Shown: positions 1 to 64,000 of the stretch, in pieces
How positions within the stretch are numbered: the first letter of the stretch is position 1
Layout of the letters: each line of letters opens with the position of its first letter
Origin: Tardiphaga sp. 709
GTDB taxonomy: Bacteria > Pseudomonadota > Alphaproteobacteria > Rhizobiales > Xanthobacteraceae
NCBI RefSeq assembly: GCF_032401055.1
Contig: NZ_CP135529.1
Location: forward strand, 310,001-374,000
DNA length: 64,000 nt
Reading direction: 5' to 3'
Program-made: the position numbers and the translations under genes
Notes under the pieces: generated by a model
Seen by the model: the letters and a program-made list of their open reading frames with translations, nothing else
Database searches by the model: none
Told to the model about the DNA's origin: nothing

Positions 1-280
1 TGATCTGCAGATAGACAATGCCGTAATTGATGCGATTGCGGCGAATGACTTCCTGCATCACCACCTTGAGCGATGTCAGCGGCATGGCCTCGGCGATGCG
101 CAGCTCCCGCAATGATCTCTGCATGCGCGCAATATGGCGGGGAAAGTCGACCATCTTGCCGCCGATGATCTCGCAGACCTCGTAAATGCCATCAGCGAAT
201 TGATAGCCGCGGTCCTCGACGTTCACGGCGGCATCGCGCAGGTTGACGTATTGACCATTCACATAGGCGATGCGCGACAT
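1..280 (-). CDS. D-amino-acid aminotransferase-like protein (class IV), N-terminal part
   Basis: The first 93 residues are present and the rest lies beyond the left edge. The protein starts MSRIAYVNGQYV and carries RGYQFADGIYEV at residues 24-35, the N-terminal signature of fold-type IV PLP aminotransferases (D-alanine aminotransferase, BCAT). A transamination role for D-amino acids is inferred from the family and from the ntrX-aminotransferase neighbourhood usual in Bradyrhizobium relatives, where hfq normally comes next. The PLP lysine lies outside the window, so activity and BCAT versus DAAT specificity cannot be judged. It lies 45 bp downstream of ntrX on the same strand. Confidence 0.8.
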   Translation of the reverse strand, partial: MSRIAYVNGQYVNLRDAAVNVEDRGYQFADGIYEVCEIIGGKMVDFPRHIARMQRSLRELRIAEAMPLTSLKVVMQEVIRRNRINYGIVYLQI

Positions 281-325
281 GTTCGTTCCGAGGCTTGAGT
301 TGAAGCTTGAGGTGAGATGAGTGAT

Positions 326-1696
326 TTAGCCGACACCGAGCGCTTTGAGCTTGCGGTGCAAGGCGGAGCGCTCCATGCCGACGAATTCGGCGGTGCGCGA
401 GATATTACCCGAGAAACGGCTGATCTGCGCAATCAGATAATCGCGCTCGAACACTTCGCGGGCTTCGCGCAGCGGCAGACCCATGATGTGCTCGCCATTA
501 TTGCTGGTGGGCATCGACGGCACCATCGAACCGACATCCTGCGGCAGCATGTCGGCGGTGATGATCACTTCCGGCCCGCCGCCGGCGAGGATCATGACGC
601 GTTCGACGTTGTTGCGAAGCTGGCGGATATTGCCGGGCCAGACGTGGGATTGCAGGACCGCCATGGCATCCTCGCCGATCTGCCGTTTCGGCAGGCCCGT
701 CGCGATGGAGATCTGCTCCATGAAATATTCGATGAGCTCCGGAATATCCTCGCGGTGCTCGGACAGCGGCGGCACGCGGATCGGCACCACCGAGAGGCGA
801 TGATAGAGATCCTCACGGAAACGACCCTCGGCGATTTCTTCTTCGAGATTGCGCGCGGTCGACGAAATGATGCGGACGTCGACATTGACCTTGGTGGTGC
901 CCCCTGCCCGCATGAAAGTCTGATCGACCAGCACGCGCAAGATCTTGTTCTGGGTCTCGCGGGGCAGATCGCCGATCTCATCGATGAATAGCGTGCCACC
1001 ATGAGCCTCTTCCAGGGCTCCTGCCTTACGCGCCTGTTCGCCATTGGACTGTTCGATGCCGAACAGTTCGACTTCCATGCGCTCCGGCGTAATCGCAGCA
1101 GCGTTGATAACGACGAACGGTCCCGTGGAGCGGGCAGAGGCCGTGTGCAGCGTGCGCGCGGCGAGCTCCTTACCGGCGCCCGACGGGCCGACGATGAGAA
1201 TGCGGCTATTGGCCTTGGCGGCGCGATCGATGGTCTGGCGCAGCTGGTTCATGGCGGCGGAGCGCCCGGTCAGCGAATTGGCGACCGGCGCGAGTTGCTT
1301 CAGTTCCTTGACTTCGCGTTTCAGCCGCGATGTCTCGAGCGCGCGCGTCGCGACAAGGATCAGCCGGTCAGCCTTGAACGGCTTTTCGATGAAGTCATAG
1401 GCGCCACGCTTGATCGCCGCGACCGCGGTTTCGATATTGCCGTGGCCTGAGATCATCACCACAGGCAATTCGGGATTGTCGCGCTTGACCTGCTCGAGCA
1501 GTTGCAGGCCGTCGAGCTTGCTGCCCTGCAGCCAGATGTCCAGAAACACCATGTTGGGGCGGCGATTGGCGATTTCCGCGAGCGCGGAATCGCTGTCTCG
1601 TGCTGTGCGGGTGGTGAAGCCCTCATCGTCCAGAATGCCCGCAACAAGATCGCGAATATCGGCTTCGTCGTCGACGATCAGAATGTCATTTGCCAT
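326..1696 (-). CDS. ntrX: NtrX, sigma54-family response regulator
   Basis: The 456-residue protein has a receiver domain (about 1-120, phospho-acceptor Asp53 in FLDIW), an AAA+ domain (Walker A GPSGAGKE at 170-177, Walker B FIDEIGD near 235) and a C-terminal Fis-type HTH (FSGNISRTAEFVGMERSALHRKL). The GAFTGA loop that contacts sigma54 is missing: after ELFG comes IEQSNGEQARK. That is known for alphaproteobacterial NtrX and suggests it does not act as a classical sigma54 activator. It is the partner of NtrY, encoded 32 bp upstream. Family roles include nitrogen metabolism, redox response and envelope control. Confidence 0.95.
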   Translation of the reverse strand: MANDILIVDDEADIRDLVAGILDDEGFTTRTARDSDSALAEIANRRPNMVFLDIWLQGSKLDGLQLLEQVKRDNPELPVVMISGHGNIETAVAAIKRGAYDFIEKPFKADRLILVATRALETSRLKREVKELKQLAPVANSLTGRSAAMNQLRQTIDRAAKANSRILIVGPSGAGKELAARTLHTASARSTGPFVVINAAAITPERMEVELFGIEQSNGEQARKAGALEEAHGGTLFIDEIGDLPRETQNKILRVLVDQTFMRAGGTTKVNVDVRIISSTARNLEEEIAEGRFREDLYHRLSVVPIRVPPLSEHREDIPELIEYFMEQISIATGLPKRQIGEDAMAVLQSHVWPGNIRQLRNNVERVMILAGGGPEVIITADMLPQDVGSMVPSMPTSNNGEHIMGLPLREAREVFERDYLIAQISRFSGNISRTAEFVGMERSALHRKLKALGVG

Positions 1697-1728
1697 GGGT
1701 CAAAATATCCTGGTCACGTTTATTCTTG

Positions 1729-4014
1729 TCAGTTGCCGGTAGCAGTTTTGATCTTCGGTTCGTCATCAGGCGGGGCTTCCGGTTCACTCTTATCCGCGTC
1801 AGCCTTCTGACCGGAGATGGAAAACCGCAGTCGCATCCAGGCACCGCGCTGTCCTGGACGAACACTCGATGCGTCACCAAGTTCGATGCCTCCACCGTGA
1901 TCCTCGAGCACCTTGCCGACGATCGCGAGGCCGAGGCCAGTGCCCTTCTCGCGAGTCGTGACATAGGGTTCGAGCAAACGCGACCTGTTGACGGTCGGCA
2001 GACCGATGCCGTTGTCGATCACGTCGATCACGATCATGTCGTTCTCGCGCGACGCTGTGACGCCAATACGACCTTTGCCAAGTTCCTCTGGCGGCACGGC
2101 CTCGATCGCCTCTGTCGCATTCTTGATGATATTGGTGAGCGCCTGCGAGATCAGCCGGCGGTCGAACCGCGCGCGCATCGGCTCTTCCTTGATCTCGGCG
2201 GAGATGTCGAGGTCGGGGTGACCGACCCGCATCAGGAATACGGCCTGACGCACAGTGTCGGCGACATCCTCACCCTCGATCACGGGTTTGGGCATGCGCG
2301 CAAAGCGCGAAAATTCGTCGACCATGCGCCGGATGTCATCGACCTGCCGGACGATGGTATCGGTGCATTGTTCGAAGATCGCCTTGTCGTCGACGATCAC
2401 CTTGCCGAACTTGCGCTTGATGCGCTCGGCAGAGAGCTGGATCGGCGTCAGCGGATTTTTGATCTCATGCGCGATGCGGCGCGCCACATCGGCCCAGGCC
2501 GAGGTGCGCTGTGCCGAGACGAGTTCGGTGATGTCGTCGAGGGTGATGATGTAGCTGTCGCGCGACTGGCTGGTCTGTTCGGCGCTGACGCGCACCGACA
2601 GATTGCGCTCCTGCCCGTCGCGGGTGATCGTCACCTGTCCTTGCACCAGCCGCTGCGATCCCTCGCGTGCGGTCTGCATCAATTCGTCGAGCTCGGGAAT
2701 GATCTCGTGCAGCGGATGGCCCAGCGTCTCGGACTCCGAATGTCCGACAAGCTTCTCGGCCGAGCGGTTGAGAATGCCGATCATGTTCGAGCCGTCGACG
2801 CCGATGATGCCGGCGCTGGCCGATGATAACACCGCCTCGATGAAACGGCGGCGGCTGTCGATGACGTCGCTGGCGCTGACCAGTTCGTCACGCTGGGTAC
2901 GCAGCTCCTGCGTCATCTTGTTGAAAGTCTCGCCGAGATGGGCGAGATCGCCCTCCGACTGGATCACCGGCACCTGGACATGAAGATCACCGGTCGAAAC
3001 CATGTTCGCAGCGCCCATCAGGCGGCGGATCGGCGCCACCAGCCAGTTGGCGAAATTCAGCCCGATCAGCACGGCGGACATCAGCACCGTCAGTGCGATC
3101 ACGGTGAACATCAGCGCGAAGGCGACCTGAATGCCGAGTCTGCGCGATTCCAGTTCGGCATATTCGGCCGCACCCGCCTGGCTCTGGTTCATCTGCGCGA
3201 CCACGCGCGGATCGAGCTTGCGGGCGACATAGAGGAACATATTGTCGAACGCTCGCAATCGGATCACGGCGGCGACGTAGTTTCCCTCGGGGATCACAGC
3301 GATGGCCGGCTCGGATGCGCTGACATTGACGAGAAAGTCTGCCGGCGGCGGTGAGAATTCCTGTTTGATGCCAGGCTGGTCGGGTTCGATGACATTGCGA
3401 TCCTTGTCGATCAACATGGCGCCCGGCAGATTGCGCGCGGTTGCATTTGCCAGCATCAACGAACGGAACGTACCGCGGTCCTGATAGAAAAGCGGCTGGA
3501 TGCGCGCGAGATCGTCGGCCATGCCGAGGATATCGCCGCCAATCAACTGGCCGTGCTCGTGCAGATAGGCACTGGCAATCACGAGCGAATTGTTGATGAC
3601 CGCCTTGGTTGGGCCGGAGAACAGCCGGTCGAGGCCGCGGTCGAGGGTCACATTGGCGACGATCGAGACGAGCACCGCCGGCAGTACGGCGATCACCGAG
3701 AACAGGCTGACGATCTGCACATGCAGCCGGGCCGCCGCCCTGCCCCTGCGACGCGCCTGGACAACCTTCCAGATCTCCCGCGCAATGATCAGGACCAGCA
3801 GGAGGACGCTGGCGGCATTGATCAGAAGGAAGGTGACGACAACCTGATGGGTCGGCGCGATTGGCGTAAGGCCGTTCAGGACGAGGAAGGTCAGGCATGA
3901 CGACAGGAGCGCCAGGCCGACAGCCAATGGTACGAACAGCCGTCGCAGGGTCCACCTGCGCGGCTCCGCCATCGACGGTTCATAGGCTGTAGCCGACGTG
4001 TCTGCGCTGGTCAT
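1729..4014 (-). CDS. ntrY: NtrY, membrane sensor histidine kinase
   Basis: I chose the ATG at 4014 (761 residues, MTSADTS...). An in-frame ATG at 4080 would add 22 residues that look non-native, and neither start has a strong Shine-Dalgarno. Three hydrophobic segments lie in the first 125 residues and a fourth near 300-325 precedes a HAMP linker. A PAS domain, HisKA (His516 in [16 protein letters not shown]) and a HATPase domain with NGIGL and GTGLGLAI boxes follow. The protein senses an unknown signal across the inner membrane and phosphorylates NtrX. It is the middle gene of the ntrBC-ntrYX cluster. Confidence 0.93.
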   Translation of the reverse strand: MTSADTSATAYEPSMAEPRRWTLRRLFVPLAVGLALLSSCLTFLVLNGLTPIAPTHQVVVTFLLINAASVLLLVLIIAREIWKVVQARRRGRAAARLHVQIVSLFSVIAVLPAVLVSIVANVTLDRGLDRLFSGPTKAVINNSLVIASAYLHEHGQLIGGDILGMADDLARIQPLFYQDRGTFRSLMLANATARNLPGAMLIDKDRNVIEPDQPGIKQEFSPPPADFLVNVSASEPAIAVIPEGNYVAAVIRLRAFDNMFLYVARKLDPRVVAQMNQSQAGAAEYAELESRRLGIQVAFALMFTVIALTVLMSAVLIGLNFANWLVAPIRRLMGAANMVSTGDLHVQVPVIQSEGDLAHLGETFNKMTQELRTQRDELVSASDVIDSRRRFIEAVLSSASAGIIGVDGSNMIGILNRSAEKLVGHSESETLGHPLHEIIPELDELMQTAREGSQRLVQGQVTITRDGQERNLSVRVSAEQTSQSRDSYIITLDDITELVSAQRTSAWADVARRIAHEIKNPLTPIQLSAERIKRKFGKVIVDDKAIFEQCTDTIVRQVDDIRRMVDEFSRFARMPKPVIEGEDVADTVRQAVFLMRVGHPDLDISAEIKEEPMRARFDRRLISQALTNIIKNATEAIEAVPPEELGKGRIGVTASRENDMIVIDVIDNGIGLPTVNRSRLLEPYVTTREKGTGLGLAIVGKVLEDHGGGIELGDASSVRPGQRGAWMRLRFSISGQKADADKSEPEAPPDDEPKIKTATGN

Positions 4015-4130
4015 TCCGACAATGTGGTGAGCGTGGACGCCGTGCGGCTGCCGGAGACAGCCCGGACCGCACTGATGCAATCATACAACAATGTTGCCCA
4101 ATTACGACAAATCCACGGCGCAGACTAGCC

Positions 4131-4159
4131 AACGAAAACGCATACCCTGCGTTTTCGTT
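4131..4159. repeat. 12-bp perfect inverted repeat between ntrC and ntrY
   Basis: AACGAAAACGCA at 4131-4142 and its exact reverse complement at 4148-4159 are separated by five bases (TACCC). A T-rich run follows on the plus strand (4160-4166), but no plus-strand gene ends here. On the minus strand, the direction of ntrC to ntrY, the stem has no U-tract after it. It could be an attenuator or partial terminator separating ntrBC from ntrYX, or a protein-binding palindrome. Confidence 0.6.
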
Positions 4160-4206
4160 TGTTTTTGCGTTTCAAACCCTGGAATTACTCGATCTCACTG
4201 CCGGGA

Positions 4207-5649
4207 TCAGCCGCCGGTTCGATAGACCTGAATGTCGAGGTCGCGAATCTTCTTCCGCAGGGTGTTGCGGTTGAGGCCGAGCAGATCCGCAGCGCGGATC
4301 TGGTTGCCTCGGGTCGCGGCCAGTGCTGCGGTCAGCAGCGGTACCTCGATCTCGCGGAGAATGCGGTGATAGAGACCCGGCGGCGGCACGCCGTTCGGGA
4401 AACCGGAGAAGTGCGAGGACAGATAGACCTCGACGGCCCCACCGAGATTATCCACGCCAGTCGGCGCGCTACCACCCGAGGCCACAGCGGGCGGCGCCAG
4501 TTCGCCGTCGATCACCGAGCCGGTGATAACGTCCTGCGGATACAATGCCGCGAGGCGGCGTGCGAGGTTTTCGAGTTCGCGGACGTTGCCCGGCCAGCGA
4601 TGCTGCTTCATGCGCTCGAGCGCCAGGGCGTCGAGCTTCTTCGGCGGCAGGCCATCCTTCTCCGCGAGTGCAAAGAAGTGGCGGATCAGATCGGGCAGAT
4701 CCTCGATGCGCTCGCGCAGCGGCGGTAGCCGCAGCGGCACGACGTTGAGGCGGAAGAACAGATCCTCGCGGAACAGGCCCTGCTGGATCAGGATACGCAG
4801 ATCCTTGTTGGAGGCGGCGACGATACGCACGTCGGTCTTGATCGGCGTGCGGCCGCCAACGGTCGTGTATTCGCCCTGCTGCAGCACGCGCAACAAACGT
4901 GTCTGGGCTTCCATCGGCATGTCGCCGATTTCGTCCAGAAACAGAGTGCCCCCTTCGGCCTGCTCGAAGCGGCCGGTGGCGCGGGCATTGGCGCCGGTGA
5001 AGGCGCCGCGCTCATGGCCGAACAATTCGGATTCGATAAGATCGCGCGGGATCGCCGCCATGTTGACCGCCACGAACGGGCCGTTGCGGCGCTTGCCGTA
5101 GTCGTGCAGCGCGCGGGCCACCAGTTCCTTGCCGGTGCCGGACTCGCCGGAGATCATCACCGTCAGATCGGTCTGCATCAGGCGGGCGAGGACGCGGTAG
5201 ATTTCCTGCATCGCCGGCGAGCGGCCGACCAGCGGGATCGAGTCGAACTCGCCGTCATCGGCGTGGCTGGCGACACGCTCCTTCGGCTCCGCCAAAGCGC
5301 GGCCGACAATCGCGATCAGTTCCTTCAGATCGAACGGCTTCGGCAGATACTCATAGGCGCCGCGTTCCGACGCGCGGATCGCGGTCATGAAGGTGTTCTG
5401 CGCGCTCATCACGATAACCGGCAGATTGGGGCGCATCTTCTTGATACGCGGCAGCAGATCGAACGCGTTCTCGTCGGGCATCACCACGTCGGTGATCACA
5501 AGGTCGCCCTCGCCCTGGCTGACCCAGCGCCACAACGTGGCTGCGTTCCCGGTCAGGCGAACCTCATATCCGGCGCGCGACAGCGCCTGATTGAGGACGG
5601 TGCGGATCGCCGTATCATCGTCCGCAACCAGAATGCTACCTGCAGCCAT
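4207..5649 (-). CDS. ntrC: NtrC, nitrogen regulation sigma54 activator
   Basis: The 480-residue protein has the full NtrC architecture. The receiver carries Asp54 ([10 protein letters not shown]). The AAA+ domain carries Walker A GESGTGKE (168-175), an intact GAFTGA loop (215-220) and Walker [12 protein letters not shown]-terminal Fis HTH carries [20 protein letters not shown]. It is phosphorylated by NtrB and activates sigma54 promoters for nitrogen assimilation. The gene is 14 bp downstream of ntrB, in one operon with dusB-ntrB. Confidence 0.97.
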
Positions 5650-5663
5650 CGTTAGTCCTCGTC

Positions 5664-6842
5664 TTACGTCTGTGAGGTGTGCGTCGAGGCCGCGGGGGCA
5701 TCGGCGCTGCTCGGATCAAGGGTCTTGTCGTCCAATTTCTTGGCGGGGTTGAACATCGGCAACAGCACGCGAAACGTCGTCTTTCGTGGCTGAGATTCAC
5801 ATTCGATGATCCCACCGTGATCGCCGACAATCTTCGCAACCAATGCAAGACCCAGGCCGCTTCCGGTGGGCTTGGTGGTGACGAAGGGATCGAACAGGTT
5901 GGGCAGCAGATCTTCGGGAACGCCGGGGCCGTTGTCCTTGACGCAGAACTCCAGCGGCAATGATACGCGCGATTTCTTGCCCGGCACCGACAGCCGCACG
6001 CCCGGCCGGAACGCGGTGGTGAGCTGGATTTCGCCGTCGGAGCCGAGATCGACGATGGCTTCCGCGGCGTTCTTCACCAGATTCAGGAACACCTGAATCA
6101 GCTGATCCTGATTGGCCAGCACGGGCGGCAGCGACGGGTCGTAATCCTCGATGAAGCGGATGTTGCGGGCAAAGCCCGACTGCGCGAGGCGCTTCACGTG
6201 ATCGAGCACGGAGTGAATGTTGACCGGGCCGCGCGCCACCGGACGGTCGTCGCCGAACACTTCCATGCGGTCGACCAGCGTCACGATGCGGTCGGCCTCG
6301 TCCATGATCAGCCGCGTCAGCATGCGGTCTTCGGACGATGCCGACTGCTCCAGAAGCTGTGCGGCGCCGCGAATGCCCGACAGCGGATTCTTGATTTCAT
6401 GCGCCAGCATGGCCGCCAGTGCGATCACCGACCGGGCCGCGCTGCGATGGGTGAGCTGCCGATCCATCTTGTCGGCAATGGTGCGCTCCTGCAGCATCAC
6501 CACAATATGTCCGGGACGCTCTGTGAGCGGCGCGACATGCAGATCGACCTGACGGTCGCCGCCGATGCGGGGCGTGCCCAGATCCACCTTGTATTCGTTC
6601 ACCGGCGAACCGGCGGCGCGAACCTGATCGATCAGCGCCAGCAGCGGACTGCCGAATGGCACCAACTCTTTCAGAGACTGCCTGCGCAGGAACTGCGTAG
6701 AAATCTCGAAAAAGGATTCTGCAGCCATATTGGCGTCGACGATCTTGCCATCGGGTGCGATCAGGATCACCGGATTCGGTAGTGCGTTGAGAATGGCCTC
6801 ACTGTCGGTCGGGACAGGGCGACGGTGCTCTGCGGCGTTCAT
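5664..6842 (-). CDS. ntrB: NtrB, nitrogen-sensing histidine kinase
   Basis: The chosen start at 6842 forms an ATGA overlap with the dusB stop. An upstream in-frame start at 6857 would lie further inside dusB. The 392-residue protein has no membrane segment, as expected of cytoplasmic NtrB. It has an N-terminal PAS domain (about 20-120), HisKA with His148 ([17 protein letters not shown]) and a HATPase domain ([18 protein letters not shown]). It phosphorylates or dephosphorylates NtrC under PII (GlnB) control, which is family knowledge. The C-terminus after the kinase domain is Pro/Ala-rich. Confidence 0.96.
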
Positions 6843-7873
6843 GCGGCAGCACTCCATGCGAAATCATCAAAAGCGTCATTCAGAGATCGCTGCACACCGG
6901 AGGGATCTTCGGATGTAAGGATCTTCTGTCGCCAGGTCGTCAGGGTCTCAGCCGGCGCGCAGCTCGTAGCCGCGGCCGCATCGAGCGCCCAGCCGAGATG
7001 TTTGCGCGCGTGGCGCAGGCCGATGCGCAGGCCGTAGTGACGGACAACATCGTCGTAGAGGGCACAGATATAAGCGAGCTGCTGCTGCAGCGACGGCACG
7101 GCTTCCGCGATGCCGTTTTCGAGACGTCGGCCAATCTGGCCGGGCAGCCACGGCATGCCCTGCGCGCCCCGCCCCATCATCACGGCATCGGCGCCGGACA
7201 TCTTCAGCGCACTCACCGCCTTGTCGTAGGAGGTGATGTCACCATTGACGATCACTGGGATGCTCACCGCGTCCTTCACCGGGCGCACAGCGCTCCAGTC
7301 GGCTTCGCCCTTGTAGAACTGGCAACGGGTGCGGCCGTGCACGGTGATGAGCTGCACACCCGCCTCTTCCGCGCGCTTCGCAAGCTCGGGCGCATTCAGC
7401 GTGCGATCGTCCCAGCCCAGTCGCATTTTGAGAGTCACAGGCACTTTCACGGCAGCGATGGTCGCTTCGATCAGCTTCAATGCGTGGTCGAGGTCGCGCA
7501 TCAGCGCCGAGCCCGACTGGCCACCTGTGACGTGCCGCGCCGGGCAGCCCATATTGATATCGATGATGTCGGCGCCGGCGGCTTCGGCCACACGGGCCCC
7601 CTCGGCCATCCAGTGGGTCTCACAGCCGGCCAGCTGGACCACATGTGGGCCAATCCCGGTCGCTTCGCAGCGCAATACCGACATGGGACGACCATTGACG
7701 AGATCATCGCTGGCGGTCATTTCTGACACGACGAGGCCGGCCCCGAGTTCGGCGGTGAGCCGCCGGAACGGCGCATCGGTGATACCCGACATCGGCGCCA
7801 GAACGACCCGGTTGGCGATCTCGATGCCACCGATTTGTAACGGCTTGCTATATACTGAGTCCGGGGTGGTCAC
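6839..7873 (-). CDS. dusB: tRNA-dihydrouridine synthase DusB (NifR3-like)
   Basis: This 344-residue FMN TIM-barrel enzyme reduces uridine in the tRNA D-loop. It shows the N-terminal [14 protein letters not shown] motif, the catalytic Cys110 in [13 protein letters not shown] and the flavin-phosphate region VNGDI...GRGAQG. The start codon is GTG at 7873 and no closer ATG fits. It is the first gene of the dusB-ntrB-ntrC operon, the nifR3-ntrBC order known from rhizobia and Rhodobacter, and translation is coupled to ntrB by ATGA. Confidence 0.95.
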
Positions 7874-8105
7874 AGACCTGCTCGTCGTTGTCTCGTCCGC
7901 TGCATTGCGGGCATAGGGCGCATAATGCGCACATTTGTTGTGCAGTCAACCGTCATGCCTACACATTAGACAGATGCGCTCATTTTGCAAGTGCAGTGCA
8001 GCAATGCACTCTTATGCAGCCACGAGAATGTAATCATACTGTTTTTGCCCGCGGCCGTGCTAAGGGCTGTGCGATCACCGCTTACCCCTTAATCACCTGA
8101 CCCTG
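7874..8105. promoter_or_regulatory. Divergent intergenic region, dusB / ispDF
   Basis: This 232-bp AT-richer gap must hold the start sites for both directions. It contains a perfect 13-bp palindrome GCGCATAATGCGC at 7918-7930, close to dusB, and several TGCA-type repeats further right (for example GTGCAGTGCAGCAATGCAC). I could not identify convincing -35/-10 pairs by eye. The palindrome is a candidate operator for dusB-ntrBC. Confidence 0.45.
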
Positions 8106-9302
8106 ATGACAAAATCACCTAATCCTGCCGGTTTGAAGACAGCCGCCATTATTGTTGCCGCTGGCCGCGGCCTCCGCGCTGGCGCCGGTGCACCGAAGCA
8201 ATATCGCATGATCGGAGGCCGCAGCGTTATCTCGCGGGCTATGGAGCCGTTCTGCAACCATCCCCAGGTCTTTGCGGTCCAGCCGATTACAAATCCCGAC
8301 GACATCGCGATCTTCAACGAGGCGGTCAGCGATCTGAGGTATCATGTTCCTGCCAATGGCGGTGCGACGCGTCAGGCGTCGGTGCATGCCGGACTGGAAG
8401 CACTGGCAGATCACGCGCCGGACATCGTGCTGATTCACGATGCAGCCCGCCCGTTCGTGACCCCTGCTTTGATCGAGCGCGCGATCGCCGCGGCACAGAT
8501 CACTGGCGCTGCGGTGCCCGGCGTCGCCGTTACCGATACGATCAAACAGGTCAACGAGGCCGGACACGTGGAAGCGACGCCGGACCGTGCACGCTTGCGC
8601 AGCGCGCAAACGCCACAGGCATTTCGTTTTGATGTCATCCTTGAAGCGCATCGTCGTGCTGCAAAGGAAGGCCGCGATGATTTCACCGATGATGCCGCGC
8701 TCGCCGAATGGGCGGGATTGACCGTGGCAACCTTTGAAGGCGATCTTGCAAATATGAAGCTCACGACTCCCGAAGATTTCATTCGCGAAGAAGCGCGTCT
8801 CGCCGCCTCGCTCGGCGATATCCGTATGGGCACGGGCTATGACGTGCACGCCTTCGGCGACGGCGATCATCTGATGATCTGCGGCGTCCGCGTCCCGCAT
8901 ACGCGGGGCTTTCTCGCGCATTCCGATGGCGACGTCGGCCTGCATGCATTGGTAGATGCGATCCTGGGCGCGCTGGCTGATGGTGATATCGGTTCGCACT
9001 TCCCGCCGAGCGATCCCCAGTGGAAGGGCGCGGCGTCTGACAAATTCCTGAAATACGCCGTCGATCGCGTCACCGCACGCGGTGGCCGTATCGCCAATCT
9101 CGAAGTGACGCTGATCTGCGAGCGGCCCAAAATCGGCCCGCTGCGCGATGCGATGCGCGAGAAGATCAGCGAGATCTCCGGCGTGGCGCTATCGCGCGTC
9201 GCGGTGAAGGCGACCACCAGCGAACGTCTCGGCTTCACCGGCCGTGAAGAAGGTATCGCCGCGACTGCGGCTGCTACCATTCGCCTTCCCTGGATGGACT
9301 GA
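8106..9302 (+). CDS. ispDF: Bifunctional IspD/IspF enzyme of the MEP isoprenoid pathway
   Basis: The 398-residue fusion has a cytidylyltransferase (IspD) domain in residues 1 to about 230, with nucleotide loop [16 protein letters not shown] at 18-33 and HDAARPFV. From Met241 ([10 protein letters not shown], metal ligands Asp246 and His248) it has 2-C-methyl-D-erythritol 2,4-cyclodiphosphate synthase (IspF). It converts MEP to CDP-ME and CDP-ME-2-phosphate to MEcPP. The intermediate kinase IspE is encoded elsewhere. Fusion of the two non-consecutive steps is typical of alphaproteobacteria. The CinA-type gene begins one base after its stop. Confidence 0.96.
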
Positions 9303-9303
9303 C

Positions 9304-9927
9304 ATGGCAGCGAGCGACGCACGAGCCCTCTCCCGCGCGCTGCTCGATCTCTGCCGCAGCCGCAAGCTGACGATCGCGACCGCCGAGTCCTGCACCGGCG
9401 GCCTTGTCGCTGGCGCACTGACCGAAATTCCCGGCTCGTCCGACGTGATCGATCGCGGCTTCGTCACCTATTCCAATGCCGCCAAACACGCGATGCTCGG
9501 CGTCAAGACGGCGACGCTCGACAGCTTTGGTGCGGTCAGCAAGGAGACGGCGATCCAGATGGCGGTCGGCGCGCTCGAAGAAGCGGATGTCGATCTCGCG
9601 GTCTCGATCACGGGAATCGCTGGCCCCGGTGGTGCAACGCCGGGCAAGCCGGTCGGCCTCGTGCATTTTGCCGTAGCGGCGCGTGACGGCCGCATCGTCA
9701 ATAAGGAATGCCGTTTCGGCGCCATCGGCCGTAGCGCGGTGCGTCAGCGTTCCGTGCTTGAAGCTCTACGGATGCTGATGGAATTGGCTCGTGGGCCACA
9801 GCCGCCGGCCAAGAAGCGCGAAGCAGCGAGCCTGGCGCGCCCGCGCGTGGCACGGTCGCCGCGACGGACCGCCGTCAAACGACGCAGGCCGACCGCACCG
9901 CTAAAAAAGCCGACGACTAAGAAGTAG
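9304..9927 (+). CDS. CinA C-terminal-domain protein (NMN amidohydrolase, PncC type)
   Basis: The ATG at 9304 directly follows the ispDF stop, so I used it and not the in-frame start at 9244 inside ispDF. Residues 1 to about 165 match the stand-alone CinA C-terminal domain: TAESCTGGLVAGALTEIPGSS near the N-terminus and SITGIAGPGG in the middle. The family deamidates nicotinamide mononucleotide in NAD recycling. About 38 extra C-terminal residues are very rich in Lys, Arg and Pro and are not part of the fold. The last 11 bp overlap the 3' end of the convergent START-domain gene. Confidence 0.88.
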   Translation: MAASDARALSRALLDLCRSRKLTIATAESCTGGLVAGALTEIPGSSDVIDRGFVTYSNAAKHAMLGVKTATLDSFGAVSKETAIQMAVGALEEADVDLAVSITGIAGPGGATPGKPVGLVHFAVAARDGRIVNKECRFGAIGRSAVRQRSVLEALRMLMELARGPQPPAKKREAASLARPRVARSPRRTAVKRRRPTAPLKKPTTKK

Positions 9928-10402
9928 ACGGAACGCTTGAGACGCGCGGGCTGCGATAAACTTCGTCCGCGCGCTTCTCGAAGGCTACGGCAAAGCGCTG
10001 GAATGCAGCATCGAACATCGTGCCCATCAGCATCGCCAGCATGCGGCTCTTGAACTCATAGGCGATGAAGAAGCCGACGTCGCATTCCTGACCTTCAGCC
10101 TTCGGCTCAAAGGTCCAGCGGTTTTCGAGATTGCTGAACGGACCACGCAGATATTCGACCATGATCTTCAGGTTCGGCCGATCCAGCGTCACGCGGCTGG
10201 TGAAGGATTCCTGCACCAGCTTGAACGACACAGTCATGTCGGCAACAATGACCTCGGTGCCATTCTCCTGCGGCGTACGCTGGCGAATCTTCAGCGACTT
10301 GCACAGCGGTACGAATTCCGGATAGCGCTCGACATCGGCAACCAGATCGAACATCTGGGAGGCGCTGTGACGCACGCGGCGCTTGTTGGCAAATCTCGGC
10401 AT
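9917..10402 (-). CDS. COQ10/RatA-like START-domain protein
   Basis: The start at 10402 (MPRFANKRRVRHSASQMFDL) fits the family. An upstream extension to 10468 would run through the lipA stop. The 161-residue protein is a polyketide-cyclase/START fold with DVERYPEFVPLCKS, the COQ10/YfjG signature. Such proteins bind ubiquinone or other lipids. The E. coli homologue was named RatA, but a toxin role is not supported by anything here. It follows lipA by 10 bp in the same direction, as is common in alphaproteobacteria. Confidence 0.88.
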   Translation of the reverse strand: MPRFANKRRVRHSASQMFDLVADVERYPEFVPLCKSLKIRQRTPQENGTEVIVADMTVSFKLVQESFTSRVTLDRPNLKIMVEYLRGPFSNLENRWTFEPKAEGQECDVGFFIAYEFKSRMLAMLMGTMFDAAFQRFAVAFEKRADEVYRSPRVSSVPSTS

Positions 10403-10412
10403 CGTCGCGTTC

Positions 10413-11372
10413 TCAGCGCGCGAGAGCGGCGCGCGCAGCCTGCAGCTTGGCGAAATCCTCGCCGGCATGATGCGACGAGCGCGTCAGCGGGCTCGCCGAC
10501 ACCATCAGGAAGCCCTTGGTGTAGGCGACTTTCTCATAGCCCGCGAATTCATCCGGCGTGACGTAGCGCGACACCACGTGATGCTTGCGCGTCGGCTGCA
10601 GATACTGGCCGATCGTGAGGAAGTCGATATCGGCGGAACGCATGTCGTCCATCACCTGCAGCACCTCGTGGCGCTCCTCGCCGAGGCCGACCATGATGCC
10701 GGATTTGGTGAAGATGGTCGGGTCGAGTTCCTTGACCTTCTGCAGCAGGCGCAGCGAATGGAAATAGCGCGCGCCCGGTCGCACTGTCAGATAGCGCGAC
10801 GGCACGGTTTCGAGATTGTGGTTAAACACGTCGGGCTTCGCCGCGACGACGACTTCGAGGGCGCCCGGCTTGCGCAGGAAGTCAGGCGTCAGGATTTCGA
10901 TGGTGGTCGTGGGACATGCCGCGCGAATGGCGCGAATCGTCTGCGCAAAATGTTCGGCGCCGCCATCGGCGAGATCGTCGCGGTCCACCGAGGTGATGAC
11001 CACGTGATGCAGGCCGAGCTTGCGCACGGCTTCGGCCACATGCTCGGGCTCCATGCCGTCGAGCGCGTTAGGCATGCCGGTTTTGACGTTACAGAACGCA
11101 CAGGCGCGGGTGCAGGTGTCACCCATGATCATGAAGGTGGCGTGCTTCTTCTGCCAGCACTCGCCGATATTCGGGCAGCCAGCTTCCTCGCACACGGTAA
11201 CGAGGCCGTTCTCCTTGACGATCTTGCGGGTGTCGCCATAGCCACGGCTGGTCGGCGCACGGACCCGGATCCAATCCGGCTTCGGCGGCGAGAACAGATC
11301 CGGGCGATTCACTTTTTCAGGGTGACGCGGGCGGAGCGGTGTGGTGGAAACGGTATCGAGGACGACGACCAT
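10413..11372 (-). CDS. lipA: Lipoyl synthase
   Basis: The 319-residue radical-SAM enzyme inserts two sulfurs into octanoyl groups on lipoyl domains. It shows the auxiliary cluster motif [13 protein letters not shown], the SAM cluster motif [10 protein letters not shown] (CX3CX2C) and the C-terminal [15 protein letters not shown] region with the RSSY-like serine that ligates the auxiliary cluster. Length is normal. It is upstream of, and probably co-transcribed with, the COQ10-like gene. Confidence 0.97.
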
Positions 11373-11472
11373 GAACTGTCCGTTCTGAGTGAAGCCTTAG
11401 GTAATCCGCCGGGCCCTATCCTGCAACCCGCCCTCGCCTTGCCCGGCCCTGCATCGTAACATAGCAGGCAGA

Positions 11473-12075
11473 ATGGCTCCAAAACCTCACCAAATCCCCC
11501 AAAAGCTCGGCAAGGCACTCAAACGCAGCTTTTTCGCGCGGAGCGTGCACGATGTGGCCCCCGAACTGATTGGTGCGACGCTTCTGGTGGATGGCATCGG
11601 TGGCGAGATCGTCGAGGTCGAGGCCTATCATCACACCGAGCCCGCGGCCCATTCCTTCAACGGGCAGACGCCGCGCAACCAGATCATGTTCGGGCCGCCC
11701 GGCTTTGCCTATGTCTACCGCTCCTACGGCATCCACTGGTGCGTGAACTTCGTCTGCGAGGCCGAGGGATCGGCCAGCGCGGTGCTGATCCGGGCACTGC
11801 AGCCGACCTTCGGGATTGGCGAGATGCAGCTGCGGCGCGGGCTGCAGGATGAGCGCATGCTGTGCTCGGGACCCGGCAAGGTCTGCCAAGCGCTCGGCAT
11901 CAGTATCGCGCATAACGGGCTGGCTTTGGACAAGCCGCCGATTGCGATTCATGCCCGCACCGAAGTGCCGGACATCGTCGCCGGCATCCGCATCGGCATC
12001 ACCAAGGCAGTCGAGCTGCCGTGGCGCTATGGGGTGAGAGGCTCGCGTTATCTCAGCAAGCCGTTTGCGAGGTAG
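11473..12075 (+). CDS. 3-methyladenine DNA glycosylase (AAG/MPG family)
   Basis: The 200-residue protein belongs to the Aag family that excises alkylated purines in base-excision repair. Visible features are [39 protein letters not shown] (the catalytic Glu and the damage-recognition region) and the [17 protein letters not shown] strand block. It stands alone between lipA (divergent) and valS (convergent, 27 bp between stops). No strong terminator is visible in that gap. Confidence 0.92.
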
Positions 12076-12102
12076 CTATAACGCCCTTCGAAGAAGCATC
12101 GC

Positions 12103-14976
12103 TCACACCGCGTTCTTGAGCCGCTCCAGCGCTTCCAGCGTCTTGGCCTTGCGGGCCTCGGCCGCCTCGCGCTTCTCGCGCTCTTCCTCGACGATCTCTT
12201 CCGCCGCGTTGGCGACGAATTTCTCGTTGGAGAGCTTGGCGTCAGCGCGCTTGATGTCAGCTTCGGCTTTCACCAGTTCCTTGTCGAGACGCGTCTTCTC
12301 GGCGCCGAAATCAATCACCCCCTTCAACGGCAGCGCTGCGACTTCACCGCGGATCAGGAGCTGCACGGCACCCTGCGGGGCGACATCGGCGAAGGATATG
12401 TCGCCGAGACGCGCGAGGCGCTTCACGACATCGCTCCAGCGCTGGGCACGGGCCTGCGTCTCCGCAGAGGCACCGGCTAGCACCAGTGGCGTCAATGTCG
12501 CTGGCACGATGTTCATCTCGGCACGCACCGAACGGACCTCCGTGACCAGATCGATGACCCAGCCGATCTCGGCTTCGGCGGCGTCATCCTTGAAGTCGGC
12601 GACCGGTTCGGGATCGCCCATCAGGATCGGCGCGACGATCGGATCGCTCGCGGCGGTCGCGATGATCAGGGCTTCCTGCTCGCGCGTCAGGCCGCTCGCC
12701 TTGCGTGACCACGGCGCCAGCGCCAGCAGACCGTTGCGCGGCGCCGTCACGGCCCAGAGTTCTTCCGTGATGAACGGCATGAACGGATGCAGCAGCTTCA
12801 GGATCTCGTCGCGGGCCCAGGCGACCATCGCGCGGGTTTCGGTCTTGGCCGGACCGTCCTCGCCCATCATGAATGGCTTGGCGAGTTCGAGATACCAGTC
12901 GCAATACACATTCCAGACGAAGCGATAGGCCGCGCCCGCCGCATCGTTGAAGCGATAGGCTTCGATGGCTTCGGTGACTTCGCGCGTCGCCTTCACGGTC
13001 TCATGCGCGATCCAGCGGTTGAGCACTTCCTTGGCTTTGGTCGGATCGAAGCCAGCCGGCAGCACGCACTCGTTCATTTCGGCGAAGCGGCAAGCGTTCC
13101 AGAGCTTGGTCGCGAAATTGCGATAGCCCTCGACGCGCTGGGTCGCGAGCTTGATGTCGCGGCCCTGTGCGGCCATCGCAGCCAGCGTAAAGCGTAGCGC
13201 GTCGGCGCCGTACTGGTCGATCAGGTTCAGGGGATCGATGACGTTGCCCTTCGACTTCGACATCTTGGCGCCCTTCTCGTCGCGGACGAGGGCGTGGATG
13301 TAGACGGTCGGGAACGGCACGTCCTTCTTGAAGTGCATGCCCATCATCATCATCCGGGCGACCCAGAAGAAGATGATGTCGAAGCCGGTGACGAGCACAT
13401 TGGTCGGATAGTAGCGATCGACATCGACCGAACTCTGCGGCCAGCCCAGCGTCGAGAACGGCCACAGCGCTGACGAGAACCAGGTATCGAGCACGTCCTC
13501 GTCGCGCGTGATGAAGCCCTCGCGCTTCGCCGGATCGAGCGCCATCTCGTGGCCCTGCTCTTCCGTGATCACTTCCTGCTCGACATAATAGCCAAGTGCG
13601 TTGCCGACCGCTTCTTCCTCGGTCTCGGCGACGAACACCTTGCCGTCCGGACCGTACCAGGCCGGGATCTGATGGCCCCACCACAGCTGGCGCGAGATGC
13701 ACCATGGCTGGATGTTCTCCATCCACTCGTAATAGGTCTTTTCCCAGTTCTTCGGCACGAACTCGGTCGCGCCGGTGCGCACGGCGGCGATCGCTGGCTG
13801 TGCCATGGTCTTGGCGTCGACGTACCACTGGTCGGTCAGATAGGGCTCGATGACGACGCCGGAGCGGTCGCCATGCGGCACCATATGCGTGTTGGGCTCG
13901 ATCTTCTCCAGGAAGCCGAAATCTTCCAGCCGCTGCACGATGGTCTTGCGCGCCTTGAAGCGCTCCATCCCGTGCAATTCTTCGACCAGCTCCGACGCTG
14001 CTACGGGCAGTCCGCGCAGATAGTCCTCGTTGTCGGCAAGTGCGAGCTTGCCTTCGATATCGAGGATGCTGATGCGTGCAAGGCCGTGGCGGTTGCCGAC
14101 TTCGAAGTCGTTGAAGTCGTGCGCCGGCGTGATCTTCACCGCGCCAGACCCCTTCTCCGGGTCGGAATATTCGTCGGCGACGATCGGGATCAGACGGCCG
14201 ACCAGCGGCAGAACCACGTTCTTGCCGATCAGATGGGTGTAGCGTTCGTCATCCGGATTCACGGCGACGCCGCTGTCGCCGAGCATCGTCTCGGGACGCG
14301 TGGTCGCAACGGTGATGAACGAGGTCGGATCTTCCGGATCGAAACTCTTGCCTTCGAGCGGATAGCGCAGATGCCAGAGGTTACCCTTGACCTCGACCTG
14401 CTGGACTTCGAGATCGGAAATCGCCGTGAGCAGTTTCGGATCCCAGTTCACAAGGCGCTTGTCCTTGTAGATCAGGCCCTCGCGGTGCAGCTGCACGAAC
14501 ACCTTGATGACGGCCTCGGACAGGCCCTCGTCCATGGTGAAGCGCTCGCGCGACCAGTCGCAGGAGGCGCCAAGGCGCTTCAACTGATTGACAATGACGC
14601 CGCCGCTCTCAGCCTTCCACTTCCAGACGCGTTCGAGAAATGCCTCGCGTCCCATGTCGCGGCGATCGGGCTCCTGACGCTCCATCAACTGGCGCTCGAC
14701 CACCATCTGGGTCGCAATGCCCGCATGGTCGGTGCCGGGCTGCCACAGCACGTCGCGGCCGCGCATGCGCTCGAAGCGACAGAGCACGTCCTGCAGCGTG
14801 TTGTTCAGGGCGTGGCCCATATGCAGCGAGCCGGTGACGTTCGGCGGCGGGATCACGATCGTATAGGGCTCGGCATCCACCCGGTCCGCTCGGCCAGCCT
14901 TGAACGCGCCTTCGGCTTCCCAGGCAGCGGCGATGCGGGTCTCGATATCGGCGGGCTGATAGGTCTTTTCGATCAT
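12103..14976 (-). CDS. valS: Valyl-tRNA synthetase
   Basis: This 957-residue class I synthetase is full length. It has the HIGH-type motif in [17 protein letters not shown] (44-60), KMSKS in [14 protein letters not shown] near residue 570, an editing domain between them, and a C-terminal coiled coil rich in Lys/Glu/Ala that ends [11 protein letters not shown]. The coiled coil marks ValRS as opposed to IleRS or LeuRS. Confidence 0.97.
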
Positions 14977-15152
14977 GACAATTCAATCAAATCAGGGGTT
15001 TTTGGCCACGGTTTTGAGGCCTGGGGCGAACGCAGGAAGCCGATGGCGCTAGAAACCCGCCAGCGCGGCTCAAGTCAACATATAGGGCTGTTTAGCCACC
15101 CCGGAGGGCCAAACGAAGGCCCCGAAAGGCCGTCGTTGCTTGTCTCGCGGGC

Positions 15153-15896
15153 CTAGCGGCCGCCGCCGCGTGAGACGCGCTCGATCTCGGCCTTGACGAT
15201 GCGCTCGACGAGGCCCGGCAGGTTGTCGTCCAGCCAGGACTTCAGCATCGGACGCAGCATCTCCTTGACGAGATCCTCGAGGGTCCGCGCGTTGTTGCTC
15301 AGGACCGTATTGGCCAGCGCATTGAAGGCCGACTCCACGGACGACACGGTGCTGTGTGACAGGATCTGCTGCTGCGGTGCGACCGGGGGCGGATCATAGG
15401 ACGGCGGGTCGAAGCGCGGTGCGGGTCGTTGGCTGCTGGCAGCGACAGCTTCGGCGAATTCGAGGTCGTCATCCGGCTCGACATGCTGGAATGCGGGTTC
15501 CGGCTCGGGGTCGGCGACCACCATCTCGTCGGTCAGTTCGAACACATCACCGTCGGGCTGCGCCGGGCGCACCTCTTCCTCGGTGGTCGCGGCTTCCAAG
15601 CTGGCCAACATCGCGTCGATGTCGTCCTGGCTGTTGGAGGCAGCAGGCTCCGGCGGCGGTGGCGCGGGCTTCGGGGCTGGCGGCGGTACTTTGGCGGCAG
15701 CAGCCTGCGCGGCTGGAATCGCCGACGGCGGGATGTCTGTCATCGCAGCAGGCTTGGGTGCAGGAGCTGGCTTGGGCGGCGGCGGCGGAGCAACTTCGGC
15801 GACGGCCGGCTTCGCTTCGTCGTCGGCGATGATACGTCGGATCGACGCCAGAATCTCCTCCATCGAGGGCTCCTGGACCTTTGCAGGTTGCGTCAT
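15153..15896 (-). CDS. popZ: PopZ, polar organizing protein (DUF2497)
   Basis: The 247-residue protein has the PopZ layout: a short N-terminal helix (MEEILASIRRIIADDE, about 12-27), a long central Pro/Ala/acidic disordered region, and a C-terminal helical oligomerisation domain (VESAFNALANTVLSN, TLEDLVKEMLRPMLKSWLDDNLP, ERIVKAEIERV). PopZ condenses at the cell pole and anchors ParB/parS and signalling proteins. The gene lies 176 bp upstream of valS on the same strand. Confidence 0.93.
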   Translation of the reverse strand: MTQPAKVQEPSMEEILASIRRIIADDEAKPAVAEVAPPPPPKPAPAPKPAAMTDIPPSAIPAAQAAAAKVPPPAPKPAPPPPEPAASNSQDDIDAMLASLEAATTEEEVRPAQPDGDVFELTDEMVVADPEPEPAFQHVEPDDDLEFAEAVAASSQRPAPRFDPPSYDPPPVAPQQQILSHSTVSSVESAFNALANTVLSNNARTLEDLVKEMLRPMLKSWLDDNLPGLVERIVKAEIERVSRGGGR

Positions 15897-16133
15897 GTCC
15901 GACTCCGCATCATCAACGCTCTCGTCAATATTTTACACCAGACGAGGCTGAATTTGCGGGTTGTCGTTTTGACGACCGTTCGATTCAGCGCGCAAGCCTG
16001 ACTTGTCCCCAAGATCAAGCGACGCCTGACCACCAACTGTCGCGCGGAAAATGCCCAAGGAATTAGGAGAGGCATTCCGAATCGCTAAGCCAGCAATGCA
16101 AACGGTACGTCATCGGACAAATTGATTGCAAGC

Positions 16134-16157
16134 AAAGGGCCGCACAAGCGGCCCTTT
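16134..16157 (-). terminator. Rho-independent terminator after tolC
   Basis: A 10-bp perfect stem (AAAGGGCCGC / GCGGCCCTTT) with a 4-nt loop lies 31 bp beyond the tolC stop. On the minus strand a short T-containing tract follows. It is placed to end leftward tolC transcription before popZ. Confidence 0.8.
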
Positions 16158-16187
16158 CGATACGATATCAGGTGATATCCGAGCGCG

Positions 16188-17597
16188 TTAGCGCCCGTCG
16201 GGCGTACGCACGCCAACCCAGCTATCGCGCACCTGGTGATAGTGCACGCTGGGGTCATACACATTGGTGTTCAGCTTCATCACCGTCGGTGACAGACGAC
16301 CGACTGCGTTGAGCACCGAGTATGATGCCACCACACGATCATGCTGCGCGGTGACAAGCGCGACGCGCGCGTTCACCAGCGCCTGCTGCGCGTTCAACAC
16401 GTCGAGCGTGGTGCGCTGGCCGGCCTTGGCTTCTTCGCGAACGCCGTTCAGCGCGATTTCGGAAGCCTGAACCTGTGCCTGTGCGGACGAGACCTGCGCC
16501 CTGCCCGCCAGCAACTGCCCCCAGGCCTGCACGACGCTGGCGCGAGTCTGGTCACGCACCTGCTCGAGTGCGAGGCGCTGCTGGGCCAGCGTTTCCTTGG
16601 ACTGCCGGATCAGCGAGTATTCGCCGCCACCCTGGTAAACCGGGATCGACACCTGAGCGATCCCTGCTGCCGTCAGACCGCGCGGCTGCGTGATCGACTG
16701 GTCCCAGCCCTGCTGGATATTGGCTTGCAAGGTCACGGTCGGGAACAGCGCGCCTTCGTTGACCTTCACATTGAGGAAGCTGACATCGATACCGAACATT
16801 GCCGCGGTGACATTCGGGTTCTCGACGAGGCCGAGATCGACGGCGCCGGGCAGCGTATTCGGCAGGAAGCGATCGACGGGCGAACCCGCCTGCAGGTTGC
16901 TCGGCTCGTTGCCGATGATACGGCGGAAGTTCGAGCGCGTGGTGGTGAGATTCGACTCGGCGGTCAGCAACTGCGTACGACCGGCAGCGAGCTGCGCTTC
17001 GGACTGCGCAACGTCGGTACGGGTGACTTCGCCGACATTGAAGCGATCGCGGGTCTGCTTCAGCGTCTGTTCGAGCACGCGGACGTTGCTCTTCTGCACC
17101 TCGACCACGGCGGAGTCGCGCAGATAGTCCATGTAGATGGTCGCGGCGGAGAGAATCACTGACTGTTCGAGCACGCGCAGACCTTCGCGCGCAGCCGAAA
17201 CCTGCCCCTCGGCGGCGCGTGTGCGGTTCGCCGTCTGCTGGCCGTTGTACACATTCTGGGTGATGGTCGCGCCGACAGCGCGCGGAATCTGCACGCCGTG
17301 AAGCGCGGTCGAATTACCCGCGATGCTGGTGACTGTGTCCGTGTACTGATAGCCGCCGCTTGCGGTGATCGCGACCCTCGGCCGATAACCCGACAAAGCC
17401 TGCGGCACGTTCTCGTCAGTGACGCGCACCGAAGCGCGCTGGGCATTCAATTGAGGATTGTTCTGATAAGCGCGAACCAACGCCGCTTCGATCGTGTCAG
17501 CCAGAACGGGTGACGCTCCGGCAAATGCCAGCAAAAGGGCCGCAGCTGCAGCACCGGTGAGAGCTTTTACGCCGCCCATTCTTGGTAATCCATTCAT
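16188..17597 (-). CDS. TolC-family outer-membrane efflux/secretion channel
   Basis: The start at 17597 (MNGLPRMGGVKAL) places a Sec signal peptide at the N-terminus (hydrophobic AAAAALLLAFAG, cleavage after SPVLA). An in-frame ORF start at 17744 would bury it, and the ATG at 17579 is an alternative. The mature protein (about 440 residues) has the two OEP repeats of TolC: ALVRAYQNNPQLNAQRA near the start, long coiled-coil helices and the second repeat ending TLDVLNAQQALVNARVALV. It is the trimeric exit duct for RND/MFP pumps or type I secretion. No pump genes are nearby. The 215-bp gap upstream probably holds its promoter and contains a small hairpin at 17760-17780. Confidence 0.93.
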   Translation of the reverse strand: MNGLPRMGGVKALTGAAAAALLLAFAGASPVLADTIEAALVRAYQNNPQLNAQRASVRVTDENVPQALSGYRPRVAITASGGYQYTDTVTSIAGNSTALHGVQIPRAVGATITQNVYNGQQTANRTRAAEGQVSAAREGLRVLEQSVILSAATIYMDYLRDSAVVEVQKSNVRVLEQTLKQTRDRFNVGEVTRTDVAQSEAQLAAGRTQLLTAESNLTTTRSNFRRIIGNEPSNLQAGSPVDRFLPNTLPGAVDLGLVENPNVTAAMFGIDVSFLNVKVNEGALFPTVTLQANIQQGWDQSITQPRGLTAAGIAQVSIPVYQGGGEYSLIRQSKETLAQQRLALEQVRDQTRASVVQAWGQLLAGRAQVSSAQAQVQASEIALNGVREEAKAGQRTTLDVLNAQQALVNARVALVTAQHDRVVASYSVLNAVGRLSPTVMKLNTNVYDPSVHYHQVRDSWVGVRTPDGR

Positions 17598-17812
17598 GCC
17601 GTTCACTGATCCGGGCGCACACTTAATAGCGACCGAACAGATGATGTCCGTTAGCGAGTCTCCACTCACCATATTCCGCGCATCGGCGAGACGGAACCTC
17701 TCGTGGAAACTTGACAGTGAAAACTTGGCGAATGGGACATCCAAGCCACACTTGTAATTACCGCTGGCGATATTAGCGGTGCCCCGATGCCCGATAAGGC
17801 GGACAGTCAGCC

Positions 17813-18391
17813 CTAGAAAACGAATGCCGGGAGCTTTTCCATGCCCGGCAGAACCGGTGCGGTAGCATCGAACAGGGGGCGGGAGCCAAAATCCTCGTGG
17901 GAATGGGTCACGAGAACGGCGCGGGCGGGCTTGGTCAGGGCGAACACGCCCACCAGTTGGCCACCGGAGGCCAGCTGCTTGTAGAGCCCGGTCGGGACGA
18001 TTTCCGTCGCGCCGGCCAGAACGATCAGATCATAGGGGCCGTTCGTGGCATCGCCATCGGCCGGCATGCCGGCCGCGCTGGTGACCTGCCCGGCAAACTG
18101 GGCGATCACGGCGGCCGCATAGCCCGTGGGGCAGCCAACCACCAGAACCTTGTCGGTCGCCTTCACGTCGGAGGCCTGCAGCATCCGCGCCAGCACCACC
18201 GGCTTGATCAGAAAGCGATTCGGGGCGACTTCGAGGTCGAGATCGAGATAGGCCATGGCGCGCTGGCTGGCAGGAACGAACTCCTCGCGCGGCACCGCAA
18301 GCATGGCGTCGATGATGCGCAAATCGGTAACGTCGCTGGGACGCACCTGACCATCAACCATCTTCTGGCGTGCGGTCGAAAAGTCGGACAT
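17813..18391 (-). CDS. Protein-L-isoaspartate O-methyltransferase-like protein
   Basis: The ATG at 18391 (MSDFSTARQKMVDGQVRPSDVTD) has an AAGGGA ribosome site. The 192-residue protein follows the alphaproteobacterial PCMT-like pattern: RPSDVTDLRIIDAML, EEFVPASQRAMAYLD and a SAM-binding glycine region reduced to VVGCPTGYAAAVIAQ, less canonical than the usual GxGSGY. Repair methylation of isoaspartate is the family role. The weakened SAM loop leaves the activity uncertain. It is upstream of tolC in the same direction, an arrangement common in rhizobia. Confidence 0.82.
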   Translation of the reverse strand: MSDFSTARQKMVDGQVRPSDVTDLRIIDAMLAVPREEFVPASQRAMAYLDLDLEVAPNRFLIKPVVLARMLQASDVKATDKVLVVGCPTGYAAAVIAQFAGQVTSAAGMPADGDATNGPYDLIVLAGATEIVPTGLYKQLASGGQLVGVFALTKPARAVLVTHSHEDFGSRPLFDATAPVLPGMEKLPAFVF

Positions 18392-18542
18392 GAGCAATCC
18401 CTTGCAAACGGCTGGAAGTTCCTTGTGCAGGAATTACGGCAGCGCACAGCGGGATGCAAGGTTCGTAAAAACACAGCAGCCAACGCGCTATCGAGGCGGT
18501 CCCGAGCGCGGTTTCTGGCAGCCATTTTTGCGGAAGGATGTT

Positions 18543-18617
18543 TGGCTCCCCGGGCTGGATTCGAACCAGCGACCATTCGATTAACAGTCGAATGCTCTAC
18601 CGCTGAGCTACCAGGGA
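18543..18617 (-). tRNA. tRNA-Asn (GTT)
   Basis: The minus-strand cloverleaf starts TCCCTGG and ends CCGGGGA plus G and an encoded CCA. The seven-base acceptor stem pairs with one G-T wobble. The anticodon loop CTGTTAA gives anticodon GTT (Asn), and the T-loop GGTTCGAATCC is intact. No integrated element lies next to it. Confidence 0.97.
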
Positions 18618-18892
18618 ACGTGCGAACTGCGTCGCAGGCCGCAGCGTATAACAAAGCGATCCACGCTTGGAAAGCAGGAAATGCACCTCGTCCCACAGTG
18701 ACCGCCAACCGGGGAAAACTCAGAAAAAGCCTGATGTTACGGGATCTTCTTGATGCTTGGCCCGTTCCAGTCGGAACCATGTCGCATATGAGCGAAGAAT
18801 AATCTTTCCAACCGTGTCGCGATTTAGTCTTATTGCACCGCAAGACTACCCGTTGCGACGTTGAACAAGTTCCGAATCGAATGAGGTGACCG

Positions 18893-19066
18893 ATGCCAGC
18901 CACCCACACCGACCGCGCGCTTCCGACCGACATCAACTCCCTGCCCTTTATCAGTGATGACGAATGCGTCACCCGGCTCGCCGAAGCCGTCGAGGCGCAT
19001 GACAGCGATCACCTCGATGAGGTGGCGCTCTTGATCGGGCGCCTCGCGGTGCCGATCGAAATCTAG
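18893..19066 (+). CDS. Small conserved-looking hypothetical protein (57 aa)
   Basis: The ORF MPATHTDRALPTDINS... ending LLIGRLAVPIEI is preceded by GAGGTGA seven bases before the ATG, a strong ribosome site. It has host-like GC-rich codon use. No domain is recognised: it is acidic, with a predicted helix around ECVTRLAEAVEAHD. It stands alone between tRNA-Asn and livF, which is convergent. The 275-bp gap before it holds no other gene I can support. Confidence 0.65.
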   Translation: MPATHTDRALPTDINSLPFISDDECVTRLAEAVEAHDSDHLDEVALLIGRLAVPIEI

Positions 19067-19114
19067 GGAATCAGGCAGCCGGGGACCTCGTCCCCGGAGA
19101 TGAAATCCAGGGAA

Positions 19115-19819
19115 TCACATTCCGACGCCGAGGAAGTCCCGCATCAGGTCGGGGCTGGCGTTCAGGTCTGCTGGCGTGCCTTCAAACACCACGTGGCCGT
19201 TATTGAGCCCATAAACGCGGTTGGCGAAGCTCAATGCCGCCGCAACATTCTGCTCGACTACAATCATGGTGCGGCCCTCGGCGGCGAGATTGCGTGAGAC
19301 CTCGACGAGATCACGCACGATCAGCGGCGCCAGGCCCTCGAACGGCTCGTCCAGCAGGATGATGCGCGCGTCGCGGATCAGCGCACGCGCAATGGCCAGC
19401 ATCTGCTGTTCGCCGCCAGAAAGCGTGCGCCCGGCCGATTTGCGGCGTTCCTTGAGGCGCGGAAACACTTCGTAGATCCGGTCGTAGGACCATGCGTTCG
19501 GCGCCGTCAGGGCCGCGATGCGCAGGTTTTCCTCGACCGTCAGGCCGCCGAAGATGGCGCGCTCTTCTGGCACCAGTTGAACGCCCATGCCGGCAATGGC
19601 CGATGGCGGCAGACCCTCGATGGATTGGCCGTCGAGGCGGATATGGCCGCTGCGCGGTGACAGCACTCCCATGATCGAGCGCAGCGTCGTGGTCTTGCCG
19701 GCGCCGTTGCGACCGAGCAGTGCCACGACCTCGCCCTGCTCGACCCGGATAGACAGGTCGAACAGCACGTGGGAATCGCCATACAGCGTATTGATCTTGT
19801 CGACTTCAAGCAGGCTCAT
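19115..19819 (-). CDS. livF: LivF-type ABC transporter ATPase
   Basis: The start at 19819 ([20 protein letters not shown]) overlaps the livMG stop by 14 bp. The longer in-frame ORF to 19909 is out of family. The 234-residue ATPase has Walker A GRNGAGKTT, signature LSGGEQQ, Walker B ILLDEPFEGL and the short LivF-like C-terminus. It is the second ATPase of a branched-chain amino-acid (HAAT) family importer, acting at the inner membrane with the livMG product. Confidence 0.95.
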   Translation of the reverse strand: MSLLEVDKINTLYGDSHVLFDLSIRVEQGEVVALLGRNGAGKTTTLRSIMGVLSPRSGHIRLDGQSIEGLPPSAIAGMGVQLVPEERAIFGGLTVEENLRIAALTAPNAWSYDRIYEVFPRLKERRKSAGRTLSGGEQQMLAIARALIRDARIILLDEPFEGLAPLIVRDLVEVSRNLAAEGRTMIVVEQNVAAALSFANRVYGLNNGHVVFEGTPADLNASPDLMRDFLGVGM

Positions 19820-21686
19820 GCGCGTGCAGCCCTCCCAGATAGGCGTCTTGCACGGCCGGATTGCGCCGGATCTCGTCGGCGGTGCCGTCCGCCAGCAGCC
19901 GGCCCTCATAGAGCACGGTGATGCGCTCGGCGAGTTCGAAAATGGCGTCGAGATCGTGTTCGACGATGACGACGGTGCGCGAGCGCCCGATATCGCGAAT
20001 GAAGGCGCAGGTGGCGACTCGCTCAGCCGGGCTCATGCCGGCCAGCGGCTCGTCCAGCAGCAGCACATTCGGGCTGGTCGCCAGCGCCATCCCGATTTCG
20101 AGCCGGCGCTTTTCGCCGTAGGCCAAAATATGTGCCGGCGTATCGGCGCGCTCGACGAGATTGAGCAGGCTGAGGATCGAGGCGATCTGCTCTTCGACGT
20201 CGGGAATACTGCCGGCTCCACGCAACAGATCAAAGCGCATAGGGCCGCGACGACGCGCCAGTGCCGCGATACGCAGGTTCTTGCGCACCGACAGGTTGGG
20301 AAACAGCTGATTGAGCTGATTGCTCTTGGCGATGCCGAGCTGCGCCGCGCGGCTGACGCCGACGCCCGTGATTTTCTCGCCGAACAACAGGACTTCACCG
20401 GAGGACGGGCTGACTTCGTCGAGCAGCATCTTGAACAGCGTGCTCTTGCCGGCGCCATTCGGGCCGATCACCGCATGGATCGAACCGCGGCGGACCTTGA
20501 AGGAGACGCCATCGACGGCTTTGAGACCGCCATAATGCCGCGCCAGAGATTTGGCTTCGAGTGCAATGTCGCTATCACCCGTCGCAGGTTCGGCAAGTGT
20601 CAGCCTGACCTCCTTGGGCGGCGCGACGGGATTGGTGGCGACGTCGATATTATGCGCCTCGATGGCTTCGGTTTTGGCCTCGGCGGCTCGTGCGGCAGCC
20701 AGGTTACGGCGTTCATTCCACCAATGGGAGATCTCGCCGCAGATGCCGCGGCGCAGCCCGATCACCAGAATGATGAAGGCGATGCCGAGCACCAGCTTCC
20801 ACAGGATCGCAAAGCCCGGAATGAGCTGCAGATTGTCGCGCAGCCAGAGCCAGACAGCCGCGCCGACCAGCGGACCGATCAGCGTGCCGGCACCGCCGAC
20901 AATGGTCTGAACGACGAGCTGTCCCGACGTCTCCAGCGAGAACGCATCCGGCGGCATGTAGCTCTGGAACGAACCGAGCAGACCGCCGGCAAGGCCCGCA
21001 TAGAGCGCGGCGATGACGAAGGCCGTCAGCTTGTAGGCCGGCACGTTGTGGCCGAGCATCGCAACGCGGCCGGTGTTCTCCTTGATCGCCAGCAGGATCG
21101 CGCCGACCGGCGAGCCCACGATGCGGCGCGCCAGCACGTAGCCGAGGAAGAAGATCACCGCGAACAGGATATACATCGGCATGCCCGCGCTGATGCGGAT
21201 CGCACTGGCGCCGAAGCCGAGCACCGGCACCGGCACGCCGGGGATACCGTTCTCGCCGCCGGTGTAGTCCGACAGCGGGGAATTCTCGATGAAATAGGCC
21301 ATCTGGCCGAAGGCCAGCGTGATCATCGTGAAATAGATGCCGACCCGGCGCACGGCGAACCAGCCGACCAGGAGGCCGAACAGGCCGGCTGCGACGGTGC
21401 CGATCGCCAACGCCAGCCAGACGCTGTCGATGGTGTGGGACACCAGCAGATAGGCACTGACAAAACCGCCAACGCCGAAAAATGCGGCCTGTCCAAAGGA
21501 CAGCAGGCCAGTCAGGCCGAACAGGATGTCGAAGCCGAGGCCGATCAGGCCCCAGTTCAACACACGTGTCAGTAGATCGGTCGAGAAACCGAGATGCGGG
21601 AACCCGATGGGTGCCACGATCAGCGTGCACAGCACCGCGAGTTCGGGAAGCCAGCCCCGCAAGCCGCCGGAACGAGGACGCATCAT
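19806..21686 (-). CDS. LivM-LivG fusion: HAAT permease fused to ATPase
   Basis: The start at 21686 makes an ATGA overlap with the livH stop. The in-frame ORF extends to 22454, but that upstream part is a shadow of livH. Residues 1 to about 345 form a LivM permease with multiple hydrophobic helices ([20 protein letters not shown], then [12 protein letters not shown]). A linker of about 60 residues follows, then a LivG ATPase: Walker A GPNGAGKS, Walker [13 protein letters not shown] and an ABC signature degenerated to [12 protein letters not shown], as in many LivG proteins. The 626-residue fusion couples permease and ATPase in one chain. Such fusions are known in this family. Confidence 0.93.
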
Positions 21687-22557
21687 GCGCGGCCTTCCGA
21701 ACCGAACAGGCCCTGCGGGCGCATGATCAGCAGTACCGCCATCAGCGCGTAGAGCATCACTTCCGAATAGGACGAATTGAAAGCGCTGGTCAGGCTGATG
21801 ATCTCGCCGGCGATCAAGCCGCCGATGACGGCACCGGGAAACGAACCAAGGCCGCCCAGCACGATGACCACGAAAGACTGCGCCATGAAATTGGCGCCCA
21901 TGTCCGGCGTCACGGCCACGACCGGCGCATAGAGCATGCCGGCAAGACCGACGGCGACAACGCCGATGGCGAAGACCAGCAGGAAGGCGCGGCGCACATT
22001 GATGCCGAGAATGCCGACCATGCCGGGATTCTCGATGCCGGCGCGAACCACGAGGCCCATCGAGGTGCGATAGAGCACGAGATAGAGACTGAGCAGCAGC
22101 CCGGCGATGATGGCGATCAGTTGCAGGCGATAAGTCGGATAGATCAGGAAGCCCATCTGGGTGGCGCCCTGCCCCAGGACGGCACCGGCACACGCTGTGC
22201 ATTGCCGCCGAAGGCTGCACGCACGCATTCGACGAGCACGATGCCCACGCCGTAAGTGACAAGGATCTGATCCTCATGCGGCCGGTCGTAGAAATAACGG
22301 ATGATGATGCGTTCCAGCAAGAAGCCGAGCACCAGCATGAAGCCGCAGCCGACGACGATCGCGAGCACGAAGGACGATGTGTATTGCAGCAGCACGAAAG
22401 CGGCATAGGCGCCCACGGCGAACAGCGCGCCGTGAGCGAAGTTGAGGACGCCAAGCGTGCCCAGGATGATCGTCAGACCACTGCTGACGAGCGCCAGCAG
22501 CGTGCCGAGGGCCAGGCCGTTGAAGGCCTGCGAGATGAGGACGGGCCAGCTTGGCAT
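21683..22557 (-). pseudogene. livH: livH-type permease gene with a one-base frameshift
   Basis: The N-terminal half (MPSWPVLISQAFNGLALG..., ATG at 22557) reads in one frame up to about residue 128 (AQRVPVPSW). The C-terminal half continues in another frame from QGATQMGFLIYPTYRL to the TGA at 21683. Together they give a full-length LivH (about 291 residues). The break maps to about 22168-22176, in the plus-strand stretch CCCTGCCCCAGG. Inserting one base there restores SWGQGATQ, the expected permease sequence. It is either a real inactivation of the transporter or a sequencing error in a C run. Confidence 0.85.
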
Positions 22558-22565
22558 GGTGATCC

Positions 22566-23882
22566 TTAGGTGTAGGGGCCGAGCTTGCAGCCGAAGAAGT
22601 CCGGTGCGTTCATCACGCTTTCGCCGTCGGCGATATCGACGATCTCGTAGAAGTCTTCCTTGTTCTTCATCTCGGACGGCTTCTTGCCGCGCAGGATCGG
22701 GATCGGCCGCACCATCTGATGATCTTCGGCACGGAAATAGACCTTGCCTATGGTCGTCTCGTAAGGCTGCGCCTTGGAGCTCTCCATCGCCTTGATCACA
22801 TCGACCGGATTGAACGTGCCGGCGCGTTCGACCGACATCGCCCACAGATAGGTCTGCATGTAGCCGATATGCGCGCCCCAGCGCGGATAGTACTTGTTCT
22901 GCGCCAAGAAGCTTTCGACGAAGGTCTTGGCGAGCGGATAGGTGTCCTGCAGCCCCCACCAGAAATCGCAGCTGCCATAGACGCCCTGCATCAGCTCGGC
23001 GCCGAGCTCCTTGTCCTGGAACGAGGAAAGGTTCGGCACCACAAGCTTCATGCGCTTCAGCACGCCGAACTGTTCGGCTTGTTTAGTGGAGGCAACCGCG
23101 TCGCCGCCGAAAGCGATGTTGACGAAAACGTCCGCGCCGCTGTTGGCGATGTTCAGGAGCGCCGACGAATAGTCGGTGGTGCCAAGCGGCACGACTTCCT
23201 TGGCGACCTGCTTCCAGCCCTGCTCCGCCGAGAACTTGGCGAAGCTGTCATACACGGTGTGGCCATAGGTGTAGTCGGGCACCAGGAAGGCGGACTTCAC
23301 ATTCTTGCCGAGCGCCTTGGCGACGACCGGCGCCATCGCCTTCGCAGCCATGTAAGCATTCTGCTGCGAGCGGAAGCCGTAGCGCTGGCAGTTCTTGCCG
23401 GTGATGTCGTTGGAGCCGGCGATGCCGACCATGTACAGCACCTTCTCGCGCGACCCGAGTTCTTCGAGCGCAATGGCGCTGGCTGATGACACCGAGCCTG
23501 ACACCATGATCGCCTTGTCGCGCTGGATGAATTGCGTGGCGCTCTGCACGTCAAGGTTGGGTTTACCTTCGGTGTCGGAGACCTTGTACTTGATCTGCCG
23601 CCCGAGCACGCCCTTGCCCTTGAGGCCCCACTTCTGCGCGATATCACCGCCGGCATTGATCTGCGCGATAGCCAGTTCATAACCGAGCTTAAGGTCGCCG
23701 CCGTCACCCGAAAAGACGCCGGTGAGCGGGATGGTCAGACCGACGAACACCGAATCCGCCGTGACGCCTTCCGGGAAAGTACCGATAGTGGCCGGCGATT
23801 GTGCGAACGCGCTGCCTGGAAGCATAAGGCCAGCGGCAGTGCCGACTCCTCCGAGCAAAAGCTGTCGACGGTCAAACTGCAT
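22566..23882 (-). CDS. Branched-chain amino-acid-type periplasmic binding protein
   Basis: The start at 23882 (MQFDRRQLLLGGVGTAAGLML) has an AGAAGGG ribosome site and gives a Tat-like/Sec signal: RRQLLLGG then a hydrophobic core, cleavage near SAFAQ. The 438-residue protein is a type I periplasmic binding fold (Peripla_BP_6) with GLTIPLTGVFSGDGGDLKLGYE at the start of the mature domain. It captures substrate for the LivH/LivMG/LivF importer encoded just downstream. The substrate could be branched-chain amino acids, amides or aromatic compounds and cannot be read from the sequence. Confidence 0.92.
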   Translation of the reverse strand: MQFDRRQLLLGGVGTAAGLMLPGSAFAQSPATIGTFPEGVTADSVFVGLTIPLTGVFSGDGGDLKLGYELAIAQINAGGDIAQKWGLKGKGVLGRQIKYKVSDTEGKPNLDVQSATQFIQRDKAIMVSGSVSSASAIALEELGSREKVLYMVGIAGSNDITGKNCQRYGFRSQQNAYMAAKAMAPVVAKALGKNVKSAFLVPDYTYGHTVYDSFAKFSAEQGWKQVAKEVVPLGTTDYSSALLNIANSGADVFVNIAFGGDAVASTKQAEQFGVLKRMKLVVPNLSSFQDKELGAELMQGVYGSCDFWWGLQDTYPLAKTFVESFLAQNKYYPRWGAHIGYMQTYLWAMSVERAGTFNPVDVIKAMESSKAQPYETTIGKVYFRAEDHQMVRPIPILRGKKPSEMKNKEDFYEIVDIADGESVMNAPDFFGCKLGPYT

Positions 23883-24229
23883 GACACACCCTTCTGGTTC
23901 GATCACCGCCGCCATTGGCCGGTGAGCTGCGATGGGGCTGGCCCCGGCGAAGTTGAGTTTCTTGAACGGGATGCCGCCGTGGCTCTCGCGGTGCCTGCGA
24001 GATCATCGCAGGAGCCTCATTCATGGTCACTCGCTGAACCCGAAATACCGGCAGCGTCGCGTCCGCAAAGTGAGAGAGAACGGATCGTTCTTTGTTCCCG
24101 TCAGGCTAGGTTGCTTCGGATCGCGCGGGGTATAGACAATCCTGCAAAGGGCCTTGCAGACTGGTTTTTCCACCGCGACATCGCGTCCCGGGTATGGTTT
24201 GCTGGCACAGCTCTTGCTGATTGTCTTGG
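23883..24229. promoter_or_regulatory. Divergent intergenic region between the transporter operon and the LysR gene
   Basis: These 347 bp separate the binding-protein gene (leftward) from the LysR gene (rightward). Promoters for both and a LysR-type T-N11-A operator would be expected here, but I could not single out a convincing one by eye. No ORF here has a ribosome site and credible composition. Confidence 0.4.
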
Positions 24230-25201
24230 ATGGAAAATTTCAAAGCTCTCGATTGGGATGACCTCAAGGTCTTCATTCACGCAGCCCGCGGCGGCAGCCT
24301 GGGCAATGCGGCCAAGCGCCTTCGGGTTGATCAATCCACCATCAGCCGCCGGATCGCGCATCTCGAGAGCACCTTGGGCGTGGCGTTGTTCGAGCGATTG
24401 CCGTCCGGATTGAAGGTCAACGAGACCGGCGACCGCCTGCTCTGCCATGCCGAGCGCATCGAGAGCGCCGTGATCGCCATGCGGGAAGACGTGCAATGCG
24501 GCGGCAGCCGTATGGCTGGCCGGGTCCGCCTTGCCACGATGGAGGGCATCGCCTCGCTCTACCTCGCCTACCGTTTCGTCGAATTGCGCAAACAGCATCC
24601 CGACCTGACCGTCGAACTACTGACGTCACCGCAGAGCGTCTCAGTGAATCGTCGCGAGGCCGATCTGTTTCTGAGCTTCTTCCGCCCGACCGGTCAGGGC
24701 ATGGTCTCGGAGCGTATCGGCTGCTTCCAACTTGGGCTCTATGCGTCGCAGAGTTACCTGGACGCACACGGCATGCCCAAGAGCGCATCCGAGCTCACGG
24801 AGCACAGCTTCGTCACCTATATCGACGACCAGATCCAGCTCGACTCGGTGCGCTGGCTCGATGACATCATCAAGAGCCCGCCGGTCTCGTTCCATTCCAA
24901 CAGCATGTGCGCGCAGATGAACGCTGCGGCCGGCGGTGTCGGGCTCGTGCTGCTGCCGAGTTTTGCCACGGCGCGCCGTCCTGACCTGATCCCGGTGCTG
25001 CACGACAAGCTGTCGACCACGCGCGAGCTGTGGATCAACGTCCATAACGATCTGCAATTCGTGCCGCGCATCCGCGCGGTATCGAGCTTCCTGAAGTCGA
25101 CCTTCAAGGCGGATCCCCTGATGCAGGCCAGCACCAGGGGCCGCAAGATGCTGGATACGCTGCTGGAGACCGACACACCCGTTACCGAGCAAACAGTTTG
25201 A
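24230..25201 (+). CDS. LysR-family transcription regulator
   Basis: The ATG at 24230 (MENFKALDWDDLKVFIHAAR) is preferred over a TTG nine bases earlier. The 323-residue protein has an N-terminal winged HTH (GSLGNAAKRLRVDQSTISRRIAHLESTLGV, in pieces) and a LysR substrate-binding domain. It is transcribed away from the HAAT transporter operon and is its likely regulator, by the usual LysR divergent arrangement. The inducer is unknown. Confidence 0.9.
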   Translation: MENFKALDWDDLKVFIHAARGGSLGNAAKRLRVDQSTISRRIAHLESTLGVALFERLPSGLKVNETGDRLLCHAERIESAVIAMREDVQCGGSRMAGRVRLATMEGIASLYLAYRFVELRKQHPDLTVELLTSPQSVSVNRREADLFLSFFRPTGQGMVSERIGCFQLGLYASQSYLDAHGMPKSASELTEHSFVTYIDDQIQLDSVRWLDDIIKSPPVSFHSNSMCAQMNAAAGGVGLVLLPSFATARRPDLIPVLHDKLSTTRELWINVHNDLQFVPRIRAVSSFLKSTFKADPLMQASTRGRKMLDTLLETDTPVTEQTV

Positions 25202-25374
25202 TGTTACCGCGCACCATCTGGTCAGTGCCGGGAAACCCCACACCTGATTCAATGAGGTAAACGCCCCGGTAACCATGACGGGTCTGACGTGTGGATCGGT
25301 ACAATTTGAACGATCCATTCAACAGCCCAACAAAGGCTTTGCGTCAGATTGCTCCCAAGACAGGGAGCTAAAAG

Positions 25375-25554
25375 ATGAGCGAAGCCGAATTTGACTATCT
25401 GCTGGAGACAGTCCGGGCCGAAATCGAGGCCGATGTGCGGGACGATCTGCGCAGCCAGGAAATGTTCTTCGCCCCGATTCCGACCGCTGCGAACGACAAT
25501 GACGGCCCCTGGCCACTGATTCCGTTTCCGGATGGCTGGCAGGCCTCCTGCTGA
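25375..25554 (+). CDS. Small acidic hypothetical protein (59 aa)
   Basis: The ORF MSEAEFDYLLETVRAEIEAD... ending GWQASC is preceded by CAGGGAG eight to nine bases before the ATG. It is strongly acidic in the N-terminal half, with Pro-rich, aromatic residues in the C-terminal half (GPWPLIPFPDGW). It sits between the LysR gene and tRNA-Cys and uses host-like codons. No known domain is recognised. Confidence 0.55.
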   Translation: MSEAEFDYLLETVRAEIEADVRDDLRSQEMFFAPIPTAANDNDGPWPLIPFPDGWQASC

Positions 25555-25640
25555 TTATTGTGTCGGTATGTCGGAACCCATGAAAGATTCCAGCCGGGCA
25601 TTGCCTAAATGGCTGATGGTCTGTAACTAACCCGCTATGG

Positions 25641-25714
25641 GGCCATGTGGCGGAATGGTTACGCGCCGGTCTGCAAAACCGTTTATTCGGGTTCGATTCC
25701 CGACGTGGCCTCCA
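25641..25714 (+). tRNA. tRNA-Cys (GCA), probable prophage attachment site
   Basis: The cloverleaf has acceptor GGCCATG / CGTGGCC (one T-G wobble), anticodon loop CTGCAAA giving GCA (Cys), T-loop GGTTCGATTCC, discriminator U and an encoded CCA. Gene style changes at once to very small, phage-type ORFs after its 3' end. That is why I take the tRNA as the left attachment site, which should share its 3' bases with attR outside the window. Confidence 0.95.
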
Positions 25715-25718
25715 AAAC

Positions 25719-25801
25719 AAGCTATTTCAATAGCTTAGACCCTAGTGGGTCACATTTCACATCCACAGAATCATTATGCTTTTTATCGTGTGTGACCCAC
25801 T
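25719..25801. repeat. Paired inverted repeats in the presumed attL region
   Basis: Just after the tRNA, AAGCTATT-TC-AATAGCTT forms an 8-bp palindrome (25719-25736). Further on, AGTGGGTCACA (25744-25754) recurs as its exact reverse complement at 25791-25801, an 11-bp perfect inverted repeat spaced by 36 bp. The position between tRNA and first phage gene suits integrase/excisionase arm sites or a tRNA terminator. This is inference from position only. Confidence 0.6.
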
Positions 25802-25847
25802 TTTCGGGTCCGCATGACGCCCCCTCTCGTTCGCTCGGGAGGCTGGG

Positions 25848-26174
25848 ATGAGCGAGATCGTCGAGAGGGTGGCAAGGGCGCTGGAGTTGGACAGTTACAG
25901 TCGCCCAAGTCCGACTTCAGTGACCGAGATGTTTCAGCGTCAGGCCCGTGCCGCCATTGAGGCCATGAGGGAGCCGACTGTCGGGATGGTCGCCGCTGCC
26001 TTCCCTTGCGAAGCCAACGAAGCATTCAGCCACGAAGACAAGTGCCTTGGCGCTGCCGTCTGCCTGAAGCTTGGCGGCGCGGCTGATGTTGGGCTGTTGG
26101 AAGGCGAAGCCGTCAAGCAGGCTGCATTTCTCGCCCGCGACTACCGGATCATGATCAACGAGGCCCTTAAATGA
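25848..26174 (+). CDS. Phage small hypothetical protein, RVA-AIEAMREPT family
   Basis: The 108-residue protein starts MSEIVERVARALELD and has GGAG upstream. It contains RAAIEAMREPTVGM and ends REYRIMINEALK-like (ARDYRIMINEALK). It belongs to a small family with two more members in this prophage (28054-28296 and 53823-54035). Function is unknown. It is the first gene of the rightward operon next to attL. Confidence 0.75.
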   Translation: MSEIVERVARALELDSYSRPSPTSVTEMFQRQARAAIEAMREPTVGMVAAAFPCEANEAFSHEDKCLGAAVCLKLGGAADVGLLEGEAVKQAAFLARDYRIMINEALK

Positions 26175-26413
26175 CCATCCGCAGCCAATTCATCGCCGAA
26201 CTGCACGCCGACCGCCGATTCCATGGGCCCCGAAGCCCCGTCGGCTCCAGGTGCAGCCAGCTTGAGCAGATCACCTCGAATATCGACAAGCCGCACTTCG
26301 CCCACGTCCGGCCAAAGCTGATCGCTCAGGCAGAGGCCTATGCCCTAGAAATCCACGCCATCAAGCACGGAGCGCCGGCAACGACGCAGATCCGGCCGCG
26401 CGATCATCAGTAA
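26171..26413 (+). CDS. Phage small hypothetical protein (80 aa)
   Basis: The start overlaps the previous stop by ATGA, so it is translationally coupled. The protein (MTIRSQFIAELHADRRFHG...) is basic, with a helical middle (PKLIAQAEAYALEIHAI). I recognise no domain. Confidence 0.6.
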   Translation: MTIRSQFIAELHADRRFHGPRSPVGSRCSQLEQITSNIDKPHFAHVRPKLIAQAEAYALEIHAIKHGAPATTQIRPRDHQ

Positions 26414-26426
26414 GGATGAATAGGCC

Positions 26427-26630
26427 ATGAAGCTCAAACGATATTGCGTGACCGTCCTCGACAACTGGACCCCAACCAAGGAGTTCTGGACGCTGGATGG
26501 CGCTAGGGAATTTTACCGCGATCATCGGGCGAGCGCGAACGTCTTCAAATGGGAGGACGGTTATTGGCACTGGATGTATGGCGCCCGCGATCGCGACCCC
26601 CGGCTGATCAAATCACCCATTGGGCACTGA
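26427..26630 (+). CDS. Phage small hypothetical protein (67 aa)
   Basis: MKLKRYCVTVLDNWTPTKEFWTL-type protein, rich in Trp and Tyr, probably a compact alpha/beta fold. It lies 13 bp after the previous gene in the same direction. No function is assigned. Confidence 0.6.
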   Translation: MKLKRYCVTVLDNWTPTKEFWTLDGAREFYRDHRASANVFKWEDGYWHWMYGARDRDPRLIKSPIGH

Positions 26631-26665
26631 GCCCCCAACACCTCTGACCTGCGACAGGAAAGACA

Positions 26666-26926
26666 ATGACTAGGAAGCATCCGGCAGAATTGCCGTCGAA
26701 GTTTGCCACGATCCGAGTAGATTACGGTTCCGAGAACAAGCATCTTTATACGCTGGAAGAATGGGGCGGGCTCGACTTTCATGCCGACCGCGCAAAGGCC
26801 GAATTGGCAGCGCATGAAGTCGTAAAAGAAGACCCCAGAGCCCTGGTCGCCATCTTACGGATCGACGAGTTGGTCGGCGCGAAGATTGAGATTGAGACGG
26901 TCTGCCGTCCCGCGATCATGGAGTGA
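26666..26926 (+). CDS. Phage small hypothetical protein (86 aa)
   Basis: The ORF MTRKHPAELPSKFATIRVDYG... is preceded by CAGGAAAG. It has an alternating hydrophobic pattern (ALVAILRIDELVGAKIEIETV). No domain is recognised. It overlaps the start of the next gene. Confidence 0.6.
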   Translation: MTRKHPAELPSKFATIRVDYGSENKHLYTLEEWGGLDFHADRAKAELAAHEVVKEDPRALVAILRIDELVGAKIEIETVCRPAIME

Positions 26927-26928
26927 CA

Positions 26929-27180
26929 ATGCCAATGCCTGACAATTGCCTCTGCATGGAATGCCGCCTCAGAACCGCGCTTCACGGCGAGCGGTCGGAC
27001 GCGCCCTTTGAACTCGACATGAACGAGGCTTACACCGCGATGGGGAACGTCATGGGCGAGCTTCTGGCGCACGCTGACACTAAGACTGCCAAGCGCTTCG
27101 CGTCGTACCTGCTCGAAAAGCGCAAGGAATGGAAATCCCATCCCCGCGTCGTCACCCAGCACACAACCGGCAATGCCTGA
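26929..27180 (+). CDS. Phage small hypothetical protein with an N-terminal CxxC pair
   Basis: I used the ATG at 26929; a GTG at 26923 is in frame and would overlap the previous stop. The 83-residue protein begins MPMPDNCLCMECRLR, three cysteines in a CxCxxC arrangement that could bind metal. A helical C-terminus (TAKRFASYLLEKRKEW) follows. The function is unknown. Confidence 0.55.
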   Translation: MPMPDNCLCMECRLRTALHGERSDAPFELDMNEAYTAMGNVMGELLAHADTKTAKRFASYLLEKRKEWKSHPRVVTQHTTGNA

Positions 27181-27191
27181 GAGGATTGGTT

Positions 27192-27377
27192 ATGAGCTAC
27201 CACGATGTCCCGGAAGGCGGAGCGGCGCGCGAGATCGGTCGCAAGATCTACATGGACGCCCTGGCTGGCCGCCGTGGCTTCCGTGATGACCAGCTAGGGA
27301 TCGACGATCCTGAGCTTTGGGCTGAAATATTCGAGGCGATGGGCAGGATCGCGCTCACCGAACTGACCCCGGCCTAG
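27192..27377 (+). CDS. Phage small hypothetical protein (61 aa)
   Basis: The start at 27192 (MSYHDVPEGGAAREIGRKIYM) follows GAGGATTGGTT, a weak-to-fair ribosome site, and avoids overlap with the previous gene. The protein is acidic and helical (DPELWAEIFEAMGRIAL). The function is unknown. Confidence 0.55.
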   Translation: MSYHDVPEGGAAREIGRKIYMDALAGRRGFRDDQLGIDDPELWAEIFEAMGRIALTELTPA

Positions 27378-27404
27378 TGGTCATGGAATAGGAAGGAAAG
27401 AGCG

Positions 27405-27557
27405 ATGAGATCTGTGATCGTGACGGCCGCAGTCGGACTGATACTCGGCGCGATACTCTCCGCAGCGCAGTATTTTTCGCCTCAACTTCTCCCTTGGGTA
27501 GCAGGTTTTATGTTGGCGTGTCTTGCGACCAATATCCGCTCTGTGACGCAGACTTAA
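27405..27557 (+). CDS. Phage small membrane protein (50 aa)
   Basis: MRSVIVTAAVGLILGAILSA begins one hydrophobic helix. A second hydrophobic stretch, LLPWVAGFMLACLATNI, follows. AGGAAGGAAAG precedes the ATG. A two-helix inner-membrane protein of this size could be a holin-like or exclusion factor, but nothing specific identifies it. Confidence 0.55.
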   Translation: MRSVIVTAAVGLILGAILSAAQYFSPQLLPWVAGFMLACLATNIRSVTQT

Positions 27558-27571
27558 GAAAGAGAAACCCT

Positions 27572-27784
27572 ATGACCATCACATGGGCCGACCGTTTGAT
27601 AAACATTAGAAAGGCGTTCGGACGCGACCCGACATATAGTGAACTGCTGGACATGGCGCAGATACATGAGATGACGCCGGCTGAGATCAAGGCGCAGCGC
27701 GCATCTTTCGTTCGCGGGATGACAGCCCGCTGCGAACATGGCGAACTTGACTTTGAACAGTGTCCGAAGTGCCGTGAGCGCTGA
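27572..27784 (+). CDS. Phage small protein with a C-terminal zinc-ribbon-like motif
   Basis: The ATG at 27572 gives 70 residues (MTITWADRLINIRKAFGRDPTY...). The C-terminus reads CEHGELDFEQCPKC, a C-H...C-x2-C set that may bind zinc. A helical N-terminal half resembles small DNA- or protein-binding phage factors. The in-frame start at 27494 lies inside the previous gene and was rejected. Confidence 0.55.
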   Translation: MTITWADRLINIRKAFGRDPTYSELLDMAQIHEMTPAEIKAQRASFVRGMTARCEHGELDFEQCPKCRER

Positions 27785-27819
27785 ACCCGCTCTTCCGCAC
27801 ACGAATAAGGAACACGACC

Positions 27820-27999
27820 ATGGCAATGCCGACAGTTAAGATCGACTATTTACCACGGCACGTAAAAGACAAAGAGCCGTATGTTGCCACCGTAGTGGGA
27901 GACGGGTTCGAATACCACGCCCAAGCCCCTTCGCCGAACGAGGCGCTACTGCTCGTAGCGGCTCACTGGCATTCGCGCGCTGGGGTTACGCCATCCTGA
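27820..27999 (+). CDS. Phage small hypothetical protein (59 aa)
   Basis: MAMPTVKIDYLPRHVKDKEP... ending RAGVTPS is preceded by AAGGAACACGACC, a good ribosome site. It follows the previous gene by 35 bp. The fold appears to be alpha/beta (YVATVVGDGFEYHAQA, ALLLVAAHWH). The function is unknown. Confidence 0.5.
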   Translation: MAMPTVKIDYLPRHVKDKEPYVATVVGDGFEYHAQAPSPNEALLLVAAHWHSRAGVTPS

Positions 28000-28053
28000 C
28001 CAAACTCCGTGACGCCCTCCCCGCCATCGGGTAAAATGGCAGAAAGGATAGAG

Positions 28054-28296
28054 ATGAGCGAGATGATTGAACGCGTAGCCAAGGCGATATACGACGCCTT
28101 TGCGACAGTCGGCGATTACGAGAACCCGACTAAAGAAGATATAAAGAATGCCGCGCGAGCCGCAATTGAGGCTATGCGCGAGCCGACCGAGGCGATGGAT
28201 GCCGCAGCCTATGCGGCAGACGGCACCAATATGCCGCTCGCGATCACATACAAGGAAGCGTGGCAGGCCATGATCGACGCAGCGCTGAAGGGTTAG
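28054..28296 (+). CDS. Phage small hypothetical protein, RVA-AIEAMREPT family (second copy)
   Basis: The ATG at 28054 has AGAAAGGA upstream. The 80 residues read MSEMIERVAKAIYDAF, then RAAIEAMREPTEAMDAAA and AWQAMIDAALKG. It aligns end to end with the product at 25848-26174 and partly with that at 53823-54035. Similar proteins are common in rhizobial phages, without known function. The stop codon overlaps that of the convergent gene (shared TTAG), leaving no room for a terminator. Confidence 0.7.
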   Translation: MSEMIERVAKAIYDAFATVGDYENPTKEDIKNAARAAIEAMREPTEAMDAAAYAADGTNMPLAITYKEAWQAMIDAALKG

Positions 28297-28508
28297 CGCC
28301 TAAACAGCGGCATGAACGAGCACTGATACCTAATACCGTCCTGCAGGGTTCCCCGCTCCCGCATGAGGTTCATGACGAGGTATTCGCCGAAATCCTCGTG
28401 CTCGGGATCGATATCAAATTGCGTCTTTACGATGCGATAATTGGGATCAACCACCCGGCAAGTCGCCGTGAACAGAACTGGCGTCGGCTTGAACAGGTGG
28501 ACTGGCAT
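28293..28508 (-). CDS. Phage hypothetical protein (71 aa), end of late operon
   Basis: The start at 28508 (MPVHLFKPTPVLFTATCRVVD) lies one base beyond the upstream gene's stop. The protein looks like a compact beta-rich domain. It is the last gene of the leftward late transcript, after the lysis genes. Function unknown. Confidence 0.55.
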   Translation of the reverse strand: MPVHLFKPTPVLFTATCRVVDPNYRIVKTQFDIDPEHEDFGEYLVMNLMRERGTLQDGIRYQCSFMPLFRR

Positions 28509-28509
28509 C

Positions 28510-29013
28510 TCACGCCGCCCGCTTGCGGAATGCGAGCAGCAAGGTAATTGCCGCAATGGCAATCCCGAGAACGACTGTGATACCCTGCCAGAGCTGCGCG
28601 GATCCTTCGGCCCGGCTTACAATCTGGACTATTCGCGCTTCGTTATCGGTGATCTTGGCGTCCATGGCCTTAAGCCGGACATCGACCTCAATCCGTGGGA
28701 TCAGGGTAGTTTGCTGGTCTCTCAGCGTTGACCTGAACTCGTTAACGCTGTCGAAACGCTTCTCCGCGGCGCCCTCGGCCTTTGCGACGGCTTCCTTTGC
28801 CGCTGCCAGTGCTGCCGCTACAGCCTTTTCCTGAGCCTCGAATCTCTGGCTGTTCGCACTCTTCTCCAGTTCGAATCGCTGGGCCACAGCCTTGCTGCGC
28901 TCATCAACGATGGCTTGGAGTTCGCGCGCTGATATCTCACTGATCGGGACGCTGGTTTGATCTGCGATCGCGGGAGTGGTGAGCAGCGATAGAATAACGA
29001 CGAAGCGTTTCAT
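28510..29013 (-). CDS. Membrane/coiled-coil protein of the lysis region (167 aa)
   Basis: An N-terminal signal (MKRFVVILSLLTTPAIADQ) is followed by a long Ala/Glu coiled coil (about 30-120) and a C-terminal transmembrane helix (QGITVVLGIAIAAITLLLAF) with a basic tail. A secreted coiled coil anchored in the inner membrane next to an endolysin suggests a spanin-like or holin-accessory role, but the C-terminal anchor differs from a classical i-spanin. It follows the 137-aa membrane protein gene. Confidence 0.6.
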   Translation of the reverse strand: MKRFVVILSLLTTPAIADQTSVPISEISARELQAIVDERSKAVAQRFELEKSANSQRFEAQEKAVAAALAAAKEAVAKAEGAAEKRFDSVNEFRSTLRDQQTTLIPRIEVDVRLKAMDAKITDNEARIVQIVSRAEGSAQLWQGITVVLGIAIAAITLLLAFRKRAA

Positions 29014-29040
29014 GTGCCCCCTGAAGGGGCAAACGCCCCG

Positions 29041-29454
29041 CTATCTCTCGTCCTGTTTCTTCTCGATACGCTCTAGACGCTGGGTGATGTTCGCGAAGTT
29101 CATCGTCAGGAAGTCGTCGTGCTGCTTCATGTGCATCAGGAAATCATCCTTGCGGATGTAGTTGTCCCGGACATGAAACTCGAATAGCCTGACATGCTCT
29201 TTAAGGGCGTTCACAGCGTCGCCCGCGTTGTGGTTGGCGCGCTCCTGTCTCGTCTCGAACTCGTTCTTGGTAGAGTCGATCCGGGCCTCTATTTCGTCCT
29301 TGGTCTCGTTGATGACGACCTCTAGGCGGGTCTCAACGGCTGTGAGGGCCTTCGATAAATTCCAACCACCTCCAAAAACGCGCTGCCCCAGATTAAGGGC
29401 TAGCGTTATTCCAGCGAAGATCAGGGCGACAATTGAGACAGTAGTGCTGTCCAT
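29041..29454 (-). CDS. N-anchored coiled-coil protein of the lysis region (137 aa)
   Basis: One N-terminal transmembrane helix (TVSIVALIFAGITLALNL) is followed by about 100 residues of charged coiled coil (LEVVINETKDEIEARIDS...). A single N-terminal anchor with a periplasmic coiled coil is the layout of i-spanins such as Rz, so that is a candidate role. No partner lipoprotein (o-spanin) was recognised nearby. Confidence 0.6.
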   Translation of the reverse strand: MDSTTVSIVALIFAGITLALNLGQRVFGGGWNLSKALTAVETRLEVVINETKDEIEARIDSTKNEFETRQERANHNAGDAVNALKEHVRLFEFHVRDNYIRKDDFLMHMKQHDDFLTMNFANITQRLERIEKKQDER

Positions 29455-29581
29455 TACAGAGGAACTTTTCCATGCAGGCTGGGGAAACCTGTGATTGTAT
29501 GTACGATAGCCGACATGAAGTTCATTCCTTCGTGGAGGTCAGGATCGGGCCAATGTTCAAAGCACTGGCTCGGTCCGCTTG

Positions 29582-29965
29582 CTATTTCTTAAGTATCTTA
29601 GCTACGTTCTCGAATCCGCGCTTAGTAAAATAGAAGCTAACAACAGCAGTTGCTACAGTACCAGACCAACCAATGAGAGGGTCTGTTGTGCCCCAGCCCA
29701 AGCACTTGTCATAGATAAGCAGCTTGGCGAAGTAGAACGCGACGGTGTAGCCCATGATCTTCTCAGGCTCGTACCAGTAGCCCAGCGAGGCTATGCGATA
29801 CTGAGTGATGGCCTGCGTTTCGGCAGTCTGCGCGGCTATCTCGCCGGCAGCCAGATCAGCGGCAATCCGGTTATCGACGTTGCCGGCCTTGAGCTTGGCG
29901 TTATAGGCGTCGATCAGACCTTTGATGACAGGGCCGCCCAAAAACGAGATGATCGCCATCCACAT
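29582..29965 (-). CDS. Holin-like three-helix membrane protein
   Basis: The 127-residue protein has hydrophobic stretches at MAIISFLGGPVIKGLI, MGYTVAFYFAKLLIY and TVATAVVSFYF, with an Ala-rich amphipathic segment (AADLAAGEIAAQTAETQAI) and the YWYEPEKI motif. It resembles the 3TM holin family described for gene-transfer-agent release. Position next to the endolysin fits. The family call is from memory of the pattern. Confidence 0.65.
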   Translation of the reverse strand: MWMAIISFLGGPVIKGLIDAYNAKLKAGNVDNRIAADLAAGEIAAQTAETQAITQYRIASLGYWYEPEKIMGYTVAFYFAKLLIYDKCLGWGTTDPLIGWSGTVATAVVSFYFTKRGFENVAKILKK

Positions 29966-29966
29966 G

Positions 29967-30458
29967 TTAAGCCGCCTTCGCGTCGTTCACCGCGGCAACG
30001 GCTTCGTCCTTGGACACCTCAGCAGCAACCAACGCCTGAGCGACGGCCGGCGTAACGTCCTTGGATGCTACTGCAACGACCTCCAGCGGCTTCGTGGTGC
30101 GCTTGCGGAGGAAGGACATGATACGCGCCAGTGCGAACACAAAGCCTGCCATAGCGACTCCCCGAAGGTCTGGGGCGACGTGAAGCAAGTCAAATAGCCG
30201 CGTCGTGATCGGCGTCATGTCGTAGCTGGTGGCGAAGATCGCGATGGAGTCATAACCGCCGACAATCAAACTGCCGAGTTCGAGCAGCCGGGATACCAGC
30301 ATCGTTTCCGATTTCTTGAAAACGGCCACCTCGAACGGCTCGATCCAGGCAAAAAAGCCCTGCGCCCAAGTCTTGGTCTTGAGCCACGGCCGCAGCCACA
30401 TTGCATAGACGAGCAGAACCGCGCCGATCAGAGCCAGCGCCAGAAGGAAATAGGTCAC
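29967..30458 (-). CDS. Phage membrane protein of the lysis cassette (163 aa)
   Basis: An N-terminal helix (FLLALALIGAVLLVYAMW) and further hydrophobic segments (LELGSLIVGGYDSIAIFA, GVAMAGFVFALARIM) are followed by an Ala/Val-rich cytoplasmic tail. The gene starts 2 bp after the endolysin stop and is followed by the holin-like gene. It may be a second holin, antiholin or pinholin component. Confidence 0.6.
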   Translation of the reverse strand: MTYFLLALALIGAVLLVYAMWLRPWLKTKTWAQGFFAWIEPFEVAVFKKSETMLVSRLLELGSLIVGGYDSIAIFATSYDMTPITTRLFDLLHVAPDLRGVAMAGFVFALARIMSFLRKRTTKPLEVVAVASKDVTPAVAQALVAAEVSKDEAVAAVNDAKAA

Positions 30459-30460
30459 GG

Positions 30461-31249
30461 TTAGGCCTTTCCGAAGATGGAGGTGATGCGAGCCCAGAAG
30501 GTGGGCTGAGGGATGACAGGCGGGACAACCGATGGCACCGGCTGCTTGGTCGGGATGGCGTTGATGACCGGAACGATGTCGGCCACGATCGCCAGCTTCT
30601 TGATGATCGGATCATTGCCGGCCATCATGGCCTTGCGATCCGCCATGCCGTTCGTGCCGCCGTTCCAGAGCCGCACGCAGCCCTCAAAGTCGCCGGCATC
30701 GGCCTTGATGTTGAGCTGTTTCCAGTCCCAGAACGCTGCGCAGATCTCAGGCTGGTATTGAGCCTCGCAGGCCAGATCTGGATTGCCGACGAGATCCAGC
30801 CCGGCACGCTTCCCGACCTGTGCGTAACCGTCCCTGCCCGTCACCTGAGGGCCGCCGCGGCCGATATAGAGCGAGCCGTCCGACGTTCCGACGCGATTGC
30901 CCATGCGCTCGTTCTTGTCGGTTTTGCTGCCGTAGATGTCGTCAAAGGCCTTCTTCTGCCAGCCCGGCGCCGTGCCGTACTTCAGGCGTACCGCGGAGGC
31001 TGAATTGAAGCGGTTCGGCCAGACAGCAGCCATCCGCTCGGCCGTGTAATTGATGTTCTCGGTCAGGTTTCGGATCGTGAACCCGCCGCACTCGTGCTCG
31101 ATGTTCGCGAAGAAATAGGCCATCCGGTTGCGGGTCTTGTTGATCCCGGCATTAGTCAGGACGTTCTGTTTCGAGACAAAGGCGTCCAGCACCGCTTGGG
31201 GCGCGTTCGGAAACATCTGCCGCATTGCTGCGCCAGTCAGTTCGATCAT
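30461..31249 (-). CDS. GH19 chitinase-like endolysin
   Basis: The 262-residue protein matches the glycoside hydrolase 19 fold used by many phages as lysozyme. It has NRMAYFFANIEHECGGF (catalytic Glu53 in the HE motif), YIGRGGPQVTGRDGYAQVG in the middle and WNGG near 195. A Pro-rich linker and hydrophobic end (TFWARITSIFGKA) close it. There is no signal peptide, so it should need a holin. Role: peptidoglycan cleavage at lysis. Confidence 0.9.
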   Translation of the reverse strand: MIELTGAAMRQMFPNAPQAVLDAFVSKQNVLTNAGINKTRNRMAYFFANIEHECGGFTIRNLTENINYTAERMAAVWPNRFNSASAVRLKYGTAPGWQKKAFDDIYGSKTDKNERMGNRVGTSDGSLYIGRGGPQVTGRDGYAQVGKRAGLDLVGNPDLACEAQYQPEICAAFWDWKQLNIKADAGDFEGCVRLWNGGTNGMADRKAMMAGNDPIIKKLAIVADIVPVINAIPTKQPVPSVVPPVIPQPTFWARITSIFGKA

Positions 31250-31393
31250 GGGATCGCTCCGGTGTTTGGAATCAAAAAGCCGCCTGTGAGGGCGGCGGGG
31301 TGTGACGAATTGTGCGGTGCGATTGATTCAACCGGGCTTTACGCGGATCGGTTGTGGTGGTTATCCTGAGCGAGTCTCAGGGAGGGCCGCTAA

Positions 31394-31708
31394 ATGGACT
31401 CGTGGACGCAGATCAAGCAGCAACAAGAACAGGCGATGGACGATGCGCTCTTGGAATTATGGGCCGCGGTCGATCCTAAATCTTGGCTGACCAGCCTGAT
31501 TTACTTTCTCGGCTGCCTCCAGTTCGGGGTGCCTTGGTGGCAGGCCTGCATTGTCTTTCTGATCGTACTAGCCGCGACCCGCTTCCATTTTGGGCGCCGA
31601 ACTTTGATCAAGGGCGGCATCGTCGTGATGGCACTCACAATCGCAAGCTGGACTGGAGTTCTTCCTACAATGGCTGCGATGTCTCACGTCGCTAAGTGCT
31701 CGCTTTAG
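31394..31708 (+). CDS. Rightward membrane protein inside the leftward late region (104 aa)
   Basis: The ATG at 31394 has a strong GGGAGG ribosome site. A charged N-terminus (MDSWTQIKQQQEQAMDDALL) is followed by helices near SLIYFLGCLQFG, WWQACIVFLIVLAA and GGIVVMALTIASWTGVL. It is transcribed against its neighbours and its stop overlaps the stop of the convergent 144-aa gene. It behaves like a moron with its own promoter. A membrane-level exclusion or lysogeny role is speculation. Confidence 0.65.
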   Translation: MDSWTQIKQQQEQAMDDALLELWAAVDPKSWLTSLIYFLGCLQFGVPWWQACIVFLIVLAATRFHFGRRTLIKGGIVVMALTIASWTGVLPTMAAMSHVAKCSL

Positions 31709-32139
31709 GCGTCTCGGAGTTCGCCTGTCATCGCCCAGCCGTACAGCCAAGCCTCGCCGGGGCCTGGATTGTAGCCGGCCGCGATCCGCACGTTGACCTT
31801 CAGACCAGCCGGGACGTGATATTCGCAATCAAACGAAGCGCTGCGCATATTGGCAGCTGGGGCGGTGCTAGGCGACGAGCCCGAGCTGTACGTATTGCCT
31901 GCGAGCGTGGGAGGCGTCATCTCAGTTGTAGAGGTGCTGTCACCGAAATAAGGGATCAGCGCCATGCCCCAAAGCGGTTCAAACTCGATCTTCTTCAGGA
32001 CCAGCACCTTGCCGACAGGAACCGTATAGGGAAGCGAAACCTCGCCCAACAGCCCGTTGCTCATGTTCGTTGGCGGGTTCAGCTTGACGCCGCCGGAAAC
32101 GATGCCGGTCTGGCCGTAGGCAATCCATGGGTCGCTCAT
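31705..32139 (-). CDS. Phage late hypothetical protein, probable virion/fibre-associated (144 aa)
   Basis: The beta-rich protein MSDPWIAYGQTGIVSGGVKL... has no signal or membrane helix. A position between fibre genes and endolysin and a Gly/Ser/Thr-rich middle suggest a small tail or head-fibre protein. The rightward WbqC and membrane genes flank it. Confidence 0.6.
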   Translation of the reverse strand: MSDPWIAYGQTGIVSGGVKLNPPTNMSNGLLGEVSLPYTVPVGKVLVLKKIEFEPLWGMALIPYFGDSTSTTEMTPPTLAGNTYSSGSSPSTAPAANMRSASFDCEYHVPAGLKVNVRIAAGYNPGPGEAWLYGWAMTGELRDA

Positions 32140-32251
32140 TTTATCTCCTATTGCGTTCTGGAATCAAAAAAGCAGCCCGAAGGCTGCTGCGGTGTTCTTT
32201 ACATTTTAGGTTGTATGGCTACGTTTGCGGTAACCAGAACCAGAGGCGGCT

Positions 32252-32992
32252 ATGAGTTCAACAACGCAACAAAAACGTCTTGCGATAATCCAGTCTGCTT
32301 ACATCTCCTGGAAGGGTTTTTTCGATCTCATAGGCCGATGTGATGAATACGTTATCTTCGACAGCGTTCAGTACGCACGACGGCACTGGCACAATCGAAA
32401 TCGAATCAAGGCACCCGGCGGCACCATCTGGTTGACTATCCCAGTCCGAACGGGCGGCAAGTTCGACCAGCCAATCAACAGCGTTGAAATCGAGAAGCCA
32501 TGGGCGGCGAAGCATTGGCGCTCAATTGAGATGTCTTACAGCAAGGCGCCTTTCTTCTCATCCTTGGGACCGCAGATTAAGGCCTGTTACGACCGCGCCG
32601 ATAATCTTTCCCATTTGACAGAAATAAACGAGCTATTTCTGCGTGAAATCCTTGGTATCTTGGGTCTGAAGACGCAAGTAACCCGTGATGATGCTTACCC
32701 TGGGATCGGTGTAAAAACAGAACGATTACTACACATAGCCAAAGCTGCTGGCGCCACGCACTATCTCAGCGGCCCCTCCGCTAAAGAATACTTCGACGAA
32801 AAACTTTTCTCGTCAGAGGGGATAAAAACCGAGTGGATGGAATACAGCGGTTATCCGCAATACGAACAGCTGCACGGTGAATTCGACCACGCGGTCTCTA
32901 TAATAGATGCGCTATTCAGTATCGGCCCGGTGAACATTAAGAGCGTTCTCGATCACCGGGCTGCGATTCAGTATATTGGCGCCACTACTTAG
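32252..32992 (+). CDS. WbqC-family protein (probable surface-polysaccharide moron)
   Basis: The 246-residue protein matches the WbqC-like family: IIQSAYISWKGFFDLIGRCD, then VIFDSVQYARRHWHNRNRIK and GTIWLTIPV. Members lie in O-antigen and capsule clusters and are thought to assist addition of modified amino sugars. Here it is oriented against the surrounding late genes, between fibre genes, with visibly lower GC than its neighbours. Lysogenic conversion of the host polysaccharide, the likely receptor, is the natural inference. The stop overlaps the stop of the long fibre gene. Confidence 0.85.
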   Translation: MSSTTQQKRLAIIQSAYISWKGFFDLIGRCDEYVIFDSVQYARRHWHNRNRIKAPGGTIWLTIPVRTGGKFDQPINSVEIEKPWAAKHWRSIEMSYSKAPFFSSLGPQIKACYDRADNLSHLTEINELFLREILGILGLKTQVTRDDAYPGIGVKTERLLHIAKAAGATHYLSGPSAKEYFDEKLFSSEGIKTEWMEYSGYPQYEQLHGEFDHAVSIIDALFSIGPVNIKSVLDHRAAIQYIGATT

Positions 32993-34614
32993 TTATAGTG
33001 TTCGATGACAACGATTTGTCCAGCGGCTCCATTGCCGCCAGCTAAACCGTTCGTTCCAGCGGCTGCACCTGCGCCACCCGATCCCACCGCGTAACCGTAT
33101 GTCGCACCGGGAGAGTTGATGATAAAGCGGAGAGTGGCTCCGCTACCGCCCCCGTAACCACCATTCATAAGGGCGGCGTTATTGGTGCCGCCCCCGCCGC
33201 CGCCAGAGCCTGTATTCGTAGCTGCAGCGTTGCCAGCGCCGGCAAAGACAGAAGCAGGGCCGGCGCCACCAAGAGAAGACGGGCCGCCTGATCCACCTGC
33301 CGCAGAAGCAACACCTGAGGTAGAATACAGTCCGACCGAACCGCCGCTACCTCCTGCTATAAGGACATTGGCAGTGAGAGTCCCAGAGACGGCTCCGCCT
33401 GTAACCACAGATGACGTACCACCACCTGCACCGCCACCTGCTACGTAGTCAGTAGCATTCCATGTAGTGTTGCCGCCGCTCGTAGCGGGAGTACCGTTGT
33501 TGCCACCACCGCCGCCGCCGCCGCCGCCAACCAGCAACACCTCAATCCAGAGACATCCTGCAGGCGTCGTGTATGTCCCGCTTCCAGAAAGGAAACGCTG
33601 AATAGTTGGCAAAGCCGATCGCGACCCTAGTACACCCGCATTATTGTAGAGAGCATGTCCGCTAGTGCCGCCAGCAATAGTCGTTGTGCCCACACCAATG
33701 CTGGTGGCTGCCGCGCCCACTGCGGTAATGACGCCACCAGATGCGGTGATCGTAGTGCCGTCTACCTGGACAATGCCCTTCTGAGCCGCAGTGGCGTTTT
33801 GATAAGCCTGCGAGCTAGCAGCGGTGATCAACCCCTTCGCATTGACGGTGACACTCGGTACTGCCGATGCGCTGCCGAAAGATCCGACATTGGCATTCAC
33901 AGTTGCAAGGGTCGTTGCCAGCGCGCCAGCTGAAGTGGTGACATCGCCGGTCAGGGCGGGGAAGTTAGTGGCAGGAAGCGTTCCCGAAATGTCAGTCCCG
34001 AGAGCGACCTTCCCCCATGCAGGCGCGACGCCAACGCCTCCAGACCGGAGAACATTACCAGTTGCTATGTCGGCAAGCCGCGCGAGCGTGCTAGTCGTCG
34101 CTGCGTACAGCAGATCGCCAATAGCAAAGGTGCTGAGACCCGTACCACCTTGCGTCGCTGCTGCCGTGCCGGAGATGTTCGAGAATGCTGGCTGCGCGCA
34201 CGCCGGAACGCCAGAAACTGAAATCGTGTTCAGCCACTGGTTTGCGGAGCATATGAGGGACTGAACACCGCCGAGCGTTGAAGCAGATGGGTTCGGGAGA
34301 TCAGCACCGACAAGCGCACGGAATGTCGGATTTGCAGCCCCGCCCGAAGTCGGGCCGGAAAAGACCGTATTGGCAGACTGTGTGCCGAAAGCAGGCCCCG
34401 CGATTGCCTGGAAGGTAGGATCAGACGAGGCGCCATTGCTGACCAACGTTTGACCAGCCACACCAGGCGCAGCGAATTTGAATCCCGTGCCGGACCCGCG
34501 GCCGATCGGGACGGAGTGATCAGGTGTCTGCCACTGCGCAGAGACAGGATTGCAGGCAATAAAAAAGGCCGCCGAAGCGACCGCAAAAGACCGAAGGATT
34601 TTCATTTTAGACAT
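32989..34614 (-). CDS. Glycine-rich tail fibre protein with N-terminal signal-like sequence
   Basis: The 541-residue protein has Ser/Thr/Ala-rich fibre repeats (GTGLSTFAIGDLLYAATTSTL; GDVTTSAGALATTLATV) and from about residue 355 a glycine-rich domain opening RFLSGSGTYTTPAG, with runs of up to nine Gly. The C-terminus is GAAGQIVVIEHYN. This is the glycine-rich adhesin-tip domain of phage fibres. Unusually, the N-terminus (KILRSFAVASAAFFIACNPVSAQ) looks like a Sec signal with cleavage after VSA, or a weak lipobox at FIAC. The start overlaps the upstream gene by 8 bp. Confidence 0.8.
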   Translation of the reverse strand: MSKMKILRSFAVASAAFFIACNPVSAQWQTPDHSVPIGRGSGTGFKFAAPGVAGQTLVSNGASSDPTFQAIAGPAFGTQSANTVFSGPTSGGAANPTFRALVGADLPNPSASTLGGVQSLICSANQWLNTISVSGVPACAQPAFSNISGTAAATQGGTGLSTFAIGDLLYAATTSTLARLADIATGNVLRSGGVGVAPAWGKVALGTDISGTLPATNFPALTGDVTTSAGALATTLATVNANVGSFGSASAVPSVTVNAKGLITAASSQAYQNATAAQKGIVQVDGTTITASGGVITAVGAAATSIGVGTTTIAGGTSGHALYNNAGVLGSRSALPTIQRFLSGSGTYTTPAGCLWIEVLLVGGGGGGGGGNNGTPATSGGNTTWNATDYVAGGGAGGGTSSVVTGGAVSGTLTANVLIAGGSGGSVGLYSTSGVASAAGGSGGPSSLGGAGPASVFAGAGNAAATNTGSGGGGGGTNNAALMNGGYGGGSGATLRFIINSPGATYGYAVGSGGAGAAAGTNGLAGGNGAAGQIVVIEHYN

Positions 34615-35047
34615 ACCACCCGTTCAGTGTCGTGGAGGGATAGAGCGTGACCGAACCGAGCTGAGCTGAGTTCGAGTAAACCGTGAATGTCGCCGCCTGC
34701 ATGATTGTCTCGGCGCCGGCAGGCGTGAGCGTGATCGTGTGAGCCGTCACGCCTGTTGACCAATCGACGATTGTCAAAGGGATGCCGTTCTGCAGCGTCA
34801 CAGATGGAAGGGTGAATGCAGATGCGCTCGGCGCTGCTTTCTGAATTACTGCCGCCGGGGTGCCTGCCGAGATTGCACCGTTGGCCGTCAAAACTGTCGG
34901 CTCCTTAGGCATCGCATTCGTCAGTCCATTGTCGATGTCAGCGTAATATGCTGCTGCATCGTTTGGATCGATGACCGTTCCTGAAATAGGATCAGAGAAC
35001 GAATTCGAGACGCGCGTGAAAACGCCCGTTGTCGGGTTACGTGGCAT
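34607..35047 (-). CDS. Tail fibre-associated protein with MPRN N-terminal module (146 aa)
   Basis: The N-terminus (MPRNPTTGVFTRVSNSFSDP... DIDNGLTNAMP) is homologous to that of the next upstream collar-fibre protein, so both probably dock to the same tail site. The rest is a beta-rich domain typical of fibre tips (PLTIVDWSTGVTAHTITL). No enzymatic motif is seen. Confidence 0.7.
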   Translation of the reverse strand: MPRNPTTGVFTRVSNSFSDPISGTVIDPNDAAAYYADIDNGLTNAMPKEPTVLTANGAISAGTPAAVIQKAAPSASAFTLPSVTLQNGIPLTIVDWSTGVTAHTITLTPAGAETIMQAATFTVYSNSAQLGSVTLYPSTTLNGWYV

Positions 35048-35056
35048 CTATCGATC

Positions 35057-35911
35057 CTAGAATTTGATGATTGGGGTCATCGCCATTGTGGCTTGGGCGA
35101 TGGCGAATGCCGCACTATTTCCGCCCGTAGGGGTACCGGTGAAGCCTGCAGTGATTCCGGTACCGGCAACGCCAGTTTGGAATAGGCCAGGGCCTTGCAT
35201 CAAAACGCCGCCGCCACCGGGACCTGCCGTAGTGCTAGTATTTGTTGAATATTGATGAGAATGCCCAGGATCGCTGATAGATACCGAACCTGCGGGCGTA
35301 ATTGGCGGCAGGTTAGACATGGTCAGGTTATACGTCGGGCCGCCGACCGCTTGAGCCAACACCGCCCCGTACAGCCTGCCAGAGCCGCCATCGATACCGG
35401 CGTCTACGCGCCCAAGCGTATTGGGGACGTTGAAGGTCGTCGAGCCATCACCGGACCCGTAGGTTGTTCCGATAGCAGTGAAAAGATCAGCATATGTGGT
35501 TCGGGATACAGCTTGCCCGTTACGAAGCAACCAGCCGGCTGGAGCTGTTGCGCCTGCTGTGAAACCAATAAAACCAGGAGGAAGGGGGACGATTCCGTTC
35601 TGAGTAACGGCGCCCGTGAAATCCACGCCGGTCGTGGAAAACCGCGCAATGACAGTCCCGCCACACGTAATGACCTGCTCATCGGAAGCAGACCGGCTCA
35701 TGCCCGTATTGGGGTCGGCAGCGTAGCTGAAGCCCGTTGACGCAAGCGGCAACACCGCAGTCATCGCCCCTTGACCGTCCCTCGGTAACGATCCGGTCAG
35801 GCCGTCCGCGATATCCGATAGATCGGAATTGACCGCCGAGGACGAGATCGGCGTCTGAGACTGGAAAGCAGGTTGCGCAAGGTTGAATACCCCTGCTCCG
35901 TTTCGCGGCAT
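35057..35911 (-). CDS. Tail fibre with phage tail-collar domain (284 aa)
   Basis: Residues 1-50 form the shared MPRN...VFNLAQ...SDIADGLTGSLP module. Residues from about 110 match the tail-collar domain: PPGFIGFTAGATAPAGWLL, then NGQAVSRTTYADLFTAIGTT, YGSGDGSTTFNVPNTLGRV. The C-terminus has the DPGHSHQ motif seen in collar-domain fibres. It probably forms a short receptor-binding fibre. Confidence 0.85.
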   Translation of the reverse strand: MPRNGAGVFNLAQPAFQSQTPISSSAVNSDLSDIADGLTGSLPRDGQGAMTAVLPLASTGFSYAADPNTGMSRSASDEQVITCGGTVIARFSTTGVDFTGAVTQNGIVPLPPGFIGFTAGATAPAGWLLRNGQAVSRTTYADLFTAIGTTYGSGDGSTTFNVPNTLGRVDAGIDGGSGRLYGAVLAQAVGGPTYNLTMSNLPPITPAGSVSISDPGHSHQYSTNTSTTAGPGGGGVLMQGPGLFQTGVAGTGITAGFTGTPTGGNSAAFAIAQATMAMTPIIKF

Positions 35912-35977
35912 GCGGTCTCTCCAAACAGAAAAAGGCCCGCGTGAAGCGAGCCTGTGATCGTCAAAATGTGGGGTGTG

Positions 35978-37435
35978 TTATCGACGCTGGGGTGAAGCCA
36001 TCATCGCGCTGGCGATAGAAGAATACGGAATTGCTGAAAGCTGCGCAGAAGGGAGAGCCGGTGAAAGCGCATGCGATACAGCCGCAACACCTTTGTTGCC
36101 TGTAGCCATTGGTGAACGCGACCTCACGAGTTCGGACAATGCAGCGCCAGCCTTAGCTGTTGATTTCTGGCCGATCAGCCTTGCAATGGTTCCCATGACG
36201 GTGACTGGAATTGTAGCGCCCCCGCTCCCAAGAGCAGCACCAGTATTGAGCATGAGAGACAGACCGCCATCCACACCCAGCTTCCCAACTGACCTAAGCG
36301 TGTTGCGGGTCTTAGTACCCCTGACAATATCCTCCATCGCCTTGATTTCATCTTTGCTGAAACCTGACGTTCGCTTTGGGTTGTCAAGGATGGTCGCAAT
36401 CTTCTGACGCATGGCATTTTCGACATTGCCACCCATACCGGATTTGGCTGCTTGCCGTTCTGCACGGGTAAGCTGCAGATCTACTTGCTCTCCTCGCTTG
36501 GCGGCGCCCCAATTTGACGACGCCTCCTTCAGGATTTCAGACGCGCGGGCTGCGTCTCCCGCAAGCACATCAGAGGCAGGAATGTTGGGCAGATAATCAT
36601 CAAGCGCGCGTTTCGCTTCGGCAGCGGCAGCGGCCTTAGGCGTTGGAGCGCCCACGGCGTCACGTTCGCGAGCCAGGAGACCAAGCGCCTTTTGCGAACT
36701 GTGTAGGTCTGCGATTTCGACGGGCGGGAGGGTATAGCCCTGCGCAATCTGTTTTGGCGTGAGAGTGGGAGGGGTTAGAGCCTTGATCTCCTCGAAAACC
36801 TCAGGCTGGCTACGTTGACGAAAACCTTTCTGAAGGAGATCATTTTCAATCTTGGTAGCAAGATTTGCGGTCGATCGAGGATCAACCCGCACTGCGGCTA
36901 TTTCCGGGCTCTGATAAGCCGCACGAGAAGCTGCCTTCAATTCTGCTACAGTTGGTGCGGCGACGACTGGTGGCGCTTTGACGCCGGGTTTAGCTGCAAG
37001 TAGAGATGTCTCCACATCGCTGGCAGCCGTCTCATACATCTTCTGCGGATCGTCCTTTGCGGCGATCTCAGGAGCAATCAGTTCTCCAGCCTTATGCGTC
37101 AGCCAACTAAGCCCGTGGCCGCCTACCGATCGGATGGCCCCAACTACGGGAGAAGCAGCCAACCCAAGACCGCCCATGACCGCGGAACCGGTATTGAGAA
37201 GACCTTCGATTGGCCCCTTGGAGCCGCGATTTGATAGGCCACTCTCAATGGCCGTCAGGTTACGATCAGCCGTTGCGCCAATTTCGCGCGGGATATCAGT
37301 CACAGTCTTTGACAGCGCAAAGCCGTCGTCTTTTGTCTCACCGTTTAGCTGGGCAAGCAAAGCTGGATCAGCGACTGGCTTTCTGCCGCCGTTTAGCTGC
37401 TCAAGAACTGCGGGATCAGTGACTGGAGTTGCCAT
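35978..37435 (-). CDS. Probable internal virion/ejection protein (485 aa)
   Basis: No catalytic motif is visible. It begins with a twofold repeat (DPAVLEQLNGG / DPALLAQLNGE), then Gly-rich hydrophobic segments (GSAVMGGLGLAASPVVGAIRSV), a long Ala/Glu-rich helical middle (150-370) and a second hydrophobic part (LGVDGGLSLMLNTGAALGSGG). Size, position before the fibres and composition fit podovirus proteins ejected with the DNA. It overlaps the hydrolase gene by one base. Confidence 0.65.
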   Translation of the reverse strand: MATPVTDPAVLEQLNGGRKPVADPALLAQLNGETKDDGFALSKTVTDIPREIGATADRNLTAIESGLSNRGSKGPIEGLLNTGSAVMGGLGLAASPVVGAIRSVGGHGLSWLTHKAGELIAPEIAAKDDPQKMYETAASDVETSLLAAKPGVKAPPVVAAPTVAELKAASRAAYQSPEIAAVRVDPRSTANLATKIENDLLQKGFRQRSQPEVFEEIKALTPPTLTPKQIAQGYTLPPVEIADLHSSQKALGLLARERDAVGAPTPKAAAAAEAKRALDDYLPNIPASDVLAGDAARASEILKEASSNWGAAKRGEQVDLQLTRAERQAAKSGMGGNVENAMRQKIATILDNPKRTSGFSKDEIKAMEDIVRGTKTRNTLRSVGKLGVDGGLSLMLNTGAALGSGGATIPVTVMGTIARLIGQKSTAKAGAALSELVRSRSPMATGNKGVAAVSHALSPALPSAQLSAIPYSSIASAMMASPQRR

Positions 37436-39315
37436 TATTCTTCAAACCACTGGCCGTTTTCTTGGTAGTAGTTTTTACCACCAATGCTCTTCGTCGTGCG
37501 CTGCTTCGACGCCTCTGCGGGGGGTTTATAGCCAGGTCCAGCGGTTTTCTTGATGGCATCAATGGCAACCCTACGAGCATTGGCTTTCTGCGCGATGACT
37601 TCTGGACCGTCTCCAGGCTGCGGAAAGAACTCCTTCTCTTCACGCTTGAACTCTTCTTTACCGATAGCTGCGCCGGATTCCTTCCGCAGTTTTGCGGTGA
37701 TGAATTGGCTCTTCGCCTGCTCCATCTTCTGATAGTCACTCGTTTGCAGGGCGGAACCAACGACCGGAGTTTTACCGAGAATTTGCTGCGCGGCACCCTT
37801 AACCCCAAGAGCCTGCCCTTCGAGCCCCGTGAAATTCTTTTCGGCATCTTCCATGCGGTTCGCAAAGTTCTCCGCGTTGCCCTGCACTTCCGTCTTCTTG
37901 CCCGTAGCGGCGTCCGCCGTGGCCTTAGAGACCTCAGTCTTGAAGGCCTTTACGTCAACTCCCTTAGGAATAATGATTTCCTTGCCGTCAGGTCCTGTCA
38001 CGGTTGGGCGTTCATCCCCCGGTTTTGCCTGCTCTAGCGGAGTTACCTTCCCCTTCGCAGCATCGATGAACCCATACGTTTTCTTGCCGTCTTCGGATTC
38101 GCCGATAATGCCAAATGTCGGCTTTGTTGCTCCTTGGTAGACAGGCTCGACGGTGCCCTTGCGAGGATCAGTTCGAAGGATCGTCCCATCAGGCTGCGTC
38201 TGGAAACCAAATTCCGGCGTTTTGTTGAACTGGCCAAGCTGCTGAACCGCGAGCGCCTTCATGGTTGGATTCTTGCTCGTCAGACCCTGAAGAATGCCGG
38301 GGATCTTGTCTTGAGGAACGCCCGCAAAGATGCCGCTAGGCTGAGTAGGCTGCACAGGAGGTGCGCCCATGGCCTGAGCAATGGCAGGAGGACCGCTAGG
38401 CGCTGCCGTAGGTGGACCTGCCACCTGATATGGCGCCTGTGGATCTTGAGGCTTGCCGCCGAAGAACCGGTGATCGCCAATATCCTGACCGGGTCCCTGC
38501 GCCCATTTCGGCATGTCGCGGCCAAGCGCAACCTGTGCCTTGGGAGCAATGAAATTCATGGCGCCGTTGGTCGGATCGACTGGAGCCTGACCGCCCTCGC
38601 CGTAGGCCATGGCAATAGCCTGCTCAGCAGCTGCGGCCTGTTTCGGATCGGCGGCAGCGGCTGACATCTTTGACCGGCCTGCTTCCGTGTTCCACGGCTC
38701 GAACTGGTTCTTGGCAGTGACCACACCTGTCGGGGTATCGCCTCCGAAGCCGCCATTGACGGCGCGATTACGGATGACACTACCGACCGCATTCATGCCT
38801 TGCGGGCCTTGATTGCCGGCCTCACCAAGGATGGTCGCAATCATGGCCTTGCGGTCGATGCCTGACGGCGGGTCGAGCGGAGACGGCTCGTCGTTCGTGT
38901 AGACCTTGCCGGGACCAGATGGGGCGACCGGAGGCTGGGCCGAAATCTGGGGGATCGAGGTGCCCATCGGAGGGGCTGCTGCCGGCGCTGCCGGAGTCAC
39001 TGGAGCGGGCTCACCGCCGCCACCCATCGCTGACGCCATTCTGGAAAAGATTGAAGGAGTAGCTTCTGGGGCCGTAGGCGGAGGCAACCCAGCGGATCGG
39101 TAGAGGTCAGCAGTCTGCTTGTAGTCTTCCGCCTTCTTTTCCTCATCCGCCTGATTGGTGAGGTAGCCACCAATGCCGGCGCGCGCAAGTTGGGCGAGAC
39201 CCTGCGTCCAATGCTCGATCTTCTGAGGCTTTATGCCATCGTTAAGCATCGCCTCAGCGACCTTACGACGACGCATGATGGTGGATTCGTCATACGTCCC
39301 ACTATCGGCGACCAT
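37435..39315 (-). CDS. Ejection protein with SleB-like cell-wall hydrolase domain (626 aa)
   Basis: Residues about 154-290 match the Hydrolase_2/SleB fold: RKAMIATILGEAGNQGPQGM with candidate catalytic Glu165, then VGSVIRNRAVNGG and AKNQFEPWNT. Pro/Ala-rich linkers and a helical N-terminus (1-70) surround it, and Lys/Glu-rich segments fill the C-terminal half. Role inferred: virion-borne peptidoglycan hydrolase that lets the ejection apparatus cross the wall at infection, distinct from the GH19 endolysin. Confidence 0.8.
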   Translation of the reverse strand: MVADSGTYDESTIMRRRKVAEAMLNDGIKPQKIEHWTQGLAQLARAGIGGYLTNQADEEKKAEDYKQTADLYRSAGLPPPTAPEATPSIFSRMASAMGGGGEPAPVTPAAPAAAPPMGTSIPQISAQPPVAPSGPGKVYTNDEPSPLDPPSGIDRKAMIATILGEAGNQGPQGMNAVGSVIRNRAVNGGFGGDTPTGVVTAKNQFEPWNTEAGRSKMSAAAADPKQAAAAEQAIAMAYGEGGQAPVDPTNGAMNFIAPKAQVALGRDMPKWAQGPGQDIGDHRFFGGKPQDPQAPYQVAGPPTAAPSGPPAIAQAMGAPPVQPTQPSGIFAGVPQDKIPGILQGLTSKNPTMKALAVQQLGQFNKTPEFGFQTQPDGTILRTDPRKGTVEPVYQGATKPTFGIIGESEDGKKTYGFIDAAKGKVTPLEQAKPGDERPTVTGPDGKEIIIPKGVDVKAFKTEVSKATADAATGKKTEVQGNAENFANRMEDAEKNFTGLEGQALGVKGAAQQILGKTPVVGSALQTSDYQKMEQAKSQFITAKLRKESGAAIGKEEFKREEKEFFPQPGDGPEVIAQKANARRVAIDAIKKTAGPGYKPPAEASKQRTTKSIGGKNYYQENGQWFEE

Positions 39316-40316
39316 TATGCGACCTCCGCGACGCGGCCATAATCAACCGCCATCAGGCCATTGTCCTGCACGGCAACAGCATCGGACCCGCGCTCAACCA
39401 GATCCTGCGCCATGACGCCCATTTCCATCAGGCCGCCATTGCCCTTGTAGGAATAGGTGTAGATCGGGAGGCCCTTATCGGTCTGACCAACGCGAGTAAT
39501 GTTCTCTTTCGCGCGGGCATCTGAGGTCTTGAAGCCGCCCTGAGCCCATCCGCCGAGACCTGCGCCACCAAGCCCAAACAAGCCACTCATCATCGCATTG
39601 TTCTGCGATAGAGCGCCCTGATACCCGACATTCTGCTGATTCAAGGACTGCTGCTGAGCGCCGATAACGTCGGTAGGTGCGACACCCGGAGACGGCGTGC
39701 TGGTGAAATTGGGCTGGCTGACCTGGGAATTGCCCATCAGCGCCGTGATTTCATTGATCGGCTGATTGCGCTCGGTCAGCGCTTCTTGAACAGCCTGCCC
39801 GCGACCGGTCAGCAGAAGCTGGTTGTAGGCGTCGTTCTTGCCCTGATCGAACTGTGTTCGCATCGTATCGTAAGCTTTGGAGCCAGGCCGAATGCCACGA
39901 TTAATAAGGTTCGTCTCAAGGGCGTCGCTTTCTCGCGCAAATCTCGGATCTAGCCGCTTGGAACCCAACTCCATAAGGCGGGATTCGGTCGCTTCATTGC
40001 TGAGATCAACCGGAGTGCCGAGCAGCGACGCAATGCGGGCGCTCTGGTCGCGACCAATCCCTGCAACGTTCTGACGAGTTTGAAGGCCGGTGTCATAGAC
40101 CGACTGCTCACCCGAATTAAGGGAGGTCGTAGCCTCATATCGCGGCGTACCGTCGGACCACGTTCCGATCTGCTTGTAGCTGAGCGATCCCGTCGGCGTG
40201 TTCTGATTGGTTGCGTTTAGGCCGTACTGCGCAATGGCAGTATCCTTGTTGGCAGCCGATTGAGCGGCAGCCGTTGCGGCCGGATCTGGTGCGGCAGGAG
40301 CTTGAGGTGTATCCAC
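39315..40316 (-). CDS. Virion protein with C-terminal S74-like intramolecular chaperone domain (333 aa)
   Basis: The N-terminal 260 residues are helical, Gln/Asn/Ala-rich (LNATNQNTPTGSLSYKQIG) with a Gly-rich hydrophobic patch (MMSGLFGLGGAGLGGWAQGGF). From residue 265 comes SDARAKENITRV...YTYSYKG...MEMGVMAQDL, the hallmark of the Peptidase_S74 / endosialidase-tail domain, though short (about 69 residues). The start is 1 bp from the upstream GNAT stop. Similar fusions occur in rhizobial podovirus ejection genes. I cannot tell whether the tail self-cleaves. Confidence 0.75.
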   Translation of the reverse strand: MDTPQAPAAPDPAATAAAQSAANKDTAIAQYGLNATNQNTPTGSLSYKQIGTWSDGTPRYEATTSLNSGEQSVYDTGLQTRQNVAGIGRDQSARIASLLGTPVDLSNEATESRLMELGSKRLDPRFARESDALETNLINRGIRPGSKAYDTMRTQFDQGKNDAYNQLLLTGRGQAVQEALTERNQPINEITALMGNSQVSQPNFTSTPSPGVAPTDVIGAQQQSLNQQNVGYQGALSQNNAMMSGLFGLGGAGLGGWAQGGFKTSDARAKENITRVGQTDKGLPIYTYSYKGNGGLMEMGVMAQDLVERGSDAVAVQDNGLMAVDYGRVAEVA

Positions 40317-40733
40317 TTATAGTCTCCACCGAGCGCGAAAATCGCTCAATTCATCGACAGTCAGGGCAAAGCAGACGGCGTCATGCTTCCCGTAGAAGCG
40401 CTTGGCGATGCCTTCAAATCCCCTAGGGAAAAGCTTGCTGAGGTTTCGTTTCACCGTCTTGTTCTTCATGCTAGTGTGCATCTGCAACCGTGAGCACTTC
40501 AATTGCTCGAACACATAGCTGAGGACAGCCCTCCAACCGTCCCGATGCACAACGCCCTTACCAGCAAGCGACAGCTCAATCCCGTCACCATTGTATCCGG
40601 TGAAAATGTATCCACCCGTGATCACCCCGTCTTCATCGACAATACCGATAGCCGTAAAAGGCGGGTGGAATGGCTTCCCTGTGATCCGCGAGACAAACTC
40701 AGCGACGAATTGGTCATGCCCGATGAGGATCAT
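40317..40733 (-). CDS. GNAT-like acetyltransferase in the tail gene cluster (138 aa)
   Basis: The pattern resembles a phage GNAT fold: beta strands TAIGIVDEDGVITGGYIFTGY, a helix DGWRAVLSYVFEQLKCSRLQ and MHTSMKNKTVKRNLSKLFPRGF near the acetyl-CoA and late-strand region. It overlaps the upstream tail gene by ATGA. In podoviruses, GNAT-like genes sit between adaptor and ejection genes without known substrate. The gene may be structural despite the fold. Confidence 0.6.
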   Translation of the reverse strand: MILIGHDQFVAEFVSRITGKPFHPPFTAIGIVDEDGVITGGYIFTGYNGDGIELSLAGKGVVHRDGWRAVLSYVFEQLKCSRLQMHTSMKNKTVKRNLSKLFPRGFEGIAKRFYGKHDAVCFALTVDELSDFRARWRL

Positions 40734-42355
40734 ACGATAGACCCGTCTTCCATGCTTAGATCAAAGCCGTTGACGCGAAGAACGACTTCAGCGCCGTCCG
40801 AATACGACCACTTATTGACGCCCCAGAGGCCGACGCCCCACACGGCACCGCCGGCTGCAACGGGGCTATCAATGTCGATCGCCATCCGGATCGAGGCGCA
40901 GTAACCGAGTCCTGTTACCGAGGTCCAGTTAGACTGCGTCACAACCTGCCCTGCCCATAGCCCGACATCCCAGAGCGCAATGTCCCAGAGCGCTGTCTGC
41001 GAAGATGGCGTGCTGGCAACCGAGATCGGCGCAAAGTCCTGGAAATCGACATTGAACGCTAGACCGGGATTAACCTGATTGTCGGTCGTCAACTGCGGCC
41101 GGCACATCGTCCAACGCTTTTGGTTGCCGCGCTTACCGTAGTAATTAAAGGCAGTCATCATGTTGGCGCTTAGACGGCGACCGTAGTCAGTCCCTGACCG
41201 GTCAGCCTCATAAACAACGCCGTCATTCCCGCCAAAATACAGGTTGTCCTGATAGACCTCCCAGCACGACCCGTTCATGCCTGTGAATCGGCACCACGCA
41301 CCGGATAGAGTATTCATGACGTATTGCTGCTGTTCACCGTTCTCGGACACGGGAATGTTGAGGATAGCCCTCGTGCCCCGTGGATATCCGATGATCTGCC
41401 AGCCGAAGTTGTTCTTATAATCCCGCGCCGACTGGTTCATCACCCGCTGAATATTTCGGGTCAGCGTCACCTGCGTGACCGCGGCGCGATCGAATATCAA
41501 CGCCTTCGAAAGCGGCACCAAGCCATCGATACAAATGATCGCAATGTCTGCTCCGACCTTGGTAATGCAGCGGCGCCCGATAGGAGACCCCATCAGATAA
41601 GTGCCGACCAAGGTGAAATCCGTGTTCGGATCAGTTCCGCTATAAACCGACACCTGACCACGCGATGAAATGAAAGCGATATAGTCGTCCGGACCATTGC
41701 CACCGTCGAGCGACCACGATGCAATCTGCATAAGATAGCCGCCCATCGACCAATTGCCGCCGATAGGGAAGACCGTCGCCGCACCCTGGATACTGTCCAC
41801 ACCGAGATATGCCGCGTCGCTGGTGCCGTTGATGGAGAACCACAGCCGTGCCTTATGCGGAGTGACGGTGATAAGATCGCTCCCACTTACTCCCGTAATC
41901 GCTGCAACAGCCCAGGTGGTACCGTCGAAATACTGCGGATCATCCGCACCATTGACCATGTAGAGGAAGTTGCCGCCTGTCGTGGCGAAATTCGTAAATT
42001 GAAACCTGCTGTTCGCAAGCCCACTTACCGCGGTAGAGGCTGGAGTTGCAGTGGCGAGGTAGATCTTGCCGCCAGACACCGCGAACAAATCGTCCGTCGA
42101 TGCGCCCTCATAGGCGGCAACAGTCTCAACCGGTGCGCCTGACATCAGGTCGACGTGACGAACGAAGCCCTTTCGAAGCTCGACCCAGTCAGGTTGTGGA
42201 AACCAATTATCAAGCGTTACCGCTCGATCGGGGGGCATATTGGCAATTGGGGAGATCGCGTCCCAGCCGCCTACAGGCGCAGGAATGGACGCACCGCGCG
42301 CTACCTTCGGCCTTGGTACCTTACCAGTGCGGGCGGCAGCGTAACTGGCCCTCAT
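40730..42355 (-). CDS. P22 gp10-like tail stabilisation / hub protein (541 aa)
   Basis: The protein is beta-rich with repeated Trp-Gly elements (WDIALWDVGLWAGQ, GVWGVGLWGVNKW, in pieces). The N-terminus reads APVGGWDAISPIANMPPDRAV, typical of podovirus tail-hub/DNA-stabilisation proteins. It lies directly downstream of the gp4-like adaptor with an ATGA overlap. Role: plugs the portal and connects it to fibres. The family call is by pattern and position. Confidence 0.7.
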   Translation of the reverse strand: MRASYAAARTGKVPRPKVARGASIPAPVGGWDAISPIANMPPDRAVTLDNWFPQPDWVELRKGFVRHVDLMSGAPVETVAAYEGASTDDLFAVSGGKIYLATATPASTAVSGLANSRFQFTNFATTGGNFLYMVNGADDPQYFDGTTWAVAAITGVSGSDLITVTPHKARLWFSINGTSDAAYLGVDSIQGAATVFPIGGNWSMGGYLMQIASWSLDGGNGPDDYIAFISSRGQVSVYSGTDPNTDFTLVGTYLMGSPIGRRCITKVGADIAIICIDGLVPLSKALIFDRAAVTQVTLTRNIQRVMNQSARDYKNNFGWQIIGYPRGTRAILNIPVSENGEQQQYVMNTLSGAWCRFTGMNGSCWEVYQDNLYFGGNDGVVYEADRSGTDYGRRLSANMMTAFNYYGKRGNQKRWTMCRPQLTTDNQVNPGLAFNVDFQDFAPISVASTPSSQTALWDIALWDVGLWAGQVVTQSNWTSVTGLGYCASIRMAIDIDSPVAAGGAVWGVGLWGVNKWSYSDGAEVVLRVNGFDLSMEDGSIV

Positions 42356-43284
42356 GTCGGGCCTGGGAAGTTGCCGTCACGAACATTCCCGTTCGAGATC
42401 AAGAATGGCCCGGAGCGCTGATTTAGATAGAGATCAGGAATGCCGCCGTCAGAGGCAAATTTCGCATTCACAGCATCAAGGTATTCTTGCTGCATGGCCG
42501 CATATTCGAAACCCTTAATCTGCCACATCCGCCATTTCACACCCATGATGACGAGTTGGTCGTCAAGCAACGGCGTGTCGGTGTCTGTCGTCATCCGGTC
42601 GGATGTCGTGCCGTCAACCTTCAGGACCCAGTTCTTGGAGATGTACTCCCAAACAAGGGCGCCCGGCGCAGGTGCACCGCCAGCGAATGGAGGCGGCCAG
42701 ATACGCCATGCGTTCGGCTTCCTGCCGACCTGCCTGAAGCGGCGCCGCGGTCCAGTCGCAAAGATCCCGGAACGGATATATTGATCCATCTGCGGGCTAT
42801 CCGGCCCGATCAAACGCCAGTGGTTGGTGCGATCCCACCACGTCTGACCGATGTAGCGATCAAAATCAGTAGGAAGATCGTAGGTGTCCTTAGCGAACAG
42901 GATTTCCGTGCCGAGAGCCGTAGCCGTCGAGAACATCTCACAGCGAACCGTGGTCGCATCGACAACTTCCGCTATCCGCTGAGCCTGCGGCATACCCTCG
43001 CCCGACACCGCCCACGATGTATCTAGGCCGGCTGTTGAGGGGATGTTCAGAATTAGAGCGGAGTTCAACGCTACATCGCCCGTCGTAGCGGCCTGAGCCT
43101 CCACGTTGACAATGTGCTCTTCTTGGAGATCAGTCCAATCGTAGTCTCGGTAAAGAGACGTACAGTCGCGATTGGCCAAAGCAAGAAGCTGAATAACCTG
43201 CAAATCCGTCGAGTTCACAAGAGTCGTGGGCGATACCAGCCCAAGCTCATTCGCTGCTGTCTGGACGATCTGCAGGATATTCAT
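42352..43284 (-). CDS. Head-tail adaptor protein, P22 gp4-like (310 aa)
   Basis: The N-terminal helix bundle (MNILQIVQTAANELGLVSPT..., LLALANRDCTSLYRDYDWTDLQ) is the pattern of podovirus portal adaptors. A mixed domain with LPTDFDRYIGQTWWDRTNHW, found in phage tail-tube-A/adaptor proteins, follows. A position between coat-region genes and the gp10-like hub supports this. It begins on the base where the 125-aa gene stops. Confidence 0.75.
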   Translation of the reverse strand: MNILQIVQTAANELGLVSPTTLVNSTDLQVIQLLALANRDCTSLYRDYDWTDLQEEHIVNVEAQAATTGDVALNSALILNIPSTAGLDTSWAVSGEGMPQAQRIAEVVDATTVRCEMFSTATALGTEILFAKDTYDLPTDFDRYIGQTWWDRTNHWRLIGPDSPQMDQYIRSGIFATGPRRRFRQVGRKPNAWRIWPPPFAGGAPAPGALVWEYISKNWVLKVDGTTSDRMTTDTDTPLLDDQLVIMGVKWRMWQIKGFEYAAMQQEYLDAVNAKFASDGGIPDLYLNQRSGPFLISNGNVRDGNFPGPT

Positions 43285-43661
43285 TAGCCGGCAGCCCCAC
43301 AGATGGCCGCCCAGGTATTCACACCGGTACGGATGCAGCGCGTGGTGCCACGAGCAGCGAGCGGAACAGTGCCGGTCGTCGCGGTGTCGCCATTGATTTG
43401 GCCACCAGTCGGCGGATAGATCAGGATCGCGTTGGCGCTGGTGTTGGCATAGACAAAGTCCATACCGACTTCAGCAGCCGACGAGAGCTTGATGCCAGAC
43501 GAGGCCGCGCCGGTTACTTCAACCAGCGTTGCCGTTGCCGAACACGCAGCAGCGTCTGCGCTGGTCGTGCCGGCGCTGGTCAGGGTGCCGTACTGATAAC
43601 CAAGCCGCGTCGCCGCCTGATCTGCAACTCCAACCTGAATAAGGTCTTTGGCGAGAGCCAT
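43284..43661 (-). CDS. Small virion protein, decoration-like (125 aa)
   Basis: The Ala/Thr/Gly-rich beta protein MALAKDLIQVGVADQAATRLG... resembles the 105-residue product at 50260-50577 (strand order ending VPLAARGTTRCIRTGVNTW here). Both look like short single-domain capsid decoration or head-fibre proteins. No further function can be read. Confidence 0.6.
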   Translation of the reverse strand: MALAKDLIQVGVADQAATRLGYQYGTLTSAGTTSADAAACSATATLVEVTGAASSGIKLSSAAEVGMDFVYANTSANAILIYPPTGGQINGDTATTGTVPLAARGTTRCIRTGVNTWAAICGAAG

Positions 43662-43663
43662 CG

Positions 43664-44245
43664 TTATTCTCCTTGTGCTTTGGGTGGACGGCCGGGGCCG
43701 CGTTTTTCGGGAACGTGCTCGGCCTGGTCGGCCACTTTCGCTTCCAGCTCGGCAATGCGCCGTTGCATGGCGTGGAATTCGCTGCCGCCATCCGCAGAAC
43801 CGAGATAGGCCTTGGCCTTATCGACGAGCTGACGGCCCATCGGGAGATTCCCGATCGCGCTGTCAGTCAGGCCAGCAAGCTGCTGGACGGTATGAATGTT
43901 GAACGACTTGAGCGTGAGGATCGTGCCGGGCTCTGACGGAAACAGGTGATCGAGCGGTGTACCCACTGCGGTCTGCTCGATGCCGTCCTGGAATGCCTGC
44001 CACTGCTTCTGGAAGCGGCGCTTGTGCCATTCCGTGGCCAGAACCTGTATCGACTCCTTCTCGCCGGGCTGAATGACCTCGATCATGTCCACGTCGACAT
44101 AAACCGGCAGGCCCTTTTCCTCCGACTGAATCTTGCTGAGCATCGGATGGCGGAAAAACCGGACCATCGACTGCTCGTCTTTGCCGAACATGGCGATGCC
44201 ATCCGGCGTGTATCCCTGTGGTGAGAATTCCAAATCAACCTCCAT
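43664..44245 (-). CDS. Phage structural-region protein with HhH-like segment and AT-hook-like tail (193 aa)
   Basis: Residues about 110-150 (LKSFNIHTVQQLAGLTDSAI...) look like a helix-hairpin-helix. A short coiled coil (FHAMQRRIAELEAKVAD) follows, and the end KRGPGRPPK resembles an AT-hook, so DNA contact is possible. It lies between the 172-aa protein and the decoration-like protein. Its role in the virion is unknown. Confidence 0.65.
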   Translation of the reverse strand: MEVDLEFSPQGYTPDGIAMFGKDEQSMVRFFRHPMLSKIQSEEKGLPVYVDVDMIEVIQPGEKESIQVLATEWHKRRFQKQWQAFQDGIEQTAVGTPLDHLFPSEPGTILTLKSFNIHTVQQLAGLTDSAIGNLPMGRQLVDKAKAYLGSADGGSEFHAMQRRIAELEAKVADQAEHVPEKRGPGRPPKAQGE

Positions 44246-44296
44246 AGAAAAAGCCCGCCAGCGGGATGCTGACGGGCCGTAGATGTTCCGAACGAC

Positions 44297-44815
44297 TTAG
44301 TTCGTGGTGCCGATGACCGGCCAGTTCAGTTCGCCAGGTGCGTTGCCGGCCGAAGCAGCACGGGCGGTCGTAAGCACGATGCCGGTGATGTTCTTGGTCG
44401 GAGTTGCAACGGCGTCGTCGATCTCGCCGGCCGTAACCGTCGAAGCCAGAACCACGTTGGCCGCGCACGAAGCGGACACGCGGATATCATCGCAAGTGCC
44501 ATAGACCTGCAGCCAGCCGTACTGGTTGATGAGCGCCGCGGCGGGCGCGACGCCGACCTTGTCGCCAAGACCGCCGACCGAGTTGGACATCATGACCGCC
44601 AGGAAGTCCTCGTCATAAGTGCAGACATAGCCGAGGCCAGTGACCCCGCCAGTGCCGAACTTGACGAAGATCCACTTGGAACCGTCAGTGCCCTCGGAAA
44701 GCTGCCCTACCTGGAATGGGATGTCTCCCACGTAAGGATAGAGCGAGCTTGAGGTGGAATAGACCTGAGCGTAGTTCGCGCCGAGGCCGCCGCCGTTTGC
44801 GTAAGGAATCGTCAT
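44297..44815 (-). CDS. Phage head-region protein downstream of coat (172 aa)
   Basis: The Gly/Ala/Thr-rich beta protein has no motif I recognise (MTIPYANGGGLGANYAQVYS..., TVTAGEIDDAVATPTKNITG). It follows the coat gene by 13 bp with a good AGGAG site, so it is expressed at a high late level. A capsid decoration or stabilising protein is the best guess. Confidence 0.6.
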   Translation of the reverse strand: MTIPYANGGGLGANYAQVYSTSSSLYPYVGDIPFQVGQLSEGTDGSKWIFVKFGTGGVTGLGYVCTYDEDFLAVMMSNSVGGLGDKVGVAPAAALINQYGWLQVYGTCDDIRVSASCAANVVLASTVTAGEIDDAVATPTKNITGIVLTTARAASAGNAPGELNWPVIGTTN

Positions 44816-44828
44816 TGTTCATTTCTCC

Positions 44829-45836
44829 TTATGCGCCCAGCACGCCCTGAAGGCGCCGGTTCGAGATGGTCATGTTGCCGGCCCAACCCATCAGCTTCAC
44901 GCTGGCGTCCTGATTGACGCTCATGCGCTTCGGTCCGATGGCGTTGAAGTTCCGATCACGATGGGGGCGATACTTCAGGTAACGCGAGTTGATGAAGTAC
45001 ATGGTGTTCACAGGCACGCCACCAACTGGGATCGGGTCGGTGCTGTAGCCCTGGAAACCACCATCCAGGATCACGTCGGCCGAGCGATACTTCAAAGATT
45101 CGAAGCCGCTTTCGCCCGTCTTGACCTGCTCGGTACGCTGAATGGCCTGCAACGACTGGTTATAGAGTTCCCAGTAGTTGTTGTCGGCTGGGATCAGATC
45201 CGCCTTGTCGGTGCCACGGACCAACTGGTTCGCAACGGCGTCCATGTATCCCTTGATGTTCGCAGCCGTAGCGGGAGCGCCGCCATCGGTTGCGGACGAG
45301 AAGGCGATGTTGCGCCAGAACACCCACGTTGCAGGGTCGATGCCGCCAACAGAGCCCGTTGCCGGGGTCTTGGAGATCAACTGCTGCAGACCGCCGATGG
45401 ATTTCGGCGTGGTGCCGTCCGAGTAAATGCCCGTCGCGATGAGCGATTCCAGCGAACGTTCAGCATTCGACACACGACCGCCGATAAGGTCGATCATGCG
45501 CTCTTCACCGGAATTCTGCAGTTCTTCAAGACCGGAGATCGAAACGGCGACAGCCGCCTGACGGATCTGGAAGATGGCAGAGGTAAAAATCTGCTGAGGC
45601 GCGATATTCAGGGTCTCATAACCCGAATACCACATGGTGGTGCCGTTCAGCGCATATTCGATTTCCTCCCAGATGGTAGTGCCACCATCGATCGGGGAAT
45701 AGGCGCGGGTGTTGCCCTGCTTGGCCAGACGGTTCAGCAGCGCGTTGTTGCGGGTGACGTTGTCGGCGGCCTTCTTGGACCGGTTTTCAATCGTCGTGGC
45801 TACGATGTCGTCAACTGATGGATTCGGAGATGCCAT
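44829..45836 (-). CDS. Major capsid (coat) protein
   Basis: The 335-residue protein follows the scaffold gene and has AGGAGCC before the ATG. MASPNPSVDDIVATTIENRSKK begins the N-arm. GGTTIWEEIEYALNGTTMW, SGLEELQNSGEERMIDLIGGR and the C-terminal HRDRNFNAIGPKRMSVNQDA are typical of the HK97-fold coat family found in such rhizobial podoviruses. There is no protease gene, so maturation probably does not need coat cleavage. Confidence 0.85.
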   Translation of the reverse strand: MASPNPSVDDIVATTIENRSKKAADNVTRNNALLNRLAKQGNTRAYSPIDGGTTIWEEIEYALNGTTMWYSGYETLNIAPQQIFTSAIFQIRQAAVAVSISGLEELQNSGEERMIDLIGGRVSNAERSLESLIATGIYSDGTTPKSIGGLQQLISKTPATGSVGGIDPATWVFWRNIAFSSATDGGAPATAANIKGYMDAVANQLVRGTDKADLIPADNNYWELYNQSLQAIQRTEQVKTGESGFESLKYRSADVILDGGFQGYSTDPIPVGGVPVNTMYFINSRYLKYRPHRDRNFNAIGPKRMSVNQDASVKLMGWAGNMTISNRRLQGVLGA

Positions 45837-45854
45837 GTTTGGCTCCTATGTGCC

Positions 45855-46916
45855 TCAGCCGGCCTTGAGCTGCTGGATGGCGGATCGCACGTCGTCATGA
45901 ACCGTACCGGAACTATCGACACGCCGCGGAGCTGGAGCCCCTGCAGACGAGCCCTTGACGCTGACAGCCGCACGGGAGGCCTGCGAGGATTTCTCCTGCA
46001 CCTTGGCAACCTGTGTCTGTGCGGTTTTGGCGTTTTCGGCAGCCGTCACCTGGGAGCGGATATCCGGGTTGAGCCAGATAGCGCGTTCATAGGCTTTTTC
46101 GAGTAGATCGAATCCGTCAAGGGTCGGGTCAAGAGTCCTGACTTCGACGATTGCCGCCGGCAAATGCTCTTCAACCATAGCGTAGTGCGGTTTTGATGCC
46201 GCGAACTGTTGCGCGATTGAATAGTTCTGTCGGAATTCGACCTGCTGTAGACGCTGGACAAGAACTGGATCGGTTTGGACAACCTGCGGACCACGCTCCT
46301 CAGTCCGGACCTGTTGAGGCGGGTTTGATGCGAGTTCTGCGAGATCGATACCGTTCTTCTGAGCGAGCCACATGATCGCTTCGACGGGCTTAGTCTCGAG
46401 GAACGTATTTCCGTCAATCAGGCGTTTGATACCGTCATCGACAGACATTCCTCGCGCCTGAGCCGCTTGGGCAACCGGTGCAAGTGCTTGCTCATAACGA
46501 GCGGTCTTCTCGGAATACTGGCGAATGCCGTTGGATGCTTCCTGCTCCCTCTTGAGGACCGCCTGTTGAACAGCGGGAGGGATGGAAGCCCAAGCCTGCT
46601 TCGCATCAGCCGCCCAACTGACCGGAGGGACTGCAGCAACCGTTGATGGCTGCTCGTTTACCTTGGCCACATCTTCCGCGGGCGGTAATTTCGGGTCAGC
46701 GGCGGCTACTGCCGGCGTCGCTTCTTTGGGTGCGAATTTGCCATCCGGACCACGAACAAGGTCCTTCGCTTCTGGCTCTTTCGCTTCTGGGACTTCGGGC
46801 TCTCCCTTGAGGGAGGCAATTGCGTTAACAACGTCGTTGTTGATCTCATCCCGTGCCGATACCGGCTCAACAACTTCCTGTTCAATGATCTTGTCGTCTT
46901 CGATCTCGTCAGCCAT
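45855..46916 (-). CDS. Scaffolding protein
   Basis: The start at 46916 gives a TAATG overlap with the upstream stop. A GTG six bases earlier is the alternative. The 353-residue protein is acidic, Ala/Pro/Glu-rich and largely helical, with RGPDGKFAPK and coiled-coil stretches (REQEASNGIRQYSEKTARYEQ, in pieces) and a basic, Ser-rich C-terminus for coat binding. Composition and location immediately before the coat gene indicate the internal scaffold. Confidence 0.8.
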   Translation of the reverse strand: MADEIEDDKIIEQEVVEPVSARDEINNDVVNAIASLKGEPEVPEAKEPEAKDLVRGPDGKFAPKEATPAVAAADPKLPPAEDVAKVNEQPSTVAAVPPVSWAADAKQAWASIPPAVQQAVLKREQEASNGIRQYSEKTARYEQALAPVAQAAQARGMSVDDGIKRLIDGNTFLETKPVEAIMWLAQKNGIDLAELASNPPQQVRTEERGPQVVQTDPVLVQRLQQVEFRQNYSIAQQFAASKPHYAMVEEHLPAAIVEVRTLDPTLDGFDLLEKAYERAIWLNPDIRSQVTAAENAKTAQTQVAKVQEKSSQASRAAVSVKGSSAGAPAPRRVDSSGTVHDDVRSAIQQLKAG

Positions 46917-47233
46917 TACCACTCCCTGCGGATTGTCGGGCGATAGCCCTGGTTCACCATCTGAATTGCTTGCTGGACGTTGCGGCGCAGATCGGAGGGA
47001 CTTTCCGCACGTTGCGGTGCCTCACGATCATTGCCCTTCTCGACAAGCCCGGCTTCCTTAGTCCACCTGCGAAAGACCGATTTGCTCGCTGTCGCACGTC
47101 CGTCTGCGTACCCGTGATGCTCAAGGTCTGAACCCAGATCATCGGAGATGACGTGAACGCCGCGATATTTCGGTGCTGCCTTGTGCTTCGGAACGATCTT
47201 GCCGTTGCGATAGACGAAGGTGCCGCGGATCAT
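46916..47233 (-). CDS. Phage head-region hypothetical protein (105 aa)
   Basis: The ATG at 47233 (MIRGTFVYRNGKIVPKHKAAP) overlaps the 49-aa gene's stop by ATGA. The protein is basic, with YRGVHVISDDLGSDLEHHGYADGR-like content. It is conserved at this place in my memory of podovirus genomes, without known function. The longer in-frame ORF to 47317 was rejected. Confidence 0.65.
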   Translation of the reverse strand: MIRGTFVYRNGKIVPKHKAAPKYRGVHVISDDLGSDLEHHGYADGRATASKSVFRRWTKEAGLVEKGNDREAPQRAESPSDLRRNVQQAIQMVNQGYRPTIRREW

Positions 47234-47379
47234 TTCTTGATCTTCCGCATGGCAACGATTGCTCTTGCGTACTTGACCATCTGGGCCTCGTGCACAGCCG
47301 CGACGATGTCGGTACAATTTAACGACCGCTCCAGATGCGCCCTTATCAGAACCTGAAGCTCAAACTTGCTAAGCTTCAC
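47230..47379 (-). CDS. Micro-gene of the head operon (49 aa)
   Basis: A GTG start at 47379 overlaps the upstream TGA (GTGA), and its own TGA overlaps the next ATG (ATGA), so it is fully locked into the translational chain. It starts MKLSKFELQVLIRAHLERSL and ends AIVAMRKIKK. It is helical and basic at the C-terminus, possibly a small HTH or scaffold helper. Size and GTG start make it easy to miss. Confidence 0.65.
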   Translation of the reverse strand: MKLSKFELQVLIRAHLERSLNCTDIVAAVHEAQMVKYARAIVAMRKIKK

Positions 47380-47864
47380 GTCATGTCCTCGATTGCGGCC
47401 TCACGCTTGGCGCCTTCGTATTGGACCTGACGAACCTGATCCTGGTACTCGGCCCAGCGTTGCATCAACTCGATCTGCTGAGGGGAACGGTCGGCTTCGG
47501 GCACAACCATTGCTGCGTTCACATCCATCTGGAACAGGCGAAGCCTGCCGGCCGGCATAATGGATGCGATATCCGCCTGCTCCTGCTGGCGCGATTTCAT
47601 GATCTCGACTGCCCTGCGCTCTTCCAATGTTGGCTCAGGCGTCGGAGGTGGTGTGTCGTCGACTATTTCAAAGTCGGCGACGAACAGATCCGGCAATCCA
47701 TCACCCTGCGGCACGCGAATAACAGCCTGTTCAACAAGTATTGGGGCGGTCGGCTGAGGTATGCCAACTGTCAAAGTGTGATCAGTCATGTTCTGTCGGT
47801 GCGTTTCCACCATGGCTGCGAAATCGCTGTCGCCGATCATGGATTTTGGAACAAGAAGTGTCAT
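47376..47864 (-). CDS. Phage head-region hypothetical protein (162 aa)
   Basis: The protein (MTLLVPKSMIGDSDFAAMVE...) has an N-terminal beta-type region, a Pro-rich hinge (DDTPPPTPEPTLEE) and a helical C-terminal half (LMQRWAEYQDQVRQVQYEG). It overlaps the portal stop by 4 bp (ATGA). No family is recognised. It lies between the portal and the micro-gene before scaffold. Confidence 0.6.
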   Translation of the reverse strand: MTLLVPKSMIGDSDFAAMVETHRQNMTDHTLTVGIPQPTAPILVEQAVIRVPQGDGLPDLFVADFEIVDDTPPPTPEPTLEERRAVEIMKSRQQEQADIASIMPAGRLRLFQMDVNAAMVVPEADRSPQQIELMQRWAEYQDQVRQVQYEGAKREAAIEDMT

Positions 47865-50257
47865 TTCCCACCTCTGGGCTTGGGTTTAGGCTTCATGGCC
47901 TCTTTGGCCTTGGCTTCACGAACCTTTTGGCTGAGTTCGAATTCATGCTCACCAGCCTGCGCTTCACGCTCTGCGGCGGCTTCGGACAGTTCATGGTCAC
48001 GGATCGATGCTTCAGCATCCAACTGATGATCGCGTTCCTTGGCCGCTACATTCATTTCCGTCTCACGCTGTTTGGCAGCCAATGACATTTCTTGCTCTTG
48101 AGCCTTCAGCGCCATCTCGCGCTCCTTGAACTGCAGGTTCATCTGCATTTCGCGCTCTTTGAGTTGGAACTCTCGTTCCTTGATGGCCATCTCAAATTCT
48201 TGGGCTTGCTGATCACGCTGCGACTGCTGATCAGCGGCCTGCTGCTCCATCTGGAAACGCATCTGGTCGCGCTGCGTTTCTGCAGCTTGCGCGTCCGCTT
48301 CCGTCTTTGCCTTGATCTCTTCCGGGCTAGGTGGCTTCGGCGGCGGGTTCTTCGACATCTGCGTCAGCTTGTCGATTGCCTGCTCCCAGACGCCCTCAAC
48401 ATCACGCCCTGCCCCAAACCTTCGGAATGCGAATAGGATGGACTGACCAAGTGCCGGCGTGAGCTGCGGCATGACCTGACCGATTGGCAGCGCCTTTTCC
48501 AAAAAGCCGCCAACCGCAGTAAACAGCTCAACGACCGAATCCTTCGCGGCCTGCTTGTCGACCTCAATTGTGCTGTCTGTCTCGATATCGATGCGAAACG
48601 TGCGCATCTTGTCGTCACGCAGAAGCGAGCAGATCTCCATAAACTTCTGCTGCGCCAGATCCTCGATAGGAGGCTGAGCAGTTGGCTGCATCCCGGCGCC
48701 AGCGGGAGGGATGACGCCGGGAGCGCCAACGCCAGGCGGAGGTGAGACACCTGGGTCGAGCGGAGGTCCACCATTGTGGCCCATCATGGGAGGCTGAGGT
48801 GGTTGCTCAGACCTGATTTCATCCTGAATAAACGGCAGCATCCCCGTCATTTCGGCGAGGATTTCCGGCGAAAACTGCTCGGATACGATCTCAGCGACAA
48901 TCCGGATTGCGTCGCAGGCAAACCGCGCCACTTCCTTTTTGCGGTCCTCCAACCGAAGCGATGCAAACTGGCCCTTAATCTTCTGCTCAGTGGCCGTCTT
49001 CGTGCCGCCCTGCGCCTGCCCACGAACGATATCGGACAGCCCGGTAATCTCGGCCATATCGGCCTTGGTGCGATCACGGGCCTCATAGAGCCGGATCAGC
49101 GCTTCAACCACGTCCTTGATCGGGACGAAGTCCATCGCGGCTTCAATGCCGCCCTTTGACGCAAACTCCGAATAATTCTTGACGCCGATCATCCGGTTAT
49201 CGACGCCCTCAGAGAGGATGCGCTTCAATTCCGGATAGGATGCGTCGTAAACACCATTGACCCGAATGGCATCGGTCAGCGCCTTGATGCGCGCCGTAAG
49301 GTTGTCCAACTCGTCTGCCTGATCCTGATACTCGACGTAATCAGGCACCGGCACGAGCGTGTCATTCGTCGTCGTCGCATACAGCGGCTCAGGGCACGGC
49401 CAGAACCCATCAAGGCTCAACGGGTCATCCGTGCGCTCAAGGGCAGAATTCGGATAATCCGGAGCGATGAAGATCACTTCCCGGTCGGTCTTGTTCCAGA
49501 TTTCCCAGACACAAGCCCGCGGCTGCTTGCGCTTCTTCTCCTTGTCGTTCTCGCTGTCCTTGTCGCCGGTTCGAAGCGGCACGAGGTCAGCAATAAGCTT
49601 GCCGGTCTCCTTGTCAGTCGCCTTGAACCGCGCCCGCAATTCCTTGCGGGTCAGCATTTCCTCTTTGGCGACCCACCACACTTCCTCCCAAATGGGAGCG
49701 GGTGAATGCCGGAAGCGATTCCACGCCACATAGTCCGTGCAGACCTTCTCATAGGTCACAGGACGCGGCGCTTCATCTCCTTGCTCATCGTCGCCCAGGT
49801 CAACCGGATCGCCATAGGTGGGCTCGTAGCGCTCCCACATCGACCCACGACCGCACAGCAAATAATCCAGCACGACCTTCTTCATGGCCTTGTGCATCTT
49901 GCCGACTTCGATCTGGACCTCGATCGACCGCTCCAGGGTCATCGATGCGAGCCGAGCCAGCGGGTCCTTGTCGAGAAAACGACGCTCGGCTACCGGCTGG
50001 GGCGCCTTGATGTAAATGGCCGGCAAAAGCGTCTGGATGTTCGACCACAGCGCATTGAAGCGAGAGCCACCTACCGAACCGTCTGATTTCTCCGTTCGCT
50101 CATCACGGTAACGCCGCACAATCTTTTTGCAGCGCGATTCCCAGTCCTTGAAGTCATCCCGGTAGGCGTCAAGCTGCGCCATCCAGTACGTGACAAAGGC
50201 CGCGTCGTTCTTCTGCTCCGGATTGGCGTCGGGTCCGGTCTGGGCTTCTTCGGCCAC
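47861..50257 (-). CDS. Portal protein with long C-terminal coiled coil
   Basis: The 798-residue protein follows the podovirus portal pattern: YRDERTEKSDGSVGGSRFNALWSN near the start, the stem region YVEYQDQADELDNLTARIKALTDAIR and TGLSDIVRGQAQGGTKTATEQKIKGQ. From about residue 630 runs an unusually long charged coiled coil of repeated (E/K)RE segments ending in a Lys/Pro tail, as in barrel-forming P22-like portals. It forms the dodecameric DNA gateway for the terminase. Confidence 0.88.
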   Translation of the reverse strand: MAEEAQTGPDANPEQKNDAAFVTYWMAQLDAYRDDFKDWESRCKKIVRRYRDERTEKSDGSVGGSRFNALWSNIQTLLPAIYIKAPQPVAERRFLDKDPLARLASMTLERSIEVQIEVGKMHKAMKKVVLDYLLCGRGSMWERYEPTYGDPVDLGDDEQGDEAPRPVTYEKVCTDYVAWNRFRHSPAPIWEEVWWVAKEEMLTRKELRARFKATDKETGKLIADLVPLRTGDKDSENDKEKKRKQPRACVWEIWNKTDREVIFIAPDYPNSALERTDDPLSLDGFWPCPEPLYATTTNDTLVPVPDYVEYQDQADELDNLTARIKALTDAIRVNGVYDASYPELKRILSEGVDNRMIGVKNYSEFASKGGIEAAMDFVPIKDVVEALIRLYEARDRTKADMAEITGLSDIVRGQAQGGTKTATEQKIKGQFASLRLEDRKKEVARFACDAIRIVAEIVSEQFSPEILAEMTGMLPFIQDEIRSEQPPQPPMMGHNGGPPLDPGVSPPPGVGAPGVIPPAGAGMQPTAQPPIEDLAQQKFMEICSLLRDDKMRTFRIDIETDSTIEVDKQAAKDSVVELFTAVGGFLEKALPIGQVMPQLTPALGQSILFAFRRFGAGRDVEGVWEQAIDKLTQMSKNPPPKPPSPEEIKAKTEADAQAAETQRDQMRFQMEQQAADQQSQRDQQAQEFEMAIKEREFQLKEREMQMNLQFKEREMALKAQEQEMSLAAKQRETEMNVAAKERDHQLDAEASIRDHELSEAAAEREAQAGEHEFELSQKVREAKAKEAMKPKPKPRGGK

Positions 50258-50259
50258 TA

Positions 50260-50577
50260 CTATTCGCCGTTGCCCGACGTAAACATGACGATGGGCGTAC
50301 CCGCGGAGCAGATCGCCGCGGCGTGAGTTACGACAGGGCTGATCGAGACGATGATCGACTCATTCGGCCCAACCGGAAAGCTGCCGGGCGTCGCTCCGGC
50401 CGGCACCGTGGCCGCAACCGTCGAGTCCCCGAACACCACATATGCAATGTTCGTCGCATCTAGATTCTTGATCCGACACTGGTTGGCTCCGAGCGGCACC
50501 AATGCCACACGCGCACTCGTCACAGCAGACGTAATGCTGACCGTCCCAACCGTTTTGGGAGAGAAGGGATTGAGCAT
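50260..50577 (-). CDS. Small virion protein, decoration-like (105 aa)
   Basis: The beta-rich protein MLNPFSPKTVGTVSITSAVT... with VALVPLGANQCRIKN and GPNESIIVSISP resembles the 125-residue protein at 43284-43661 in size and pattern. It lies just upstream of the portal gene. A capsid decoration role is inferred only. Confidence 0.6.
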   Translation of the reverse strand: MLNPFSPKTVGTVSITSAVTSARVALVPLGANQCRIKNLDATNIAYVVFGDSTVAATVPAGATPGSFPVGPNESIIVSISPVVTHAAAICSAGTPIVMFTSGNGE

Positions 50578-50639
50578 TTGAAATCCTCAAAGAAAAACCC
50601 GCCACAAGGGCGGGTCAGTTAGGCCAAGATGTCGTCAGT

Positions 50640-50987
50640 TCAGACGGCAACCGCCGTGTTGTCATATGCGTGGGCCAGTGCCTCGTCAGCCTCGGCCTTG
50701 TTCATGCCTTCAGCCAATTCGAAGTAGCCGACCTTCGATGTCGCCATGGACGCGTCATGCACGACATATCCGCGCTTGGCGCCATCCGCCCAGACCTGGT
50801 AGACCTTCGTGCGCTCGGTGTCCTTGTGAGCGTCCTTCAGAAACACGTCAGGCGAACCGATGGCCGACTCGTCAGCCCTTGGAACGTTGTTGGCATCAGC
50901 AGTACCGGGAGACTTCCAGTCCTGCTCCTTACGCTCGACCGGAGGCTTGATGTCCTTCGGTTCGTTCTTCGCGCTAGATACCGTCAT
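50640..50987 (-). CDS. Phage late hypothetical protein (115 aa)
   Basis: The start at 50987 (MTVSSAKNEPKDIKPPVERKE) has AGGAG seven bases upstream. The first 50 residues are hydrophilic and disordered-looking. The second half (KVYQVWADGAKRGYVVHDAS..., AEADEALAHAYDN) may be a compact domain. No function is recognised. It lies between terminase and portal. Confidence 0.6.
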   Translation of the reverse strand: MTVSSAKNEPKDIKPPVERKEQDWKSPGTADANNVPRADESAIGSPDVFLKDAHKDTERTKVYQVWADGAKRGYVVHDASMATSKVGYFELAEGMNKAEADEALAHAYDNTAVAV

Positions 50988-51040
50988 GACCATTCTCCTG
51001 TGAGGGTAGATGCCTCACAACGCGGTCATGAATCGAAAGT

Positions 51041-52528
51041 TCAAATTCTCTGTCGACGCGGCTCACGATCAGCCAAGTCGGCTAGATCCGCATACGTCGG
51101 CAACTGCATGCCCGGTACAGGCTGGCTACCAACCACCAGAGCCCGATCAGGCTGACGAGGATATTCAATATCAACGCTCTTGACCGCCATCGCCAACGTT
51201 CGAAAGCCGTCCGCATAGTGGCTGGCCCAATTGTGTAGCGGCTTGTCCGAGAAGATCTTCTTCTCGTCGTCCCACTCGGTCTGATACTGCCTCAGACCCT
51301 CGACCGCGTTGTCATTGCACCGGCTTTCGTCGATGTAGCAGCGCGGGAGAATCTGGCGAACGGCTGAAATTCCGTCCATCAGCGCATGGTCCATAACCTT
51401 CTTCGGGTTCAGCCCGCATTCGATCATGACCTCGATGCGCTGCTTGGCTTCCCCATACTTCGGATCGAGCGGGTTGTTGTTCCAGACCCCCATCTCGCGT
51501 TGACGCCCGTCATGGGGGACATAATCGTCGCCCCGTTGCAGGCCTAGACGAGCCGCATACTCCTTGACGACCTCAGCATGATGCCCAATGCCATAATTAG
51601 AAGCGGCGTAGCATCCCAGAACCAGGACATGCGAATAGCCCTTCGTCCCAGGCACTACCTGGAAGAACCAGATGACGTTGGAATCCCGAATCCCAAGATC
51701 CCACGCGGTGTGAAGCGGATAGCCCTTGATCGGCTCAAGCGGTCTGATGCGCCCTTCCCGCGTCGCCTGTGCAAGCTCCTTGCCCCAGTAAGCGCCAAGA
51801 ATGGCTGCATCGGCTGAGCAATAGTATTCCTGCTGGATCAGGGCTTCAGCGGCATCGGCTCCGTACAGCGCCGTATAATCGACCCTCACCTCTGCAAGCT
51901 GCTCTGGGGAGATCATCCCCGTATCATCAATCGTCAGGGTTTCGCAGAACCAGTTCTTGTTGATCTTGGCTGCGGTGTGCATGTCGTGGGCGTGGTTCTT
52001 GCCACGCGGGGTGGTGATGAAATCTGCCCAGCCCCCGTTTTCGAGAAGCATGGGCTGCAGGTATCCCCACGAGGAGGGATTGGAAAGCGCCCATTCAGAG
52101 AAGACGATGCCAAAAGGTGTCGCGCCCACAAGGCTATTGGGGTTGTCCGATCCAACGACACGCCAAGATGCTCCCGACTTGAACGTGATAGACATATCGT
52201 CGTTACGGGTATTTTCCCTCAATTCGTGAGGAAAAGCCTCGTCAATTCTCAGCTTGCCGCTATGCGGATTGATTGCAGTCCAGATCGCCTTCCGGGCCTG
52301 GGTATATTCCGGCAGGCAGTGCCAGTAGTTGCCGATCCGCATATTCGGGCTTGGATTGGACGGATCAGGGTGCATGGCAACACAGGCCTTATGCAAACTA
52401 AGCTCATCCTTGCCAGCTCTACGATGCCACCAAAGGCTCGACCGCTTTACCCCACGTTCCCATGCCGACCATGCCGGCATTTGGTATTTGCGCGGACGCC
52501 AGCCGTTAGCTGGAATGGTTATCTGCAA
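51041..52528 (-). CDS. Terminase large subunit
   Basis: The TTG start at 52528 keeps the conserved MQITIPANGWRPRKYQMP N-terminus and overlaps the small-subunit gene by 23 bp. The first in-frame ATG would lose it. Of 495 residues, the ATPase part shows Walker A-like WHRRAGKDE and Walker B FGIVFSEWAL, then a nuclease part with HTAWDLGIRDSNVIWFF (RNase H-like Asp). It pumps DNA into the prohead through the portal and cuts it. Confidence 0.9.
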   Translation of the reverse strand: MQITIPANGWRPRKYQMPAWSAWERGVKRSSLWWHRRAGKDELSLHKACVAMHPDPSNPSPNMRIGNYWHCLPEYTQARKAIWTAINPHSGKLRIDEAFPHELRENTRNDDMSITFKSGASWRVVGSDNPNSLVGATPFGIVFSEWALSNPSSWGYLQPMLLENGGWADFITTPRGKNHAHDMHTAAKINKNWFCETLTIDDTGMISPEQLAEVRVDYTALYGADAAEALIQQEYYCSADAAILGAYWGKELAQATREGRIRPLEPIKGYPLHTAWDLGIRDSNVIWFFQVVPGTKGYSHVLVLGCYAASNYGIGHHAEVVKEYAARLGLQRGDDYVPHDGRQREMGVWNNNPLDPKYGEAKQRIEVMIECGLNPKKVMDHALMDGISAVRQILPRCYIDESRCNDNAVEGLRQYQTEWDDEKKIFSDKPLHNWASHYADGFRTLAMAVKSVDIEYPRQPDRALVVGSQPVPGMQLPTYADLADLADREPRRQRI

Positions 52529-52739
52529 AACGCACCACGGCGACGGTCAACGCATTCCCGTCAATATCCTGCAACGTCGTCGGCGCCTTACCCCACCCCC
52601 GATCAATGATGCTATTGGCAGCGGCAACACGAGCAGCAGCAGGCGCTGTCTTCTCGTTCATGATGCCTACCAGCACATTCAGCGCCTTATCGGAGTGCGA
52701 CCGCGCCAAAGATCGAATTTCTGCTGGTGCTTTAGCCAT
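52506..52739 (-). CDS. Probable terminase small subunit (77 aa)
   Basis: The helical protein MAKAPAEIRSLARSHSDKAL... contains APAAARVAAANSIIDRGWGKAP, a motif common in small phage DNA-recognition proteins of this type. It is immediately upstream of the large subunit. At 77 residues it is short for a small terminase, so this may be only the DNA-binding core. Confidence 0.65.
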   Translation of the reverse strand: MAKAPAEIRSLARSHSDKALNVLVGIMNEKTAPAAARVAAANSIIDRGWGKAPTTLQDIDGNALTVAVVRFADNHSS

Positions 52740-52980
52740 TTGTTCGGTTCAGGGCTTCTGATCGCCCTTCCCTAGTTTTTCGATGAAAGTACCGGGCGCC
52801 CCGCTCATGCAACTGGGCTTATGGGGGCTAAGGAATCGCGAAAGCGGAGCGTCCCGATTGGAATTTGATGCGCTGAGGGGACAAGCCGCCCTGCGGGTGA
52901 AGCCCAAGCAGGAATGGGGCTGTCGGTGACCGGCGCTATAGATCAACCTGATTTGCTCCAATCTCGCTATTAAGACTGTT
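52740..52980. other. Gene-free stretch before the terminase genes
   Basis: These 241 bp separate the NusG-like early/late switch genes from the terminase. A 70-codon minus-strand ORF (52749-52961) has no ribosome site and unlikely composition, so I left it out. The stretch is a candidate for the packaging site (cos or pac), which often lies beside the small terminase gene, and for a late leader with which the NusG-like factor could act. No clear promoter was identified. Confidence 0.4.
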
Positions 52981-53148
52981 TTAATTGGGCTTCATTTCAC
53001 GAATTATCCTCACGGCCTTCTTCCACGCCAATCGGTAAATCTCATTGCCGTTCTCCTGCTCAATACGTTGCGCCGCAGCTTCCAGCGTCTGGCGCTCAAC
53101 ATCCTCGCGGGCCAATTGCTCGGCAGTCTTGGGGTTGCCATAGCTCAT
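52981..53148 (-). CDS. Small helical phage protein after the NusG-like gene (55 aa)
   Basis: The ATG overlaps the NusG-like stop (ATGA). MSYGNPKTAEQLAREDVERQ... to RIIREMKPN is highly charged and almost wholly helical. No domain is recognised. Coupling to the NusG-like gene suggests a shared regulatory unit. Confidence 0.6.
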   Translation of the reverse strand: MSYGNPKTAEQLAREDVERQTLEAAAQRIEQENGNEIYRLAWKKAVRIIREMKPN

Positions 53149-53693
53149 GCTGCCCTCACCCCGCGCTCGCTCTCGACTCCATAGGTGTTACTGTCCTGGA
53201 GCTTGAAGTGGACCTTCTTGCCGGCGCGGCTGGTGATCGTTGCGAGCATATCCTCAAACTCGCCGACTACCACCATGATCTTGGCGCCGATCGGCATGGG
53301 CTTGTTCTCTTCCCAATCGACTATGATTTGTTTGCCCCTCAGGAGGCCGTACACGGGCCTCTTGCAATCCCGACGTACAAAGTCCCACTCGCCGTTCAAA
53401 TATCGCTCCTTGAGTCTCCAGATCGTTTCTGGAGGCACTGCAACGGCCCTGCCTGTCTCATCGGCGATCAGCGCCTCGATCCCGTTGACTTTCCGCACCG
53501 CGTAGAAATTGCCGTCAGGGATCTCGACGAACATGTACCGGCCGAGCACCGGGTATTCCTTGGCCTTCTTCGTTCGAGCGTGTGAAACCCAGCGGCGAAG
53601 CTTTGGCCAGAATGCCCGATAACCGAGCGAAGCCAGTTCCAGTTCGGCCCGGCGCTGACAGTTCGGATTCGTAACCGCGATGTACCAAGTCAT
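53145..53693 (-). CDS. NusG/RfaH-like transcription factor of the phage
   Basis: The start at 53693 (MTWYIAVTNPNCQRRAELEL) has AAGGGGCAG upstream. The 182-residue protein has an NGN-like domain (about 1-100: WYIAVTNPNCQRRAE, YPVLGRYMFVEI) and a C-terminal KOW-like SH3 segment (about 125-165: PIGAKIMVVVGEFEDMLATI). Host NusG is encoded elsewhere with secE, so this is a specialised paralogue. Lying just upstream of the whole leftward late region, it is placed to modify RNA polymerase for late antitermination. Confidence 0.8.
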   Translation of the reverse strand: MTWYIAVTNPNCQRRAELELASLGYRAFWPKLRRWVSHARTKKAKEYPVLGRYMFVEIPDGNFYAVRKVNGIEALIADETGRAVAVPPETIWRLKERYLNGEWDFVRRDCKRPVYGLLRGKQIIVDWEENKPMPIGAKIMVVVGEFEDMLATITSRAGKKVHFKLQDSNTYGVESERGVRAA

Positions 53694-53822
53694 AGGTTCT
53701 GCCCCTTGTGCTGTTGTCTGACGCTGAACGCTACTGAGACTCAACCTAACTAACTGTTCTGAATCACTAAATGTGCGTACGCAGGCCTGTTGAGAATCAC
53801 CCCTGCGAGGAGTGCTGACTTT

Positions 53823-54035
53823 TCAGCGCTCCTCCCTCATCGCCTTCCGGTATGCTTCGATGGCGGCTCTCGCGTTAGTGATGTACGCGCCGATGATATC
53901 CAAATCCCGATCTTCGAAAGCCTGCTCTGGGATACCGTCAAAATCATCGTTGTAGATGGCGGTAGCCACAGCGCGGATGATCTTCTCCGACACAGGGCTC
54001 TCCCCCATGGCGTCGCCCGTGCTGGGGGTGGTCAT
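53823..54035 (-). CDS. Phage small protein, RVA-AIEA family (third copy)
   Basis: The 70-residue protein MTTPSTGDAMGESPVSEKII... carries IIRAVATAIYNDD and ITNARAAIEAYRKAM, the shared core of the proteins at 25848-26174 and 28054-28296. It starts by ATGA overlap with the 48-aa membrane gene. Function is unknown. It is the last gene before the NusG-like unit. Confidence 0.7.
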   Translation of the reverse strand: MTTPSTGDAMGESPVSEKIIRAVATAIYNDDFDGIPEQAFEDRDLDIIGAYITNARAAIEAYRKAMREER

Positions 54036-54178
54036 CGGAATAGCTCCTTGAGTGTCAGTAGAGAGATCGCGGTAAAGCCGATTGTCAGAAATGTATTCCC
54101 GCCGTCGTTTAATTTAACATCTGGATAAGCGACTGCTGCGTACATCAGGATCGCCCACGCTACCGCGGTCATACCCAT
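54032..54178 (-). CDS. Phage small membrane protein (48 aa)
   Basis: The ATG at 54178 is one base from the upstream gene's stop and its own stop is overlapped by the next ATG. Two hydrophobic helices (MGMTAVAWAILMYAAVAY and FLTIGFTAISLLTL) are separated by a polar turn with Asp/Asn. Tight coupling on both sides supports it as a gene. Function unknown. Confidence 0.6.
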   Translation of the reverse strand: MGMTAVAWAILMYAAVAYPDVKLNDGGNTFLTIGFTAISLLTLKELFR

Positions 54179-54179
54179 C

Positions 54180-54458
54180 TCATACCTCCACGATCTTGAG
54201 GCCAGCATCCTCCAACAAGGAAACGATATTCAGCGCACCATCCGCCGACATGTACCCCTTAAAAACATCTGTCGCCCGCTCCGTGGCTGTCTTCCGCTTC
54301 TCAAGTTTAAGCAAACCGAGCATCTCCAGGCGTCGAACAAACTGCTTGTGTTCCTCGATCATCCTCGCCTGCGTCTCTTCCGGCCGTTCGTTCGGCAGGC
54401 TCCAAACGACGCAACTGGAACCGATTGCCACTGCCTTCAAGGCCTCGTCTCTCGTCAT
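54180..54458 (-). CDS. Phage early hypothetical protein (92 aa)
   Basis: I chose the ATG at 54458 (MTRDEALKAVAIGSSCVVWS) because GGGAG lies seven bases upstream. ATG at 54464 or 54521 are in frame and the latter would add a Pro-rich leader. The product is helical (ETQARMIEEHKQFVRRLEML) with a C-terminal domain DVFKGYMSADGALNIV. No family is recognised. Confidence 0.55.
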   Translation of the reverse strand: MTRDEALKAVAIGSSCVVWSLPNERPEETQARMIEEHKQFVRRLEMLGLLKLEKRKTATERATDVFKGYMSADGALNIVSLLEDAGLKIVEV

Positions 54459-54504
54459 TCCCATTCTCCCGGTTTGATTTGGATCTACTGCATCGAGCGG
54501 AGGG

Positions 54505-54777
54505 CTAGGCGGCTTCTTCATCAGCGAAGAGGCTTTCGAGGTGTAGACCAAGCATTCTGGCGAGATACAGCGACACCGGCCTGCCATTCGCCATCTTTAT
54601 CGGCACAATTCCGTTGGCCAGGTATTCCTCAATCAGCCTGACATCACCAGCGGCGATCATCTCAGCGGCCCGCGCTGCATCCACTTCGGGATCGGCCTCC
54701 GAATTCTTAGCGGCAAAGTCCGCGCGGAGATTTCTGAAACCTTCAACAATGTACTCGTGCTCGTCTGAGGCGTTCAT
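54505..54777 (-). CDS. Phage early acidic protein (90 aa)
   Basis: The start at 54777 overlaps the upstream stop by ATGA. The protein (MNASDEHEYIVEGFRNLRAD...) is acidic and helical, with DVRLIEEYLANGIVPIKMAN. No domain is recognised. The longer in-frame ORF to 55029 is a shadow of the upstream gene. Confidence 0.6.
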   Translation of the reverse strand: MNASDEHEYIVEGFRNLRADFAAKNSEADPEVDAARAAEMIAAGDVRLIEEYLANGIVPIKMANGRPVSLYLARMLGLHLESLFADEEAA

Positions 54778-55412
54778 TGGACCCTCTTCATCTTGACAAC
54801 GATGGCGCCATGGCTCGTCTCGATCTGGCTTTCTGGCGGCGGCAACGGCGCCGGATCCATCGCACGCTCGGTTGAGATGACCATCAGCAGACGCTTGAGT
54901 TTCGTCACCTGAACCTCGTATGGACCAAGCTCCACCAGGCAGAGCTTGCGAAGCACGGCCGGCGAAGGCGCGAAGTTGAAGTTCAGTGTCCCCATGCGCA
55001 GATCGTCTGGCACATCGCCACGCGCCCAACGCTTCACGGCGTTCGCAATTGCCCAGGGCGGCATATCCTCAACCGCGTCCTCGTAGACCTCGCTGCGCGC
55101 CGTCGCCGCCTCAACTGACGAGCCGCCCGCCGTTGGAAAACCAAGCTGCATTTTTGTCAGGAGGGATAATCTCGCCTTCGCGGACTCGTTCTGCGTCAGG
55201 TTCGACCCGGTGATAATCTCCGTCAATTCGGCTAGCCGGCTCTGAACCAAAACTCGGTCCTCTGCGGTCAGCTCCATCCCCATCGGAAGATCCAGGCGCG
55301 TCGGTTGCTCCGGCCATTTCACCGTCCCGATCGAGCGCGCGAGCTTTTCGATGTGCGGCGGCAAGGATCGCATCGTGTCCAGTTTGGCGCGGATTTGCAG
55401 TTCGGTTGCCAT
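54774..55412 (-). CDS. Phage early protein overlapping the replication gene (212 aa)
   Basis: The start at 55412 (MATELQIRAKLDTMRSLPPH) has a strong GGAGG site six bases upstream, so it is convincing even though it lies 302 nt inside the 3' end of the next gene in another frame. Codons have the high third-position GC typical of this genome. A central region EDMPPWAIANAVKRWARGDV and a basic C-terminus are seen. A helicase-loader or replication-accessory role is suggested only by its position after the replication gene. Confidence 0.7.
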   Translation of the reverse strand: MATELQIRAKLDTMRSLPPHIEKLARSIGTVKWPEQPTRLDLPMGMELTAEDRVLVQSRLAELTEIITGSNLTQNESAKARLSLLTKMQLGFPTAGGSSVEAATARSEVYEDAVEDMPPWAIANAVKRWARGDVPDDLRMGTLNFNFAPSPAVLRKLCLVELGPYEVQVTKLKRLLMVISTERAMDPAPLPPPESQIETSHGAIVVKMKRVQ

Positions 55413-56001
55413 AGCTGCCTCCAGCAGATTTTGATCGTTTTGCGATGATCTCAGCGGCTTCACGCTGCACCCAGCCCTGAAACGCTTGGTGCCAGTTGAT
55501 TTTCTTGGCGTTGGCCCCACCAGCCGACCAAGCCCAGCTCGCCATCCGCTGCCAAAGCTCGCAGGTTTCCGGCTGTGTCAGCCCTCGGCTCAGGCCGTAA
55601 GCGAGGTCAGGGCCTGCAATTGCAGCGTTTTCCGGCAAACGATGCGCGCGCTGATTTTGAGTTTTGGAGATGGGTTTGGGGGTAAGGGGGTTATTAGGGG
55701 GTATGGGGGAAAGAAGGGGGACGGGGGAAAGGGAAGAACCATTGTCCGCGCTGTCCGTGGATTCCACGTCTGTCCGTGGATTTCCTTGGACATCGATGGA
55801 TTCCGTAGGACAATCCTGGACAGCAGCGGATTCCGCAGCCTTCTTGGCCTCGCGTTCGATCCTTTTCCGATCGCGATCCTTCGCGCGCTTCGCCTCTGCC
55901 GCGGCTTCATGCTCCGCAGCATCGGCGTTCACAGCAGCAGCCAACTGCTCCGCAGAGCAGCCAGCCGCCACAAGTGCATTGATGACAGCCGAAGCGATCA
56001 T
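55111..56001 (-). CDS. Phage replication-type protein (296 aa)
   Basis: A helical charged N-terminus (AEHEAAAEAKRAKDRDRKRI) and a low-complexity linker rich in Pro/Ser/Asn are followed by a helical domain (GLTQPETCELWQRMASWAWS, then NWHQAFQGWVQREAAEII). The layout resembles C-terminal halves of phage DnaT/O-like replication proteins. The last 100 residues share DNA with the 212-aa gene. It starts by ATGA overlap with the GapR-like gene. Replication initiation is inferred from layout and neighbours. Confidence 0.65.
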   Translation of the reverse strand: MIASAVINALVAAGCSAEQLAAAVNADAAEHEAAAEAKRAKDRDRKRIEREAKKAAESAAVQDCPTESIDVQGNPRTDVESTDSADNGSSLSPVPLLSPIPPNNPLTPKPISKTQNQRAHRLPENAAIAGPDLAYGLSRGLTQPETCELWQRMASWAWSAGGANAKKINWHQAFQGWVQREAAEIIAKRSKSAGGSYGNRTANPRQTGHDAILAAAHRKARALDRDGEMAGATDAPGSSDGDGADRRGPSFGSEPASRIDGDYHRVEPDAERVREGEIIPPDKNAAWFSNGGRLVS

Positions 56002-56243
56002 AGGCCGCCCAGCGCCTGCGCGTAGGACTCTACGAGAGCTTCTTGCTCCGCTCGCTCGTTCGGATCCTGCGATCGCATACGAATGACGGTCTTGAGCGCC
56101 TTCACGTCATAGCCGTTGCCCTTGGCTTCCACGAATACTTCGCGGATATCTTCCAGGATGGCTTTCTTGTCCTCATTCAACCGCTCGACGCGCTCAATGA
56201 CTGAAAGAAGCTGCTGCTTCGCGTTGTCGCCGATCATGTCCAT
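55998..56243 (-). CDS. GapR-like (DUF2312) DNA-binding protein
   Basis: The ATG at 56243 has AGGGG eight bases upstream; a TTG at 56264 is the alternative. The 81-residue protein has the DUF2312 pattern: QQLLSVIERVERLNEDKKAI then LEDIREVFVEAKGNGYDVKA and LKTVIRMR. The family includes Caulobacter GapR, a nucleoid protein that binds overtwisted DNA ahead of polymerases. Here it sits between an HNH nuclease and a replication protein in the phage early operon, so a role in phage DNA topology or replication is likely. Confidence 0.85.
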   Translation of the reverse strand: MDMIGDNAKQQLLSVIERVERLNEDKKAILEDIREVFVEAKGNGYDVKALKTVIRMRSQDPNERAEQEALVESYAQALGGL

Positions 56244-56589
56244 TTTCGTACCCCTGTCGCTCAAGAATGGTGATTGCCATTTCGTAATCCCCGGAACGCA
56301 GGTACAAACTCATCGCGAGGACGTATGGATTAATGTTGTGTGACTTCCAGAACTTCTCTTCGTTGCCGATGTGGTGCTCTTCGCGATGGTGTTCGCCGCA
56401 GAGAGGCACTGTCCATTCGTCAGATGGCTTCTCGGCGCCGCCCGTATTGCGCTTCCCGTATTCGAGCGCGCTGGCCCTCAGGTGAGCGGCCTCTGTGCTG
56501 GTATTGTCGCCGCAACAACAGCAAGGCAGCGCCCGGATGAAATCCAGGTGAACGTTGTTCTTGACGCGGGGGCGCTTGATGAGGCTCAT
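56194..56589 (-). CDS. HNH-type nuclease, Ref/DUF968-like (131 aa)
   Basis: Metal-binding and catalytic residues are visible: LPCCCCGDNTSTEAAHL (Cys cluster and AAH), then VPLCGEHHREEHHIGNEEKFW. This is the pattern of phage RecA-dependent nuclease Ref and DUF968 proteins, which cut near recombination intermediates. It overlaps ninB by ATGA and the GapR-like gene by 50 bp. It forms part of a recombination module with NinB, SSB, Rad52-like and RusA. Confidence 0.8.
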   Translation of the reverse strand: MSLIKRPRVKNNVHLDFIRALPCCCCGDNTSTEAAHLRASALEYGKRNTGGAEKPSDEWTVPLCGEHHREEHHIGNEEKFWKSHNINPYVLAMSLYLRSGDYEMAITILERQGYENGHDRRQREAAASFSH

Positions 56590-56981
56590 GCGGCCCTCGC
56601 TTCATCATGGAAGCGGACGCCATTCTCGGCGCCCCATGCCAGCATGAACTCGATAAGGTCGGTCATTTCCTGCTTAGACAGGTCGGACGATGACTGCCCC
56701 CACGGGATGAACGTCGAGTTGTCCAACGCCGGCACGAATTGCACCTCACGACCGCAGGCGTGCATGAACAGCACCTTCCACTGATCGGGGGTATACTTGC
56801 GGCCAGCGTGTTCCTTCTGCGTCGCAATGTCGGTCAGCATTGCCCACATGCGATCATTCTGCGGAATCGACCGCTTAGGCTCCTTGAACTCAATACGCGT
56901 GCCGATAGGAGCCTGCGCCGCCCAATGAGCAGCGCGGGAACGATCGATCTTGCCGAGAACGGTAATCAGCGCACGAGCCAT
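56586..56981 (-). CDS. NinB-type recombination protein
   Basis: The 131-residue protein has the NinB pattern: EFKEPKRSIPQNDRMWAMLT, then KYTPDQWKVLFMHACGREV and the Pro/Trp-containing end. NinB (Orf) in lambda supports RecF-like recombination by binding single-stranded DNA. It lies between SSB and the HNH nuclease. Length is usual for the family. Confidence 0.88.
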   Translation of the reverse strand: MARALITVLGKIDRSRAAHWAAQAPIGTRIEFKEPKRSIPQNDRMWAMLTDIATQKEHAGRKYTPDQWKVLFMHACGREVQFVPALDNSTFIPWGQSSSDLSKQEMTDLIEFMLAWGAENGVRFHDEARAA

Positions 56982-56990
56982 AGAAGCCTC

Positions 56991-57440
56991 CTAGAACGGG
57001 ATATCGTCGTCCATGTCATGGTTGCGGCTTGTTTGGCCGCCCGCTGATGTGCCGGGATTGGTAGATGCTTCGCTACCGGTCTTATCGCCGCCGCCGTCGA
57101 GCATGGTCAGTGTCGAATTGAAGCCCTGCAGCACGATCTCGGTGGAGTATTTCTCAACACCCTGCGGATCGGTCCATTTGCGGGTCTGCAGCGCGCCTTC
57201 GATATAAACCTTGGCGCCCTTCTTCAGATACTGCTCGGCGACCTTGGCGAGACCCTCGCTGAAGATCACGACGCGATGCCACTCGGTCTTCTCCTTGCGC
57301 TCGCCGGTGCCCTTGTCGCGCCAGGTATCCGAGGTCGCGACGGTCAGGTTGACGACCGGATTGCCGTTCTGCATCCGGCGAACCTCGGGATCCTTGCCGA
57401 GATTGCCGACCAAAATCACCTTGTTGACTGAGCCTGCCAT
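56991..57440 (-). CDS. ssb: Single-stranded DNA-binding protein (phage-encoded)
   Basis: The 149-residue OB-fold protein begins [21 protein letters not shown] and ends with the acidic tip DMDDDIPF that recruits repair proteins. The linker is Gly/Ser/Thr-rich. It starts by a TAATG overlap with the Rad52-like gene, so the pair is coupled. It protects phage single strands for annealing and replication. Confidence 0.95.
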
Positions 57441-58114
57441 TATTCTGCTGCCTGCTTGTATGAGCCGACACGGCTCAGGGTTAATTCAAGGTGCTTGCGA
57501 GCCGCCACGCGGAGCAGTGGGATCATGCTCTTGTATTTCTCACGGAAGGCTTCGGCGTCGCTTGGCTGCGTCACGGTCTCAGTGACGATGCGCAGCAGAA
57601 GACGGTAGGTCGCGACGTTTTCAGGACCGCCCCAGCCGATGCGCTTAGCCGCCTCATCGTGGACTTCATCCAGCTTCTTGCGCTCTGCATCGGGGATCTT
57701 GAACGAGCGCCCAGCGGCCTCTAGAGCCACCCATGGAGACTTCATTTCATAGAGGTAGCGCCCGACACCCCAGCGCACAGCGGCACGCTTGAGGGCATCG
57801 CTAAGCATTCCCTTCTCACCTTCAACGTCCGTTGCGCCTGCCCCGTCTGCCTTCCATACCCACTCCCCACCAGGGAGCCGGACACCGAGATTGCAGACGA
57901 TCGAACCGACGACGCCGGCTGTATAATTGCACTGCCAATTTTCCGGCCCGCAGACGCTATCGAGGCGGTCCATCACGGCGCGGGCGTCGATATATGCCAG
58001 CGCCATGCCCTTGCTCTTGTCCTGCGTCGTGCTGCCGACGCGCCAATCAATCTCTTCGGCCGCGAATGGCGAACAGAGCGCGTCGAATAGCTCTTGTGCT
58101 GTTTCGAAGCTCAC
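57440..58114 (-). CDS. Rad52/22-like single-strand annealing protein
   Basis: The 224-residue protein matches the Rad52_Rad22-type phage annealases. The key block is [21 protein letters not shown]-like (residues about 41-61). [20 protein letters not shown] and [20 protein letters not shown] follow. It is expected to anneal complementary strands coated by the SSB encoded next to it. The C-terminal half is helical. Confidence 0.85.
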
Positions 58115-58338
58115 CGCTTGCCCTCCAGGTCATCGTGGGTGATCTGCAGAGCGTCCAACGCTAGCGCCAGGCGCACACGGCACGACGGTGACATGAGGAT
58201 CTGCCGCGCGGCATTGTTCAGCCGGTAGCCGGCAATATCAGAAGAGATGGCGCAAAGATTCTCAACGGCGTGTTCAACCTCAAACTCCCGAGAACTCATG
58301 AACACTTCGGTGTCGGCATGTACTTGAGACATTTTCAT
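58111..58338 (-). CDS. Phage early small protein (75 aa)
   Basis: The start overlaps the RusA stop and its own stop overlaps the Rad52-like start, both by ATGA. The helical protein MKMSQVHADTEVFMSSREFE... contains CAISSDIAGYRLNNAARQIL. Function is unknown, perhaps a small partner of the recombination proteins. Confidence 0.6.
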   Translation of the reverse strand: MKMSQVHADTEVFMSSREFEVEHAVENLCAISSDIAGYRLNNAARQILMSPSCRVRLALALDALQITHDDLEGKR

Positions 58339-58718
58339 GCTGCTTCCCTTTCATACGATTTGACGATGACCCTGCATCCAAACTCACATGCGCCCCAGGA
58401 CCATGAGCCGCCATGCGCCAGCTTGTCGTTTTCAATCAGTCCGACACGCTGGAGAAAATCGAGAACGTACTTGCCGCGGTTGTCGCCATCCATGAGCGGG
58501 CTGCGAAGCTTCTCGTTCAGCGTCAGGTGATATGTGAACTCACCCGGGACGAACTTGAGCTGCTTGGCCTGCGCCAAATAGAGAATGTCCGCGTCCTTCA
58601 AAAACTTGACCATGTGCTGGTTGCCGTAAACCACGGGCTTGCCAGTCTTCCTGTTCTTGCCGATCTTGTTGGCGTCGTTAACAGAGGGCGGCCACGGCAA
58701 TTCGATTACAAACGTCAT
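58335..58718 (-). CDS. rusA: RusA-type Holliday junction resolvase
   Basis: The 127-residue protein has the RusA pattern: IELPWPPSVNDANKIG at the N-terminus and the acidic active-site region DGDNRGKYVLDFLQRVG then LIENDKLAHG (Asp residues that bind Mg). It resolves four-way junctions at replication and packaging. Both ends are ATGA-coupled to small genes. Confidence 0.88.
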   Translation of the reverse strand: MTFVIELPWPPSVNDANKIGKNRKTGKPVVYGNQHMVKFLKDADILYLAQAKQLKFVPGEFTYHLTLNEKLRSPLMDGDNRGKYVLDFLQRVGLIENDKLAHGGSWSWGACEFGCRVIVKSYEREAA

Positions 58719-58885
58719 GCCCGCTCCTTCAGTGCCAAGGCCGCGCCTTCAACCACCATGTTCGCAAGCTGGTCTCTCGTCACTTCCACGCGCTCGAACT
58801 CCCTGCCCTCAATCTGTAGGTTGAGCAGGATCACGCCCGGCGCCGGCTGGGTCAGATAGGCGAGCTTTGCGACAGGGGCTTTCAT
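58715..58885 (-). CDS. Phage early micro-gene (56 aa)
   Basis: The ATG at 58885 and the stop at 58715 are both in ATGA overlaps with neighbours, which supports it. MKAPVAKLAYLTQPAPGVIL... ending AALALKERA has a beta-strand N-terminus (GVILLNLQIEGREFERVEVT) and a short helix. Function is unknown. Confidence 0.65.
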   Translation of the reverse strand: MKAPVAKLAYLTQPAPGVILLNLQIEGREFERVEVTRDQLANMVVEGAALALKERA

Positions 58886-59067
58886 GACAAGCGCACTTCC
58901 TTCTTGAGCTGCTTGTTCACGACATCCTTGAGCGCTTCCTCCAGCATGATCCGGCGAATGGATCGCTTCTTCTCGGAGGCGATCAGCCCGCGAAGGTGCG
59001 CAGCCTTGTGGATCGGCGCCAGCGGGCGAATGCGGCGGATGACTTCATGGAGGGGTGTCGGTTTCAT
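58882..59067 (-). CDS. Phage early basic protein (61 aa)
   Basis: Lys/Arg-rich helical protein (MKPTPLHEVIRRIRPLAPIH... LKDVVNKQLKKEVRLS) locked between neighbours by ATGA overlaps. Nucleic-acid binding is possible from charge alone. No family is recognised. Confidence 0.6.
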   Translation of the reverse strand: MKPTPLHEVIRRIRPLAPIHKAAHLRGLIASEKKRSIRRIMLEEALKDVVNKQLKKEVRLS

Positions 59068-59501
59068 GCCCGTCGCTCCAATGCACTGAAGCCAGGTTTC
59101 GGATCCCCGAACATCGCAGCGGTGAGATCACGAGGTGCGCAATTGATGCGCCTGTCCCGATCAATGAACCTTTCCGCCGGCACGATAGTGCGATCTGCTA
59201 CTAGGTTCGTGCAGACTGGAGGATCAGTGAGATCGGCATATCTACCGGCGCAGGACGAACGGGGCCGATCAAACTCGTGAGCGATATCACCCCATCGCAT
59301 CTTCTGCTCACGAAGAAGCAGAAGCTTGGCATCTTCCTCTGGCGTCCATGAACTGCAGCGAAACACTTTGACCTTGAAGCCTAGACGCTTGGCAGCCGTG
59401 CGGACATATTCGCGGCGGCACTTGAAGTGCTCAGCCAGCTTTCCGGCATCCCACTCTGGATTTTCAGCGCTCATCTGCTTGATTTCATCTGCCAGTGACA
59501 T
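59064..59501 (-). CDS. Phage early DNA-binding protein with SANT/Myb-like and HTH segments (145 aa)
   Basis: An N-terminal HTH-like part (DAGKLAEHFKCRREYVRTAA) is followed by a segment with the SANT/Myb spacing of tryptophans: SSWTPEEDAKLLLLREQKMR then WGDIAHEFDRPRSSCAGRYA. The C-terminus (ERFIDRDRRINCAPRDLTAA) is basic. Such domains occur in alphaproteobacterial and phage regulators. The product may regulate early or host genes. Coupled to the next gene by ATGA. Confidence 0.7.
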   Translation of the reverse strand: MSLADEIKQMSAENPEWDAGKLAEHFKCRREYVRTAAKRLGFKVKVFRCSSWTPEEDAKLLLLREQKMRWGDIAHEFDRPRSSCAGRYADLTDPPVCTNLVADRTIVPAERFIDRDRRINCAPRDLTAAMFGDPKPGFSALERRA

Positions 59502-59583
59502 GACGCACGACTCCCTTGATCCATTCCCACGCGATCAGAATTTTAAGAACCAGATTTCTCGCTAATGCCTTCAGTGCGCGCAT
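59485..59583 (-). CDS. Very small phage peptide (32 aa)
   Basis: MRALKALARNLVLKILIAWE... is preceded by AAGGAGG seven bases before the ATG, the strongest ribosome site in the early region. The peptide is hydrophobic and basic, an amphipathic or membrane-active helix by appearance. It overlaps the ends of both neighbours. Confidence 0.5.
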   Translation of the reverse strand: MRALKALARNLVLKILIAWEWIKGVVRHVTGR

Positions 59584-59911
59584 TCGGTCCCCTCCTTAGG
59601 GCTTGCAATCGCAGCTCGTCTTTTTCGTTCTCTTGCTCAACGCGATTACAAAAAGCTTCGTAATTTGCCCTGATATTCTCGTAGACCGTTGCTTTCGGTT
59701 CTTTGGCTCCTTGGCCCTCGTAACCTCTGAGGTACTTTCTGAACCATTCGTGATGCACGCCGATGGCCTTCGCCACGGATCGATAGGCGAGCATCTTTGA
59801 TCCCGTCTGAATCTTCGCGCGCTCAAACAGGGCCGAGGCCTGGAGCTTCGTGTGATCGTTGATTTGTGCGGAGCTGATCATTGTAGATTTCCGGACATTC
59901 TTTGTACTCAC
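59543..59911 (-). CDS. Phage early hypothetical protein with HTH-like segment (122 aa)
   Basis: The GTG start at 59911 has GAAGGA eight bases upstream; ATG at 59881 is the alternative. The middle segment AYRSVAKAIGVHHEWFRKYL looks like a helix-turn-helix, followed by a charged helical tail (EAFCNRVEQENEKDELRLQA). A regulatory role early in the leftward operon is possible. The 138-bp gap upstream holds no gene I can support. Confidence 0.6.
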   Translation of the reverse strand: MSTKNVRKSTMISSAQINDHTKLQASALFERAKIQTGSKMLAYRSVAKAIGVHHEWFRKYLRGYEGQGAKEPKATVYENIRANYEAFCNRVEQENEKDELRLQALRRGPNARTEGISEKSGS

Positions 59912-60049
59912 TTGGACAATCCTTCAGTTCATGGTGTGACCATGACGAAGGCAGCTACACATCACTCGAATGACAACGAAGAGCTTCCATTCAAGAGCAT
60001 CGGATTGGCGTCCATGCTCATATTGAACAAACTGCGTTTGGCGACACAG

Positions 60050-60301
60050 TTAGAAGTTACAGAACAAGAGAAAGATGAAACCGAGGATGCAGGCCGCAGT
60101 CACGAAAGCGGCCGCACCGGCTACGAGGGCAGCGACGCACGCCGCACCAATCGCTTTGCTAAGGGGATCAAGTGAGCTGGCACCCATGACGTGAGGCTCC
60201 CTATCGATTGACGACCAAGTTTTGAAATTACGCTGTGCCCCCGGCGTAAGCAGAGGTGCGCGAGATCGGATGTTTGCCCCGTAGGTCTCGCGCACGCTCA
60301 T
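60050..60301 (-). CDS. Phage early membrane protein (83 aa)
   Basis: The start at 60301 (MSVRETYGANIRSRAPLLTP) overlaps the 31-aa gene by ATGA. An internal ATG at 60187 with AGGGAG upstream is an alternative that would keep only the membrane part. The C-terminal half is one or two hydrophobic helices (AIGAACVAALVAGAAAFVTA, ACILGFIFLLFCNF). Function unknown. Confidence 0.55.
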   Translation of the reverse strand: MSVRETYGANIRSRAPLLTPGAQRNFKTWSSIDREPHVMGASSLDPLSKAIGAACVAALVAGAAAFVTAACILGFIFLLFCNF

Positions 60302-60393
60302 GCTCTGAACTCCCGATATGAGATGATCGCAATCAGGCCGGCGACGAACGCGCAGGCGTAGCCAATGTGAATGAGGATTTCTGGGAGGGTCAC
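60298..60393 (-). CDS. Single-helix membrane peptide (31 aa)
   Basis: A GTG start overlaps the YdaS/Cro-like stop (GTGA) and its stop overlaps the next ATG. MTLPEILIHIGYACAFVAGL then IAIISYREFRA is a single transmembrane helix. Its locked position in the chain downstream of the Cro-like gene supports translation. Function unknown. Confidence 0.55.
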   Translation of the reverse strand: MTLPEILIHIGYACAFVAGLIAIISYREFRA

Positions 60394-60638
60394 GCTGCAC
60401 CCTGCGCCGTTGGGGCAGCGGGGACGTCTTCAGGATTTGTCCAGAGGTCAGGCCGCAGCTCGGAAGCCGGCACTTCACCCTTAGTAAAATGATGGATTGC
60501 TAGAGCGAGCTTCGGGCCTGCACGCCCTGAATGCTTCGCTTTATTGATCAAGGGCTGCGAAAGCCCGATGGCACTCGCTAGCTTGGCTTCAGAACCGCCA
60601 GCGAGGTCAATTGCGCGATCGATTGGTGACTTTTCCAT
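60390..60638 (-). CDS. YdaS/Cro-like repressor, first gene of the leftward early operon
   Basis: The 82-residue protein has a lambda-type HTH (DRAIDLAGGSEAKLASAIGL then SQPLINKAKHSGRAG), the YdaS/Cro pattern used opposite CI-type repressors. The ATG is at the predicted transcript start (-10 AAAATA read as TATTTT on the minus strand at 60645-60650, -35 TTGACT at 60667-60672, spacer 16). No Shine-Dalgarno precedes it, so the message is probably leaderless. An operator half-site ATAAC touches the start codon (60637-60641). Confidence 0.85.
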   Translation of the reverse strand: MEKSPIDRAIDLAGGSEAKLASAIGLSQPLINKAKHSGRAGPKLALAIHHFTKGEVPASELRPDLWTNPEDVPAAPTAQGAA

Positions 60639-60723
60639 AACTTGAAAATAACAAAAGTTATGAGGAAGTCAAGAACCAATGTTATCAGGACAGTCTATAA
60701 CCGATGTTATAATCTCCCGACTC
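60639..60723. promoter_or_regulatory. OR-like immunity region: three operators ATAAC-N4-GTTAT
   Basis: Between the divergent repressor genes lie three copies: O1 60648-60661 (perfect), O2 60672-60685 (AGAAC-N4-GTTAT, one mismatch) and O3 60697-60710 (perfect). Centres are 24 and 25 bp apart. O1 overlaps the -10 and spacer of the leftward promoter (TATTTT / TTGACT). O3 overlaps a TATAAT (60708-60713) that starts 16 bp before the repressor ATG. This mirrors lambda OR1-OR2-OR3 logic with a different sequence. Confidence 0.85.
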
Positions 60724-61437
60724 ATGGAATCGGGAAAACTCATTAGATCTGAACGTGTTGGCAAAGGGTGGTCGCAGGCCGAGCTGGGCAAGCGCGTGGG
60801 CGTATCTCAGGTGGCTATCAAGAAAATTGAAGCCGGCCGGACGATAAAATCGAAGCATCTCCCAAAGATTGCCGAATTGCTCTCTATACCTTTGTCTAAG
60901 CTAGACCCTTCGCTGTCGCAGCATGGTTTAGGAACCGCTAACCACTCCGACAACGATACCCTGCGGAAAACTAGAATAGCTCCACCCCCCAGTGAAACTT
61001 TCGGTCACAATGCCCGTATCGGAGCAGCCGTCTCCGGCTTTGCGAGAGTTCCGATAAGGGGCCAAACAATGGGCGGTAAGGACGGGGCACTAATATTCAA
61101 CGCGGACGAATATTTCGGGGAAGTAGAAGCCCCATCTAAGCTGGCCGGTGTCCCTGATGCCTATGCGGCATATGTCGTCGGCGATTCTATGCTGGAGCGA
61201 TATCAGCATGGGGAAGTCGTCTATGTTCACCCCTATGCGCCTGTTAAAAAGAACGATTACGTGGTCATCCAGATCCAGGTGGGAGACCATGGCGCTGTAC
61301 ATGGATGGGTGAAGCGGTTCGTGTCCAGAGATGACACCACACTGAAGGTGCTCCAACTCAATCCTCGTAAGACGTTGAGTTTCCCGAACGACCGGGTAGT
61401 TCACGTTCACAAGATTGTGGGAGCTGGCGAGCCATGA
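60724..61437 (+). CDS. CI-like repressor with S24 peptidase-type C-terminal domain
   Basis: I chose the ATG at 60724 because it leaves operators O2 and O3 outside the coding region; an ATG at 60679 is in frame but would cover them. The 237-residue protein has a HTH (GWSQAELGKRVGVSQVAIKK) and a LexA/CI-type domain with Ser155 (VVGDSMLERYQHGEVV) and Lys197 (GWVKRF), the catalytic pair. The usual Ala-Gly cleavage site in the hinge is not evident (VPIRGQTMGGKDG). No Shine-Dalgarno precedes the start, suggesting a leaderless message as for lambda cI. It keeps lysogeny. Confidence 0.88.
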   Translation: MESGKLIRSERVGKGWSQAELGKRVGVSQVAIKKIEAGRTIKSKHLPKIAELLSIPLSKLDPSLSQHGLGTANHSDNDTLRKTRIAPPPSETFGHNARIGAAVSGFARVPIRGQTMGGKDGALIFNADEYFGEVEAPSKLAGVPDAYAAYVVGDSMLERYQHGEVVYVHPYAPVKKNDYVVIQIQVGDHGAVHGWVKRFVSRDDTTLKVLQLNPRKTLSFPNDRVVHVHKIVGAGEP

Positions 61438-61526
61438 TGACTCGCCGGGGACTATCCCTCTTGAACTCGACCTTCAGTTGCGCTCTGGTGTCCCACCCCA
61501 TTTAAGGGGAATCTTGGGAGAAACAA

Positions 61527-61667
61527 ATGAAGCACCTCTTCTTGGCTCTGGCCGCGCTGTCGTTCCTCGCGACCTTCATCCCGGCAGCCGAAGCCGCGTG
61601 TCCTCCGGGCACGACCTACAACTGCACTTCGACCTATAACGGTAAGCAGAGCTGCGGCTGCCGCTGA
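61527..61667 (+). CDS. Secreted four-cysteine micro-peptide (46 aa)
   Basis: MKHLFLALAALSFLATFIPA is a clear signal peptide (cleavage near AEA). The mature part of about 22 residues reads CPPGTTYNC...GKQSCGCR, with four cysteines in C-x7-C and C-x-C spacing. GGGAG precedes the ATG. Directly downstream of the repressor, it is likely expressed in the lysogen. Family unknown to me; resembles small periplasmic Cys peptides in Bradyrhizobium. Confidence 0.65.
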   Translation: MKHLFLALAALSFLATFIPAAEAACPPGTTYNCTSTYNGKQSCGCR

Positions 61668-61725
61668 GCCAGCCCAGGGCGCCTGGTTATGCTGGGCGCC
61701 CGCCAGCGACCGTTGGGGATGTGAG

Positions 61726-62025
61726 ATGGACGATAATTACGCAACTAACCTGATCCGGTCCGTTTCTGCGCAGCTTTACATGCAGAACGTGATGCAGCTT
61801 TCCCAGGAGATGCTGGGGAAGTCTTATTCTTCGCTTTCCCAGCCCGAGCGGTCTTTGGTCGATCGGGCTGCTTACGACTTGCTGGCTCACTTTTACTCGG
61901 TTCTGACGCCTGAGTTTTTTGTGGGACAACAGACTGCGGCGTCGGTTGGGTTTGGCACGACCCATCCCGATAGACCTGCCCAGCCGCAGCCAAGCCAGCC
62001 GGATGCGCCCAAGGCGCCTGGTTAG
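61726..62025 (+). CDS. Phage small hypothetical protein (99 aa)
   Basis: The helical protein MDDNYATNLIRSVSAQLYMQ... contains ERSLVDRAAYDLLAHFYSVL, then an Ala/Gly/Thr and Pro/Gln-rich C-terminal tail (PDRPAQPQPSQPDAPKAPG). No domain is recognised. It lies between the secreted peptide and the second operator cluster. Confidence 0.6.
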   Translation: MDDNYATNLIRSVSAQLYMQNVMQLSQEMLGKSYSSLSQPERSLVDRAAYDLLAHFYSVLTPEFFVGQQTAASVGFGTTHPDRPAQPQPSQPDAPKAPG

Positions 62026-62060
62026 CCTTCCAATCACTTAAAGCCATCTAACCACCCTCC

Positions 62061-62087
62061 CCGGCGCCATGCCGGCTGGCGGGTTTT
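62061..62087 (+). terminator. Weak hairpin candidate terminator before the second operator region
   Basis: CCGGC-GCCAT-GCCGG (62061-62075) is followed after eight bases by TTTT and AT-rich sequence. It could end transcription from the repressor side before the next promoter. The spacing to the T run is poor. Confidence 0.35.
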
Positions 62088-62107
62088 AGCATTTATTTTG
62101 CCCGATG

Positions 62108-62149
62108 ATAACTTTTCTTATTGACGGTTATCATAACCTAGGTTATCAC
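62108..62149 (+). promoter_or_regulatory. OL-like promoter with two repressor operators
   Basis: O4 62108-62121 (ATAAC-TTTT-CTTAT, one mismatch) and O5 62133-62146 (ATAAC-CTAG-GTTAT, perfect) have centres 25 bp apart. TTGACG at 62121-62126 and TATCAC at 62144-62149 have a 17-bp spacer, giving a promoter facing the rightward operon. O5 lies between and over the -10 region, so repressor binding would block it. Confidence 0.8.
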
Positions 62150-62198
62150 TAACCCATCCAAGCAACGACGGCGCGGCCGTCCAGGGTGGGCAAATCAG

Positions 62199-62492
62199 AT
62201 GGCAAATTTCACATACTACGTCGCAATGCTGGATTACGGGCGCCGCGGTCGTGAGGCCATCGTCGATCCGAACGAGTCCCGCCAGAACATCATCGACAAG
62301 GTGAAGTCCGGTGAGATCGACCGCGACAAGCTGATCTTCATCCACGAAGTCACGATGGGCAATCTTCCGGTCGATGTGACCGAGGATGTGCTTGCCGCTG
62401 CCGGCACCGCCGAACTTGAGGCTCGCGAGCAGTACCGCAACTGGCGCTGGGATCACGAGCGGGACCACCACAAGAACTTGGTGGTGCTGTGA
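62199..62492 (+). CDS. First gene of the rightward early operon (97 aa)
   Basis: The protein starts MANFTYYVAMLDYGRRGREA. It is mixed alpha/beta with a strongly charged C-terminus (NWRWDHERDHHKNLVVL). It begins about 50 bp downstream of the operator-controlled promoter, so it is repressed in the lysogen and made early on induction. Function unknown. Confidence 0.65.
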   Translation: MANFTYYVAMLDYGRRGREAIVDPNESRQNIIDKVKSGEIDRDKLIFIHEVTMGNLPVDVTEDVLAAAGTAELEAREQYRNWRWDHERDHHKNLVVL

Positions 62493-62698
62493 TGAGCCCC
62501 GCAGACAAAGAGAAGGTCATCTCGTCGGCCTATATCGCTGCGGCTGAGGTGTTTGAAACCTACGCAAGCGATCAGATCGCATCAAAGCGCTTCCAGTCCA
62601 CAAAGCGAGGCAAGGACGCCTGCGATATCCGTGCCGAGATTTGGTCGGACGCTGCATCCGAATTGCGCAAGGCCGCAACTTCTGAGGTGGCAGCATGA
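62492..62698 (+). CDS. Phage early small protein (68 aa)
   Basis: ATG at 62492 shares a base with the previous stop; an in-frame GTG at 62489 is the alternative. The helical protein has KVISSAYIAAAEVFETYASD and RAEIWSDAASELRKAATSEV. No family is recognised. Confidence 0.6.
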   Translation: MSPADKEKVISSAYIAAAEVFETYASDQIASKRFQSTKRGKDACDIRAEIWSDAASELRKAATSEVAA

Positions 62699-62856
62699 CC
62701 GCCCAGCAGATCGCCGACGAACTTCTCCGTGAATGGCAGCAGTGCCCTCTCCCGCCGCAAGAGCGTCTGGAAGAGATCGACTACGAGAACGACCTTCTGC
62801 GCGTTCGCATGTCGGTCAACTACACATCCGACGCGTCGCGCGGCACCTACGACTAG
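62695..62856 (+). CDS. Phage early small protein (53 aa)
   Basis: The ATGA overlap with the previous stop supports translation. The acidic helical peptide MTAQQIADELLREWQQCPLP... ends SDASRGTYD. Function unknown. Confidence 0.6.
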   Translation: MTAQQIADELLREWQQCPLPPQERLEEIDYENDLLRVRMSVNYTSDASRGTYD

Positions 62857-62920
62857 CTCCGTGTCGCAGCAACACCGCGCCACTGAGGCGCTTTGACACA
62901 GAAAATAGAGGGGAATGACG

Positions 62921-63283
62921 ATGGATTTCTCTACCCTGCAAGGAAAGACCCTCACGAAGGTTGAGCAGATCGGCGAAGATGTTCTTCGCTTCGAATGTGA
63001 AGGTGGTGAGGCTTACCAGCTTTACCACAATCAAGATTGCTGTGAGACCGTTGTCATTGATGACATTTCCGGTGACTTACAGGATCTCGTTGGATCGCCA
63101 ATTCTGTTGGCTGAAGAAGCAACCAGCGAAGACGATCCGCCCGGCTACAAACACGAGTATCAACCAGAAAGCCAGACGTGGACGTTCTACAAGCTGCGCA
63201 CGATCAAGGGCAGCGTGGACATTCGTTGGCACGGGTCGTCGAACGGCTACTACAGCGAGAGTGTCTATTTCGACGCCGCCTAG
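62921..63283 (+). CDS. DUF7448-like phage protein (120 aa)
   Basis: The ATG at 62921 has GAGGGG seven bases upstream. The beta-rich protein ([20 protein letters not shown]...) has [20 protein letters not shown], the pattern of a domain widespread in phages, and ends [19 protein letters not shown]. Function of the family is not known to me. Confidence 0.7.
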
Positions 63284-63330
63284 GGCTCTTTTCGTCCACC
63301 GTCAACACGACACCACCAGGGGCTTTTCAA

Positions 63331-63813
63331 ATGGCAGAGCATACTCCGACGCCGTGGCGCGTTGAACGAGGCACCGATCTGATCTGGGGCGCCTGCAATC
63401 CTGATGACATGACCACTTATGGTATGGGCTATGCGATCGTCTGTGGGACAACCTCCAGCTATACGGGAGGCAAGCCAAGCATAGATGAGCGAGAAGCCAA
63501 CGCTGACTTCATAATCAAGGCCTGCAACAGCCACGACGCGCTGGTGAAGGCGCTGGAAGGCATGGTGTTGGTTTGCGGTCGCACTGGCGACTCTTTCACC
63601 GACTTCGAGGAACAGGCCGAGGCCTTCTATCAAGAGATCGGGTGTATGCGCCCCGGCAAAAGCGTCCCCATGGAAATGGACCGCGACGACCATGAAGAGC
63701 GCCGCATCAAATACAACGCGTGGGTCCAGATCAAGATTGAAGCAGGCCGCGACGCCCTAAAGGCTGTTGAGCAGTCTTCCCATGACTCAAACCGTGGGGA
63801 TGCGCAGTCATGA
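63331..63813 (+). CDS. Phage early protein of unknown function (160 aa)
   Basis: The ATG at 63331 (MAEHTPTPWRVERGTDLIWG) fits the recurrent phage pattern H-T-P-x-P-W near the start and EREANADFIIKACNSHDALV in the middle. C-terminal helices are acidic. This family is very common in phages and prophages, with no known role. The in-frame ORF start at 63178 was rejected as a shadow. Confidence 0.75.
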   Translation: MAEHTPTPWRVERGTDLIWGACNPDDMTTYGMGYAIVCGTTSSYTGGKPSIDEREANADFIIKACNSHDALVKALEGMVLVCGRTGDSFTDFEEQAEAFYQEIGCMRPGKSVPMEMDRDDHEERRIKYNAWVQIKIEAGRDALKAVEQSSHDSNRGDAQS

Positions 63814-64000
63814 CGTTCCGCGTCGGACAGAAGGTCGTGTGTGTGGCGCAATGCAGAGCGAAACTTCCATGTGAAGTGATGCCCCGCATGGGTCAGATAT
63901 ACACAATTCGTTCAATCTGCGATTACGACGACGGCATTCCTGGGCTCCTATTCGCTGAAATCCGTAATCCTGAGCTTCATTACGCCGATGGCTTCGGTGA
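63810..64000 (+). CDS. Phage early hypothetical protein, cut by window edge
   Basis: It starts by ATGA overlap with the previous stop. The first 63 residues (MTFRVGQKVVCVAQCRAKLP...) look like a small beta-barrel opening: VGQKVVCV, then MGQIYTIRSI and GLLFAEIRNP. The end lies beyond the window. Confidence 0.65.
   Translation, partial: MTFRVGQKVVCVAQCRAKLPCEVMPRMGQIYTIRSICDYDDGIPGLLFAEIRNPELHYADGFG

Follow-up and report, generated by a model that had tools for sequence, protein, structure and literature searches.

NusG paralogues are known to control host capsule, toxin, antibiotic or conjugation operons, whereas the antitermination of phage late genes is known from Q and related proteins. 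RfaH of Enterobacteria carries an NGN and a KOW domain and acts through the cis-element ops (GGCGGTAGCGTG) in the leader of a long, horizontally acquired operon; the ops element has been described as fitting a pause consensus (PMC7819879). In the case of LoaP of Bacillus velezensis, a recognition element, the leader hairpin of dfn, is followed by an intrinsic terminator before a long operon, with the regulator gene located nearby (PMC12691694). The late antiterminators of the lambda Q, Q21 and AlpA types are early-operon products that act on the leader just before the lysis/packaging genes, which is followed by a terminator, but the Q proteins are unrelated to NusG and bind a promoter-embedded site. 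In Caulobacter, GafZ performs antitermination of a phage-like structural cluster, the gene transfer agent (GTA), acting with RNAP and the host NusA, NusG and NusE (PMC11150451). Phage NusG-like proteins are catalogued as 'transcription antiterminator' (PHROG 6386/25909), but this is an annotation only. Reviews list host operons, plasmids and the occurrence of RfaH-like genes in prophages in general (PMC7819879, PMC6391919, PMC7593976), but no phage late-gene system, and no description of a cis-element, a partner protein or a late-operon role was found in the open-access literature searched.

Prophage NusG paralogue and its neighbourhood

The window analysed here, a stretch of 64,000 nucleotides of the Tardiphaga sp. 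709 genome (contig NZ_CP135529.1, positions 310,001 to 374,000), contains a prophage encoding its own NusG paralogue (Table 1). The product matches the Pfam NusG/NGN family (E=3.8e-10, above the curated cut-off) and the PHROG 'transcription antiterminator' (E=3e-10), and all 32 members of the alignment of phage relatives match phrog_6386. An AlphaFold model based on this alignment (mean pLDDT 90.7) has the NGN fold and a C-terminal five-stranded KOW-like barrel, with strands at 137-141, 150-157, 160-165, 171-175 and 179-181. The KOW domain was inferred from the model and from a conserved PxGA..xxGEF motif in the alignment, since no KOW hit was reported by Pfam. The best Foldseek matches in PDB include NusG and ops-bound RfaH (E down to 1e-9), and the NGN superposes on RfaH-NTD at 1.5 A; the identity to RfaH is about 22%. 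The model shows a beta KOW rather than the alpha-hairpin CTD of autoinhibited RfaH, but such predictions can miss fold switching.

The host genome contains three NusG genes: a housekeeping one, the one described here, and one in a second prophage. The phage proteins form a separate clade (100/99 support), and the KOW of those aligned lacks the IFGR loop kept in host NusG, through which housekeeping NusG of E. coli appears to contact Rho and S10. Four neighbourhoods of chromosomal NusG paralogues of relatives were also inspected, and these sit among sugar and polysaccharide genes, the known setting.

The small protein encoded immediately downstream is conserved in 26 aligned relatives and is predicted to form a two-helix hairpin (pLDDT 90.7). 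No relatives of this protein were found in PHROG, by PDB sequence or by fold. The cI repressor and cro genes lie at one end of the prophage and are followed by replication/recombination genes, the NusG and partner genes, 240 untranslated nucleotides, and then about 24 kb of leftward late genes, including those of TerS, TerL, portal, major capsid protein, tail and endolysin. The early operon also encodes a Myb/SANT-like DNA-binding protein, which could be an additional regulator. No Q-type antiterminator was hit among the prophage ORFs scanned. The initial annotation, which noted a NusG/RfaH paralogue at the head of the late region and no Q homologue, is thus confirmed.

Table 1. Features of the prophage late-control region; positions are those of the window.
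Position	Strand	Feature	Remarks
60679	+	cI repressor	
59064-59501	-	Myb/SANT-like DNA-binding protein	phrog_323, D5-like
53145-53693	-	NusG paralogue (NGN + KOW)	182 aa
52981-53148	-	Partner protein, predicted two-helix	55 aa; start overlaps the NusG stop by 4 nt
52740-52980	-	Untranslated leader	Predicted long imperfect hairpin, no canonical intrinsic terminator
52948-52955	-	Box 1	CAAATCAG
52929-52936	-	Box 2	GCGCCGGT (consensus CGGCCGGT)
52876-52901	-	Box 3	TTCACCCGCAGGGCGGCTTGTCCCC (consensus TTTCACCCGCMGGGNGGCTTGTGYC)
52506-52739	-	Likely small terminase subunit, first late gene	PHROG 15261 / 10899
51041-52528	-	Large terminase subunit	PHROG 2 / 2472
28510-52739	-	Proposed target: late operon (packaging, head, tail, lysis)	Leftward end approximate

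A conserved element in the late leader

The initial annotation suggested looking for an ops-like conserved element in 52,740-52,980, and such an element exists. Comparison of the DNA downstream of the partner gene in five relatives revealed a near-identical stretch, and alignment of 31 leaders showed three boxes: GCAAATCAG, then CGGCCGGT about 20 nt later, then TTTCACCCGCMGGGNGGCTTGTGYC. Box 3 of the window is the only match there at up to 2 mismatches and has an exact core, but it ends with TTGTCCC instead of TTGTGTC, and the spacing between boxes 2 and 3 is about 16 nt longer. As the window leader also has no canonical intrinsic terminator, this copy may be weakened or may rely on Rho.

Two searches blind to each other were made to find out whether the association might be due to chance. 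The 19-nt core of box 3, used as a DNA pattern against 2.9 million viral contigs, gave 32 loci (loci are labelled L below), of which 23 have an NGN-domain ORF just upstream on the same strand and three more are truncated within about 300 nt upstream. Of the remaining six, five (L053, L054/L073/L079 and L081) lack NusG and the flanking boxes and are treated as chance hits, while L061 has boxes 2 and 3 and a portal gene downstream but no NusG in 1.46 kb upstream, which remains unexplained. Conversely, a search of the same collection with the NusG alignment gave 38 loci, of which 29 have the core (at most one mismatch) within 1.5 kb downstream, 80-660 nt from the match, against none in 519 kb of the same contigs elsewhere. 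The two sets overlap and are therefore two views of one association, and a few contigs are near-duplicates (L051/L080 share leader sequence, L063/L064 share downstream sequence). Nine of the 38 loci lack the full core, but most of them keep box 1 or carry a variant. In L091, L093, L005 and L100 a variant of box 3 has a different 3' half, a hairpin followed by TTTTTGCGCTC or TTTTTGCGTAC, and perhaps represents a second specificity class.

At up to 3 mismatches, the element occurs once in 18 of the 19 viral or phage records searched (L005 lacks it), with no hits of the reversed control pattern. In 397 genomes of the order the exact pattern occurs once, in a NusG prophage. In a collection of 84,980 species, a slightly stricter pattern gave four loci: two Bradyrhizobium NusG prophages and two probable chance hits. 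The genome-wide pattern hits L084 and L087 lack NusG and the flanking boxes and are likewise treated as chance. The paralogue might instead act globally, in host takeover, anti-Rho activity or exclusion, since NusG homologues bind all elongating polymerases and loss of the IFGR loop would also make a Rho-blind NusG. However, its near-constant position before the late genes and its tight linkage to one cis-element found once per phage record make this unlikely.

The element was compared with the known recognition sites. No match to ops was found in the window leader at up to 2 mismatches; there are 13 such matches in the window against 8.35 by chance, and the only one with 1 mismatch lies at 54156, outside the leader. 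In contrast to RfaH, there are three boxes instead of one 12-mer, the regulator gene sits in the target transcript, and there is a partner protein. The one conserved candidate hairpin of the element, CCC-NNN-GGG, has a triloop of GCC, GCA, AGC, GTC or GGC, not the UNCG tetraloop of the LoaP leader; the partner protein and the control of phage late genes instead of antibiotic operons also differ from LoaP. Matches to boxA of the rrn type, known from lambda N/rrn antitermination, were at chance level and absent from the leader. RNAalifold found only short stems without covariation, although the invariance of the element makes covariation uninformative, and the window leader has no Rfam match. 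Box 3 was also considered as a conserved leader peptide (HPPGGLC), whose two variable positions coincide with codon wobble positions, but this frame is closed close by in many loci and is no longer than the other frames.

It is also possible, though improbable, that the element is a late promoter or an activator-binding site, with the late genes switched on by initiation and the NusG paralogue only raising elongation. GACA, box 1 and an AT motif do show fixed spacing, and the lambda Q-binding sites also sit inside a promoter. Nevertheless, there is no consistent -35/-10 pair with 16-18 nt spacing (GACA to the AT motif gives about 21), only one weak promoter-like match was found in the region, no more than shuffles give, and the conserved box 3 is GC-rich. 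A promoter here would not contradict downstream antitermination.

Linkage of NusG, partner and element

The partner gene is found beside almost every phage NusG gene, the exceptions being L058, L062, L124, the C-terminally truncated L042 and the distant L043. The first large ORF downstream was scanned in 20 loci and was predicted to encode TerL in 19 and portal in 1, from several unrelated PHROG groups (phrog_9, 38, 2, 3717, 2472, 5653). The NusG proteins of the window, L004 and L005 share about 88% identity, but L004/L005 have different terminases. So NusG, partner and element travel together, independently of the structural genes. A prophage with a NusG outside the main clade (L043) keeps boxes 2 and 3, which again precede TerS/TerL/portal. 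An alternative explanation could be that the element, being single-copy and directly upstream of terS/terL, is a packaging (pac/cos) site for the terminase, while the NusG paralogue is a neighbour with another role. This seems doubtful, since the element tracks NusG and not the terminase, and the three boxes with intrinsic terminators form an RNA-leader-like layout.

A relative is ppBjS10J-1, one of the Bradyrhizobium phages reported as spontaneously produced tailed particles (PMC10127595), in which NusG and the partner are annotated as hypothetical proteins.

Terminators and small RNAs in the leader

In the 220 nt after the element, 12 of 32 loci have a hairpin of -8 kcal/mol or better plus a T-tract, whereas 20 dinucleotide shuffles gave 0-6 (mean 2.6) and the same test upstream gave 2 of 32. 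Such a terminator is also seen by inspection in L056, L091, L093 and L099.

An mmgR/suhB-like sRNA (RF00519 or its TTTCCTCCC motif) sits in the late leader of phages from both NusG lineages. RF00519 lies immediately after box 3 in L075 (7723-7806, minus strand) and L066 above threshold, and weakly in L069, L074, L076 and L065; RF00519 or its motif also occurs in the leaders of L038, L132 and L133. It is unlikely that production of this small RNA, terminated downstream of the element, is the main function of the leader, since it is present in only some loci and the element is conserved without it. The two are compatible, however, as the terminated leader may be the sRNA, as with the lambda late-leader 6S RNA.

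Possible mechanism of late-gene control

The layout of early genes, NusG, partner, recognition element, terminator and late genes is that of an antitermination leader. The comparative evidence supports the late antitermination system built on NusG that was proposed in the initial annotation, and the locus is probably a self-contained late-gene antitermination module. In the prophage and early in induction, RNA polymerase reaching the leader may stop at terminators or by Rho after the element. Once the early operon has made the NusG paralogue and its partner, these may load onto polymerase as it transcribes the element, probably aided by a pause at box 3, whose GG..TTGTG appears to fit the elemental pause consensus (G-11G-10..T-3G-2Y-1G+1). 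The NGN might then displace host NusG and, with a KOW lacking the IFGR loop, make the polymerase pause- and termination-resistant through the late operon. Thus, it would fill the role of lambda Q by an RfaH/LoaP-like mechanism. The three spaced boxes resemble a nut or LoaP-type RNA signal, while the pause-like core resembles ops. In contrast to the GafZ system, the NusG itself is phage-encoded here. Such a system would link the two fields, explain how many rhizobial and soil temperate phages without a recognisable Q control lysis, and allow protein, partner and site to be read side by side in more than 30 natural variants.

A further reading, only slightly more likely than not, is that a processive antitermination complex, built from the phage NusG paralogue and the dedicated two-helix partner, assembles on a tripartite nut-like site, replaces Q in a group of temperate phages of soil Alphaproteobacteria and is exchanged as a module between phages with unrelated late genes. 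In this reading, a second, divergent NusG lineage in other Bradyrhizobium phages uses leaders with serial terminators and an mmgR-like RNA.

Related phage loci

The second prophage of the same genome (contig C1, about 479-487 kb; locus L038 4169-11547, NusG in L003 1156-1761) has a different NusG paralogue, which keeps the IFGR loop. Its gene is located between a replication-initiator gene and TerS/TerL/portal, with several intrinsic terminators and an mmgR-like RNA (RF00519) in the leader. Bradyrhizobium phages OP596612 and OP596613 have the same arrangement, and the NusG-like protein of the latter (OP596613.1 15032-15709) is annotated as 'ABC transporter substrate-binding protein' in the public record, a likely misannotation.

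ORFs which, by eye only, look like homing endonucleases of the HNH type (L005 about 5700-6150, and L100) and the GIY-YIG type (L040) lie inside the leader, between the partner gene and box 3; the element looks like a homing target. Phage tRNA genes (Met in L040 16764-16840, minus strand; Thr in L123 4730-4805; Thr in L005 6246-6322) also lie in the late leader after the partner gene, in L040 and L123 directly after the element.

What the first reader, a model, noticed from the sequence alone, without database searches (positions are those of the whole stretch)
60637..62149. Five-site operator system with lambda-like OR/OL geometry on a new core
ATAAC-N4-GTTAT occurs three times between the divergent YdaS/Cro-like and CI-like genes (centres 24 and 25 bp apart) and twice 1.4 kb away over a TTGACG-17-TATCAC promoter for the rightward operon (centres 25 bp apart). 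An extra ATAAC half-site touches the Cro-like start codon. The sites cover both early promoters and the repressor promoter. Two distant operator clusters with matched spacing suggest cooperative binding and DNA looping as in lambda.
Basis: partly seen in the sequence, partly recalled or inferred. Interest (0 to 1): 0.85.

Follow-up and report, generated by a model that had tools for sequence, protein, structure and literature searches.

The report
Ordinary lambda-type prophage switch operators
A prophage carries five repressor-binding sites laid out as in phage lambda; the layout is real, but the DNA motif is not new, since many other phages share it when their repressors have a matching DNA-reading helix.

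Summary
The three exact copies are the only ones in the 6.36-Mb genome. They lie where lambda has OR (three sites between cro and cI) and OL (two sites beyond cI). "Lambda-like OR/OL" is supported by comparison; "new core" is not. The paired motif occurs in at least 120 stretches of viral contigs (capped scan). Of the 80 kept, 66 have lambda-like spacing, against 7 of 43 for a reversed-pattern control. Of 61 with a CI domain found, 60 have a recognition helix beginning SQP or SQV. E. coli phage HK639 is a named case. Of 54 loci with at least 3 kb beyond CI, 48 have a second site pair there; 0 of 80 have one on the cro side. CI relatives with other helices, including the 37%-identical phage 16-3 repressor, lack the motif. 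Binding, cooperativity and looping are untested. It is a new member of a known kind; the cross-phage helix-operator match is the more interesting by-product.

The parts
60390..60638 (-). Cro-like repressor gene (82 aa)
   Evidence: Pfam PF15943 (YdaS) 42.6 bits against a cut-off of 30; phrog_35; PDB sequence hits to Cro proteins 3bd1 (E 2e-4) and 2pij (0.025), to lambda Cro only at E 0.4-0.6; helix SQPLINK
60638..60642 (+). extra half-site ATAAC overlapping the cro start codon
   Evidence: sequence; CATAAC in 6 of 7 aligned sequences, window included
60645..60672 (-). PR promoter for cro: TTGACT-16-TATTTT; predicted start at or within a few bases of the cro ATG (leaderless or nearly so, inference)
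   Evidence: the -10 block is conserved, TTGAC is lost in L035
60648..60661 (.). operator site A (OR1-like), exact
60672..60685 (.). operator site B (OR2-like), AGAAC variant
   Evidence: the AGAAC half is identical in 7 of 7 aligned sequences, window included
60697..60710 (.). operator site C (OR3-like), exact, overlapping the -10 of the repressor promoter
60708..60713 (+). PRM -10 TATAAT without a good -35; the centre of site B lies about 42-46 bp upstream of the likely start (60720-60724, inference)
   Evidence: sequence; no + strand promoter listed here
60724..61437 (+). CI-like repressor gene (237 aa), HTH_3 plus Peptidase_S24, helix SQVAIKK
   Evidence: ATG at 60724 in 7 of 7 aligned sequences, window included
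62108..62121 (.). operator site D (OL), ATAACTTTTCTTAT variant
   Evidence: the identical 14-mer is in L025, L035, L036 and, read in the direction of CI, L017
62121..62149 (+). PL promoter TTGACG-17-TATCAC
   Evidence: sequence; TTATTGAC identical in 6 of 6 aligned OL regions, window included; not listed by the promoter scan
62133..62146 (.). operator site E (OL), exact

Best explanation
This is the immunity region of an integrated lambda-type phage. CI (60724-61437) binds as dimers to ATAAC-N4-GTTAT sites A, B and C (OR) and D and E (OL). Sites A and B block PR (leftward: cro and the lytic genes); D and E block PL (rightward operon, reaching an integrase about 5 kb on). A dimer on B, about 42-46 bp upstream of the likely PRM start, probably activates the cI promoter, which has a perfect -10 but no good -35; a dimer on C, over that -10, shuts it at high CI level. 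Cro, whose helix has the same SQP...K signature, competes for the same sites. Shown here: sites, geometry, promoters by sequence, gene identity, conservation in relatives, and the match of helix to operator. Inferred: protein binding, order of filling, activation from B, Cro competition, leaderless mRNAs. Not shown: cooperativity or OR-OL looping.
For: Exact motif unique to this 1.5 kb in the genome. Gene content: S24-type CI and YdaS/Cro; tyrosine integrase at L229:3408-4625, which is 67408-68625 in window numbering. Helix and operator go together: of 20 loci fetched through the CI protein (window excluded) whose helix is SQ[PV]xxxK, 18 have at least two sites just upstream of CI; of 6 with other helices, 0; of 164 loci of other repressor types (66 distinct N-termini), 0. 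A site pair beyond CI in 48 of 54 loci with at least 3 kb there, and none of 80 with one on the cro side, as far as sequence was held. The deviating halves of B and D are conserved. A de novo palindrome search finds the same motif. Of 80 loci with an OR cluster, 55 have a cro-side frame with [ST]Q[PV]xxxK and 64 one with [ST]Q[PV], against 1 of 11 (K form) where the cluster is lacking.
Against: No binding data. PL is not listed by the promoter scan. L020 has a matching helix and no site with fewer than two mismatches upstream of CI; L038 has one site with one mismatch and one with two. L052, L055 and L180 have SQP, but R or D at the seventh helix position, and no site cluster, so SQP/SQV alone is not sufficient. 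L035-L050 (16 of the 20) were found by scans whose patterns included the helix peptide QVAIKKIE, and several loci are near-duplicates, so 18 of 20 is not an independent sample. No pair beyond CI was found in 6 of the 54 loci. In 25 of 80 loci no cro-side frame with the full signature was found.
Confidence: 0.93

Rival explanations
1. As above, and in addition CI dimers at OR and OL meet through a 1.4-kb DNA loop that tunes PRM, as in lambda.
For: Two clusters with 24-25 bp spacing, centres 1448 bp apart. In 62 of 80 loci with an OR cluster an OL-type pair was found. Long-distance cooperativity is stated for 434, lambda and P22 in PMC5977221 (passages). PaaR2 of CP-933P, which also pairs with a YdaS-type Cro, is said to octamerise (PMC8630535, section 9 read).
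Against: The OR-OL distance ranges from 766 to 4457 bp in the 62, so no fixed loop length is kept. OL is needed to repress PL without any loop. There are two OL sites, not three, and 933W without OL3 is reported not to bind OR1-OR2 cooperatively.
Confidence: 0.45
2. CI uses only short-range pairing (or none); the two clusters act independently, each silencing its own promoter.
For: Each cluster overlaps its promoter; the 16-3 relative has two-site OR and OL annotated at PR and PL; the 933W precedent.
Against: Conserved 24-25 bp spacing places dimers on nearly the same face of the DNA, as in lambda (recalled); in the aligned relatives the middle OR site keeps a deviating half, as expected if it is filled by cooperation, possibly with OL.
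Confidence: 0.5
3. The YdaS-like gene and its partner are a toxin-antitoxin pair, and the palindromes are autoregulatory sites of that pair.
For: Pfam names PF15943 'Bacterial toxin YdaS'.
Against: The partner is an S24-type repressor, not YdaT; sites recur at a second, distant promoter; the gene order is that of an immunity region. For CP-933P it was argued that YdaS and YdaT are Cro and CII analogues and no TA pair (PMC8630535, abstract and passages).
Confidence: 0.04
4. The palindromes are a chance cluster of AT-rich inverted repeats without function.
For: The motif is AT-rich, and promoters are AT-rich.
Against: 0 of 100 shuffles; exact motif unique in the genome; same positions in diverged relatives.
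Confidence: 0.01

Closest known systems
Escherichia phage HK639 immunity region
   Same: Three exact ATAAC-N4-GTTAT sites between cI and cro, one of them overlapping the annotated putative pR; three sites (one exact, two with one mismatch) at and beside the annotated putative pL, 2.6 kb away; CI helix SQPAIQK, Cro helix SQPAVHK.
   Different: BLAST's best segment between the two CIs covers only 39 residues of the DNA-binding domain; three OL sites, not two; Ala-Gly at the presumed cleavage column where ours has Gly-Gly.
Rhizobium phage 16-3 C repressor and its OR/OL
   Same: Among the best phage-record matches to our CI (37% over 94%, lowest E-value); OR between divergent genes, OL just past c at PL (annotation); Gly-Gly at the same column.
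   Different: Two sites per operator, read: ACAA-N6-TTGT and TCAA-N6-TTGT (OR), ACAA-N4-TTGT twice (OL); helix SQQAINN; no ATAAC sites.
Phage lambda OR/OL with CI and Cro
   Same: Gene order, three-site OR, OL over a second early promoter, similar centre spacing (lambda values recalled).
   Different: Different operator and repressor sequence; two OL sites; lambda's looping and RecA cleavage not shown here.
CP-933P PaaR2/YdaS/YdaT region (PMC8630535; abstract, passages and one section seen)
   Same: YdaS-family Cro opposite a CI analogue with operators also at a PL; leaderless repressor gene.
   Different: Four 18-bp inverted repeats with consensus GTTTAGTAA in a footprinted region; PaaR2 said to lack sequence similarity to CI.
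Phage 434 repressor (PDB 1per, 1sq8)
   Same: Best solved-structure matches to the CI DNA-binding domain (E 6e-7 for the 434 derivative, 3e-6 for 434 repressor); a Gln at the matching helix position.
   Different: 434 reads ACAA half-sites (recalled); Gln where ours has Val.

Membership tests
Lambda-type CI/Cro immunity region | Divergent repressor and Cro genes sharing an operator cluster | tested here: met
   (gene identity and site positions; binding not tested)
Lambda-type CI/Cro immunity region | Three-site OR with about 24 bp between centres, over PR and PRM | tested here: met
   PRM -35 not found
Lambda-type CI/Cro immunity region | OL sites of the same sequence over a second early promoter beyond cI | tested here: met
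   promoter by eye and conservation, not listed
Lambda-type CI/Cro immunity region | Repressor with N-terminal HTH and C-terminal S24 domain | tested here: met
   PF01381 44.1 bits, PF00717 34.9 bits, both above cut-off
Lambda-type CI/Cro immunity region | PL-type operon leads to the integrase; PR-type operon to recombination and late genes | tested here: met
   integrase in L229; Erf/Rad52-type protein at 57443-58114; the terminase and portal reading of about 47.8-52.5 kb rests on ORFs seen, no family search
Lambda-type CI/Cro immunity region | CI and Cro bind these operators | not testable with these tools
   only helix-operator correlation
Lambda-type CI/Cro immunity region | Cooperative binding and OR-OL looping | not testable with these tools
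   none beyond spacing
Lambda-type CI/Cro immunity region | RecA-stimulated self-cleavage at Ala-Gly (true of lambda and P22, not of every lambdoid repressor) | tested here: inconclusive
   Ser 155 and Lys 197 present; the aligned cleavage column reads Gly-Gly, against Ala-Gly in HK639, L040, L056, L076 and L081
Phage 16-3 C-repressor specificity group | ACAA-type operators with N4/N6 spacers | tested here: not met
   operators here are ATAAC-N4-GTTAT; 16-3 has none of these
YdaS/Cro family PF15943 | score above the curated cut-off | tested here: met
   42.6 against 30 bits

The most novel reading that the evidence does not exclude
ATAAC-N4-GTTAT is one immunity 'dialect' shared by temperate phages of Alpha-, Beta- and Gammaproteobacteria whose repressors are otherwise nearly unrelated. 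It is kept because CI, and usually Cro, carry the SQ[PV]-type reading helix, so repressors from one bacterial class would bind, and may silence, phages of another.
Probability: 0.35. Interest if true: 0.6.

Novelty: new member of a known kind. Interest (0 to 1): 0.36.

Why it matters
For this window: it indicates that the prophage has a complete lambda-type switch by sequence, and it gives testable operator positions in a bacterium far from E. coli. More widely: the same operator beside matching CI helices in dozens of phage contigs makes a simple reading rule testable. Gln-28 would go with A1, Val/Pro-29 with T2, and the last helix residue with the inner bases (numbering as in 434 repressor, my alignment). 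That repressors of unrelated phages can share specificity is an old idea: the title 'Related repressor specificity of unrelated phages' (Dallmann et al., Nature 1987) was seen only in the reference list of PMC3694467.

Tried and rejected
'New core' was tested by collection scans and rejected. Chance was tested with shuffles, the whole genome, a reversed-pattern scan of viral contigs (43 stretches in all, uncapped; 7 of 43 with 24/25/48/49 spacing against 66 of 80) and 398 genomes of the phylum (3 with the paired motif, one of them the window's own genome; 1 with the control). The chance share among the 80 is not nil: 14 have other spacings, and several of these are AT-rich contigs without a CI hit.

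A strict rule 'SQP/SQV means ATAAC' was rejected: L052, L055 and L180 have SQP but no site cluster. They have R or D at the seventh helix position. AQPTIWR repressors (80 loci, 19 distinct N-termini) go with ATAC-N6-GTAT-like sites: 79 have three or more and 1 has two, one mismatch allowed, against 0 in 80 loci of the AQSSVN type. AQSSVNK repressors go with ATCGC-N4-GCGAT in the two examples printed. This reading of the seventh position is post hoc. A lysine there is not essential: SQVTIQH and SQPAYQA repressors also sit by ATAAC sites. A claim that Cro always shares the signature was dropped: 55 of 80 with the full form.

Rows left out of the helix counts: 19 of 80 pattern loci without a CI hit at E 0.05; 23 of the 30 genome loci L005-L034, in which no similar DNA-binding domain was found (none held a site with at most one mismatch); and L053, L177, L178 and L179 (no such domain found; no site cluster). 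L180 and L181, fetched through HK639's CI, have one and no site and are not in the 20 and 6. HK022 (L177) instead gave TGAAC-N5-GTTCA in the de novo search.

Literature: the motif written out in three spellings gave 0 papers. A search for the letters ataac and gttat with prophage and repressor gave 102 papers, 20 listed, of which I looked into PMC5977221 and, found again through, PMC3121763. Listings of other searches showed no title or abstract start on this operator class. The library holds open-licence papers only, so this does not show that the class is unpublished. P22 c2 was considered from memory as a second recognition parallel and not tested.
Full report
OBSERVATION. The motif scan finds five ATAAC-N4-GTTAT matches with at most one mismatch in the 64-kb window: 60648-60661 (A, exact), 60672-60685 (B, AGAAC), 60697-60710 (C, exact), 62108-62121 (D, CTTAT) and 62133-62146 (E, exact). 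Shuffled sequence gives a mean of 0.34 and 0 of 100 shuffles reach five. In the whole 6,359,564-base genome the exact motif occurs at A, C and E only. With at most one mismatch there are 28 places, fewer than for the reversed control (54), and five of them are here.

ANATOMY. The leftward gene 60390-60638 is a YdaS-family Cro (PF15943, 42.6 bits; phrog_35; PDB Cro chain 3bd1 at E 2e-4, lambda Cro only at 0.4-0.6). The rightward gene 60724-61437 is a repressor with HTH_3 and Peptidase_S24 domains. Its DNA-binding domain matches 434 repressor structures best. PR is TTGACT-16-TATTTT at 60672-60645: site A overlaps its -10 and site B touches its -35. PRM has a perfect -10 (TATAAT, 60708-60713) overlapped by site C, and no good -35. 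The centre of B lies about 42-46 bp upstream of the likely start, about where an activating dimer sits in lambda (recalled). PL, TTGACG-17-TATCAC (62121-62149), is touched by D and overlapped by E. It is not listed by the promoter scan, but TTATTGAC is identical in six of six aligned OL regions, window included. Both cro and cI start codons lie so close to their -10 boxes that leaderless or nearly leaderless mRNAs are likely (inference). Leaderless cI and paaR2 are described in PMC8630535 (passages). The rightward operon leads to a tyrosine integrase at L229:3408-4625, about 5 kb past PL (PF00589).

THE MOTIF IS SHARED BY MANY PHAGES. Many of these show a three-site cluster and a distant pair or triple. 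Of the 80, 66 have two exact sites 24, 25, 48 or 49 bp apart; the reversed control pattern gave 43 stretches in all, 7 of them with such spacing. Of 398 genomes of the phylum, 3 hold the paired motif (one is the window's own) and 1 the control. One named carrier is Escherichia phage HK639, with sites at its annotated putative pR and pL. Clusters of one exact and two or three one-mismatch sites lie upstream of CI in records titled Bosea sp. LC85 (L049) and uncultured Achromobacter (L050). So 'new core' fails.

HELIX AND OPERATOR GO TOGETHER. In 61 of the 80 pattern loci a CI-type DNA-binding domain was found by similarity to ours. The recognition helix begins SQP or SQV in 60 of 61; the exception, L097 (SQE), also has an odd spacing of 33. 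For loci fetched through the CI protein rather than the motif (window excluded), 18 of 20 with SQ[PV]xxxK have at least two sites just upstream of CI. The two misses are L020, and L038, which has one site with one mismatch and a second with two. Of 6 with other helices, 0 have them. A further 164 loci of three other repressor types (66 distinct N-termini) give 0 of 164. Limits: the scans that brought L035-L050 used the helix peptide among their patterns, many loci are near-duplicates, and no correction for kinship was made. The clearest single contrast does not depend on counting. Phage 16-3's repressor is 37% identical to ours over 94% of our protein, yet has helix SQQAINN and ACAA-type operators. 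HK639's CI matches ours by BLAST best over only 39 residues, yet has SQPAIQK and the same operators. On the cro side, 55 of the 80 loci with an OR cluster have a frame with [ST]Q[PV]xxxK at the right distance (SQPLINK here, SQVAVNK, SQPAVHK elsewhere) and 64 have [ST]Q[PV]; of 11 loci without a cluster 1 has the K form.

GEOMETRY IS CONSERVED. Of 80 loci with an OR cluster (window and duplicates included), 54 have at least 3 kb beyond CI, and 48 of these carry a second pair of sites there (at most one mismatch, 18-50 bp apart, within 4 kb). None of the 80 has such a pair on the cro side, where the length of sequence held varies. In all, 62 of 80 have the second pair, at 766 to 4457 bp; the window's value is 1436 bp by the same measure, 1448 bp between cluster centres. 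The deviating halves are conserved too: the AGAAC half of site B in 7 of 7 aligned sequences, and the whole 14-mer of site D in L025, L035, L036 and L017. Conserved weak halves suggest tuned affinities (inference).

MECHANISM. Most likely CI fills A and B, silences PR and raises its own promoter from B; C over the PRM -10 closes the feedback; D and E silence PL; Cro competes at the same sites. Binding, order of filling, activation and competition are inferred from position and family. It is possible: PMC5977221 states long-distance cooperativity for 434, lambda and P22. But OL is needed for PL repression without it, the OR-OL distance varies nearly six-fold, and the same paper reports that 933W lacks OL3 and OR1-OR2 cooperativity, while BAA2326 has such cooperativity (passages). 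I give looping 0.45.

INDUCTION. Ser 155 and Lys 197 of the S24 dyad are present, but the aligned cleavage column reads Gly-Gly rather than the Ala-Gly of HK639-type repressors. Whether this repressor is cleaved is open; prophages whose repressors are not cleaved and are inactivated by antirepressors are known (Gifsy, PMC3121763, passages).

RECOGNITION (speculative). With 434 numbering (my alignment), Q28 with A1 fits 434, and Val or Pro 29 with T2 fits the ATAAC set. Repressors with AQPTIWR go with ATAC-N6-GTAT-like sites and AQSSVNK with ATCGC-N4-GCGAT, so A1 stays while the inner bases change with the rest of the helix. For 933W, the K46A mutant lost all specific binding, and its operators keep A and C at positions 4 and 5 (PMC3317979, passages, first part of section 14). 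That K46 corresponds to our last helix lysine is my own placement, not tested.

NOVELTY. New member of a known kind. My literature searches (listings) showed no paper on this operator class, but the library is partial and most listed papers were not opened. The boldest reading left open is a single operator dialect across three classes of Proteobacteria with real cross-binding; nothing here measures binding.

Noticed in passing
60724-61437 (CI): Ser and Lys of the S24 dyad are present, but the column aligned with the Ala-Gly of HK639-type repressors reads Gly-Gly, as in phage 16-3, L035 and L036; induction may not be by RecA cleavage.
   Followed up: partly
61527-61664 and 61726-62022: Between CI and OL, where lambda has rexAB (recalled), lie a 46-aa ORF with a signal-like start and a Cys-rich end and a 99-aa ORF, neither matching a family above cut-off; the relatives looked at have other small ORFs or none there.
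   Followed up: partly
60638-60642: The ATAAC half-site that overlaps the Cro start codon is present in 6 of 7 aligned sequences, window included; it could be a half-operator one helical turn from site A or a feature of a leaderless start.
   Followed up: partly
L038 about 1108-1145 and 1936-1974: Relative with matching helix whose four sites all carry changed halves (AGAAC, GTTTT, CTTCT) at the usual places: a drifting or altered operator set.
   Followed up: no
L020 (G004 contig 15): Two CI-type genes seem to lie in tandem (hits at 26389-26574 and 27154-27351), and the expected operators are degenerate.
   Followed up: no
L060, L093, L094, L127: Contigs without a CI hit that hold exact ATAAC-N4-GTTAT copies at other spacings (39-52 bp); five exact copies within 190 bp in L060; use unknown.
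   Followed up: no
L229:1550-2068 (65550-66068 in window numbering): C-5 cytosine methyltransferase-like ORF (172 aa, PF00145) in the rightward operon before the integrase.
   Followed up: no
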